From: a virus | Reading direction: 5' to 3' (one strand) | Virus record (IMG/VR): IMGVR_UViG_3300034407_000288 | Span: 1 to 21,391 of that record | DNA: 21,391 nucleotides | Part shown: piece after piece, positions 1-21,391 of the stretch | How positions within the stretch are numbered: position 1 is the stretch's first letter | How the letters are laid out: each line of letters opens with the position of its first letter | The notes under the pieces: generated by a model | The model's input: only the letters and a program-made list of their open reading frames with translations | The model's database searches: none | What the model was told of the DNA's origin: nothing | Translations under genes and position numbers: made by a program

Positions 1-2681
1 GCTGTTACTGAAACAGCTGATTTATTATCACTTGCCTTTGATGAACTATCTGAAACAACATAAGTATTATTTGAACTATCTTCTACTTGTTGTAAAGCAT
101 TGAGTGTCAATGCAGTAGTACTTTGGCTAGTCCTATGATTTGTAGTTCCATCACTACATTTTTGCAATCCATAATAACTAGGTGTTTGATCTAAAACACT
201 ACTTTGACAATTTGTGTTTCCTGTATCTTGTATTGTCTTTGATGTATAAGTGTTTGGTGAACCATTACCTGTAACAGTATATGTGTTTCCTGCTAAGTCT
301 ACTACTCTTCTATCATTAGGTAAGTTTAAATCTCTTAATGTTCTATCTGCTTCATAATCTCCATTAGGACTTGCACATTCTCTAATAAAAAGCACATTAT
401 TTAACAAGTCATTTTGATTATTAGTTGGTTGCTCTTCATTTTCATTTACATTTTCAATAGGAGTTGTAGCTGAAACTGTTGTAGTCTCATTTAGTAGTTC
501 TAATTGACTTTCACCTGTTAATAAATTGGTTGTTATTTTATTAATCCTGTATTTCTCTCCTTGTATTGTTATAAGATCTGCTAAGCTATAGTTTAGTAAA
601 AAAGATTGTGGTAATCTAGCAGTATGCTTTATTAGCCTCTTATTTACATCAAATATACCTTCTATATAAAACCTATAATATTTCTCAAATAAAGTGTCTG
701 TAAATTGATTAGATGCTGAATATTCATTTAGTTCAGCTCTAAAATTTATGTTTTCTCTAGTAAATGTAGTAGGTTCTACTAATGTGTTTTGAAAAGATAG
801 ATGTGTAGAGTTAGATGGAATCCACAAAGAGTTAATTTGGTTAATACCATCAGTACTTATACTATCTAAAAACCTTATAGGTGCTGATAATGGTTGATAT
901 AAACCTAAAAATAATACTGGACTTTTAAAGTATGGTTCTCCTTTTTCATCTGCCATCCACCCAAATTGCACACTTGTTTTAGCATTGTTGTTTGCATCTA
1001 TTAGTCTTTCATATTTTAGATGGTCAAATCCTACTTCTACATTAAATGTTTCATTGTTACTATCTAGAGCTTCATTCAATGTGTATTTTAACTCACCCCA
1101 TCTTTCACCTTCTGTAGATAGTTTTTGTTGATGTTGTTTTGCAAGTTTACTACCTTCATTATCAAACTTAAAATGAACATCTCTAAATGGTAATGCTGTA
1201 TCTGTTGATGATTTTGTAGGATCTACAAACTCTGTTATATCCCTAGTTGTTCCACTAGCATAAAAACTCTCTAAGGTTTTTACATTAATAACTCCATCTT
1301 TTTCAAATGCTGTTAAATTAAACATTTTAAACAATGATGTTAAAAAATCTATAATCTTAATTCTAGGTATGTTATCTGTAATGTTAAAAGCAATATCTGT
1401 AGTTATGGTAAAATTTTGATTTATAGTACCACCTGAATATGGATAATTATCTACTCTTAAACTTAGTCCAAAACTATCCATAGTAAATGGCACTAAAGTT
1501 TCTATTTCAAATGTATAAAGTGCATACCTTTCTTCTGCAATAAATCTAAGGCTACCATCTCTAACATTATTACTTTCTTCAAATGTTTTTCTTGTTATTT
1601 CTGTCCCATTTTGCTTAACTACTAAATCAAATGTTGGATGATTACTAGCTGTAAGAAATTCTGCTGTAACTTCTGCATCATAATTATAATTAGTACCAAT
1701 CCATTGTAATCCTGAATATCTTGTAACAAAAAGCATATCAATACCTCTTACATCATATTCTGATTTATAATTCCATCCTACAATTTGATGTTTAGTAAGT
1801 GTTAAATCTTCTTCTTCAAACACTCTACCTTCTTTATTTTGCAAAAGCATGTATAAGTTTTGATAAGTTTGTGGACTATTTGTTAAGTTAAAGAAATCAT
1901 CAGAAAACCTTATTTGTGGATACAAGCTCTCTATTGCTTTTACAATTAGGTGTACTTTTATTGCATAAGTCAAATCTTCATAATAAACACCATGCACATT
2001 ATCACTAGTATATGGTGATGAACCATCAGGATACAAGTTACCTCCTGCTGCTGCATTAGGTGTTCCATCAGCATTATTGTATTGTGCACTAGTACCTGAG
2101 CTACTATCATAAAATAGTCTCATAGTGTTTGATATAAGTGGCACTATCAATGCTTTAGAAAAAGTAATCTGTGCAGGTGTGTCTGATGTATCTCTAGGAT
2201 CATTAACTGTAAAAGTTAAACCATTTTCATCTATCATTGTAGATCTAATCTTAACACCTGTATAATTTGTGTTAAACTGAGTGAGCCACTCTAGTGATGA
2301 TAAATCTGTGTCTCCTAGTAAGTCTTTTAGGTTTATTGTTCTTCCAAAAAATGTAACTCTATATGCTTTAGGCCTACCTGATTCTAAATCTACTCCTTCT
2401 AATTTTATTTTACCTTCTCTAAATGGATTGTGGTTTAATTCTATTCTTGCATCAAGTTTCTTTCTTGCATCAAAAGCATATCCATTCTCTATATTAAATC
2501 TATAGTAATGTCTAAATATTTTGTTGTTATTTTTACTTGCAGGAAGTGTAAATGGTTTACTAAAATCTGTAAAGACCTTAGATATATCCCTTACATCTTG
2601 TATGGTTTGAGTTAGACTTACACTTTCATCTTCAAACTGCTCTACTCTTTGTCCACCTATATATAATTGAAATGCACTCAT
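1..2681 (-). CDS. Large tail/baseplate structural protein, C-terminus cut by window edge
   Basis: The minus frame is open from the ATG at 2681 to the left edge, giving about 893 codons with no stop, so the gene continues outside the window. The start forms a TAATG overlap with the stop of the 326-aa tail gene, showing translational coupling. The N-terminus (MSAFQLYIGGQRVEQF, then a stretch with DVRDISKVFTDFSKPF and LPASKNNNKIF) resembles large structural proteins found at the end of tail modules in Bacteroidetes phages; this is recalled from family knowledge, not searched. The middle looks like beta-rich baseplate/hub architecture with no enzymatic motif I can name. The visible C-terminal part is Asn/Ser/Thr-rich and may lead into a receptor-binding or spike region. 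Tail function is well supported by context; the exact role (hub, distal tail, baseplate) is inference. Confidence 0.75.
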   Translation of the reverse strand, partial: MSAFQLYIGGQRVEQFEDESVSLTQTIQDVRDISKVFTDFSKPFTLPASKNNNKIFRHYYRFNIENGYAFDARKKLDARIELNHNPFREGKIKLEGVDLESGRPKAYRVTFFGRTINLKDLLGDTDLSSLEWLTQFNTNYTGVKIRSTMIDENGLTFTVNDPRDTSDTPAQITFSKALIVPLISNTMRLFYDSSSGTSAQYNNADGTPNAAAGGNLYPDGSSPYTSDNVHGVYYEDLTYAIKVHLIVKAIESLYPQIRFSDDFFNLTNSPQTYQNLYMLLQNKEGRVFEEEDLTLTKHQIVGWNYKSEYDVRGIDMLFVTRYSGLQWIGTNYNYDAEVTAEFLTASNHPTFDLVVKQNGTEITRKTFEESNNVRDGSLRFIAEERYALYTFEIETLVPFTMDSFGLSLRVDNYPYSGGTINQNFTITTDIAFNITDNIPRIKIIDFLTSLFKMFNLTAFEKDGVINVKTLESFYASGTTRDITEFVDPTKSSTDTALPFRDVHFKFDNEGSKLAKQHQQKLSTEGERWGELKYTLNEALDSNNETFNVEVGFDHLKYERLIDANNNAKTSVQFGWMADEKGEPYFKSPVLFLGLYQPLSAPIRFLDSISTDGINQINSLWIPSNSTHLSFQNTLVEPTTFTRENINFRAELNEYSASNQFTDTLFEKYYRFYIEGIFDVNKRLIKHTARLPQSFLLNYSLADLITIQGEKYRINKITTNLLTGESQLELLNETTTVSATTPIENVNENEEQPTNNQNDLLNNVLFIRECASPNGDYEADRTLRDLNLPNDRRVVDLAGNTYTVTGNGSPNTYTSKTIQDTGNTNCQSSVLDQTPSYYGLQKCSDGTTNHRTSQSTTALTLNALQQVEDSSNNTYVVSDSSSKASDNKSAVSVT

Positions 2682-3661
2682 TATCTAACACTATTAATTA
2701 CATCAAATGCAAACTCACACTCTATTGTATAGTCAATAATTTTGTTATTTATTCTTGTTTTCTTTTCTAATTGTTTAGTTAGTATTTTGACTGGATATAC
2801 TACATTATCTATTTTTGCCCACACATTCTCAGATAAAATCAACTCTTGTAAAGGTTGGAATATTGTCTCATCTACATATCCTGTATTAAGTGTAATATTT
2901 CTTTTACCTTGTTTGTTATAGACATAGTTTTGATGTTGTGTAGAAGAGTAAGTATGGCTAGTTGCTGTAGTTAATAAGTTAGCATATTCACTATTTGTTG
3001 AATTAAAATTTTCTACTGATTTTTTGTTAAACCAAAGTTCTTGTAAAGCTCCAAATTTGTTTACAAATACTAATTGTACAATTGTGTGTACAGGATCACA
3101 TATTCTATTTACAGTTACAGTTACATTTGCAATACTTACTTCTGTTCCATCTGTTACAGTTCCTAGTATAGTGTGATAATTTATACCATTAGCACCATCT
3201 TCTTTAGGAATATATGCAGTTACACCATCAGGTATAAAGACAGATGTGTTAGATTGTAAAAGTGAACTAGCTGTAATTGTTTTATTAGAGCCTTCATTAA
3301 AGAAACTGTATGCATCAAATCCATAAAATGTTTCTGCTGCATCTGATGCTGCTGCTGTAGGTGTAGATGATGCTTGTGCTCTATCTTGTTTATTTAGTGT
3401 AAACCAATCTACTTGTAATGATGCTACAACTCTGTTACTAGGATAAGGTAATGTTGTTCCATCCCATGTAACATCTAAGTAGTCTCTAAGTAATTCACTA
3501 ACTTCCCACATAACTGTAGCTGTACCTGATACATCTGTAGTGTCTTTTCTTAATAAATATCTTTGTGTACCACCTATAGTAATGCTTAAATCAGCACTTC
3601 CATAAGTACCTGACTTAGTTTTCTTGTAAAAGTATGGAGATCTTAGTCTAATTATTGCCAT
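2681..3661 (-). CDS. Tail/baseplate-associated structural protein (326 aa)
   Basis: The product begins MAIIRLRSPYFYKKTKSG and appears beta-rich. The segment around residues 195-215 (HTIVQLVFVNKFGALQELWF) and the C-terminal part with SENVWAKI and KIIDYTIECEFAFDVI resemble a protein family seen beside the large tail protein in Bacteroidetes phages. There is no signal peptide or catalytic motif. The start overlaps the end of the 184-aa neck gene by 14 nt, and its stop overlaps the ATG of the large tail protein, so the three form one coupled operon. The most likely role is a tail-tip or baseplate component; assignment rests on context and remembered family resemblance rather than a diagnostic motif. 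Confidence 0.65.
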   Translation of the reverse strand: MAIIRLRSPYFYKKTKSGTYGSADLSITIGGTQRYLLRKDTTDVSGTATVMWEVSELLRDYLDVTWDGTTLPYPSNRVVASLQVDWFTLNKQDRAQASSTPTAAASDAAETFYGFDAYSFFNEGSNKTITASSLLQSNTSVFIPDGVTAYIPKEDGANGINYHTILGTVTDGTEVSIANVTVTVNRICDPVHTIVQLVFVNKFGALQELWFNKKSVENFNSTNSEYANLLTTATSHTYSSTQHQNYVYNKQGKRNITLNTGYVDETIFQPLQELILSENVWAKIDNVVYPVKILTKQLEKKTRINNKIIDYTIECEFAFDVINSVR

Positions 3662-4202
3662 CTATTGTAAATTTTAAAAAGTTATTAGCATCTAATGCAT
3701 ATTTGTCTATAAATTTCTTTGGTAGTTTTTTAAACTCTTGTGCAAAAGCATCTGAAAAGAAGTATGTAGGTTTAACACCTTGTTTAAATAACTTTCTAGC
3801 TATTGCAAAAGTAATTGACTGTCTTTTAACAAATCTACCTGATGCATCTCTACTACCTTTTAGGTTTCTTCTTACAACCCATTTGTCTAATGATTTAGTA
3901 GGAGGCATTTTAGACTTATAGCTATATGTAGGTAGTCCATGCTTTCTAACACCTCTCTTGTTATCTTTACCATCTATCCCTGCATCTTGATAAAAACCAT
4001 ATTCATTCATCAAGAATTTTAATGAAAATGATTGCTGTTTAGAAACATCTAGATAAAACTTTAAAGACCTTTTAAGATTACCACTAGCACTCATGCTCTT
4101 TCCTTTATATCCTCTTGTAGACATATTAGACTTTGCTAATTCAATTACATCTTTAGCAAACTTGTTTAGTAGTTCTGTAGTCTCTTTAAATTTCATTAAC
4201 AA
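3648..4202 (-). CDS. HK97 gp10-like neck/tail-completion protein (184 aa)
   Basis: A small basic protein with many Lys and Arg residues. The centre (residues about 65-110) has the pattern YGFYQDAGIDG followed by a Pro/Tyr/Lys-rich stretch, KMPP and DKWVVRR, then a region with ITFAIARKLFKQGVKPTYFF. This order of a Y-x-D-x-G turn, a PP-x-x-x-L-x-x-W helix and an IARxIxxxGxKPTxFF helix is what I associate with HK97 gp10-like tail-completion proteins of Bacteroidetes phages. It overlaps its upstream neighbour by 7 nt and its downstream neighbour by 14 nt. Role inferred: head-tail joining or tail terminator. Confidence 0.6.
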   Translation of the reverse strand: MLMKFKETTELLNKFAKDVIELAKSNMSTRGYKGKSMSASGNLKRSLKFYLDVSKQQSFSLKFLMNEYGFYQDAGIDGKDNKRGVRKHGLPTYSYKSKMPPTKSLDKWVVRRNLKGSRDASGRFVKRQSITFAIARKLFKQGVKPTYFFSDAFAQEFKKLPKKFIDKYALDANNFLKFTIDGNN

Positions 4203-4666
4203 ACATTTATATCATTTATTATCTCTACTGTAAAAGATGTGGCCCATCCTGCTAGTACATTCTCAAATCTATCAAAAAATGGTTCACATGTAGCATCACC
4301 TACTAGTCTATAACCTAATTGATGCAGTTGGCCTATTCTTAGTCTACTAATCATTCTGTTAGATACAGCTAATTGTGTATTTAGTATGTCTATGGTATTG
4401 TTGTTTATAAATGGATCCTCATCATATGTTTTACTAGAATCTATTTGCTCCATTGTTAAAACTGTAAAATCAAACTGTAGTGTTTTCTCACTATTAGTAA
4501 CATTCTCTATTATGACATGTGCTAATGGAAACATTGTCATTTTACCTAAGTCAATATCTGTTATATCTCCAAAGGTTACTGTCTTTACATTGTCATTTGC
4601 TAGTAACTCATTTTTAATTGTGTCTGTTACTAAATAAAATCCTCTTACACTACTATCTGTTGCCAT
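4196..4666 (-). CDS. Tail protein, possible tail-terminator type (156 aa)
   Basis: A soluble 156-aa alpha/beta protein with no signal peptide. It has a central strand segment (FPLAHVIIENV, then LQFDFTVLTMEQID) followed by a helix with DILNTQLAVSNRMISRL and a C-terminal strand (NVLAGWATSFTVEIINDI). This order resembles small head-tail or tail-terminator proteins in Bacteroidetes phage tail clusters. Its ATG at 4666 lies 13 nt upstream of the end of the frameshifted chaperone product, so the two coding regions overlap. The next gene (gp10-like) begins 7 nt before its stop. Function is inferred from position and fold-like pattern. Confidence 0.55.
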   Translation of the reverse strand: MATDSSVRGFYLVTDTIKNELLANDNVKTVTFGDITDIDLGKMTMFPLAHVIIENVTNSEKTLQFDFTVLTMEQIDSSKTYDEDPFINNNTIDILNTQLAVSNRMISRLRIGQLHQLGYRLVGDATCEPFFDRFENVLAGWATSFTVEIINDINVC

Positions 4667-5419
4667 AACTTTGTTTTATTCTAATTTGCTCTAATCTTGT
4701 TTTCTCATTTACAAATTCTAAATACATTAAAACTTTGTGAACTCCCATTTCTGAGATATGTTCAAATTTTGTAATATCTCCTTGAGTTGCCTGGTAAAAG
4801 CTACTGTAGAAACCCCACTTTTGTTCAAATCCTCCTTCAGTTGTGTATCCTTCAGAACTCCCCTGTCCAAATAGTCCAGTATAACTTGACTCAACTCTTT
4901 CCCTAAATTCAACAAAAAAAAAACAGCTCCAAGTGCTACACCTAGAGGCATGTCTTTCATATGCTCATTTACTTTACCTTCATACTTCTTTATATTGTAC
5001 TTTCCTCTGACCATAATATCTATTGGCCTATACATTACTGACATTGCCTTGTCCATATCATCCCAGTCTTTTAGATAGTTGTCTAAATCAACAAACTCAC
5101 CAAAGCTAATCTCATCTAAGTTTGGTATAAAACCATATTGCACTTTATCTAATGTAAATGTCTCTCTGAATTTAGCTTTAGTTTCAAATAGATCTGATAA
5201 ACTATTAACTATGTCTTGTACATCAGTCCACCTCATACTAACTACATGTTTTAGCTCTACATTACAGAATATCTCTATCATCTTCTGAGCTACAAATGTA
5301 TCATCTGTATTTTCCTTTTGGATTTTTAAGAATTTTTGATATTGCCCAAGTGTTACTTCATTTATATCTGTGGGCACTTTTATTGTTATCTCCATACTAG
5401 TATAATAACTTTTTTGCAT
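4653..5419 (-). CDS. Tail assembly chaperone, long -1 frameshift product, about 255 aa
   Basis: Slipping back one base after codon 168 (second TTT) keeps the frame open for another 86 codons to TAG at 4653, past the zero-frame stop. The extension has a clear protein-like pattern: FEQKWGFYSSFYQATQGDI, then TKFEHISEMGVHKVLMYLEF and a charged tail ending KQSYGNR. The K-W-G-(W/F)-Y ... G-D-I-T-K-F ... V-L-x-Y-L-x-F pattern matches a small tail protein normally encoded just after this chaperone in related phages, as I remember it. The product would be the equivalent of lambda gpGT, which bridges tail tube and tape measure during tail assembly. The frameshift is inferred; no reading of protein data is possible here. 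Confidence 0.65.
4727..5419 (-). CDS. Tail assembly chaperone, short (zero-frame) product, 230 aa
   Basis: First gene of the leftward tail operon. The N-terminus MEITIKVPTDINEVTLGQYQ is typical of a chaperone-like protein in Bacteroidetes phage tail modules; a central acidic segment follows (residues 100-130). Residues 166-169 (V-F-F-L) are encoded by GTT TTT TTT TTG, a run of ten T that puts T_TTT_TTT in the correct register for -1 slippage. After the run this frame continues 61 codons to a TAA at 4727. Those codons are unusually G-ending for this genome (Leu as TTG x6, CTG x3, CTC x1 and only TTA x2 from residue 169 on), which suggests the overlapping frame constrains them. A second in-frame ATG at 5395 (giving MEITIK) may be the true start. 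Analogous to lambda gpG. Confidence 0.7.
   Translation of the reverse strand: MQKSYYTSMEITIKVPTDINEVTLGQYQKFLKIQKENTDDTFVAQKMIEIFCNVELKHVVSMRWTDVQDIVNSLSDLFETKAKFRETFTLDKVQYGFIPNLDEISFGEFVDLDNYLKDWDDMDKAMSVMYRPIDIMVRGKYNIKKYEGKVNEHMKDMPLGVALGAVFFLLNLGKELSQVILDYLDRGVLKDTQLKEDLNKSGVSTVAFTRQLKEILQNLNISQKWEFTKF
4914..4923 (-). promoter_or_regulatory. T10 slippery run for -1 ribosomal frameshifting
   Basis: The plus strand has ten A in a row, giving ten T in the mRNA-sense strand, read as G-TT TTT TTT TT-G in the zero frame. The heptamer T TTT TTT is a canonical X_XXY_YYZ slippery site, and both tRNAs re-pair fully after a one-base slip. It lies inside the tail chaperone gene at codons 166-169, the place where tail-chaperone frameshifts are expected. 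I see no obvious strong stem-loop just downstream, though the region is relatively G-rich. Confidence 0.6.
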
Positions 5420-5434
5420 TTTTTTTCAAAAAAA

Positions 5435-5466
5435 TTTGGTGGTATTATAATAATGTATTATATTTA
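5435..5466 (+). promoter_or_regulatory. Bacteroidetes-type promoter for the rightward gene pair
   Basis: TTTG at 5435-5438 is followed by exactly 20 nt and then TATATTTA at 5459-5466, matching the Bacteroidetes -33/-7 pattern (TTTG and TAnnTTTG) at 7 of 8 bases in the -7 box. The spacer contains TATTATAATAAT, also present in the spacer of the promoter at 14036-14067 on the other strand. Transcription would begin near 5472, so the ATG at 5453 would be upstream of the transcript and the ATG at 5477 is the first usable start. Confidence 0.5.
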
Positions 5467-5476
5467 CATCATAAAT

Positions 5477-5725
5477 ATGAAAAACACTATGAAAAACAAG
5501 ACAAAAACAAGATACAGAGTTTACTCCTTAGGACAAGGAATAAAAGAATCTAATGATTATTTTACATCTCTTGCAGATGCTAAAAAGTTTATGAAATCTC
5601 ATTATAACTTTATGATTGAAATGAGTGCAAGTCTATTTACTCTTTCTAAAGAGGAAAGTGATAATGATTTTGATGACATTGATACTACTGGAATTGACAC
5701 AAGAACAACAATAATTAATTTATAA
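5477..5725 (+). CDS. Small acidic-tailed protein of unknown function, rightward (82 aa)
   Basis: One of only two genes on the plus strand. From ATG 5477 it encodes 82 aa: a basic N-terminus (MKNTMKNKTKTRYRVYSLGQ), a short helix region with TSLADAKKFMKSHYNF, then an acidic Asp-rich segment (ESDNDFDDID). ATG codons at 5453 and 5489 are in frame, but the proposed promoter -7 box lies over the upstream one, so 5477 is preferred. The next gene begins 4 nt after the stop. I do not recognise the family. Its separate strand, promoter and terminator are what one expects of an accessory 'moron' gene, but no function can be assigned. Confidence 0.6.
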   Translation: MKNTMKNKTKTRYRVYSLGQGIKESNDYFTSLADAKKFMKSHYNFMIEMSASLFTLSKEESDNDFDDIDTTGIDTRTTIINL

Positions 5726-5729
5726 TATT

Positions 5730-5849
5730 ATGAAAGACTTAAAAGAATTAGAAAAATACTTTAACCTACCAATTTGGTTAATAACCTTATTACTTTGGAT
5801 TGGAGCTGTAGGATTAGTCATCCTAATGGCACTTGCTGATTCATTGTGA
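5730..5849 (+). CDS. Single-pass membrane microprotein, rightward (39 aa)
   Basis: ATG at 5730, 4 nt after the preceding stop, ends in TGA at 5847-5849. The protein has a charged, amphipathic start (MKDLKELEKYF) and then one hydrophobic segment of about 23 residues (residues 14-36, rich in Leu, Ile, Val and Trp), so it is probably inserted in the inner membrane. It is followed at once by a terminator, so it closes a two-gene rightward transcript. Small membrane proteins in such positions are often superinfection-exclusion or inhibitor proteins, but nothing here proves that. Confidence 0.55.
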   Translation: MKDLKELEKYFNLPIWLITLLLWIGAVGLVILMALADSL

Positions 5850-5877
5850 TGTTTTTCATATTAATTTGTTTAATTAC

Positions 5878-5910
5878 AGGAGTGGAGACTTAGGTTTCCC
5901 TCCTTTTTTT
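5878..5910 (+). terminator. Rho-independent terminator of the rightward pair
   Basis: A stem AGGAG / CTCCT (5878-5882 with 5900-5904), a bulged T, then GGAGAC / GTTTCC (5884-5889 with 5894-5899, one G-T pair) closes a TTAG loop, followed by a run of seven T. The T-run abuts the terL stop codon (5909-5911), so the two convergent genes share this end. On the minus strand no T-run follows the hairpin, so it is oriented for the rightward transcript. Confidence 0.75.
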
Positions 5911-7063
5911 ATTTGATAGCATACCTACCATAATTAGGATATGATAGTTTATGAACTACAGAATATCTAAGACTATCACAAAAGTGATTAAACTTATCCT
6001 CAGGCTTGTTAGTAGGATTGTTGTCTTTATCTTCTATGTACTTATAGTTCTCTAATTCTTTGATTGCATTAGTGCTCTCTTTTGTTACATGTAGTTTGTA
6101 TCTTCTAATCAGGTCTATTCCATAGTTGATCTCATATTTCTTTTTACCTTTTATGTTCCAACCCATTCTATGTATCTCTTCTATACTTTTAGGTTCACTA
6201 CTATCTGCATATATCTCATCTCTCCTATCTAATCCTAATTCTAAGAACCTTTTAGCTAAGTCTTGATTAGTTAGTCCATATTCATATAAAAGCTCTTTAG
6301 AATACATATTATCACCTTCTATGTAAGTTGCACATAAAGAACTTGGATCATGGGCAAATCCAAAATCAAGTCCATAAGATATTAGTTTAGCACTAGGTGG
6401 TATTTCATCTACTATATGAAACTTAAATACTAGTGATCTGTTTTGACCTCTTAGACCTAATCCATAAACTCTCCAGTAATCAGGATCTGTATCTTTTAAT
6501 CTAAGTAGCTCTTGTTTTAGATTGTCAGATATAAATGGATTGTCCATGAAAGTTGTAATGTGTAATGCACAATCAGGTCTCTCTAAGACTTTGTCATATA
6601 TCCAATGGAACTGGTCATGTGGATTGTAGTCTATAATTATATCACCATCTGTTCTAAATAGTAATTGATTCCAGGCCTCATAGTCTATCTCATTTGCTTC
6701 ATTTATAAAAAGCATATCTCTCTTTCTCCCTCTAACTCTAGAACCCATATCTAAGCTAAAGAACTCTATTAGGTTACCATTTAACCAATACTCATTAGAT
6801 GTCTTGTTATGATAGATTTCTGAATACAGCTCATTGTTCTTTAGAATCTCTAGAAAGTCTCTTAGAACTGATGCTTTTAAACTAGGAAGTGTTTTTCTAC
6901 ATATAGAGATAACCTTGCCTGTATTTCTATGACAATAACTAAATATAATCCAAATAAGTGCATTGTAAGTTTTACCTGCTCTACTTGATCCTTGAAGTGC
7001 TACTATTTTGTGTGTATTCTTTTCTAGAATCTCAAATACAACATTAGTCTGTATCTGTTTCAT
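5909..7063 (-). CDS. terL: Terminase large subunit (packaging ATPase and nuclease)
   Basis: A 384-aa packaging motor. The ATPase domain has Walker A G-S-S-R-A-G-K-T at residues 25-32 and Walker B MLFINEAN at 117-124, with Glu122 as likely catalytic residue. A typical DYNP motif follows at residues 145-148. The RNase H-like nuclease domain has the three expected acids: Asp233 (GLDFGFAHDPSS), Asp287 (YADSSEP) and Asp363 (HFCDSLRY). Length is at the short end for the family but all motifs are present. The ATG lies inside the last codons of terS (20-nt overlap). It cuts concatemeric DNA and drives it into the prohead through the portal. The gene ends against a convergent terminator. Confidence 0.95.
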   Translation of the reverse strand: MKQIQTNVVFEILEKNTHKIVALQGSSRAGKTYNALIWIIFSYCHRNTGKVISICRKTLPSLKASVLRDFLEILKNNELYSEIYHNKTSNEYWLNGNLIEFFSLDMGSRVRGRKRDMLFINEANEIDYEAWNQLLFRTDGDIIIDYNPHDQFHWIYDKVLERPDCALHITTFMDNPFISDNLKQELLRLKDTDPDYWRVYGLGLRGQNRSLVFKFHIVDEIPPSAKLISYGLDFGFAHDPSSLCATYIEGDNMYSKELLYEYGLTNQDLAKRFLELGLDRRDEIYADSSEPKSIEEIHRMGWNIKGKKKYEINYGIDLIRRYKLHVTKESTNAIKELENYKYIEDKDNNPTNKPEDKFNHFCDSLRYSVVHKLSYPNYGRYAIK

Positions 7064-7382
7064 TCTTTACTATCTTCACCTCAAACATTTTATCACCTAC
7101 AGTATCAAACTCTTGTCTTTCAATGTATCCTCTCTTCTTTCCTTTAGTCTTTAAGTAAAATAGTATTTCTGCTGTCTTGCCTTCTTGTATATTAGCTAGT
7201 AACTGATCTTCTGCAAAGTCTAACAACCCTTCTCTAACCTCTTCTACTTTATTTGCAAAGTCATCTATCTTTAACCAATCATAATAAGTCTGTCTAGATA
7301 TTTGAGCAGCTTTACAGGCTTTACTTACATTTCCCATCTTACTTGCAAATACTTCTAAAAAATGTTCTTTATTCTTTGCCAT
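7044..7382 (-). CDS. terS: Terminase small subunit
   Basis: A 112-aa protein with an N-terminal helix-turn-helix (residues about 15-40: GNVSKACKAAQISRQTYYDW), the usual DNA-binding part of small terminases that recognises the packaging start. The centre has TAEILFYLKTKGKKRGYIER (residues 69-88), a pattern I know from phage terS proteins next to this type of terL. The acidic C-terminus (KNETDTD) overlaps the terL start by 20 nt. A 35-nt gap separates it from the DnaA-like gene upstream. Confidence 0.88.
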   Translation of the reverse strand: MAKNKEHFLEVFASKMGNVSKACKAAQISRQTYYDWLKIDDFANKVEEVREGLLDFAEDQLLANIQEGKTAEILFYLKTKGKKRGYIERQEFDTVGDKMFEVKIVKNETDTD

Positions 7383-7417
7383 TCTCTTTTTTAGCTAATT
7401 TATGTCCAGTTTGTAAA

Positions 7418-7849
7418 CTATTCCTTTAACTTTATAATAGCTTCTTCATACATTTCTTTTACAATTGTTGATAACTTAAGTAGGTCTTGTTCAGATAAAT
7501 ATTTAAGTTTTGGCTTAATAAAGTCTATTCTTTGTTCAGCTATGTCATCATCTAAGTCTATTAAAAGTGCATGATACCATTCTTCTAATCTTGTATTATA
7601 TTTAGAGTATATGGGAAAGCTATTTATAGAGTGAATAACACTTGCATGAGTTATATGGTAATCATATTCACTACATAATGCTAGTATTTCTCTATAGGTA
7701 AACTTGTAATGGTTTTTTAGTATGACATATAGGAGAGATCTGATCTCAACATGTTCTCTTTGTCTAGTATTAGTAAATAAGTGCAATCCTGATAATTCCT
7801 GGATTTCATTTATTACACTTTTGATTCTATTGTTTCTTTGGCTCATCAT
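7418..7849 (-). CDS. Stand-alone DnaA domain IV-like DNA-binding protein (143 aa)
   Basis: Residues about 28-80 read as a DnaA C-terminal domain: TRQREHVEIRSLLYVILKNH, then FTYREILAL and HITHASVIHSI at residues 65-75, which corresponds to the DnaA signature helix (D-H-T-T-V-I-H-A) that contacts the DnaA box. There is no AAA+ domain and no Walker motif, so it cannot load helicase in the manner of DnaA. The C-terminal half is charged and probably helical. It is encoded directly before terS and overlaps the HNH gene by 23 nt. Possible roles are origin binding, control of host DnaA, or marking the packaging site; the sequence does not decide. Confidence 0.65.
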   Translation of the reverse strand: MMSQRNNRIKSVINEIQELSGLHLFTNTRQREHVEIRSLLYVILKNHYKFTYREILALCSEYDYHITHASVIHSINSFPIYSKYNTRLEEWYHALLIDLDDDIAEQRIDFIKPKLKYLSEQDLLKLSTIVKEMYEEAIIKLKE

Positions 7850-8366
7850 TGTTATTGTTTTTAATTATTCTATTATGTATAAGATGATGCATTGTTCCAC
7901 CAGGAGATATTTTATATTTTTTTCCTATTTGTCTATATGACATTCCTAATGCATAATCTGCTCTTATTTTAATCACAGTTTCATCTGAGTGTTTTACAAT
8001 TTTTCTAGATGCTTCAAATCCTCTTTTCTGTCTATCTTCTTTAGGATTATCCATACAATTCTGACTTTGTGTTCCTATTTCAATATTGTCCCAAGAATCA
8101 TCTCCTTTATCATTATTTAAATGTCTAACTACAGTACCTTCTACATATATTAAATTATCATACTTTTGAAATGCTTGTAGTCTAGAACATTTACATCTTA
8201 TCATTTTTCTCCAGTTATCAGGACTTCTAAACTTTATATAATTATAACCATTATCTTTTTCTCCTTTTAGTACATCTCCATTTTTGTTTAGTATTTTACC
8301 ATCAAAAGATATTCTATAACCTATTTCATAAGCTATAATTTCATTTCTATTAAATGCTGTTGCCAT
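7827..8366 (-). CDS. HNH endonuclease with C-terminal helix-turn-helix (homing-type)
   Basis: A 179-aa protein. The N-terminal half follows the phage HNH layout: GYRISFDGKILNKNGDVLKG, GYNYIKF, a segment CSRLQAFQKY, then VVRHLNNDKGDDSWDNIEIG at residues 79-98 and TQSQNCMD. The central His and the N-x(n)-N pattern fit HNH nucleases; the first His usual in 'vHRLva' is replaced (KCSRLQAF), which may weaken metal binding. Residues about 126-170 form a helix-turn-helix (DETVIKIRADYALGMSYRQI, GKKYKISPGG) of the kind joined to mobile HNH enzymes. It overlaps both neighbours (17 and 23 nt), so it is well fitted into the operon; it may still be a free-standing homing endonuclease. Confidence 0.75.
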   Translation of the reverse strand: MATAFNRNEIIAYEIGYRISFDGKILNKNGDVLKGEKDNGYNYIKFRSPDNWRKMIRCKCSRLQAFQKYDNLIYVEGTVVRHLNNDKGDDSWDNIEIGTQSQNCMDNPKEDRQKRGFEASRKIVKHSDETVIKIRADYALGMSYRQIGKKYKISPGGTMHHLIHNRIIKNNNNDEPKKQ

Positions 8367-8634
8367 CCTTCTCTAATTTATCTTGTAATGCTGCTAATGC
8401 TCTCCATGCTACTTTAGCTAAATGTAAGCAACCATCATCATCCATTTCTTTTGCTTGTATTAAATGTCTTGTTAGTGCATCTAGATGATCTGTACTTTTA
8501 CTCTTATCCCAATGTAGAGGTTTACCTTTGTGATGTTGGTCATTTCCAATCTTACTCACTCTTGATACTTCCATAAGTGCATCAGGAAAATAATTAAGGA
8601 CACCTGTCCATACTGGATAATCTTTTCTATTCAT
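8350..8634 (-). CDS. dATP/dGTP diphosphohydrolase-like protein (DUF5664 type)
   Basis: A 94-aa protein carrying the pattern PVWTGVLNYFPDALMEVSRV, GNDQHHKGKPLHW, a K-S-x-D-H-x-D-A-L-x-R-H segment, DDDGCLHLAKVAWRALAAL. This matches, from memory, the phage family annotated as dATP/dGTP diphosphohydrolase N-terminal domain (formerly DUF5664), related to MazG-like all-alpha pyrophosphohydrolases. Members hydrolyse dATP and dGTP and alter nucleotide pools during infection. It follows the C5 methyltransferase directly (4-nt overlap) and overlaps the HNH gene by 17 nt. No purZ-like gene is present in the window, so a 2-aminoadenine pathway is not indicated. Confidence 0.7.
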   Translation of the reverse strand: MNRKDYPVWTGVLNYFPDALMEVSRVSKIGNDQHHKGKPLHWDKSKSTDHLDALTRHLIQAKEMDDDGCLHLAKVAWRALAALQDKLEKDGNSI

Positions 8635-9296
8635 AATTTACTACTTAATAATATTTCTTTACACAATTCTACTGGTAATATACTTCTTTGATAGTTACCT
8701 GATCTTCCTTGAATACCTTTACCTAATGCACCAGTTTCTTTCTTTGCTTTATAACCTCTAGGTTGTTTATCATGATGACAATTAGTATTTCCATTAAAAC
8801 ATTCTGCCCTTGATTTCCAACCATTTTTATTGAACATGGGATTATAAATATTATTGCTCCAAATGTCAGTAGGTTTAGCTACTTGTTCACCATACTGACA
8901 ATACCAAACAGTTACCCTTGGAAGTCCTTTCACTACATCTAAAACTCTTAACTTTCCTCTAGGATTTTCCATATACCAAAACTTAGGTTTTAAGGCATAA
9001 ATTATCTCTAAAGTTTTTTCTACATACTTAACACCTAGTACTGCTTTTTCTGATTTTGGTGTGTTATTTTTATTCCAATGTCTAAAAATTGATGCAACAC
9101 TAAAAGATGTACATGGAGGACTTGCCCATATCAGATCAGGTTTAAATGGTACTTTCTTAATATCAAAGTTTAAAATATCTACAGCATAGTCTATTCCATC
9201 AAACTCTTTATAGTCAGATGTAAATGTTTCAAAACCTAGCTTTTTAGCTTCACCAGTAAATGTACAACTACCTGCAAATAATTCTAATACTTTCAT
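8631..9296 (-). CDS. C5 cytosine DNA methyltransferase (phage type)
   Basis: A 221-aa SAM-dependent enzyme. Motif I is VLELFAGSCTF (residues 3-13), motif IV is WASPPCTSFSVAS with nucleophile Cys62, motif VI is MENPRG with Glu110, and a late segment QRSILPVELCKEIL fits motif X. A QYG...KPTDIWSN segment (134-148) takes the place of motif VIII. It lacks the large variable target-recognition domain of bacterial C5 methyltransferases (usually 300-400 aa), so its target cannot be guessed. Its ATG overlaps the stop of the 50-aa membrane protein and its stop overlaps the diphosphohydrolase start. Likely role: marking phage DNA against host restriction. In a genome without CpG its target must lack CpG, unless it modifies host DNA or is a relic. 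Confidence 0.85.
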   Translation of the reverse strand: MKVLELFAGSCTFTGEAKKLGFETFTSDYKEFDGIDYAVDILNFDIKKVPFKPDLIWASPPCTSFSVASIFRHWNKNNTPKSEKAVLGVKYVEKTLEIIYALKPKFWYMENPRGKLRVLDVVKGLPRVTVWYCQYGEQVAKPTDIWSNNIYNPMFNKNGWKSRAECFNGNTNCHHDKQPRGYKAKKETGALGKGIQGRSGNYQRSILPVELCKEILLSSKL

Positions 9297-9445
9297 CCTA
9301 CTTTACCTAATAAAATGAAACATACAAAATTGGTAAACATAATTAGCCAAAATGTAATTGGAAAATATAACCACCAATTTCTGATAATTGCTTTTTGAAA
9401 TTCTTTATCAACTGGCATGTTGATCTCTTTTTTAGTTGCTTTCAT
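9293..9445 (-). CDS. Small single-pass membrane protein (50 aa)
   Basis: ATG at 9445 overlaps the TGA of the exonuclease gene (ATGA), and its own TGA overlaps the ATG of the methyltransferase, so it sits in frame-perfect coupling between two real genes. The protein has a polar N-terminus (MKATKKEINMPVDKEFQKAI), then a hydrophobic stretch with NWWLYFPITFWLIMF and FVCFILLG (residues about 23-47), probably one membrane segment. No family is recognised. Its position between coupled genes is the main reason to accept it. Confidence 0.6.
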   Translation of the reverse strand: MKATKKEINMPVDKEFQKAIIRNWWLYFPITFWLIMFTNFVCFILLGKVG

Positions 9446-10212
9446 AATTCTATATTTAAGTAATATTGATCTAAATCTACATCATCCATAAACCACTCTC
9501 TATATGTTTGTAATGCTTTTGTTACTTTCATCTCACCTCTCTTATAAAACTCTTCATTAGCATTTGCATATCCAATATCTAGTGAACCTTTATCTATAAC
9601 AATAAACCCCATATTATCAGGCTCTATGTTAAATAGTCTACAATACAAATAACATTGCACATCATATCCATACTTGTCAGCAGAATACTTCCAACCTTGA
9701 ATTGTACTTGTACTTTTTAGGTCATACATATAATTGTCTTTTAAAATGTCAGCTTTAGCTCTAAATGGAAAGTCCATAATATTACCAATCTCAGCAACTT
9801 CAAACTTAGCATTATTTATTTTAGATAATACCATTTCATTTCTAAGTAGAGCATCAGCCAACCTTTCTGCATCATTTTTTTCTTTCATAGTAAACACTTT
9901 GCCAAATTCTTTTACTGCATCTTTATACTTCTTTGTATTCTTTGATTGTACATCAATAAAGATTTGGTTCTCAAAGACATTTGGTTCTAGCACACAAGTA
10001 TGAAACAACCATCCATCTCTTAGTGCTTGAGATTGTTGTGATCCATACTGAAGAATATTGTAATATGTTTTAGGTGATGATAATAAATGTTTTATAGATG
10101 TAGAGCTTAATGCATACTTACCTAAGTATCCATAGTAAAACTCATCATCATAAGCCTTTTCTTTTAGCTCATTTATATCCCATTGTTTATTGTCTAGTAG
10201 TGTTATTTTCAT
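9442..10212 (-). CDS. PD-(D/E)XK recombination exonuclease (RecE/RecB-nuclease type)
   Basis: A 256-aa nuclease. An early motif YALSSTSIKHLLSSPKTYY and GWLFHTCVLEP (residues 67-77) match the N-terminal part of phage RecB-family/RecE-like exonucleases, His71 included. The catalytic core is FPFRAKADIL with Asp155, then YDLKST with Asp164 and Lys166, and the QxxxY motif DVQCYLY (Gln186, Tyr190). Such enzymes resect double-strand ends for single-strand annealing during phage recombination and replication. No annealase (RecT, Redbeta or Erf type) is recognisable in the window, though the OB-like protein at 13348-13779 could serve. Its ATG overlaps the previous stop (ATGA). Confidence 0.85.
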   Translation of the reverse strand: MKITLLDNKQWDINELKEKAYDDEFYYGYLGKYALSSTSIKHLLSSPKTYYNILQYGSQQSQALRDGWLFHTCVLEPNVFENQIFIDVQSKNTKKYKDAVKEFGKVFTMKEKNDAERLADALLRNEMVLSKINNAKFEVAEIGNIMDFPFRAKADILKDNYMYDLKSTSTIQGWKYSADKYGYDVQCYLYCRLFNIEPDNMGFIVIDKGSLDIGYANANEEFYKRGEMKVTKALQTYREWFMDDVDLDQYYLNIEL

Positions 10213-10502
10213 TCTTGAAGTTTTAAGTTAATTTCTATATGTAATGTATTGTTTTGCACATGATATGTTTTTTGAACTATTTGACAATGTAATGTCATGT
10301 CTTGAAAGTTTATCATTACCTCTTCATACATATTTGGTATTGCATCAAAATCCATCCATATTCTATTAACTTGATATAATAAAAGATCATGTATATCATC
10401 CTCTGCATTAAAAAATATACTGTTATCTTCTAATGTCAGATCAACATGAAGTTCAATCCTTTTGTTGCTCAAGTTTGTGTTCAATCCTTCTAGCTCTTTC
10501 AA
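10209..10502 (-). CDS. Hypothetical protein (97 aa) before the exonuclease
   Basis: A small protein of alternating hydrophobic residues, probably beta-rich: IELHVDLTLEDNSIFF and TLHCQIVQKTY and TLHIEINLKLQE. No signal peptide, membrane segment or catalytic motif. It overlaps the preceding gene by 50 nt, longer than usual here, and ends in an ATGA overlap with the exonuclease. I do not recognise the family; its coupling to the exonuclease hints at a role in recombination or as its partner, which is inference only. Confidence 0.6.
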   Translation of the reverse strand: MKELEGLNTNLSNKRIELHVDLTLEDNSIFFNAEDDIHDLLLYQVNRIWMDFDAIPNMYEEVMINFQDMTLHCQIVQKTYHVQNNTLHIEINLKLQE

Positions 10503-10785
10503 TAGCTCTTAATTTATCTGATCTATATTCATCTATACTCAACATCAAAAGATGTCTATCATTCTGTAATTCTTGTACATAAAAATGTACTTGTAAAACA
10601 GCATTTATTAAAGTCTCTAATTTATCATTAGTAGAATGTTTCTTTTGCCACTCTAATAATATATTATTTATAACCTCAGAGTTTGCTAGATATTGCATGT
10701 CTTTTAGATTGTCTAATTTTTTGCTCACTAACTCTCTGTCAATATCCTTTACAGGAACACTAATATTGAAGTCTGTATTTTTCAT
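10453..10785 (-). CDS. Hypothetical helical protein (110 aa)
   Basis: Mostly alpha-helical and charged, with a coiled-coil-like C-terminal third (residues 80-108: rich in Arg, Glu, Lys and Leu, ending ARRIEHKLEQQKD). No motif known to me. It overlaps the nuclease-like gene upstream by 26 nt and the next gene by 50 nt. It is a member of the replication/recombination operon with unknown function. Confidence 0.6.
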   Translation of the reverse strand: MKNTDFNISVPVKDIDRELVSKKLDNLKDMQYLANSEVINNILLEWQKKHSTNDKLETLINAVLQVHFYVQELQNDRHLLMLSIDEYRSDKLRAIERARRIEHKLEQQKD

Positions 10786-11230
10786 AATCTCTTATATCAG
10801 ATTCTCTAACTTTTATTATTACATCCTTATTACCATCTCTAGTATATAGGCAATGATAATCAGATTTATTTACACACACATCCTGAAATCTTTTTATGTA
10901 CTTAACTAATCCTAGTCTATCATAAAAAACATATGATTTTATATCTATATATTCTATAACCATATATTTTGCAAATCCATACAAAGATCCTTTACCACCC
11001 CATACATTTCTTTTCTCTAACCATACTGCATCAGTATTCTTATCACCTTTTAAATCTACTGGAGTTTTTTCACCTACAATAAAATCAACATGATAATTCT
11101 TATCAATATGTGTAGATGTTTTTTCTGCTTTTATTCCTATAGATTCCATATATTCTTTAAATCTTTTTTCTGACAACTCTCCCTTTTTCCAGTTGCCTCT
11201 ATTCTGATAACTCTTTGGACTGAACACCAT
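10760..11230 (-). CDS. PD-(D/E)XK nuclease-like protein (156 aa)
   Basis: The order of residues fits a small restriction-endonuclease-like fold: a first helix with GELSEKRFKEYMESIG (Glu18 or Glu21), then KNYHVDFIVG (Asp49), then TPVDLKGDK with Asp59-x-Lys61. A Trp/Gly-rich stretch (WLEKRNVWGGKGSLYGFAKY) follows, as in phage nucleases of this type. Such proteins act as resolvases or mismatch or structure-specific nucleases in replication clusters. It overlaps the 90-aa CGC protein by 32 nt at its start. The D-x(9)-DxK spacing is visible; the precise substrate is not inferable. Confidence 0.6.
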   Translation of the reverse strand: MVFSPKSYQNRGNWKKGELSEKRFKEYMESIGIKAEKTSTHIDKNYHVDFIVGEKTPVDLKGDKNTDAVWLEKRNVWGGKGSLYGFAKYMVIEYIDIKSYVFYDRLGLVKYIKRFQDVCVNKSDYHCLYTRDGNKDVIIKVRESDIRDYEKYRLQY

Positions 11231-11471
11231 TGTTGTAAATTTCTTTTAAATCATTTATCCATTTATTAATAGTGTCCATCTTTCTAGCACCACCACATCC
11301 ACAAGGTATATTAAATGCATGATTAAAATACTTTGCATGTAATTCATATACAATCTGTAAATCATCATCTGTAAAACCCTTTGTCATTTTATGAAAGAAG
11401 TCTCCTAGAGATTGATAATCTTCTTGACTTACTTGTTGCTCTAACAATCTTTTATAACTCTTTGATCCCAT
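11199..11471 (-). CDS. Small CGC-motif protein, second of a pair (90 aa)
   Basis: The C-terminal half carries IPCGCGGARKMDTINKWIND, a Cys-Gly-Cys motif followed by Arg-Lys and a helix. The preceding gene has a similar CGCDKRKDKLNK, so these are probably paralogues. The N-terminal half is charged and helical (GDFFHKMTKGFTDDDLQIVY). The Cys pair may bind zinc, perhaps as a homodimer or with its neighbour. It overlaps the preceding gene by 20 nt and the nuclease-like gene by 32 nt. Function unknown. Confidence 0.6.
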   Translation of the reverse strand: MGSKSYKRLLEQQVSQEDYQSLGDFFHKMTKGFTDDDLQIVYELHAKYFNHAFNIPCGCGGARKMDTINKWINDLKEIYNNGVQSKELSE

Positions 11472-11703
11472 CCTTAGTCAATTTATATTTATTTAATTTA
11501 TCTTTTCTCTTATCACACCCACAATCTTTATAACCAAATAAATTTGCCACAAACATTGCTATTCTTTTACCTTGTCCTAAGGTAACAATATTTATTATTT
11601 TTTCTGTTAAATCTCCTAATCTCATTTCTTTTTTTCTTTTTTTTCCATGAGCCATTCTGTATCCATTTTGCAAATATCTTTTTATGGCCTTTTGTATTTT
11701 CAT
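11452..11703 (-). CDS. Small CGC-motif protein, first of a pair (83 aa)
   Basis: A strongly basic N-terminus (MKIQKAIKRYLQ ... HGKKRKKEMR) leads to RLGDLTEKIINIVTLGQGKR and FGYKDCGCDKRKDKLNKYKL. The L-G-D-x-x-E-x-I-x-x-x-T-x-G-x-G segment followed by C-G-C and R-K-x-x-x-(L/I)-N is a pattern I have seen in small proteins of Bacteroidetes phages and mobile elements, without known function. The stop codon of the sigma-like gene overlaps its start by 4 nt. It may bind nucleic acid given its charge. Confidence 0.6.
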   Translation of the reverse strand: MKIQKAIKRYLQNGYRMAHGKKRKKEMRLGDLTEKIINIVTLGQGKRIAMFVANLFGYKDCGCDKRKDKLNKYKLTKDGIKEL

Positions 11704-12179
11704 AATCCTATTTTCTGCTTTAGTAATTTCTTAACTTTTGTAAATGTGTTATACAAACTAATATAAGTTATTGTTGTCTTTCTACTCAGCTCACTAATCT
11801 TAGTTCCTGAGCTTACTATCTCAAATACTTTCTGATCATACCAATGTAGTTTGCTAAACTCTTCATTAAACCTCTCTTCATATTCTTTAAATGGTACTTG
11901 ACTTGCATCTTCTACTTTGTGTAAATAATCCTCATCAATATACCTAATTCTGCTTTTCTTTTTTTGTAGCTGTAGGAACATAGTGTATAAAGTTTTAAAT
12001 ACATAGTAGTAATTAATATCATCTTTATAGCTAATGTCAGTTCCTTTTTCTGTAATATGGTGAATTTTTATGTACATTTCTTGAGTAAGATCTTCTGCTG
12101 TTGCCTGGTCTAATCCAAAACTTTTACATATGTTAATCCAAATTTTATGCTTTTTTGCTGCTTTTTCCAGTATACTCAT
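11700..12179 (-). CDS. Sigma-70-like RNA polymerase factor (159 aa)
   Basis: Residues about 10-45 read like sigma region 2: WINICKSFGLDQATAEDLTQ, then EMYIKIHH, matching the 'A-E-D-L-x-Q-E-x-x-x-K' core of ECF-type factors. The C-terminal part (residues about 110-155) has LHWYDQKVFEIVSSGTKISE and LSRKTTITYISLYNTFTKVK, a region-4-like helix-turn-helix with the usual long recognition helix. Size is that of a minimal sigma (usually 160-200 aa). It could direct host polymerase to phage promoters, perhaps the late leftward genes that lack the TTTG/TAnnTTTA signal. Assignment comes from pattern and gene context; a different HTH regulator is possible. Confidence 0.6.
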   Translation of the reverse strand: MSILEKAAKKHKIWINICKSFGLDQATAEDLTQEMYIKIHHITEKGTDISYKDDINYYYVFKTLYTMFLQLQKKKSRIRYIDEDYLHKVEDASQVPFKEYEERFNEEFSKLHWYDQKVFEIVSSGTKISELSRKTTITYISLYNTFTKVKKLLKQKIGL

Positions 12180-12327
12180 CTATCAACTCCTTCAAATTCT
12201 CTCCTTCTATACTAAACCCTACATTGTTAGGTATTGACCTTAACTTAACAGGTGATAACAATGATGTTGGCATCATACCTGTATCTGTATTTTTAACTTT
12301 CAAAACATCATTTCTGTAACCATCCAA
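12145..12327 (-). pseudogene. C-terminal piece of the DnaB-type helicase, in the -1 frame
   Basis: A 60-codon open frame that overlaps the end of the helicase gene by 28 nt. From codon 8 it reads VLKVKNTDTGMMPTSLLSPV and KLRSIPNNVGFSIEG, the segment that in related DnaB/twinkle-like phage helicases follows directly after 'HP-x-x-W-M-x-T-E-x-x-V-x-K-V-K'. The upstream frame ends WMVTEMMF then TGA. Adding one G (GTT after ATG ATG) would restore WMVTEMMVLKVKNTDTG. The break could be a real mutation, an assembly error, a ribosomal frameshift, or reinitiation at the ATG at 12327. The site is not a classical slippery heptamer. Confidence 0.6.
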
Positions 12328-13067
12328 TCCATAGGATGCTGCACCATTCTATGAACACTTATAAAATTTGAACACCTGTTACCCCACTTTCCACCACCTT
12401 CTATGTCTGACATTTTAGGTGCTACTGGATAACCTGCATATTCATGATTTGTTGGATGAACTTTTCTTAGTGCTTCACTATGTGCATGAGCTGTAAGCCA
12501 AACTGCAACTTTTGTTTTATGACAAAATAATCTAATTTGTGTAGCAACTAGATAATCATATTGGTGTCCACCTACACTTCTATATAAATCTTTTTCAAAG
12601 TCTAGAGAATTATATGGATCTATTAAAAATCCTTGATAGTCCCAACTTTTTTTAATCTCAGAACCTAAGTCTAAGAGTGATTTATAAGTTTGTGTTTCAT
12701 CTATAGATATAAATTTAAAGTGAAGATCTACCCATCTTCCCAATTTCTTCAGCTTTTTCTCTTCTATCTTATTGATGGGCAAACCTTCTTTATATTCTAT
12801 TAATTTCTTTACTATGCTATATGGCTCATTTTCAGCAGTATATACTAGCCATCTTATATTATGTCTTAGTGTAAACAAAAACATTAAGTATATACAAAAA
12901 TGTGTCTTGCCAACATTACTATGTCCACAAAACACATTAAAACTTCCTTCTTTAAATCTAAAATAGGTGTCAAAAGTTTTGTTCACACCTAGTGCCAACC
13001 CCTCCTTGATTTCTCCTGATCTTATTTTATCAATTTGGTCAAGTTGGGATTGTATATCTAGAATCAT
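12300..13067 (-). CDS. DnaB/twinkle-like RecA-fold replicative helicase, C-terminus out of frame
   Basis: A RecA-fold ATPase. Walker A is G-H-S-N-V-G-K-T at residues 48-55; the following strand ends in YTAENE (Glu79 and Glu81 near the catalytic position); Walker B is QGFLIDPYN with Asp150; LTAHAH at 192-197 is the motif III/sensor area, and a basic segment GNRCSNFISVHRM is near the C-terminus. There is no primase domain. The frame stops at 12300 just before the conserved final strands, which lie in the -1 frame downstream. Together they would make about 306 aa. The gene follows the SSB-tail protein directly (1-nt spacing), consistent with helicase and SSB acting at the same fork. Confidence 0.8.
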   Translation of the reverse strand: MILDIQSQLDQIDKIRSGEIKEGLALGVNKTFDTYFRFKEGSFNVFCGHSNVGKTHFCIYLMFLFTLRHNIRWLVYTAENEPYSIVKKLIEYKEGLPINKIEEKKLKKLGRWVDLHFKFISIDETQTYKSLLDLGSEIKKSWDYQGFLIDPYNSLDFEKDLYRSVGGHQYDYLVATQIRLFCHKTKVAVWLTAHAHSEALRKVHPTNHEYAGYPVAPKMSDIEGGGKWGNRCSNFISVHRMVQHPMDWMVTEMMF

Positions 13068-13346
13068 TTAAAAAGGTACTTGGTCAAGCTCTCTATCAGG
13101 AGAGTGATCTGTTGTAGTTACTTTCTTTTCAGGTACAAATTCTGAAAAAGGCATATATAATTTACCTGCCTTTGATTTAAGAATATCCATATTTAAATAT
13201 CCATTGTTCTTTTTAAGAAATTCTTGTACATAAGGATCTTGTAGAAACTTATCAAATCTTTCTACTGATAACCTCATTTTAGCTACAACAAAATCTTTTG
13301 GAGATTCTTCAACATAGACACCTCCTATGAAATCAGGTTTTGACAT
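13068..13346 (-). CDS. SSB-tail protein: small acidic-tailed replication protein (92 aa)
   Basis: Begins MSKPDFIGGVYVEESPKDFV and has FDKFLQDPYVQEFLKK, YLNMDILKSKAGKLYM and FSEFVPEKK, a pattern I associate with short replication-module proteins in marine phages. The end, DHSPDRELDQVPF, looks like the SSB C-terminal tip (acidic residues then a terminal Pro-Phe), which recruits replication partners in true SSBs. It lies between the OB-like protein and the helicase, with no gap. I infer a role as SSB or replication mediator; the fold cannot be seen from sequence alone. Confidence 0.55.
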   Translation of the reverse strand: MSKPDFIGGVYVEESPKDFVVAKMRLSVERFDKFLQDPYVQEFLKKNNGYLNMDILKSKAGKLYMPFSEFVPEKKVTTTDHSPDRELDQVPF

Positions 13347-13347
13347 A

Positions 13348-13779
13348 TTATTGTGGTTTAGTTATACATTCTTTATATAATAGTTTAGCAATATACACAG
13401 TTTCTTTTAATAACTGGTCTTTTTCTTCATTGCTAGAACAATTCATCCATGCTTGTGATCCTACTAAATCAACTGCTTTATTTATTCCTACAGATCTAGC
13501 TATGCTTTCTTGTTGTGTCATAGTTATGCCTGTAGATGGTTGTGTAGCCTGTTGTGCATTAGGTGGTGGTGTAACAAGTTTACCATAGTTTTTATCAGAT
13601 AGTGTATAGTGAATAGTATCACCAATCTGTCTTTTAAACTCACCTATAGCTGAAAAATCAGGCATATCACCATTATTTAATTCAACTTTATATTTGTTAA
13701 ATGTTTGCTGTCCATTACTCCAGTTTCCATTAGGTGTAATTGACTTAATTGTTCCTGTTTTAATATTCTTGGATTCCAC
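13348..13779 (-). CDS. OB-like protein of the replication module, possible ssDNA-binding/annealing (143 aa)
   Basis: The first half alternates strand-like segments (KTGTIKSITPNGNW, FNKYKVELNNGD, FKRQIGDTIHYTL) in an order that suggests a single OB fold. After a Pro/Gln/Thr linker (residues 71-85) a helical segment follows (ESIARSVGINKAVDLVG, and KETVYIAKLLYKECI). No Walker or metal motif. Position directly upstream of the SSB-tail protein and helicase suggests ssDNA binding or annealing, and an annealase partner is otherwise missing beside the exonuclease. It starts 20 nt inside the end of the coiled-coil gene. Confidence 0.45.
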   Translation of the reverse strand: MESKNIKTGTIKSITPNGNWSNGQQTFNKYKVELNNGDMPDFSAIGEFKRQIGDTIHYTLSDKNYGKLVTPPPNAQQATQPSTGITMTQQESIARSVGINKAVDLVGSQAWMNCSSNEEKDQLLKETVYIAKLLYKECITKPQ

Positions 13780-14017
13780 TATACAAATTATTTAAGTTAA
13801 TATTTTTTTTTTCCTCATCACTACCAAAACCTTTAAGCTCTATTTTAAGCATTGTAAAGTCATGTAGTAATTTTTTATTCTCTCTAAGGAGTTCACTATA
13901 ATCATTAAGTGTTTTAGTGAGTTCTTGTCTAAGCTGACTAACTGTAGCTTCAAGTTCTTGTATCTTACTGTCTTTTGCAGTAAGTTCTTCTTTTGAGTTG
14001 CTTTTGAAAATATTCAT
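13760..14017 (-). CDS. Coiled-coil protein, first gene of the replication operon (85 aa)
   Basis: Almost wholly helical, with heptad-like hydrophobics from residue 15 to 65 (KDSKIQELEATVSQLRQELT and LRENKKLLHDFTMLKIELKG). It is the first gene after the promoter at 14036-14067, with a predicted leader of about a dozen nucleotides. No enzymatic motif. A scaffold or interaction protein is likely; no family assigned. Confidence 0.6.
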   Translation of the reverse strand: MNIFKSNSKEELTAKDSKIQELEATVSQLRQELTKTLNDYSELLRENKKLLHDFTMLKIELKGFGSDEEKKNINLNNLYSGIQEY

Positions 14018-14035
14018 AATCTAAGTTTGATGATA

Positions 14036-14067
14036 CTAAATTACTATAGATTATTATAATATCCAAA
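14036..14067 (-). promoter_or_regulatory. Bacteroidetes-type promoter of the replication operon
   Basis: On the minus strand TTTG (14067-14064) is followed by 20 nt and then TAATTTAG (14043-14036), close to TAnnTTTG (7 of 8). The spacer contains TATTATAATAAT, the same as in the rightward promoter at 5435-5466. It lies in the gap between the NinG-like gene and the coiled-coil gene, the only gap in this part of the operon. The start of transcription would be near 14030, shortly before the ATG at 14017. Confidence 0.5.
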
Positions 14068-14068
14068 T

Positions 14069-14446
14069 TTATTTTAACTTTTTTTTATATTTTTCATACA
14101 TCTCTTGTAGTTCTTCAAGTGTAAATTTACATGTACCCCTTGATTTTTCTAGCAATTCATCAGCTTTATGATCACCATATTTTTTATTAATAAATTTAGA
14201 ATATTCATATTGCTGACCTGCTAAAAATGTATTTGCATATGCACTTTGTAGGTGAACATTTTGCTCATCCCACCTTGTACACATAAATCTTCTAGATATA
14301 AAATGTCCTGCATGGCCTTTAGTTTTATGTATTACTTTACCTGAAGTACAACATTTGCCAAACCCATTAACATCTGTATCCCTCTCTCTAATATATTGTG
14401 AAAATACCTTATCTAGCTTTCTAATTAGTGTTTTTCTCTTGCTCAT
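14069..14446 (-). CDS. ninG: NinG/Rap-like recombination endonuclease (125 aa)
   Basis: Matches lambda NinG (Rap) in order: LDKVFSQYIRERDTDVNGFG, GKCCTSGKVIH, AGHFISRRFMCTRWDEQNVH, then LQSAYANTFLAGQQYEYSKF and KKYG. In lambda Rap this family nicks branched recombination intermediates. The usual CxxCG...H/C zinc pattern is altered here (C-C-T-S-G) and the usual Q-C-x-x-C-N is Q-S-A-Y-A-N, so metal-binding Cys residues are reduced. The length (125 aa) is shorter than lambda's about 200 aa but includes the conserved core. It is separated from the lysis genes by an AT-rich spacer and from the replication operon by a promoter. Confidence 0.8.
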   Translation of the reverse strand: MSKRKTLIRKLDKVFSQYIRERDTDVNGFGKCCTSGKVIHKTKGHAGHFISRRFMCTRWDEQNVHLQSAYANTFLAGQQYEYSKFINKKYGDHKADELLEKSRGTCKFTLEELQEMYEKYKKKLK

Positions 14447-14530
14447 TATTATAGTATATTATAAACTTATTATAAGTATAATATATATTATTATATAATA
14501 ATTAATAAATATATAATACTAATACTTATA
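14447..14530 (-). other. AT-rich spacer (about 94% AT) between lysis and NinG genes
   Basis: 84 bases with only five G or C, the most AT-rich stretch I noticed in the window. It holds a 13-bp palindrome ACTTAT-T-ATAAGT (14465-14477) and several further TATATAAT-like inverted repeats. It contains no gene. It may hold the promoter of the NinG-like gene, an operator, or a DNA-unwinding element. No TTTG/TAnnTTTG pair is visible in it. Confidence 0.6.
14465..14477. repeat. Perfect 13-bp palindrome in the AT-rich spacer
   Basis: ACTTAT and ATAAGT are exact inverted 6-mers around one T. It lies about 20 nt upstream of the NinG-like start codon, a place suited to an operator. It might also arise by chance in such AT-rich DNA. 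Confidence 0.4.
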
Positions 14531-14947
14531 TTATAGTTTTCTTATTTTCTCAATACTTCTACCACCAAAATAAGCTCCATAAATAACAAATAAAAGCTGA
14601 GTTATAAGTGTTAGATCATATTCCATAAAAAAACCAACTGCAAATACTAATGTAAGAAAAATTAATGATAGAGGCCTAATATTTTTACTAAGGTAGCTGT
14701 CTGATAAATTGTCTGATTCCCATCTTCTAGTTACACTATCCATTTCTGCTAGATCCATATCTAACATCTTAAGAGCTATGTCTTTATCTTGTTGTGGTAA
14801 ATCAGAATCTTTTATTACTAGGTCTTTTACTAGGCCTAATAATCCTTTATCAGGTATTGTCTCTGCTAGTGTCTGAAACACTCCTGATCTTCCTAGAAGA
14901 AACTGACCTATTTTTGTTTCCCTGAACTTTTTTCTTTTTTTGCTCAT
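14531..14947 (-). CDS. Holin, GTA/3TM type (138 aa)
   Basis: The N-terminus is very basic (MSKKRKKFRETKIGQFLLGR). Residues about 75-95 carry RRWESDNLSDSYLSKNIRPL, the signature before the membrane part in the 'holin of 3TMs, gene-transfer release' family. Two hydrophobic segments follow (about 93-109 and 112-127), then GAYFGGRSIEKI, also typical of the family. It would form the inner-membrane lesion that lets the endolysin reach the murein. The start lies 98 nt inside the endolysin gene in another frame. Confidence 0.75.
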   Translation of the reverse strand: MSKKRKKFRETKIGQFLLGRSGVFQTLAETIPDKGLLGLVKDLVIKDSDLPQQDKDIALKMLDMDLAEMDSVTRRWESDNLSDSYLSKNIRPLSLIFLTLVFAVGFFMEYDLTLITQLLFVIYGAYFGGRSIEKIRKL

Positions 14948-15401
14948 AGATTCTATAGCTTGTTAAACCATTATCATTCTTATATGCTTGTAATACTTGA
15001 TTTCTATTCTTGCCTTCTCTATAGCTAACATGTACCCAATTAGGAGATTCATCCCCAAACTCCCATATTAATGTATCAAACTCTAAATTATCTTTTACAA
15101 AATCAAATATTTCTTTGTTAGATACCTCTGTATGATCCATATCTATGTCTATAGCCTGACCTGTCATGTGTAAACTAGTTGGAGAGCTATTTTTAATAGC
15201 CTTATTTAGACTTTCACTCCTATACATGCTAGATACATATACTGGACACTTAAAATGCTCTCTAATAGGCTGAAATAGCTTTTCTGCTGTTACCTTTAAA
15301 TTATCTAAGTGTTTATCAGTAGGTGTATTGTCTATTCCTAATCTTTTTGCTGTCTCTGATCTTACAGCTTCTGCTAGTGTTAAATTCTTTGATAATAACA
15401 T
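14850..15401 (-). CDS. Endolysin, peptidase M15 (murein endopeptidase) with basic tail
   Basis: The M15 zinc site is plain: His78 and Asp85 in S-L-H-M-T-G-Q-A-I-D, His124 in NWVHVSYR, with Glu114 of LIWEFG as a plausible base. The N-terminus LTLAEAVRSETAKRLGIDN and VSSMYRS are typical of this phage group of D-Ala-D-Ala/L-Ala-D-Glu peptidases. It has no signal peptide, so it needs a holin. The core ends near residue 150; the last about 32 residues (KKKKVQGNKNRSVSSRKIR and onward) are Lys/Arg/Ser-rich and are encoded by DNA that also encodes the holin N-terminus. That tail may bind membrane or cell wall, or be a passive result of the overlap. Confidence 0.88.
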   Translation of the reverse strand: MLLSKNLTLAEAVRSETAKRLGIDNTPTDKHLDNLKVTAEKLFQPIREHFKCPVYVSSMYRSESLNKAIKNSSPTSLHMTGQAIDIDMDHTEVSNKEIFDFVKDNLEFDTLIWEFGDESPNWVHVSYREGKNRNQVLQAYKNDNGLTSYRIYEQKKKKVQGNKNRSVSSRKIRSVSDTSRDNT

Positions 15402-15404
15402 TTA

Positions 15405-15503
15405 TTACATTTTTAACTTTCCAATCCATTTATTCCAAGAAGTTGCTACTTTGTTATTGAAGTTTTCTAATTTGTTTGCTAAGTATCTTAATATTCTAAC
15501 CAT
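15405..15503 (-). CDS. Lysis-cassette peptide (32 aa)
   Basis: ATG at 15503 overlaps the stop of the 48-aa membrane protein (TAATG), and the stop at 15405-15407 lies 3 nt before the endolysin start. The peptide MVRILRYLANKLENF... is basic and amphipathic with a Trp pair (SWNKWIGK). It fills the gap exactly between two genes, which argues for translation. A lysis accessory role is possible but not shown. Confidence 0.4.
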   Translation of the reverse strand: MVRILRYLANKLENFNNKVATSWNKWIGKLKM

Positions 15504-15649
15504 TATTTTTTATTTATTATTTCAAGTATTCTAAAAATTGTATACACTATAGTTGCAATTAATAATATCATTTGTAAGCCTGAGTTAATACTTTCTACCC
15601 ATGCAATCATTAATGTAAAAACTCCTAAAATACTTGGTTCAAATTTCAT
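15503..15649 (-). CDS. Small membrane protein in the lysis cassette, possible holin/pinholin (48 aa)
   Basis: Starts at ATG 15649 behind an A-rich leader AAAATAAATAAAA that is identical to the one before the 128-aa gene. The protein has two hydrophobic stretches (residues about 6-17 and 24-40) and a short Lys-rich end (NKK). Located directly upstream of the endolysin, it is a candidate second holin or antiholin. No family motif recognised. Confidence 0.55.
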   Translation of the reverse strand: MKFEPSILGVFTLMIAWVESINSGLQMILLIATIVYTIFRILEIINKK

Positions 15650-15660
15650 TTTTATTTATT

Positions 15661-16512
15661 TTAACATGCTTGACAACTTACACTATGACTAAATATTCTA
15701 TCTGAATATCCTGAATAATAATATTTTACATACCCAGTAACTGAATTACCACAAACATTTGGTTCACTTTGACCTGCATATACCCTACAAGTACTACTTC
15801 TTAATGAACATGAAGGTTGTCTACTTGAACTTTGTGGTGGCCATGAGCCAAAAGTTGCTTTACAGTTTGGATAACTACTATTTGTGTGAGTAAAATTACC
15901 ATCTCCATATACATCAAGAGATGTATTACTAGTGCTGTTTGTAAATAGTGGTCTAAACCCTCCATTAAAGTTATTGTTAGGACACCATAAACTACTCATA
16001 TCTCCATATGGATTCATACTAGAGTGTGATACAGGTATATAAGCAGCAGGTACTGTTACAGTTTGCATGGAACTATATCCAGTTTTCCCTGCTGAATTAG
16101 TACAATAAATCCATGCATAATATGTTTGACCATTAGTAAAACCTCCTACTGTTGGATATGCCCATGAATAAACACCCCATGAGGTACCAACTTGATATTT
16201 TGTATTTGCTGTTGGACCTGATGAATTTGTACCTACATATAAACCATACTCTGTTGTATTACAATAAGGCAAATAATCTAAAATTGTATATAATTGAATA
16301 TCTCCATTTGGATTTGCACTTGAGTAAACTGTTCTATAAGCAGGAGTACCACAAGATGAGTACCCATAAAAATCACTCATTTCATCAGGTTCTGTAAAAC
16401 CTGCATCATTACTTAAAGTTCCAAGAGATACATTATCATCTGTATCATTCCCATTAATTTCTTGATTAATGTCAGCTCTAAGTCTAAGTTGTCCTGATGA
16501 TGGTACTGGCAT
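15661..16512 (-). CDS. Fibre-like adhesin with FN3-like region (283 aa)
   Basis: The N-terminus MPVPSSGQLRLRADINQEIN ... DDNVSLGTLSNDAGF ... DEMSDFYGYS is a phage fibre attachment motif I know from marine phages. The centre (residues about 55-150) resembles fibronectin type III: YTILDYLPYCNTTEYGLY, then TNGQTYYAWIYCTNSAGKTG. The C-terminal part is Asn/Ser/Gly-rich with at least ten Cys in the protein, unusual for a cytoplasm-made fibre; they could be paired after release. It is likely a receptor-binding or accessory tail protein. Confidence 0.65.
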   Translation of the reverse strand: MPVPSSGQLRLRADINQEINGNDTDDNVSLGTLSNDAGFTEPDEMSDFYGYSSCGTPAYRTVYSSANPNGDIQLYTILDYLPYCNTTEYGLYVGTNSSGPTANTKYQVGTSWGVYSWAYPTVGGFTNGQTYYAWIYCTNSAGKTGYSSMQTVTVPAAYIPVSHSSMNPYGDMSSLWCPNNNFNGGFRPLFTNSTSNTSLDVYGDGNFTHTNSSYPNCKATFGSWPPQSSSRQPSCSLRSSTCRVYAGQSEPNVCGNSVTGYVKYYYSGYSDRIFSHSVSCQAC

Positions 16513-16513
16513 A

Positions 16514-16900
16514 TTATACTTTTATTAATTCATTAAACCCTTCTCTTTCCTTTATAGCATTGTAACATTGAGACCAAATATTTGTGTCATGGTCATAATT
16601 AACTAATTGATGTCCTTCAAAAAACAAAAAGTTTTCATTATCTGCATCTCTAGCTTCTCTACTTTCATACCCTGCTATGTGATAATGCACTTGTTCTTTT
16701 TTTTCACCATTTACAGTTAATGTGTGCATTTGAATAGACTTTACATAAACATAAACATTATCATAAGTTTCTGTAGTTAATGTTTGTTTAGGTTGTTGTA
16801 TAGTTTCTTCTGTCCCATCAGGATGTGTAACTAATATATCTTCTGTTTCAGTTTCACTATAATTAATATGTGTGTATGTTAATGCTCCTTCTAATGCCAT
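16514..16900 (-). CDS. Hypothetical protein between two fibre genes (128 aa)
   Basis: Beta-rich and acidic with no Cys-rich or membrane part other than one Cys (SQCYNAI). It starts MALEGALTYTHINYSETETE and has TYDNVYVYVKSIQMHTLTVN and FEGHQLVNYDHDT. The position 2-3 nt from both fibre genes suggests a fibre accessory, chaperone or baseplate-fibre adaptor. No family is recognised. Confidence 0.6.
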   Translation of the reverse strand: MALEGALTYTHINYSETETEDILVTHPDGTEETIQQPKQTLTTETYDNVYVYVKSIQMHTLTVNGEKKEQVHYHIAGYESREARDADNENFLFFEGHQLVNYDHDTNIWSQCYNAIKEREGFNELIKV

Positions 16901-16902
16901 TT

Positions 16903-19854
16903 TTATTTATTTTTACAATTGTTACACTTATTATTTAATTCCTTAACAGCTTCAATTAAGAGTCCAATTACACCATTGTAATCTACTGCTAAGAACTTGT
17001 CATTTTTATTTATAGATTCAACTTCTTTTACTATCTCAGGTAATACTTTTTGCAATTCTTGTGCTATAACACCACCTGATCTTGCATCTCTATCAATCCA
17101 GTCAAATGTTACACCTCTAATCTCATTTAGTTTTTCTAATGGACTATCAATTACTTTAACATTTTCTTTTAATCTTTCATCAGATGATATTGTTGTAGAG
17201 TATGCTACTACATCACCCTCTACTTGAAGAGTACCTGTATCTTGTAGTCTCATATCCTCACTACCATCTATAAAGAAGTTTATTTGGTCTGATTGAACAT
17301 TTATGTAATCATTAGTATCTAAACCAATTTGTGATATTAAACCTCTTGAATCTAAAGATGCACCATAAGTTACAGTCTCTCCCATTCCACTATGAGCTGT
17401 ACAATAAGTGTATAGTGTTACAGTATCTTGTTCTGTTGTAATTTGTGTGTATGCACCTGATGTTCCTGGTGTACCAACTGCTGTTACATTAGTTGTATAT
17501 TCAGAACCACCTCCATGTGTACCATCAGAGGTTGTAGAAAATCTTAGTGGATGTCCTGAGTTTGTAGAATCACTTTGATTAAATCTATATGTTTGACCTT
17601 TTGATAATGTGATTGATTGATAACCTCCATCATAGTAGTATACATTACCACTTCCTGGATTAACAACTGTTACTAATACTTCAGAATATATAACATCTGT
17701 TGTGTCATTTATTTTTAAATCCTCTAAGTTTGTTAGTGCAACTGTATCATCTGCTATTTTTGCTCCTGTTACTGCATCATTTGCAATAGTAAGTGCTACT
17801 GATCCTGTTACATCTCCAGTATGTGTTTGGTTATACAAATTAGAAGAACCTTCTGTAAGGTCATCTGATGTTTTAGTACCTAGTGCAGTATCAAACCTTG
17901 CAGTAGTATAATACAAGTTAGTTCCTTCACTTAAATCAGTTGTAGATTTAGCAGCAAAAGCTGTATCAAATCTGCCACTAGTGTAATATAAATTAGTTGT
18001 CCCCTCACTAACATCATCTGTATCTTTTGTTGCTAGTCTAGTGTCAAAGTCAGTATTTGCTCTTGTAGAGGTATAATACAAGTTTGTTCCCTCTGATAAA
18101 TCTGATGTAGACTTACTAGATAAATCTAAGTTAGAACCTACTTGTAATGCTATTCTTGCATCAGCTCTAGCATTTGTAAAATATTCATTTGTTGAACCTT
18201 CTGCTACTGCATCTGAATCAAAAGTTATATTTGCACTTCCATCAAAACTAGTTCCATTTATAGTTCTAGGTGTAGAAAGTGTGTCTGCTGAAGTAGCACT
18301 AGTTGCTGTTGTGGCACTAGCTGCTGCTATCCCTAGTCCATCTACATATGTTTTAGTAATGTGTGCTTGTACTTCTGCTGAGCTAGGCCCTGTATAAGTA
18401 AATACACCAGTTGTATTATCATAACTAAAACTACCATCTCCTCCTGCATCTGTTGCACTTAAATCTGTTAGTGATAAACCACTTGTTGTAGATGCAATTT
18501 GTAAAGTGTTAGCTACATCATTGTATGTTAAACTAATTCCTGTCCCTGCTGTAAGTAAATTATTAACAGCATCATCACTTCTCTCTTGTGTAAAATATTG
18601 ATTAGTTGATCCTTCAGGTAAATCATCTGTATTTACTTGACCTGTTCCTGTTCCAAAATCTATTAATGTGTCATCTATAGAATCTGCTGCTAAACTTACA
18701 GCTCCATTAGATACACTAAAATGGTCTGATGAGAAACTAGCAACTCCTTTTGCACTTGTTGATGCATCTGTACCTGCTATAGTGAAATTTGGATATGTTC
18801 CTGATGCACTTAGTCCAGTACCACTTGATGCAGTAATTGCAACTGTTTGGTCAGGTGATGTGTTTGTAACTGTAAATGTTGGATATGTACCTGTAACATT
18901 TATTCCTGTTCCTGTATTTAAAGCTACAGTCTGATCAGGAGAAGTATTTGTAATTGTTAAAGAATTATTTGTGTCATCATATGAGCTGCTTATTCCAGTT
19001 CCTGCTACAACTAAGCTAGATACTCTATCATCAACTCTTTCATCAGTAAAATATTTATTACTTGTTCCCTCTGACACATCATCTGTTGTTTTTCCTGCTA
19101 AAGCACTATCAAATCTTGAAGTAGTGTAGTAAAGATTTGTGCCTTCAGTTAAGTCTGAAGTTGTTTTGCTTGATAAATCTAGATTTGCTCCAGTATTTAA
19201 ATCAATTCTAGCATCTACTCTTGCATTAGTTAGATACAAGTTTGTTGATCCTTCACTTACAGAATCAGTATCAAATGAAATGTTAGCTGTACCATCAAAT
19301 GATGTACCATTTATGGTTCTTGCATTTTCTAAAGCTGTTGCAGTAGATGCATTTCCAGTTAATTCACCAGTAAATCCTGTAGATGTTACAGAAGTTAATC
19401 CTGATATTGTAGATGGTAATCCTATTGTTAAAGAGTTACCACTAGAAACTGTTTCTATTTCATTTGCTGTACCTGCAATAGTAAATGTTTCAGTATTTAA
19501 ATTTATACTTTGTGTTCCTCCTGTATCTCCTGCAAAATCTAAATCAGAAATTGATACCTGAGAATCTACATATGCTTTTATTGATTGTTGAGTTGCTAGT
19601 GATGTTGCACTATCTGAACTCATATTGTCCTCATCTTTAATATCTGCAATTGTTATTGTGCCATCAGATAAAGAACCAAATGTAATTGTACCTATTGCTG
19701 TTAGATCCCCTGCATTGTTTAGAGATATACCTGATTCTGTTCCAAGACCATCAGAAATGACCTTTAAACTAGCTGTTAGACCATCATTATCTCCTACTTT
19801 TATTAAAGAATCATAACTAGATGCAATAGATATACCTGTTAAACTACTAGCCAT
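16903..19854 (-). CDS. Tail fibre with YYT repeats, cupredoxin-like domain and S74 chaperone (983 aa)
   Basis: A long Ser/Thr/Gly-rich fibre. Residues 199-680 hold nine copies of a short repeat (EG-(S)-TNLYYT-xx-R-x-D), with a longer unit repeated twice (around 175-270 and 527-625). Residues about 726-830 form a cupredoxin-like module: GHPLRFSTTSDGTH, then LYTYCTAHSGMG with His768, Cys818, His821, Met824 in type-1 copper order. The C-terminus (about 890-983) is the peptidase S74 intramolecular chaperone: SSDERLKENV, GGVIAQELQKVLPEIV, AVDYNGVIGLLIEAVKEL. This chaperone trimerises the fibre and cuts itself off at the Ser of SDERLK. The fibre would bind the host surface. Confidence 0.9.
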   Translation of the reverse strand: MASSLTGISIASSYDSLIKVGDNDGLTASLKVISDGLGTESGISLNNAGDLTAIGTITFGSLSDGTITIADIKDEDNMSSDSATSLATQQSIKAYVDSQVSISDLDFAGDTGGTQSINLNTETFTIAGTANEIETVSSGNSLTIGLPSTISGLTSVTSTGFTGELTGNASTATALENARTINGTSFDGTANISFDTDSVSEGSTNLYLTNARVDARIDLNTGANLDLSSKTTSDLTEGTNLYYTTSRFDSALAGKTTDDVSEGTSNKYFTDERVDDRVSSLVVAGTGISSSYDDTNNSLTITNTSPDQTVALNTGTGINVTGTYPTFTVTNTSPDQTVAITASSGTGLSASGTYPNFTIAGTDASTSAKGVASFSSDHFSVSNGAVSLAADSIDDTLIDFGTGTGQVNTDDLPEGSTNQYFTQERSDDAVNNLLTAGTGISLTYNDVANTLQIASTTSGLSLTDLSATDAGGDGSFSYDNTTGVFTYTGPSSAEVQAHITKTYVDGLGIAAASATTATSATSADTLSTPRTINGTSFDGSANITFDSDAVAEGSTNEYFTNARADARIALQVGSNLDLSSKSTSDLSEGTNLYYTSTRANTDFDTRLATKDTDDVSEGTTNLYYTSGRFDTAFAAKSTTDLSEGTNLYYTTARFDTALGTKTSDDLTEGSSNLYNQTHTGDVTGSVALTIANDAVTGAKIADDTVALTNLEDLKINDTTDVIYSEVLVTVVNPGSGNVYYYDGGYQSITLSKGQTYRFNQSDSTNSGHPLRFSTTSDGTHGGGSEYTTNVTAVGTPGTSGAYTQITTEQDTVTLYTYCTAHSGMGETVTYGASLDSRGLISQIGLDTNDYINVQSDQINFFIDGSEDMRLQDTGTLQVEGDVVAYSTTISSDERLKENVKVIDSPLEKLNEIRGVTFDWIDRDARSGGVIAQELQKVLPEIVKEVESINKNDKFLAVDYNGVIGLLIEAVKELNNKCNNCKNK
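17365..17679 (-). other. Cupredoxin-like domain within the tail fibre
   Basis: The piece encodes fibre residues about 726-830. It shows a beta-rich stretch with QTYRFNQSD, GHPLRFSTTSDGTH and, 47 residues after GHPL, YTYCTAHSGMG. The His...Cys-x2-His-x2-Met arrangement matches the ligand set of a type-1 copper site. The Cys-to-Met spacing is shorter than plastocyanin (C-x2-H-x4-M), so copper binding is uncertain. Similar modules are known to me from fibre proteins of marine phages. Confidence 0.6.
17815..19262 (-). repeat. Short repeats in the tail fibre gene (nine YYT units)
   Basis: Nine copies of a unit of about 16-20 residues with consensus D-(D/L)-(S/T)-E-G-(S/T)-T-N-L-Y-Y-T-x-x-R-x-D; some are spaced by about 20 residues and others by longer inserts. 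The last copy is degenerate (SSNLYNQTHTGDV). The repeats differ at the DNA level by synonymous changes, so they are old or under homologous exchange rather than recent slippage. Confidence 0.8.
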
Positions 19855-19929
19855 TTTATTTTGTTTTTAATTTATTATTAATATACTTCATTAACTTTAT
19901 AATGTTTTTTTGCTTAGGTTTATATATTT

Positions 19930-20439
19930 TTATAGCACCCATCCTTGAAAAGTTGGCTCATCTCTATCAGGATATATATCTTCATTTGTGTTAGATGTAT
20001 ACTCTGGAAATGAGTTTTGGTTAAAGTCCATGTATTGTATAAACCTTCTTGTATAATATTCAGCTAAACTTCTTTCTTTTTCAACTAAATAATCTACTTC
20101 TGTTTTACTTACAGTCTCTGCATTTTCAGAAACATGTTTTGATATACCACCCTGCTTGATTTGATAAGCTGCAAATGGTAAATAATCAACCATTGCAAAG
20201 TGTATAAGCATTGGTTGTATATAATCAACTAACAAATTTTTATAGACTGTTCCATCTAGTGTTTCTGTATTTATTAGTGATTGTATTTTTTGATACAAAT
20301 CTGTACCTAAATAATTTTGTATATGTATCTCTTGTGCAATTTTAATAAAATGCATTAGTTTATCTGCTTGAACATTACCATCTATAATTGTGTTTTCTAC
20401 TAGATCTTGTTTATTTATAAATAATACTGTTGCTGCCAT
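19930..20439 (-). CDS. Head-tail adaptor/neck protein (169 aa)
   Basis: A soluble helical protein directly after the portal gene (1-nt overlap of start and stop). The N-terminal half, FINKQDLVENTIIDGNVQAD followed by HFIKIAQEIHIQNYLGTDLY, resembles the first helices of head-tail connector proteins in Bacteroidetes phages (DUF6712-like by memory). A Tyr/Arg-rich segment (LAEYYTRRFIQYMDFN) lies near the C-terminus, ending PTFQGWVL. Position after the portal and before the tail fibre supports a neck role. The next 75 nt to the left (19855-19929) hold no gene. Confidence 0.6.
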   Translation of the reverse strand: MAATVLFINKQDLVENTIIDGNVQADKLMHFIKIAQEIHIQNYLGTDLYQKIQSLINTETLDGTVYKNLLVDYIQPMLIHFAMVDYLPFAAYQIKQGGISKHVSENAETVSKTEVDYLVEKERSLAEYYTRRFIQYMDFNQNSFPEYTSNTNEDIYPDRDEPTFQGWVL

Positions 20440-21391
20440 TACTTCTTATTCTTTTTTGATGTTTTATATCCTTGATGTTCCATGTCTCTAGGTGCTACTC
20501 CTGCCTTACCTATGTTAGCAGGTTTAAAACCTTGACTTTTAGCTTGATTTTCAGAAACTACTTTATCATTTGCTAATCCTTTATTTGGCATAAATGTACC
20601 ATCAGGATTTCTTTTTCTAAAATATACTACTCTAGTCCATTTGTGATAACAATTAGGGCCACCTTTGTATAACCATATTGAATATTTACCTGTATTGTTA
20701 CCTGAAAATTGTGGATTTACTGCAACATTATCCATAGACTGTATATCTTCTTTTCTATATATCTTTCTTGCATTGTATAGTGTTCTACAGAAATCTCTAG
20801 TATTCTTTCTAACACCACCAGTATACTTGTATCTTACTTTAAATAATGCTTTATCATCTTCACTCTTTTTTGCCTTTGTAGATTTTACATCTTTTGCACT
20901 TGCAAGTTCTAACATAGAGTTTAACTTGTCATCATTATCATAATCTACTTCTTGTTCTGATATAATATCCCAAGTCTCTAAATCTTCATCTTCTCCTAGA
21001 GCAACTAATTGTTTAGCTAAATCTTTAGTCAAATGCTCATTGTTTCTATGAATCTTCATTTTATTCTTTTTAAGACTTAGTTTTTGACCTGTCTCTTCTT
21101 CTCTTGTTTCTTTATCTACAACATTATCTAATTCCATAAATTCTAAAGGCTGTAGTGTTTTAAAGTAAAGTTTAAGGTTTATATCATTATAAGCTAGAAC
21201 CTTGTTTAAATGCTCTATAATTGTGTTTTGATAAGGTTTTATAACCATGTTATCCATTAATATAGATGCACTCTTAATTTCATCAGCATTGTTTCCAAGA
21301 CCAGTTGTATTTTTAACCCCAAGTAACATTGGTGATACAACTCTATGTGCTACTAATATTTTTTCTTGTGATTCTGTAGATAAGAATTGGT
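20439..21391 (-). CDS. Phage portal-type protein, N-terminus cut by window edge
   Basis: The minus frame is open to the right edge: 21 more codons precede the Met at 21329 and read QFLSTESQEKILVAHRVVSP, then MLLGVKNTTGLGNNADEI, the usual portal stretch H-R-V-x-S-P-x-L-x-G. So the Met at 21329 is not the start. After the portal helices comes a charged linker and a C-terminal domain with RYKYTGGVRKNTRDFCRTLY (residues 166-185 from that Met) and KGGPNCYHKWTR (222-233), recalling C-terminal domains in Bacteroidetes portal/minor head proteins. Cys181, Cys227 and His229 could bind metal. The end (KTSKKNKK) is very basic. It forms the DNA entry ring used by terminase. Confidence 0.8.
   Translation of the reverse strand, partial: QFLSTESQEKILVAHRVVSPMLLGVKNTTGLGNNADEIKSASILMDNMVIKPYQNTIIEHLNKVLAYNDINLKLYFKTLQPLEFMELDNVVDKETREEETGQKLSLKKNKMKIHRNNEHLTKDLAKQLVALGEDEDLETWDIISEQEVDYDNDDKLNSMLELASAKDVKSTKAKKSEDDKALFKVRYKYTGGVRKNTRDFCRTLYNARKIYRKEDIQSMDNVAVNPQFSGNNTGKYSIWLYKGGPNCYHKWTRVVYFRKRNPDGTFMPNKGLANDKVVSENQAKSQGFKPANIGKAGVAPRDMEHQGYKTSKKNKK

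Follow-up and report, generated by a model that had tools for sequence, protein, structure and literature searches.

A Conserved Poly-T Run Joins Two Frames of a Candidate Tail-Assembly Chaperone Gene in Mostly Uncultured Phages of Bacteroidota

INTRODUCTION

Recoding by a -1 shift in tail chaperone genes is textbook knowledge (PMC5009743), and the lambda-type G/GT tail assembly chaperones go back to Xu, Hendrix and Duda (2004, as cited in PMC5009743 and PMC3711429). In lambda-like phages the ribosome makes the G/GT shift at a low level, and certain tailed phages seem to shift without a stimulator (PMC5009743). RNA polymerases can also slip: runs of eight or more A's or T's are typical of such sites (PMC3711429), and the Escherichia coli enzyme slips preferentially on poly-T, with a minimum of 7 (PMC6260861).

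Here, we describe a phage gene in which a long T run lies between two overlapping frames. In the openly accessible literature, we found no report of this poly-T phage family, of such a poly-T site in tail genes, or of G/GT expression by polymerase slippage. Both the slippage trick and the likely role, tail assembly, have precedents in other phages; the family and its strict T run are new.

RESULTS AND DISCUSSION

Layout of the poly-T gene

The window is a 21,391-base IMG/VR virus contig, and all positions below are counted along it unless another sequence is named. The gene lies on the minus strand, where the 0-frame open reading frame (ORF) spans 5419 to 4727, and the alignment of relatives places the conserved start at ATG 5395 (MEITIKVP). 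The G-like 0-frame product (4727 to 5395, with its stop at 4729 to 4727) comprises a conserved N part and a 0-frame tail, and it matched phrog_32199 in a profile search (E=2.4e-14). The N part (4925 to 5395, 157 amino acids) is common to the short and the fused product and has a predicted fold with pLDDT values mostly of 80 to 90.

Behind the N part lies a run of 10 T's (4914 to 4923, minus strand), and the site reads GTT TTT TTT TTG TTG AAT TTA, then GGG, in the 0-frame. The original prediction, made from this sequence, held that the run sets a T_TTT_TTT heptamer in the 0-frame register, which is correct (4922 to 4916). Its codon numbers, 166 to 168, were counted from ATG 5419; in the real gene, starting at ATG 5395, these are codons 158 to 160. 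Both frames do stay open past the run, the 0-frame to 4727 and the -1 frame to 4653. From 4916, the -1 frame translates as FVEFRERVESSYTGLFGQGSSEGYTTEGGFEQKWGFYSSFYQATQGDITKFEHISEMGVHKVLMYLEFVNEKTRLEQIRIKQSYGNR and stops at 4655 to 4653. This T-like extension (4653 to 4916 including the stop codon, minus strand; 87 amino acids) contains both peptides singled out in advance. The region open in both frames, with the 0-frame tail lying over the extension, covers 4727 to 4913 of the same strand and includes a conserved 3' flank, AATTTAGGGAAAGAG (4895 to 4909), read as NLGKE in the 0-frame and as part of EFRER in the -1 frame.

The next gene (4196 to 4666, minus strand; phrog_30964) begins at ATG 4666, a start that overlaps the stop of the extension. 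On the other side, two small plus-strand ORFs (5481 to 5845) lie between the large terminase gene and the poly-T gene, and because they separate the two, the poly-T gene opens a new minus-strand operon. Elsewhere on the minus strand, the window encodes a DNA methyltransferase (8631 to 9296; phrog_757, E 9e-27) and a 983-amino-acid repetitive tail-fibre-like protein (16903 to 19854), with matches to tail fibre and baseplate families at its C-terminal end. The window also holds further in-frame TTTT words besides the poly-T site.

Conservation of the run and the extension

We pooled searches with the N-part alignment, the extension alignment, the P12024S extension, and bacterial genomes, which together gave 249 related loci whose junction could be read. 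At least nine T's precede the extension in all 249, one further locus (L003) being counted separately. Run lengths range from 9 to 12, with T9 commonest, T10 next, and T11 and T12 each seen once. A second search of the viral collection used the 3' flank as its sole query, making selection independent of both the run and the proteins. Among its distinct matches, all 67 family members carry T9 or T10, and six unrelated matches carry only one to five T's. No T7 or T8 run occurs at any of these 249 and 67 sites, and elsewhere in the ORFs of these loci runs of at least nine T's are found at only 4 places in 616 kb.

When the extension alone served as query, it retrieved 25 loci, all with a -1 frame extension behind T10 except L003. 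This locus has T11 and a single continuous frame, so that G and T are fused; the junction lies just upstream of its position 473. L003 is otherwise near-identical at the site to L004 and L005, and its T11 is either a natural variant or an error. The expectation that the extension would have homologues and that related phages would keep the run was thus borne out, with identities of the extension of ∼59 to 73% in the nearest relatives and a recognisable counterpart in the cultured phage P12024S. On the strength of this conservation, we regard -1 recoding at this site as real with near certainty.

The cultured members are the Nonlabens phages P12024S and P12024L, and the bacterial genome search added prophage-like copies in Flagellimonas onchidii and Galbibacter pacificus. 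Based on these phages and prophages, the hosts are mainly Bacteroidota, and the family is a large, almost uncultured phage group of marine and freshwater Bacteroidota. One member (L254) sits in a metagenome bin labelled Epsilonproteobacteria, which may reflect a different host or a binning error.

Slippage by RNA polymerase or by the ribosome

The fused protein is the same whether the polymerase or the ribosome slips. The original prediction was of a programmed -1 ribosomal frameshift; its -1 recoding held, but the pattern of the runs leans toward the polymerase. Every run examined contains an in-frame T_TTT_TTT, and the T's to spare upstream and downstream of this heptamer vary, as (1,1), (1,2), (2,0), (0,2), (2,1), and so on, with a sum that is always at least 2. 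Depending on the lineage, the run begins at codon position 1, 2, or 3, so that all three phases are represented. The codon that follows encodes Tyr, Trp, Ser, Leu, or Phe, and these codons have nothing but their first T in common. We found no TTC at the site, though TTC makes up 25% of the Phe codons in the N part, and none of the lineages has a different heptamer type. Comparison with control windows gave no signal of RNA structure upstream or downstream. Taken together, the preference for length over register (at least nine T's in any phase, and neither TTC, another heptamer, nor structure) reads as selection on run length, the mark of polymerase slippage, and it points to RNA polymerase at least as much as to the ribosome.

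The principal alternative is a ribosomal -1 frameshift at U_UUU_UUU, in which the P- and A-site tRNA-Phe slip back by one base and run length follows incidentally from amino acid and codon constraints in the two frames. This reading deserves tentative credence, somewhat under an even chance. The constant in-frame heptamer speaks for it, as does the ribosomal nature of the lambda-like shift. A downstream structure is a common stimulator of ribosomal -1 shifting, though not a universal one. Its absence here is compatible with a ribosomal slip, because certain tailed phages seem to be stimulator-free (PMC5009743). Against the ribosome stands the lack of T7 and T8 runs, in which the heptamer could survive. 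The constancy of the sequence also counts against it, since T_TTT_TTC never appears, nor does a different heptamer, even though both UUC and UUU rank among the good shifters in E. coli (PMC4066793). Finally, heptamers without stimulators are weak in that bacterium, reaching only about 2 to 10 times a background near 0.05% (PMC4066793). The rare run phases able to separate the two mechanisms occur at 8 loci. Because these tie-breaking sites come from few lineages, we consider polymerase slippage only slightly better than an even bet as the main route and keep the ribosomal route close in view.

A role in tail assembly

The second part of the original prediction assigned the gene to the G/GT tail chaperones. 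It gains from the position of the gene and from a weak fold match, and it loses from profile and solved-structure searches that matched nothing of the kind and from a tape measure gene that does not adjoin. In the Galbibacter prophage (L251), where gene names are our own reading of the sequences, the large terminase gene is followed by the poly-T gene and then by three others, of which one is HK97 gp10-like; next come a 686-amino-acid protein, a 646-amino-acid tape-measure-like protein, and protease and capsid-like genes. The poly-T gene thus heads a module containing the tape measure, five genes upstream of it. In P12024S, the gene lies about 6 kb upstream of gp49, a protein similar to those of the tape measure family phrog_58 (E 2e-4).

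For structure prediction, the N part with its 0-frame tail and the extension were folded separately. A fold search among viral models matched P12024S gp38 and, weakly, annotated tail assembly chaperones (A0A8S5V8Z8: E 0.022, probability 1.00), with TM scores of 0.41 to 0.46 for the chaperone match and a chaperone name that stems from automatic annotation. Profile searches (Pfam, PHROGs) gave no chaperone match, and PDB sequence and fold searches gave no match to a solved structure. The same profile and PDB searches with the extension returned nothing usable. One of 39 extensions matched the family of Lactococcus p2 ORF12, a tape measure chaperone, at a nonsignificant E=0.03.

Based on the tail-module position, the weak chaperone fold match, and the pairing of a short with a long product, a G/GT-like chaperone is our best guess, and we consider such a role likely. 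The competing idea, that the recoded gene is real but serves for example as a head-tail connector or packaging accessory, draws on the order of terminase, poly-T gene, and neck-like gene in P12024S and L251 and on the missing chaperone profile match. It seems unlikely to us, since tail modules of the G/GT kind typically open with such a pair, a short product and a longer one fused by a -1 shift (PMC5009743), and the fold similarity, weak as it is, is to annotated chaperones.

We also considered gp10 of Flavobacterium phage 6H as a possible remote relative and rejected it, with a fold TM of 0.31 and no productive -1 site found. That gene ends in TGT TTT TTC TAT, where a -1 slip at T_TTT_TTC would meet a stop at once. 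An unannotated -1-frame ORF lies behind it (about 10340 to 10045 of the 6H sequence, minus strand).

One start for two products

Several features tie the extension to the gene upstream. Its conservation begins directly at the T run, and in 113 of 209 relatives its stop and the following ATG form a 4-nt overlap, so that the extension represents the true 3' end of the gene. A separate start codon for the extension, which would have told against the original prediction, was rejected: no ATG occurs within the first 25 codons at any of the 219 distinct loci (0/219), and for this reason the extension can be produced only as a fusion. GTG or TTG is found within the same 25 codons at only 72 of the 219. 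A reading as two genes, with the extension as a small one that starts independently, is consequently very improbable, even though the annotation gives P12024S gp39 an internal start. We infer that gp38 and gp39 probably form one fusion, in which gp39 supplies the C-terminal part and is not a gene in itself (NC_018271, 23136 to 23830 for gp38 plus gp39; positions 4001 to 4695 of the corresponding survey locus, L027).

Equally improbable is phase variation, in which DNA replication slippage would toggle the fusion between virus particles. The run is mutable in principle, and the T11 of L003 would be the fused state, but this is one fused locus among about 250, and a permanent G-T fusion is noninfectious in phage TP901-1 (PMC4493119), so switching would be costly. 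A sequencing or assembly error that hides a single T11 frame can be dismissed, despite L003 and the error-proneness of homopolymers, because the offset is conserved across lineages, being identical in every other locus, each assembled independently, as well as in two cultured phages and the prophages of isolate genomes, and because the 0-frame after the run avoids stops.

The long 0-frame past the run

The 0-frame stays open for 50 to 89 codons beyond the run in 215 of 219 loci. N-part codon usage predicts a median opening of seven codons, and in the third frame the observed median is three. With the codon usage of the extension itself, the excess is weaker, with 42 to 54% of loci at p<0.05. 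In the exceptions (L315, L182, L335, and L336), the 0-frame stop follows the run after 6 codons (L315), 18 codons (L182), or 24 codons (P12024).

The first ∼14 codons after the run are conserved in both frames, and in the 0-frame they are predicted to extend a helix of the N part. Farther out, stops are strongly avoided and residue conservation is only slightly above the control; this part of the tail is predicted to be disordered. Given the slight conservation and the predicted disorder, we claim no function for the far 0-frame tail.

Proposed mechanism and implications

We propose that a single start yields two proteins. Normal decoding would produce the short G-like protein; less often, entry into the -1 frame at the poly-T run would give a G-T fusion. 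Most likely, RNA polymerase slips on the 9 to 12 T's and adds one U in a fraction of the mRNAs, on which ribosomes would then enter the extension in frame; a ribosomal -1 slip on the in-frame U_UUU_UUU would give an identical protein and may contribute. Both products most likely work together as tail assembly chaperones. By analogy with lambda, the G part would bind the tape measure protein, leaving the T-like domain to recruit the major tail protein.

Recoding combined with a chaperone role, whichever machine slips, is a fairly likely reading. The full proposal, that in these Bacteroidota phages RNA polymerase slippage on at least nine T's, in place of a ribosomal shift, fixes how much of each chaperone form is made, and that the same DNA also encodes a second, 0-frame C-terminal tail, has in our judgment just short of an even chance.

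The recoding families gain a large, mostly uncultured phage group. The unannotated half of a conserved gene proves to be missed or split by gene finders. The earlier suspicion that a gene finder would miss the extension is borne out in part: the P12024S annotation lists the C-terminal part of the extension as a hypothetical protein of its own, gp39. If the slip is transcriptional, phages would attain the same G:GT solution using a different machine.

Comparison with known systems

Like lambda G/GT, the poly-T gene has one start and two products, with a -1 shift into a C-terminal T domain, and it belongs to a tail module and has no clear downstream stimulator. It differs in its site, a poly-T run of at least nine in place of mixed heptamers such as GGGAAAG, in a 0-frame that continues for 50 to 89 codons past the site in most members, and in its position, following terL and not adjoining the tape measure gene; sequence similarity to lambda is undetectable. 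At the sequence level, two hallmarks of G/GT are present, namely overlapping frames joined by -1 with no second start, and a slippery site conserved in relatives. Membership in G/GT is nevertheless not established, because the gene is not beside the tape measure gene and has no recognisable chaperone sequence relative.

The gpG/gpGT system of phage TP901-1 likewise makes its fusion by a -1 shift, and the noninfectious outcome of its engineered permanent fusion fits the rarity of T11 in our survey (PMC4493119). Unlike the poly-T gene, it uses GGGAAAG, and its chaperone genes adjoin the tape measure gene (PMC4493119). Programmed transcriptional realignment in IS elements and Shigella type III genes (PMC3711429, PMC5009743) resembles our case in having an A/T run of at least 8 to 9 and two products. 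The poly-T gene stands apart from these in lying in a phage structural module, in also containing an in-frame heptamer, and in being known from sequence alone. Closest are gp38/gp39 of the Nonlabens phages P12024S and P12024L (Inhavirus), which have a homologous N part (26% identity), the extension, a T9 run, and the same offset; they differ from the window in that the 0-frame ends 24 codons after the run and in their annotation as two hypothetical proteins.
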